Shown here: positions 1-11,243 of the stretch, one piece after another | Numbering within the stretch: position 1 is the first letter of the stretch | How the letters are laid out: each line of letters starts with the position of its first letter | Assembly: GCA_002686955.1 (NCBI GenBank) | Contig: NYZA01000248.1 | Coordinates: 1 to 11,243, forward strand | Direction of reading: 5' to 3' | DNA length: 11,243 nucleotides | DNA from: Gemmatimonadota bacterium | GTDB taxonomy: Bacteria; GCA-2686955 | Translations under genes and position numbers: made by a program | The notes under the pieces: generated by a model | Databases searched by the model: none | What the model was told of the DNA's origin: nothing | What the model saw: only the letters and a program-made list of their open reading frames with translations

Positions 1-1
1 G

Positions 2-313
2 CGGCTCTCCACCGCGTTGCGCGAAAGGGGCGGCGCGATCCGTGGTCGCTGGCGGGCGGTGCGGGAGGGGCGTTGGAAACTGCTGCGCGTGCCGGCGATC
101 GGCGGTGACCGGTATCGGCTTTTCGATCTCGAAGCCGACCCCTCCGAGCTGCTCGATGTGGCGTCCGGCCATCCGGAGGTCGCGGGCAGGCTCGCGTCGA
201 TTCTCGAGCGGCGGCTTGAGGATGCTCCGGCGCCTTTGTCCGCGCCGAATCGAGACGCCGCCGCGGAGGCGGAGGTGGACCGCCGATTGCGCACTCTTGG
301 CTATATCGATTGA
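2..313 (+). CDS. Sulfatase family protein, C-terminal fragment (5' end outside window)
   Basis: Only the last 103 residues are present; the frame is open to the left edge, so the start lies upstream. The pattern AVREGRWKLLR, then YRLFDLEADPSELLDVA, then HPEVAGRLASIL, ending in RRLRTLGYID, is the usual tail of type I sulfatases and related alkaline-phosphatase-superfamily hydrolases. In that family this part forms the small C-terminal subdomain; the catalytic formylglycine motif (C/S-x-P-x-R) and the metal ligands would lie upstream and cannot be checked. The substrate is unknown. The next gene starts 15 bases after the stop, so this is probably the first visible gene of a three-gene operon with the DA1-like peptidase and the YfhO-like protein. 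A related phosphoglycerol- or phosphoethanolamine-transferase-like hydrolase remains possible. Confidence 0.8.
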   Translation, partial: RLSTALRERGGAIRGRWRAVREGRWKLLRVPAIGGDRYRLFDLEADPSELLDVASGHPEVAGRLASILERRLEDAPAPLSAPNRDAAAEAEVDRRLRTLGYID

Positions 314-328
314 TGCGGGGATCGATCC

Positions 329-1474
329 GTGATGCCAACCGATCTTGAGGCTCTTCGATCGACGGCGATGCTGCTCCTGCTACTCATGGCGGGAGCGTGC
401 TCGCCCGCGATCGCGGCTCCGCTCTGCCCCGTCTGCGAGCGTGAGGCGTCCGTCTCGGCACCACTGGACCGAGACACCGGGCTCCGCTACCACGAGTCGT
501 GCGTCGAGAAAGGAGCCGTCCCTCGCTGCGATCAGTGCGACGGGCCCGCTCCGCGACGGATCGTCGTCGAAAAGGGGGAGTTTCACGAAAGCTGCTTTCG
601 CGAGCATATGGCGCCCCGTTGCGTGGAATGTGGACTGCCGGTCGGCCGCCACGGCATCGACGACGGGCCCATGCACCCTTCCTGTTTCCGGCGGCTGCAA
701 AGGAGGGAGCCCACCCTGCCCGGCTCGATGAACGAGCCGCCCTTGCGTTGCGATCTCTGCGGAGACGCGATCTCCGGGGAGCTCGAGGTCGGAGCATGGG
801 GCGAGATCTACCATTCGCGGCATGCCGAGAGGACGGCCCATTGCGACGCGTGCGGCAGGCTGGCGGCCGAACATCTTTCGGGGGAGCCCTTCGCCTGCGC
901 GGATGGGCGCACGCTCTGCGGCGTTTGCGCCGAGACCGCCATCTCGACGAAGAGCGAAGCGCGGAGACTGTTCGCGCATGTCGGCGCCCGTCTCGCCGAG
1001 CGGCGGATCGATGTCGATGCGGGGCGGGTGAAACTGGTGCTCGCCGGATTGCAAGAGCTGAGCAACGAGAGGAACGATGGCCGCCGCGCGCGCGGACTCA
1101 GCGAGCACACCTACGACCGAAAAGGCTGGACCGGCTCGACGATCCATCTACTCGCACCCCTTCCCGAAGTGGAGCTACGGGGCGTTCTGGCGCACGAGCT
1201 GGGCCACGTATGGCTGGCATCGAGGGGGCTCGGAGATCGGGCGGCTTGGGCGGTGGAGGGAACCTGCAATCTCTTGCAGCTCTGGGAGCTGCGGCACCGC
1301 GGGGGCGAGCTGGGCACCCGGCTCATCGAGAAGCTGGAAGAGGACGACGACGAGGTCTACGGTGAGGGGCTTCGCCGGGTGCGCCGTCGTGTATCGTCCA
1401 CCGGTTGGAAGGGCTGGACCGAGGAGTTTAGCGAGATGCCCGCGATACCCGAGAGGAGCTTCGGCGAGCGATGA
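329..1474 (+). CDS. Secreted LIM/DA1-like zinc metallopeptidase
   Basis: A 381-residue protein, probably exported. Residues 14-31 form a hydrophobic signal (MLLLLLMAGA then SPAIA-AP); a Cys at 24 gives a poor lipobox, so signal peptidase I cleavage is more likely. Starts at GTG 329, ATG 332 or ATG 368 are all possible. The N-terminal half is packed with zinc-finger ligands: C33-x2-C36-x18-H55-x2-C58, C67-x2-C70-x15-H86-x2-C89, C98-x2-C101-x14-H116-x2-C119, then C141-x2-C144-x17-H162-x2-H165 with C172-x2-C175-x21-C197-x2-C200, which resembles a full LIM domain. The C-terminal half carries VLAHELGHVWL (H289, E290, H293) followed by WAVEGTCNLLQLWEL (E310). This order and the EG-C-N/Q motif match the DA1-like peptidase domain of plant DA1, where LIM modules precede the HEMMH site. 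All three zinc ligands and the catalytic Glu are present, so it should be active. The substrate is unknown. The 3' end overlaps the next gene by ATGA. Confidence 0.75.
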   Translation: MMPTDLEALRSTAMLLLLLMAGACSPAIAAPLCPVCEREASVSAPLDRDTGLRYHESCVEKGAVPRCDQCDGPAPRRIVVEKGEFHESCFREHMAPRCVECGLPVGRHGIDDGPMHPSCFRRLQRREPTLPGSMNEPPLRCDLCGDAISGELEVGAWGEIYHSRHAERTAHCDACGRLAAEHLSGEPFACADGRTLCGVCAETAISTKSEARRLFAHVGARLAERRIDVDAGRVKLVLAGLQELSNERNDGRRARGLSEHTYDRKGWTGSTIHLLAPLPEVELRGVLAHELGHVWLASRGLGDRAAWAVEGTCNLLQLWELRHRGGELGTRLIEKLEEDDDEVYGEGLRRVRRRVSSTGWKGWTEEFSEMPAIPERSFGER

Positions 1475-3669
1475 GCAAGGAAGAAGGGCAGACGTCGGCT
1501 CAGCTCGACGATTCGCTCTTGCCCTACCTCAGGGCGGCCGCCGCGCTGCTCCTGGCCTTGATGTTGCTTCCGGCGCTGGCGGGGCGAATCCCTATCGCGG
1601 ACGATCTTGGAGGGGCCCATCTTCCGCTGCGGCGCTTCTTCGCCACCTGCCTCGCGAATGGAGATCGTTCCGATTGGTTGCCGGCGATCTTCTCGGGCTT
1701 CTTCCTCCTCGGCGAAGGACAGGCGGGGACGTGGCACCCCTTCCACCTCTTGATCTACCGTTTGCTCCCTCTCCCCGCGGCCTATCACGTGGAGCTCCTG
1801 GCCAGCACGCCGATCATTTGGTTCGGGACCAACCGGCTCCTCGGGCGCTGGCGGATCGGGAGCGCGGGCGCGATCTGGGGAGCCACGGCATTCGCTTTCT
1901 CCGCGTTCAATCTTCTCCACTACATACATATCAACTTGATCGCGGTCGTGGCGCACATTCCGTGGATCGTTCTGGCGATCGATATCGCGCTGCGAGATCG
2001 ATCGCCCCACCGGAGAGCCCTGGCGTGGGTGGCGGTGGCGCTGCTCACCGGTTCGCAGCTGCTCCTCGGCCACCCACAGGCGGTGTGGCTCTCGATCGTG
2101 GCGGAGGTCAGCTATTGCGTCGCGACCGCTGTGCGCCTGCGAATCGGACCGATGCGGGTCGGCTCCCTGGTTCCCGCCAAATGCGCTGGTGTGCTGGTGG
2201 GGTGCGCTCAGTTGATCCCCACACTGGACGGGCTCGGCCACTCCACCCGGGCCACCGTCGACGCGGTCTTCGGCACGACCCACTCCCTTCACCCTCTCAA
2301 TCTCTACCAGCTCGTCGCCCCCTATCTCCTCGAAGAGCGGGTCGTTCGGATCCTGGGGGGGAACACACACGAGTTCGGGCTCTACACCGGCGCCGGACCT
2401 CTGGTGCTATGCGCCTGGCTCCTGATCCGCCGGCGAAGGCTCGGCCCGTCGAAGCCACTCGTTCTCGGCCTTCTCGTCACGGGATTCATCGCGTTCCTCC
2501 TCGCGACCGGCAAGTACGGCGGGATCTACCGCTTGATGGCTCTCCTGCCGGGTGTCGGCTTCTTCCGCGTTCCGAGCCGCTTCTTGCTCTTCTTTCACTT
2601 CGCGACCGCCGTGCTCTCCGCCATCGCTCTCGTCGATCTCGATCGCGTGGCCGGAGGGGCGGAGCGGATCGCTTGGCGCCGCTTCGTCCCGATTGCCCTG
2701 CTCCCGGTTTCCAGCGTTCTGGTCGCGGCGCTGGCCTTGCGCTTCGAGGTCTCGGCCGTTCATCGCGTGAGCGAGGCACTCAACGGCGACTGGCGGCTGA
2801 TCGCCGCCGGCCCGCTGGTCATATCCCTCTGCGCGCTCTTGGTGATTCTGGCGGCTCGCGGCCGTCTATGGGCGCTGCCGGCGCTGGTCCTGGTGTCCGC
2901 GGCCGATCTGGGGGCGTACGGGCTCAGCTACGGTGTCTACGGTCCCTGGCAATCGATCGAAGCGCTGTCGAATCCGGCCACCGGTCTGCCCGAAGAGGCG
3001 GCCGGTCGGGTGGTCGCAGGGCTGTCGAACACGGCGATCACAAGCGGTCATCGCACGATCGATGGATATGTGGGGTTGTTCCCGCGGAAGCTCCTCGACT
3101 ACGACGATCTCGACGATCTCCGCCTTGCCGGCGTCGAGTGGGTGTCGCGGGGCTATGCCGAAGAAGCCGGATTGGAGCTCGCGCGAAACGGCTCGCCCTG
3201 GCTTCGGATCCCGAATCCGCTCGCGCGAATCCGAATGGTTTCCGAGGCCCAGCCGCGTCCCGATCCGCCCGATTCGGCGCCGCCGCCCGATCCGCGCACC
3301 AGCGCCTGGGTCGAAGAGGAGGTCGTGCTCGGAGGTGGCGCGGTGGGGCAGGCCGAGCTGCGAGAGGAGTCCCCCGGACGGATGCTGGTGGGGACGAATG
3401 CCCAAAGTCGCCAGCTCCTGGTCGTCGCCGAGAGCTTCCATCCGGGATGGACCGCCGAAGTGGACGGCCGAGCGACCGCGGTGCTCCGCGTCAACCGCGA
3501 TTTCATCGGATGTGTCGTCGAAGCGGGAGAGCATGAGATCAGGCTCGTATTCGATCCTCCGAGCCGAAGACTCGGGCTGGTGCTCAGCGCCCTGGGAATG
3601 GTCTGGGTGGTCCTGCAGGGTGTGTGGCTCTGGTGCAGGGCCGGGGCGATCGCGCTCGCCCGGGGCTGA
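1471..3669 (+). CDS. YfhO-family polytopic membrane protein
   Basis: A 732-residue inner-membrane protein. Hydrophobic segments cluster at about residues 17-38, 72-98, 105-120, 132-172, 183-221, 235-250, 308-320, 328-345, 368-390, 406-423, 446-480, and a last one at 701-723. The motif GQAGTWHPFHLLIYRLLP (83-100) and GVGFFRVPSRFLLFFHFA (361-378) are typical of the YfhO family (GT-C-like membrane proteins). The periplasmic C-terminal part with FHPGWTAEVDGR, a conserved RVNRDFIG and AGEHEIRLVFDP (656-695) is the family's small beta-sandwich. Bacillus YfhO takes part in lipoteichoic acid glycosylation; in Gram-negatives the family is usually of unknown role in cell-surface glycan or polymer assembly, so the precise job here is not known. 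The ATG overlaps the upstream stop (ATGA), which suggests translational coupling to the DA1-like peptidase. Confidence 0.8.
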   Translation: MSKEEGQTSAQLDDSLLPYLRAAAALLLALMLLPALAGRIPIADDLGGAHLPLRRFFATCLANGDRSDWLPAIFSGFFLLGEGQAGTWHPFHLLIYRLLPLPAAYHVELLASTPIIWFGTNRLLGRWRIGSAGAIWGATAFAFSAFNLLHYIHINLIAVVAHIPWIVLAIDIALRDRSPHRRALAWVAVALLTGSQLLLGHPQAVWLSIVAEVSYCVATAVRLRIGPMRVGSLVPAKCAGVLVGCAQLIPTLDGLGHSTRATVDAVFGTTHSLHPLNLYQLVAPYLLEERVVRILGGNTHEFGLYTGAGPLVLCAWLLIRRRRLGPSKPLVLGLLVTGFIAFLLATGKYGGIYRLMALLPGVGFFRVPSRFLLFFHFATAVLSAIALVDLDRVAGGAERIAWRRFVPIALLPVSSVLVAALALRFEVSAVHRVSEALNGDWRLIAAGPLVISLCALLVILAARGRLWALPALVLVSAADLGAYGLSYGVYGPWQSIEALSNPATGLPEEAAGRVVAGLSNTAITSGHRTIDGYVGLFPRKLLDYDDLDDLRLAGVEWVSRGYAEEAGLELARNGSPWLRIPNPLARIRMVSEAQPRPDPPDSAPPPDPRTSAWVEEEVVLGGGAVGQAELREESPGRMLVGTNAQSRQLLVVAESFHPGWTAEVDGRATAVLRVNRDFIGCVVEAGEHEIRLVFDPPSRRLGLVLSALGMVWVVLQGVWLWCRAGAIALARG

Positions 3670-3734
3670 AGACCGACACTCGGCGGACGACGCGCAACCG
3701 CCGCGCGCGGCGTGGCTACCGGTCCCGCCCACGA

Positions 3735-3773
3735 GATTAGCGCGTCCCCAGTCTCTCTAATCCGACTTTTTTT
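3735..3773 (+). terminator. Possible weak intrinsic terminator for the yfhO-like gene
   Basis: A perfect 6-bp inverted repeat, GATTAG (3735-3740) and CTAATC (3757-3762), with a 16-base loop, followed after four bases by seven T residues (3767-3773). It lies 65 bases after the yfhO-like stop. The stem is short, the loop large, and the T-run is also the coding sequence for a KRKK patch at the helicase C-terminus, so it may be coincidence. Confidence 0.25.
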
Positions 3774-6199
3774 CGCTTGGTGCCCAAATGTGGTCGTTGT
3801 CTCGACGGAGGAAGCCGGAGATCGAAACGCCCTTGGGCGTCCAGCGCGTAGCCCAGCGATTTCAGCACGCCGATCGCGCCGGATCGATCGCAGCCGAGCC
3901 AGCTCGGAATCTCCTCGGGCAACACGAACTCGCCCGCCTTGCGCAGCCGCCGCAGCAGCGCCGCGACCCGTTCCAAAACGTCGACGCGGATCCAGCGCGG
4001 ACCCGCCTGCGCGTAACCGAGTGCTCGGGCGAAGTCCGCGGGGGTCAGCGCCGCCAGCGGCAGCGATGGAGGGGATTCGGCGCTCACCTCGGGGTGGTCT
4101 TCCAGCCCCCGCGCTACGGTCCAGAGCACCGCCCGCGCTTGCATCGACGCCGGGCGCAAGAGCGAGCGAACGAAGACATTCTTGGCGCCCAGGCGGATGT
4201 CCAGGCGGGAGAGGGTTCGCCGGTCCTGCTCCGTGAGCGATCGGATCAGCTCTTTGATGTTTTTCCGCCTCGCGAAGCCGAACCCCTCGCGCAGTCGATA
4301 GCAGAGCCCGCGGCCCGCCGCCCCGAGCGCCTCCGACGCCGGGCGGGAGAGGGGCGCGAAGAGCTCCTCTACATGGTCGAGCGCGGCCGCCCGCAGGCGC
4401 CGCCGCACGCGGTCACGCATCGCGCCGTCCAGCTGCTCGCTCTCGATCGCTTCGGCCGAAGGGCGCACGGGAGATTCCCCCTTCACGAGCCTGCCCACCG
4501 GTGCGCCCTTCCAGTGGATCCATGCGTGGTGATCGATGTGGAATGCGCTCGATTCAGCGGCCTCCAGCTCGGTGACCCTCGCTTCGAGATGCGGAACGAG
4601 TCCCCGCTCCACCAGCGCCCGCACGCTCGGCCCGAGCCCTTCGATCGGTTCGAAAACGAGCCCTTTCAGCGTGCCCACGTCGATTCCGTCAGCCTCGACC
4701 CGATCGTCTCCGGCGATCTTCAGCTCACAGCTCTCCCCTCGCGGCCTCTTCGCGAGCAAGATGCTGGCCCGGCGATCGACGAATCGTTGCGTGAGGCGAT
4801 CGTGTAGGGCGTCGGAGAGACGATCCTCGACCTCTCGCGCCCGCTCCTGCCATTCGCCGGCGCCACGGACCCAACCTGGACGGTGCGCGATGTAGCTCCA
4901 GGTGCGGATGGCGGCCATTCGGTCGATCAGCCCGTCGCAGTCCCCGATGGGATCATCGATGGGCTCGATCCGCCGGGCGATCCAGTCCGCCGGGACCTCG
5001 CTCGCCGGCCCGCGCAGTTGGGTGAAGAGCTCCCCGAGCAGATTCAGATGCTCCAGAGACATGCCGCCCGCGAAATCGGGGATTCCGCAGACCTCCCAGA
5101 GAAGGCGAATCCCTTCTTCGTCCCCCGTTTCCGCCTGAATGGAGTTGCGCTCCAGGAGCTCCCCGAACGCCCTCTCGTCGTCGGCGCCGCGCTGCCTCTT
5201 CAGGAAGGGATGCGGCGGGGAAGCAGCGAGTGAGGCCCGAAGGTCGGCGACCGTGCTGAAGTCGAGGCGCGACTCCCGGTAGCGCATCTGAGCTATCGGG
5301 GGGAAGAGATGGGATTCCACCGCGGCGACGAGCGCTTCCGGCAGAGGGGAGAGGGGGGACATCGGGCCGAAAGTGCCGTCGGCGCGAAACCGGCCGGCCC
5401 GACCCGCGATCTGGGCGAGCTCGGCCGGGTGCAGATCGCGGAACTGGCGGCCGTCGAACTTTCGCAGCGAAGCGATCGCCACATGGTCGACGTCCATATT
5501 CAATCCCATTCCGATCGCATCGGTCGCGACGATGTAGTGCACCTCGCGCGACTGATAGAGCGCCACCTGCGCGTTGCGCGCCCGCGGAGAGAGCGCCCCC
5601 AGCACGACCGCCGCTCCGCCGTGTCTGCTCTTGAGCCGCTCCGCGATCTCATAAACATCGGCAGCCGAGAAGGCCACGACGGCGGTGCGCGGAGGGAGCT
5701 GGTGGAGTTTTCGCGGCCCCGCGTAGCTCAGAGTCGACAGGCGCGGGCGGGTCTGGACGGCCACCTCGGGCACCAGACGCCGCAGCAACCCCTCGATCGT
5801 GCCCGATCCGAGAAAGAGGGTTTCGGTCCGGCCCCGAGCTCGCAGAATCCGATCGGTGAAGATATGTCCCCGCTCGTCGTGCTCCGCGAGCTGTACCTCG
5901 TCGACCGCCAGAAAATCGACCTCCTTCTCCCAAGGCATCGACTCGACGGTACACACGTGGAATCGGGGAGCGGCGGGGATCCGCTTCTCCTCGCCGGTTA
6001 CCAGCGCCACCGCCCCCTCGCCGACTTCGCCCACGACGCGATCATAGACCTCCCGCGCCAGCAGACGGAGCGGCAGACCGATCATGCCGCTGCGGTGGGC
6101 GATCATCCGCTCGACGGCGAGATGGGTCTTGCCGGTGTTGGTCGGCCCGAGAATCGCTTCGACCGCGGGTCGCCGGTCGGCCTCGCGGGATGGGGACAT
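3737..6199 (-). CDS. SUV3-like DExH-type ATP-dependent RNA helicase
   Basis: An 820-residue superfamily 2 helicase of the Suv3 (mitochondrial RNA degradosome) type. Counting from ATG 6199, the Walker A motif GPTNTGKT is at 18-25, followed by GLPLRLLAREVYDR as in Suv3. The Walker B is VDEVQ (99-103), the DExQ form of this family; motif III is GSGTIE (131-136), motif V is ATDAIGMGLN (225-234), and motif VI is QIAGRAGR (263-270). The long C-terminal part has the helical region seen in alphaproteobacterial homologues, and a basic tail (KRKK). Suv3 unwinds RNA/RNA and RNA/DNA duplexes for 3'-5' degradation; a role in RNA turnover here is inferred. The frame is open back to 6259, but a Shine-Dalgarno AGGAG at 6214-6210 lies 10 bases before ATG 6199 and 7 before GTG 6202, so the start is at one of these. 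Convergent with the yfhO-like gene, divergent from selD. Confidence 0.85.
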   Translation of the reverse strand: MSPSREADRRPAVEAILGPTNTGKTHLAVERMIAHRSGMIGLPLRLLAREVYDRVVGEVGEGAVALVTGEEKRIPAAPRFHVCTVESMPWEKEVDFLAVDEVQLAEHDERGHIFTDRILRARGRTETLFLGSGTIEGLLRRLVPEVAVQTRPRLSTLSYAGPRKLHQLPPRTAVVAFSAADVYEIAERLKSRHGGAAVVLGALSPRARNAQVALYQSREVHYIVATDAIGMGLNMDVDHVAIASLRKFDGRQFRDLHPAELAQIAGRAGRFRADGTFGPMSPLSPLPEALVAAVESHLFPPIAQMRYRESRLDFSTVADLRASLAASPPHPFLKRQRGADDERAFGELLERNSIQAETGDEEGIRLLWEVCGIPDFAGGMSLEHLNLLGELFTQLRGPASEVPADWIARRIEPIDDPIGDCDGLIDRMAAIRTWSYIAHRPGWVRGAGEWQERAREVEDRLSDALHDRLTQRFVDRRASILLAKRPRGESCELKIAGDDRVEADGIDVGTLKGLVFEPIEGLGPSVRALVERGLVPHLEARVTELEAAESSAFHIDHHAWIHWKGAPVGRLVKGESPVRPSAEAIESEQLDGAMRDRVRRRLRAAALDHVEELFAPLSRPASEALGAAGRGLCYRLREGFGFARRKNIKELIRSLTEQDRRTLSRLDIRLGAKNVFVRSLLRPASMQARAVLWTVARGLEDHPEVSAESPPSLPLAALTPADFARALGYAQAGPRWIRVDVLERVAALLRRLRKAGEFVLPEEIPSWLGCDRSGAIGVLKSLGYALDAQGRFDLRLPPSRQRPHLGTKRKKVGLERLGTR

Positions 6200-6209
6200 C
6201 ACGAAGGAG

Positions 6210-6214
6210 CTCCT
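6210..6214 (-). promoter_or_regulatory. Ribosome binding site deciding the helicase start
   Basis: AGGAG on the minus strand, preceded by AAA, with 7 bases to GTG 6202 and 10 to ATG 6199. It argues against starts further upstream (6259, 6229). About 12 bases further upstream TATGCT could serve as a -10 box, but no good -35 is visible. Confidence 0.6.
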
Positions 6215-6293
6215 TTTGCCACCTAGCATAACGGTTCGCCCTCTGCCTGGCCGCCCCATCCGTTAGTCTTTCCGCCGGGAGTGAACGGAAAGA

Positions 6294-7337
6294 ATGAACG
6301 AACCTCGACTCACAACTCTGGTGCCCGCCGGCGGCTGAGCGCGCAAGCTCGGCGCGAAGGACCTGGTCGAGGTCCTCGGCAAAGTGGCGGCCTTTCCTCA
6401 TCCATGGGTCCGGCAAGATGTGGGACCGATGGAGGATGGCGCTCTATTGTCTCCACCCGCCGATCAGGGGCTCGTATTCACGGTCGATTTCATCACGCCG
6501 ATCGTCGACGATGCCGAGACTTTCGGAGCGATCGCGGCGGCCAACGCCCTCTCCGATGTGTACGCCATGGGGGGCGAGCCCCAAGTGGCCCTGGCGACCT
6601 GCGGCTTCCCCGAGGATCGCATCGGCACCGACCTCCTCGCGCGCATCTTCCAGGGGGGGCGGGACAAGGCTGCCGAGGCCGGCTGCGCGGTGGTCGGGGG
6701 GCACACCGTGGTCGACCCCGAGCTGAAATACGGGCTCTGCGTGATCGGCAAGGTCGATCCGGAGCGAGCTCTAAGACAGATCGGAGCGCGCGCGGGCGAT
6801 CGTCTCGTCCTGACGAAGCCGCTCGGTTCCGGCATCTCGGCCCAGGCCTTTCGCAAGGGGCGGATCGGAGACACCGAAATGGCGGGGGTCATCGCACTGA
6901 TGACTGCGCTCAACCGCGAGGCGAAGGACGCGGCGCTGGCGGCTGGCGCGAGCGCCGCGACCGACGTGACCGGCTTCGGGCTGCTTGGCCATCTGCACCA
7001 TCTTCTGAAGGCCTCGGGCATGTCCGCGACGCTTTCAGCCCGTGACGTGCCCCGCTTGGACGCGATCGATGACCTGGCGGCCGGGGGATTCGTGCCGGGC
7101 GGATCGAAGCGGAACCTCGAATATGTGTCGTCACATCTGCATTGCGACGGGCAAATCGCGGAGTCGGAGCGGCTGGTGCTCGCCGACGCTCAGACCTCGG
7201 GTGGGCTATTGGTCGCGGTCCCGCCCGAGGGCGCGCGGAGCATGGTCGAGCGGCTCGATGCGGCCGGGGCGACCGGTGCGGCCGTGATCGGAGAGATCGA
7301 GGACGGCCCCGCGGGAGAGATCCGGGTCGCGCGGTAG
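6294..7337 (+). CDS. selD: Selenide, water dikinase SelD containing selenocysteine (in-frame TGA at 6336-6338)
   Basis: SelD makes selenophosphate from selenide and ATP, the selenium donor for selenocysteine and selenouridine. Read from ATG 6294 with TGA 6336-6338 as Sec, the product is 347 residues, the same length as E. coli SelD, and begins MNEPRLTTLVPAGG-U-ARK. U15 and K18 align with E. coli Cys17 and Lys20. Downstream are MEDGALL, TVDFITPIVDD, NALSDVYAMGGEP, GGHTVVDPELKYG, PLGSGI, DVTGFGLLGHL and SGGLLVAVP, all family landmarks including the metal- and ATP-binding aspartates. An in-frame TGA at 6282-6284 lies just upstream, and ATG 6294 is the first start after it. GGGAG at 6277-6281 is a distant ribosome site (12 bases). 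A SECIS-like hairpin follows the UGA. Conventional calling would start at GTG 6384 and delete the active site. The PAP2-like gene follows after 26 bases. No selA, selB or selC is in the window. Confidence 0.9.
6358..6376 (+). promoter_or_regulatory. SECIS-like hairpin downstream of the selD UGA
   Basis: A perfect 6-bp stem, AGGACC (6358-6363) paired with GGTCCT (6371-6376), closes a seven-base loop TGGTCGA. The loop begins 25 bases after the UGA, inside the roughly 16-37 base distance known for bacterial SECIS elements, and its GGUC resembles the GGUCU apical loop of E. coli fdhF that SelB recognises. The hairpin lies in the SelD coding sequence, as bacterial SECIS elements do. The fit is by eye only. 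Confidence 0.6.
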
Positions 7338-7363
7338 GGCGGAAGGGGAGCGGCGGGTCGGCA

Positions 7364-8194
7364 ATGGCTCTGGAATCGATTCCGACTCTCATCGCGGCCG
7401 CCGGAGATCCCTTGCCGATTCTGATCCTGGTGGGGTGCTGCTTCTGGTGCTCCGATCCGCGTGAGGCAGCCACGTCGGCCTGGCCGGTTGGGCTGCTCTG
7501 GGCTGCGCTCGTGCTCACGGGGGGCGGCGAGGTGATCGCTACGCCGGAGCGGTGGTGGGTTCTGGCGGGGAGTGGGGCGGAGGAGAGCGCGCGGCTCTCG
7601 TCGCGCGTGGCGCTCTCGGTTGCCTTCTTCGGAGCGTTGGCGTTGAGAAGAGGGGGATGGGGGGGAGTCCGAGCGATCGCCGCGATCGTCCCGGTGGCGG
7701 TCGCTTGCTGCGAGCTTCTTTCGGCGGGACCGCGTCCGATCGGGACGGGACTTGCCGCGGGATTGCCTTTCGCGCTGCTCACGCGAGCTCAGCTCGTGGA
7801 ATCGATCGGAGGAGCGGCAAGACCAATCCCGGCGACGATTCGGATCGGATTCCCGGCGGCGCTCGCAATCGTTGCGCTGGTGCTCGGACGACAGGCCGGC
7901 GCCTTCGAGACGGTGGGGGTGATCGCGGGAGGGGCGATCGCGGGTACGATCATCGTGCGCTGGCTAGGCGATCGCCTCCCGATCCCTTCCGGGCGATACG
8001 CGTTGTTCGCTCGCGTGCTGATCGGCACCAGCACGACCCTCGCGCTCCGCTGGTGGATGGTCGAGGCCCTCCCGCCCGAGCCGCCCGCCCTCCTCCTCCG
8101 GGGCGCGCTTCTGGGCCTCTGGGCGATCGGGGGAGTCCCTTTCCTGGCGCGGAAGCCGGAGTTTCCGTCGGAGGGTGGGGCGCCGCCCTTGTAG
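7364..8194 (+). CDS. PAP2-like integral membrane protein, catalytic residues lost
   Basis: A 276-residue membrane protein with about six or seven hydrophobic segments (roughly 9-27, 38-53, 82-94, 103-121, 160-175, 183-198, 212-232, 243-262). The layout follows PAP2 (type 2 phosphatidic acid phosphatase) proteins: DPR near 31, then TPERWWVLAGSG (60-71), then LSSRVALSVAFFGALAL (78-94), then IVPVAVACCELL...GLAAGLPF (108-136), and an ending LLLRGALLGLWAIGGVPFLAR as in the C-terminal extension of many PAP2 proteins. The catalytic motifs are gone: K-x6-RP reads G..ER, PSGH reads LSSR (78-81), and SR-x5-H-x3-D reads CE... with no His or Asp. It is therefore unlikely to hydrolyse phosphate esters; a binding or transport role is conjecture. 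It follows selD by 26 bases and may be co-transcribed. The PAP2 relationship is my reading of spaced motifs, not a search. Confidence 0.55.
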   Translation: MALESIPTLIAAAGDPLPILILVGCCFWCSDPREAATSAWPVGLLWAALVLTGGGEVIATPERWWVLAGSGAEESARLSSRVALSVAFFGALALRRGGWGGVRAIAAIVPVAVACCELLSAGPRPIGTGLAAGLPFALLTRAQLVESIGGAARPIPATIRIGFPAALAIVALVLGRQAGAFETVGVIAGGAIAGTIIVRWLGDRLPIPSGRYALFARVLIGTSTTLALRWWMVEALPPEPPALLLRGALLGLWAIGGVPFLARKPEFPSEGGAPPL

Positions 8195-8268
8195 CGCTCC
8201 GCCGCGACCGTTGTGGGGGGGAAGCGATACGCGACCTCGCCCGCCGCGCGCCGCTGCGACGCAATTCC

Positions 8269-8418
8269 TCAACGGCGGTCAGTCACGGCGGTACTCAGCG
8301 CGGTGGCTTTTGAACGCGTGCGCGGGGGCTGGCGACACCGCGTGGGGGCCGGCGGAGACTCTCGATTCGCCCGCTTCAGGGCATCATTCCTCTCCACACC
8401 AACGCCGACCAGGATCAT
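8269..8418 (-). pseudogene. Probable vapC (PIN toxin) remnant after the RHH antitoxin
   Basis: An ATG at 8418 overlaps the antitoxin stop as ATGA, the usual junction of a type II antitoxin-toxin pair. The 49-codon frame begins MILVGVG, close to the MILVDAN-type start of VapC toxins, but the first catalytic Asp is absent, the rest is not PIN-like, and TGA ends it at 8269-8271. A full toxin would be about 130-150 residues. Parts such as ALSTAVTDR near the end faintly recall the STDRDF end of VapC and could reflect an internal deletion. The reading as a decayed toxin rests mainly on the overlap and the first four residues. Confidence 0.4.
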
Positions 8419-8666
8419 CGGTGGGCCTCACCCTCCGCGAAGTCCAGCATTTCCTGCAGATTCAGGATGCCGGGCGGCATCCTCGGGCTACCGCCATTCA
8501 AGGGTTGCAGTTGACAAGGAGCATGTGAGGCCGCTCGGCCTCGATCGGACACCAGGCCGGCGCGGAGTGTTTCGTTGACCGCGGTTTTGAACGGAATCCC
8601 CCGGTCGGCGCAAACCTGGCGCAGCGCGACGGCTACATCTTCATCCAGTGTGAGTGTCGTTCTCAT
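8415..8666 (-). CDS. Ribbon-helix-helix antitoxin (VapB-like), apparently orphan
   Basis: 83 residues beginning MRTTLTLDEDVAVALRQVCADRGIPFKTAVNETLRAGL, the standard start of a small ribbon-helix-helix DNA-binding antitoxin: one beta strand (RTTLTL) followed by two helices. The C-terminal part (GILNLQEMLDFAEGEAHR) resembles the toxin-binding tail of VapB-type proteins. The frame continues upstream to 8948 but the MRTTLTL start is the family one. I see no Shine-Dalgarno before it; a CATATT six bases upstream would fit a leaderless transcript, without a convincing -35. Such proteins neutralise a PIN ribonuclease encoded immediately downstream and repress their own promoter; here the downstream gene appears decayed, so the antitoxin may survive as a regulator or be on its way out. 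Confidence 0.75.
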   Translation of the reverse strand: MRTTLTLDEDVAVALRQVCADRGIPFKTAVNETLRAGLVSDRGRAASHAPCQLQPLNGGSPRMPPGILNLQEMLDFAEGEAHR

Positions 8667-8927
8667 GCTGTCAATATGGCCGAGAAGAGATGTCTTGATG
8701 TCCAGAGTGCGATGCATGGCCATCGACGAAGGTGGAGCGAGTTTCGATTCTACTCCTGGTTGGGGATGGCTCGCGAGAGGCTCGAAGTCAGCCCTCCTGA
8801 GGGTGCCGGTCCGAAGGAGGAGCCCGCGCAGCGGCTTGGGGTGTCGACTCGCCCCGGGGCGAGCTTTCCGTTGCCCCCACGCCAATCGGATCGGCCAATG
8901 CGAGGTTTTCGCTCCGAGGGGGGAAAT
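8667..8927. other. Intergenic region between two divergent toxin-antitoxin loci
   Basis: No credible gene: the open frames here lack ribosome binding sites and family patterns. It contains one perfect 16-base palindrome (8848-8863) and otherwise nothing I can assign. It should hold the promoter of the minus-strand antitoxin at its left end. Confidence 0.6.
8848..8863. repeat. Perfect 16-base GC-rich palindrome
   Basis: CTCGCCCCGGGGCGAG reads the same on both strands; as RNA it would form a 6-bp stem with a CCGG loop. On the plus strand it is followed by CTTTCC, too few T residues for a convincing terminator. It could be an operator or a hairpin ahead of the Phd/VapC operon. Confidence 0.5.
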
Positions 8928-8956
8928 TTGACCGCATTCTCTAACCAAGCTAACTT
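8928..8956 (+). promoter_or_regulatory. Candidate promoter of the Phd-like antitoxin/vapC operon
   Basis: TTGACC (8928-8933) is five of six to the -35 consensus; a 17-base spacer leads to TAACTT (8951-8956), which keeps the T, A and final T of a -10 box. Transcription would start a few bases before the gene's ribosome binding site. The -10 overlaps the palindrome at 8954-8968, which fits autorepression. Confidence 0.4.
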
Positions 8957-8968
8957 GACTTAGTCAAG
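8954..8968. promoter_or_regulatory. Palindromic operator upstream of the antitoxin gene
   Basis: CTTGACT-T-AGTCAAG, a perfect inverted repeat with 7-base arms around one central base. It overlaps the candidate -10 box and ends against the AGGAG ribosome site (8967-8971), the place where type II antitoxins commonly bind to repress their own operon. The palindrome itself is certain; its role is inferred. Confidence 0.6.
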
Positions 8969-8976
8969 GAGAGCGA

Positions 8977-9216
8977 ATGGACGCTGTACCGATTCACTAC
9001 GCCAAGACCCATCTCTCACGACTCATCGAACGAGCCCGCGCGGGGGAGGAGGTGATCATCGCCAGGGGGAAGACACCGGTCGTGCGTCTGGTGCCGATAC
9101 CTCAGGGCAAGAAGGGGAGGGTCTTCGGCGCGATGCGAGATCTGGTCACGGTGGACGACTCCTTCTTCGAGCCGCTCTCGGATGAGGAGCTCGCCCGCTG
9201 GGAAGGCCGGGAATGA
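8977..9216 (+). CDS. Phd/YefM-family antitoxin
   Basis: 79 residues. The N-terminal part, VPIHYAKTHLSRLIERARAGEEVIIARGKTPVVRLVPI, is the Phd/YefM fold: helix with the x-AK-x-x-LS-x-L pattern, the GEEVII strand, and the G-x-P-V-x-R-L strand, which dimerises and binds operator DNA. The acidic C-terminal tail (DDSFFEPLSDEELARWEG) is the part that folds onto and blocks the toxin; PLSDEELARWEG is common in antitoxins paired with PIN toxins. AGGAG lies 5 bases before ATG 8977. The stop overlaps the toxin start (ATGA at 9213-9216), coupling translation of the two. Likely regulated by its own product at the palindrome 8954-8968. Confidence 0.9.
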   Translation: MDAVPIHYAKTHLSRLIERARAGEEVIIARGKTPVVRLVPIPQGKKGRVFGAMRDLVTVDDSFFEPLSDEELARWEGRE

Positions 9217-9599
9217 GACTCCTGCTGGATACGCACGCGCTCCTGTGGTGGCTCGCGGGAGACGAGCGGCTCACCCGTGTTGCCAGAACCGCGATATCGA
9301 AGTTGGAGAACCAGGTGCTGGTCAGCGCGGCATCGGCATGGGAGATCTGCACCAAGGTCAGGCTCGGGAAGCTGCCGGGGGCGGTGGTGTTGGCGGCCGA
9401 CTTTCCAGGCTGTCTTGCCGCTCAGGGATTCACGCCGCTCGCCATCTCCGTCGTTCATGCCCAGCGCGCCGGCAGCCTGCCGGGGCCGCACCGCGATCCT
9501 TTCGACCGCATGCTGATCGCGCAGGCCCAGGCGATGGAGGTGCCGCTGGTTAGCAACGAGCTTCAATTCGATCGGTACGGCATTCGACGGCTCTGGTGA
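9213..9599 (+). CDS. vapC: VapC-type PIN-domain ribonuclease toxin
   Basis: 128 residues, full length for the family. The acidic active-site residues of a PIN domain are in order: D6 (LLLDTHALLWWL), E44 (SAASAWEICTKVRLGKL), D95 and D98 (HRDPFDRMLIAQA), with the closing motif VPLVSNELQFDRYGIRRLW, where E116 stands at the position usually held by Asp. VapC toxins are Mg-dependent ribonucleases that cut tRNA or rRNA when not bound by antitoxin. The SAWE-KxxLGKL subtype pairs regularly with Phd-type antitoxins, as here. The start overlaps the antitoxin stop. It looks intact, so the locus is likely functional. Confidence 0.92.
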   Translation: MRLLLDTHALLWWLAGDERLTRVARTAISKLENQVLVSAASAWEICTKVRLGKLPGAVVLAADFPGCLAAQGFTPLAISVVHAQRAGSLPGPHRDPFDRMLIAQAQAMEVPLVSNELQFDRYGIRRLW

Positions 9600-9652
9600 C
9601 GTCAGCTGGACCGCCGCGAGTCGACGCAATCGGAGTCGGGTGAAGATGCGGG

Positions 9653-10636
9653 CTACTGGAACATCCGCGAGTGCGCGGCGGAGAAGGCGCGGAGTTCCCC
9701 CACCCGCAGCGTGAGGAAGGGGTTGGGGTTGGCGATTTCGGCCACGGTGGCGGCCATGGAGCCCACGGCGGCGTCGTCGACCCGCTCGATCTGGCGCGCG
9801 TAGGCGTCGGGATTCAGGGGACCCAGGTGGTCCTCGAAGTTGGCGCCGATGTTCAGCTTGATCAGGGCGCCGAGCGCCACGGACACGTCGCCGGTGACGG
9901 TCAGCGCGCCGCGATCGGCCGACATCTCCGCCCACTTGTGCCATTCCATGTACTGCATCAGCACGCCGCTCACCAGGTAGTTGGCGATGGTGTCGGGCAG
10001 CGCCCGCTCGAGGATGGCCTTGATGCCCTGCACCATGTCGAGCATGAAGACGTGCTCGCAACGGATATGGGCCACGGCGCGGGCGATCAAGAAGCGGAGC
10101 TCGTCGGCGGAGAACGCCCAGAGGAAGCTCGAGCCGATGATAATTGTCGGCTCGCGGAAGTTGGTGACAGTGATTTGCTCGGCGGGCTCGCGCACGATGA
10201 ACACATTGGGCGGCTGGTCGACGCCGAGCAGGTAGCAGGCATCGGTGATCATCTCGTGGACGAGCGGCAGCTGATCGGCGCCGACACGAATCCCCAGCGC
10301 GGAGAGCCGCCCGATGGAATAGTGTTGCTTCCAGCGCTCGTAGTAGAGAGTCCAGGCCAGACGCAGCATCGAGGAGCTGCCCTTCTCGCGTAGCTCTCGC
10401 ATCAGCTCGAAGTCCTCGGGGAGCTGATAGGAGGGGCGGGTGCCGTCGGCGCCCAGACTGAAATGCTCGATCTGATAGGAGCGGGCCTCGGTGCTGAGCG
10501 ACTGCCAGCGGCGCGCGGCAATCAGGGCGAGGCAGGCCAGGAGCGCGAGGCTGAGGAGGAGCCGCGGGTGGGGGATGCGGCGCAGGGGGGTTCGCTTGGG
10601 TTGGGGGGGGCGTTTGGGGTGTTGGGCGCGGGTCAT
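9653..10636 (-). CDS. M48-like membrane protein with lost HEXXH motif (putative pseudopeptidase)
   Basis: 327 residues from ATG 10636. A basic N-terminus (residues 1-25) and one hydrophobic segment (26-41) suggest a membrane anchor with the rest outside the cytoplasm. The fold signature is that of M48 zinc peptidases: VNVFIV-type strand (PPNVFIVRE, 142-150), TIIIGSSFLWAFSADELRFLIARAVAHIRCEH (164-195), then WAEMSADRGALTVTGD (235-250) and ALGALIKLNIG. In active members the second block reads HELGHIxCGH; here the first His and the catalytic Glu are replaced (R186-A-V-A-H190), while H190 and the third ligand E237 remain. Zinc peptidase activity is therefore unlikely. The ATG overlaps the stop of the PA14 gene (ATGA), so the two are made together. 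It may be a regulatory or scaffold protein of the envelope. Convergent with vapC, 53 bases away. Confidence 0.7.
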   Translation of the reverse strand: MTRAQHPKRPPQPKRTPLRRIPHPRLLLSLALLACLALIAARRWQSLSTEARSYQIEHFSLGADGTRPSYQLPEDFELMRELREKGSSSMLRLAWTLYYERWKQHYSIGRLSALGIRVGADQLPLVHEMITDACYLLGVDQPPNVFIVREPAEQITVTNFREPTIIIGSSFLWAFSADELRFLIARAVAHIRCEHVFMLDMVQGIKAILERALPDTIANYLVSGVLMQYMEWHKWAEMSADRGALTVTGDVSVALGALIKLNIGANFEDHLGPLNPDAYARQIERVDDAAVGSMAATVAEIANPNPFLTLRVGELRAFSAAHSRMFQ

Positions 10637-11243
10637 TGCGGATTGTGGGCCAGCGCCGCGGCGGGAACGAGGGCGAAGTCGGGGGCTCCTGGGAGGGCCC
10701 ATTCGAGGCGGATGTCGGCGAAGGTCTTAGCCTCGTAGAACTCGACGATCAGCGGCGTCCAGCCCTGCTCCTGCACGCGAAAGTCGGCAGTTCTGACACC
10801 GTCGAATGCGTGCCAGAGGTCGTAGGCCTTTGCCCCACCGATCCAGATCCGTACGCCGTCATCGTGGGTGATGCGAAATGAGTATGTCCCCGTGGAATCG
10901 AAGTGGATCAGACCCGTCCACCGAACACCGAACCAGTCGGCATGGATGCGAGGGACGGGGCTCGCGCTCTTCCAGGCGAAATTGAGACTCTGGTCGATGC
11001 GCTGAAAAACCGGTTTGCTTTGTGGCAGCTCGGATGATCCCGGTGGGAGATTGTAGTAGCTCCCCACCAGCCCCGGCTCGCGCTTCGGCTCCGCCGGCTT
11101 TTTGGACCGGCCTGGGGTCCGGTTGGGGCCGGAGTCGGGTGGCTCGGGTACCCCATCGACCGCCGCTGCTTGCCACCCCACGACCCGCGACTCCAGCGCC
11201 TTGACCACGTCGTCCTTGGTCAAGGTGGAGCGCGCCGCGGCCA
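10633..11243 (-). CDS. PA14-domain protein, C-terminal fragment (5' end outside window)
   Basis: About 202 residues are visible and the frame is open to the right edge (AAARSTLTKDDVVKALESRVVGWQ), so the gene starts beyond the window; TTG at 11223 is an unlikely start. A proline-rich basic linker precedes a PA14 domain: GLVGSYYNL, then FQRIDQSLNFAWKS, ADWFGVRWTGLIHFDSTGTYSFRITHDDGVRIWIGG, DLWHAFDGVRTADFRV, and VEFYEAKTFADIRLEWALPG. The DDG-R-W pattern is the characteristic core; in the family it binds carbohydrates or calcium in adhesins, glycosidases and toxins. The last 10-20 residues run straight into the overlapping M48-like gene. Function is unknown beyond likely cell-envelope binding; the export signal, if any, is outside the window. 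Confidence 0.85.
   Translation of the reverse strand, partial: AAARSTLTKDDVVKALESRVVGWQAAAVDGVPEPPDSGPNRTPGRSKKPAEPKREPGLVGSYYNLPPGSSELPQSKPVFQRIDQSLNFAWKSASPVPRIHADWFGVRWTGLIHFDSTGTYSFRITHDDGVRIWIGGAKAYDLWHAFDGVRTADFRVQEQGWTPLIVEFYEAKTFADIRLEWALPGAPDFALVPAAALAHNPQ

Follow-up and report, generated by a model that had tools for sequence, protein, structure and literature searches.

Selenocysteine (Sec)-containing SelD is the second most widespread selenoprotein family in prokaryotes and is among the commonest selenoproteins (PMC1794560, PMC13188914). In the established pathway, selenophosphate made by SelD from selenide and ATP is used by SelA to turn Ser-tRNA-Sec into Sec-tRNA-Sec, which SelB then takes to a SECIS-marked UGA (PMC1794560, PMC13188914). 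A Sec-containing SelD therefore depends on the selenophosphate it makes to be synthesised in full length. The window described here (the whole stretch of 11,243 nucleotides that was analysed) contains a selD gene with an in-frame TGA. The initial annotation had proposed that this SelD is itself a selenoprotein, of a kind known from other organisms; such proteins do form a widespread family, and the analysis below supports the proposal. We put the probability at roughly 97% that the UGA at 6336-6338 is read as Sec by the genome's own SelA, SelB and tRNA-Sec, a reading that rests on sequence comparison.

The window selD and its in-frame TGA

The features of the gene are as follows.

6294..7337, + strand: selD, 347 codons from ATG to TAG, encoding selenide water dikinase (selenophosphate synthetase); from translation, family model and E. 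coli alignment
6336..6338, + strand: in-frame TGA, aligned to E. coli Cys17 and read as selenocysteine (predicted Sec15); from translation, alignment and homologues
6345..6347, + strand: conserved Lys18 (= E. coli Lys20), which completes the UxxK motif of Sec-containing SelD; from alignment, with the motif as given in PMC13188914

Translation of 6294-7337 (+) with the TGA taken as Sec gives MNEPRLTTLVPAGG-U-ARKLGAKDLVEVL..., 347 residues followed by TAG; a longer excerpt past the Sec residue reads MNEPRLTTLVPAGG-U-ARKLGAKDLVEVLG.... The TGA, at codon 15, is the only one in the frame. Alignment with E. coli SelD (PDB 3u0o, 347 aa) pairs residue 15 of the product with Cys17; Lys18, three residues on, pairs with Lys20, and this part of the alignment is gapless. 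The frame and the alignment both agree with the length of 347 codons, as in E. coli, and with the family pattern RLTTLVPAGG-(TGA)-ARK that had been noted earlier. With 328.8 bits, the protein clears the cut-off of 125 set for TIGR00476, the NCBIfam equivalog model of selD, and it has AIRS and AIRS_C domains. The interval first assigned to the feature, 6294-6384, has the correct gene start and covers the N-terminus only, as the gene runs to 7337. The window selD is an intact gene and not a decaying one.

If the TGA is not read through, an uninterrupted ORF of 317 codons begins at GTG 6384, which is where annotation lacking read-through had been expected to start the gene. Ordinary annotation would thus miss the N-terminus of SelD. 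The same ORF could be taken to mean that translation starts at GTG 6384, for instance once it has terminated at the TGA, and yields a shortened SelD that lacks the N-terminal loop. However, relatives conserve both the 14 codons that precede the TGA and the 15 that lie between it and 6384, and the short product would have neither the catalytic Sec15 nor Lys18. We consider a start at GTG 6384 very improbable as compared to read-through from the ATG. Some termination at the selD TGA is nevertheless likely, because recoding in E. coli is only partial (30-40% in vivo, PMC4513850).

Several other genes of the window were also identified. An 840-aa Suv3-type DExQ helicase (PF22527) is encoded at 3737-6259 (-), divergent from selD and with 34 bases between the two start codons; selD also has a Suv3-like neighbour in L018, the other family genome, where the identity is 68% over 235 aa. 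The gene at 329-1474 (+) encodes a protein of 381 aa that combines LIM-like, Cys-rich zinc-finger repeats with a HELGH metallopeptidase motif. This protein matches Pfam DA1-like (PF12315, 29.5 bits, cut-off 25), the peptidase family of plant DA1. A Phd/YefM antitoxin and a PIN-domain (VapC-like) toxin form a pair with a four-base overlap at 8977-9599 (+).

Sec decoding genes and other likely selenoproteins

The genome assembly (270 contigs totalling 4.28 Mb, with 84.5% completeness and 0.9% contamination) was searched for the genes of Sec decoding, which the host had been predicted to possess in full. This prediction held. selA was found on contig C8 (434.5 bits), selB on contig C119 (359.4 bits summed, 641 aa) and tRNA-Sec on contig C140, the last at 76.9 bits (Rfam cut-off 47) and identified by ARAGORN as tRNA-SeC with anticodon tca. 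The three genes are spread over three contigs, none of which is the window's. A mixed assembly is an unlikely source for them because contamination is low.

The same genome also encodes, besides SelD, at least five likely selenoproteins, each with its TGA at a redox position, in answer to the earlier suggestion that further Sec genes be sought. One is a SelW-like protein (contig C186), in which the TGA lies in CVQU, the CxxU motif of the SelW family. Four are AhpC-TSA/thioredoxin-fold proteins in which the TGA comes first in a UxxC active-site motif: WUPVC (L113, contig C66), WUPIC (L115, C27), WUGSC (L116, C14) and WUPIC (L121, C108). Both types correspond to known selenoprotein families, SELENOW-like (PF10262, CxxU) and Prx-like thiol:disulfide oxidoreductase (PF00578, UxxC) (PMC13188914). 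A paralogue of the C14 protein, on contig C47, has the Cys form of the motif, WCGPC. The frames of the four UxxC proteins are 601-918 residues long in three instances and 307 in one; in most of them, the thioredoxin-like domain lies inside a long frame with further domains. The C66 protein has a C-terminal FlgD-like sorting-type tail (FNPSTLIRFEL...VYDVRGHRIRTL-like, as read by eye).

In-frame TGAs in several genes of one genome could also mean that TGA is a sense codon genome-wide, for Trp for example, with no selenocysteine involved. However, TGA is the natural terminator of several genes here (among them the YfhO-like gene, the antitoxin and PIN genes of the window, and selA), and therefore there is no genome-wide reassignment. 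The in-frame TGAs sit instead at Cys positions of redox motifs, in a genome with tRNA-Sec, SelA and SelB. The chance that TGA is a general sense codon is, in our view, close to negligible, and decoding as Sec is the reading retained for selD.

Neither mnmH/YbbB nor glutathione peroxidase was found in this 84.5% complete genome by searches whose controls were positive elsewhere. A search for the deiodinase family gave no match either here or in its controls. Formate dehydrogenase-like matches were present, under the family cut-off and with no in-frame TGA, and no Sec-containing formate dehydrogenase was found. As no mnmH was found, Sec synthesis is the one route by which this incomplete genome is seen to use selenophosphate. 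The lineage is thinly sampled, with two genomes up to phylum level in the comparison set, both of one family. It is possible, though we hold it only tentatively and think it somewhat doubtful, that the selenoproteome (SelD, a SelW-like protein and at least four UxxC proteins, with no mnmH and no Sec-FdhA found) has not been described before for this lineage, and that SelD would then be one of the genes by which a lineage without Sec-FdhA retains the Sec trait.

Conservation and folding around the TGA

The 82 SelD proteins compared came from public genomes, from the second genome of the family and from the window itself. The Cys17 column contains Sec (TGA) in 64, Cys in 18 and no other residue. 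In the close clade, TGA is present at the exact codon in 10/10, the window's gene included. The nine other members are 61-74% identical to the window SelD and are mostly from MAGs labelled Myxococcota or Deltaproteobacteria; in each, either the frame is full-length or the match is long. Ahead of the TGA, the codons likewise match those of relatives (RLT..LVPAGG). These agreements, together with Sec or Cys in 82/82 homologues, indicate that the position of the TGA is more than chance. Pairwise dN/dS downstream of the TGA is about 0.17-0.34 (nine comparisons); upstream, over the 11 codons that are comparable, it ranges from 0.05 to 0.47. By this measure, purifying selection acts on the codons that follow the TGA. 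Neither Cys at this codon in close relatives nor decay of the gene, both raised by the initial annotation as points to check, was observed.

These data bear on whether the TGA arose by a nonsense point mutation, or by an error in sequencing, in a selD that is decaying or of the Cys type. The assembly is of the metagenome type and Cys-containing SelDs occur in more distant relatives, both of which would fit such an origin. However, nine other genomes have TGA at the same codon and the gene is under purifying selection, and the genome has the full Sec machinery. A mutation or error is highly unlikely and is refuted in practice by the shared TGA, which leaves a functional Sec codon as the preferred reading.

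In a maximum-likelihood tree, the window SelD pairs with that of the other family genome (support 99/92), and this pair is nested in the MAG clade (support 100/99). The Cys state requires at least eight changes on the SelD tree, which is consistent with repeated exchange between Sec and Cys. For SelD, conversions from Sec to Cys have been reported and none from Cys to Sec (PMC1794560). In the case of L052 (CP070734.1, a complete MAG chromosome), the SelD match in the stretch compared is limited to residues 5-170, at 73% identity; truncation, frameshift or fusion is possible there.

A hairpin follows the TGA and is a candidate SECIS.

6358..6376, + strand: candidate SECIS hairpin, stem AGGACCT / AGGTCCT, loop GGTCG; from folding, significant for the Sec-SelD set and not for this gene alone

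The hairpin spans 20-38 nt past the TGA and has GGU in its loop. For the window gene alone, folding gave a z of -1.38 and, as compared to synonymous shuffles, -1.43, with 10% of shuffles folding as well. Across the set, post-TGA folding relative to synonymous shuffles had a mean z of -1.35 in the 64 Sec-SelDs and +0.06 in the 18 Cys-SelDs (Mann-Whitney p 8e-6, a value that is too favourable since the sequences are related); the mean z in the close clade alone was -0.64. Compensatory change on both sides of the stem was not seen in the close clade, where the stem columns are nearly invariant and so little informative. A scan of the window and of 6250-6500 against Rfam gave no match to a SECIS family. 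A CcsR1 match from Rfam (15.5 bits) is weak and was taken as chance. We conclude that the hairpin after the TGA is likely, but not proven, to be a SECIS.

Proposed working and comparison with known systems

We propose that the ribosome would read the UGA at 6336-6338 as Sec by way of the genome's SelA, SelB and tRNA-Sec, with the hairpin just past the codon probably guiding insertion. Sec15, placed in a mobile N-terminal loop, would act with Lys18 to convert selenide and ATP to selenophosphate. This product would feed SelA, and SelD would in this way help to make its own active-site residue as well as that of at least five other selenoproteins.

Sec-containing SelD is common and well known, and the window SelD is therefore of low surprise; knowledge of SelD is unchanged by it. 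With a TGA in the catalytic column, complete machinery and further Sec genes, the window selD can serve as a clean positive control when raw sequence is searched for selenoproteins.

E. coli SelD, a Cys form, is of the same length (347 aa) and fold family and can be aligned over its whole length; it carries Cys17 where the window SelD has Sec15. As compared to the Sec-containing SelD / SEPHS2 family (TIGR00476, UxxK), the window SelD has the same length, domains and machinery genes, with Sec likewise in the Cys17 column and Lys again three residues further. There is no substantial difference; Sec and Lys are separated by AR in the window SelD, whereas others have, for example, AC, GC, AA or AS. 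The AR pair is common to the window SelD and its close Myxococcota-labelled relatives. The SelDs of MAGs labelled Myxococcota or Deltaproteobacteria (L021-L027, including UBA9160) are 61-65% identical to it, have the same TGA codon and an identical LVPAGGUARKL, and form one supported clade with the window SelD, from which they differ by sequence divergence only.
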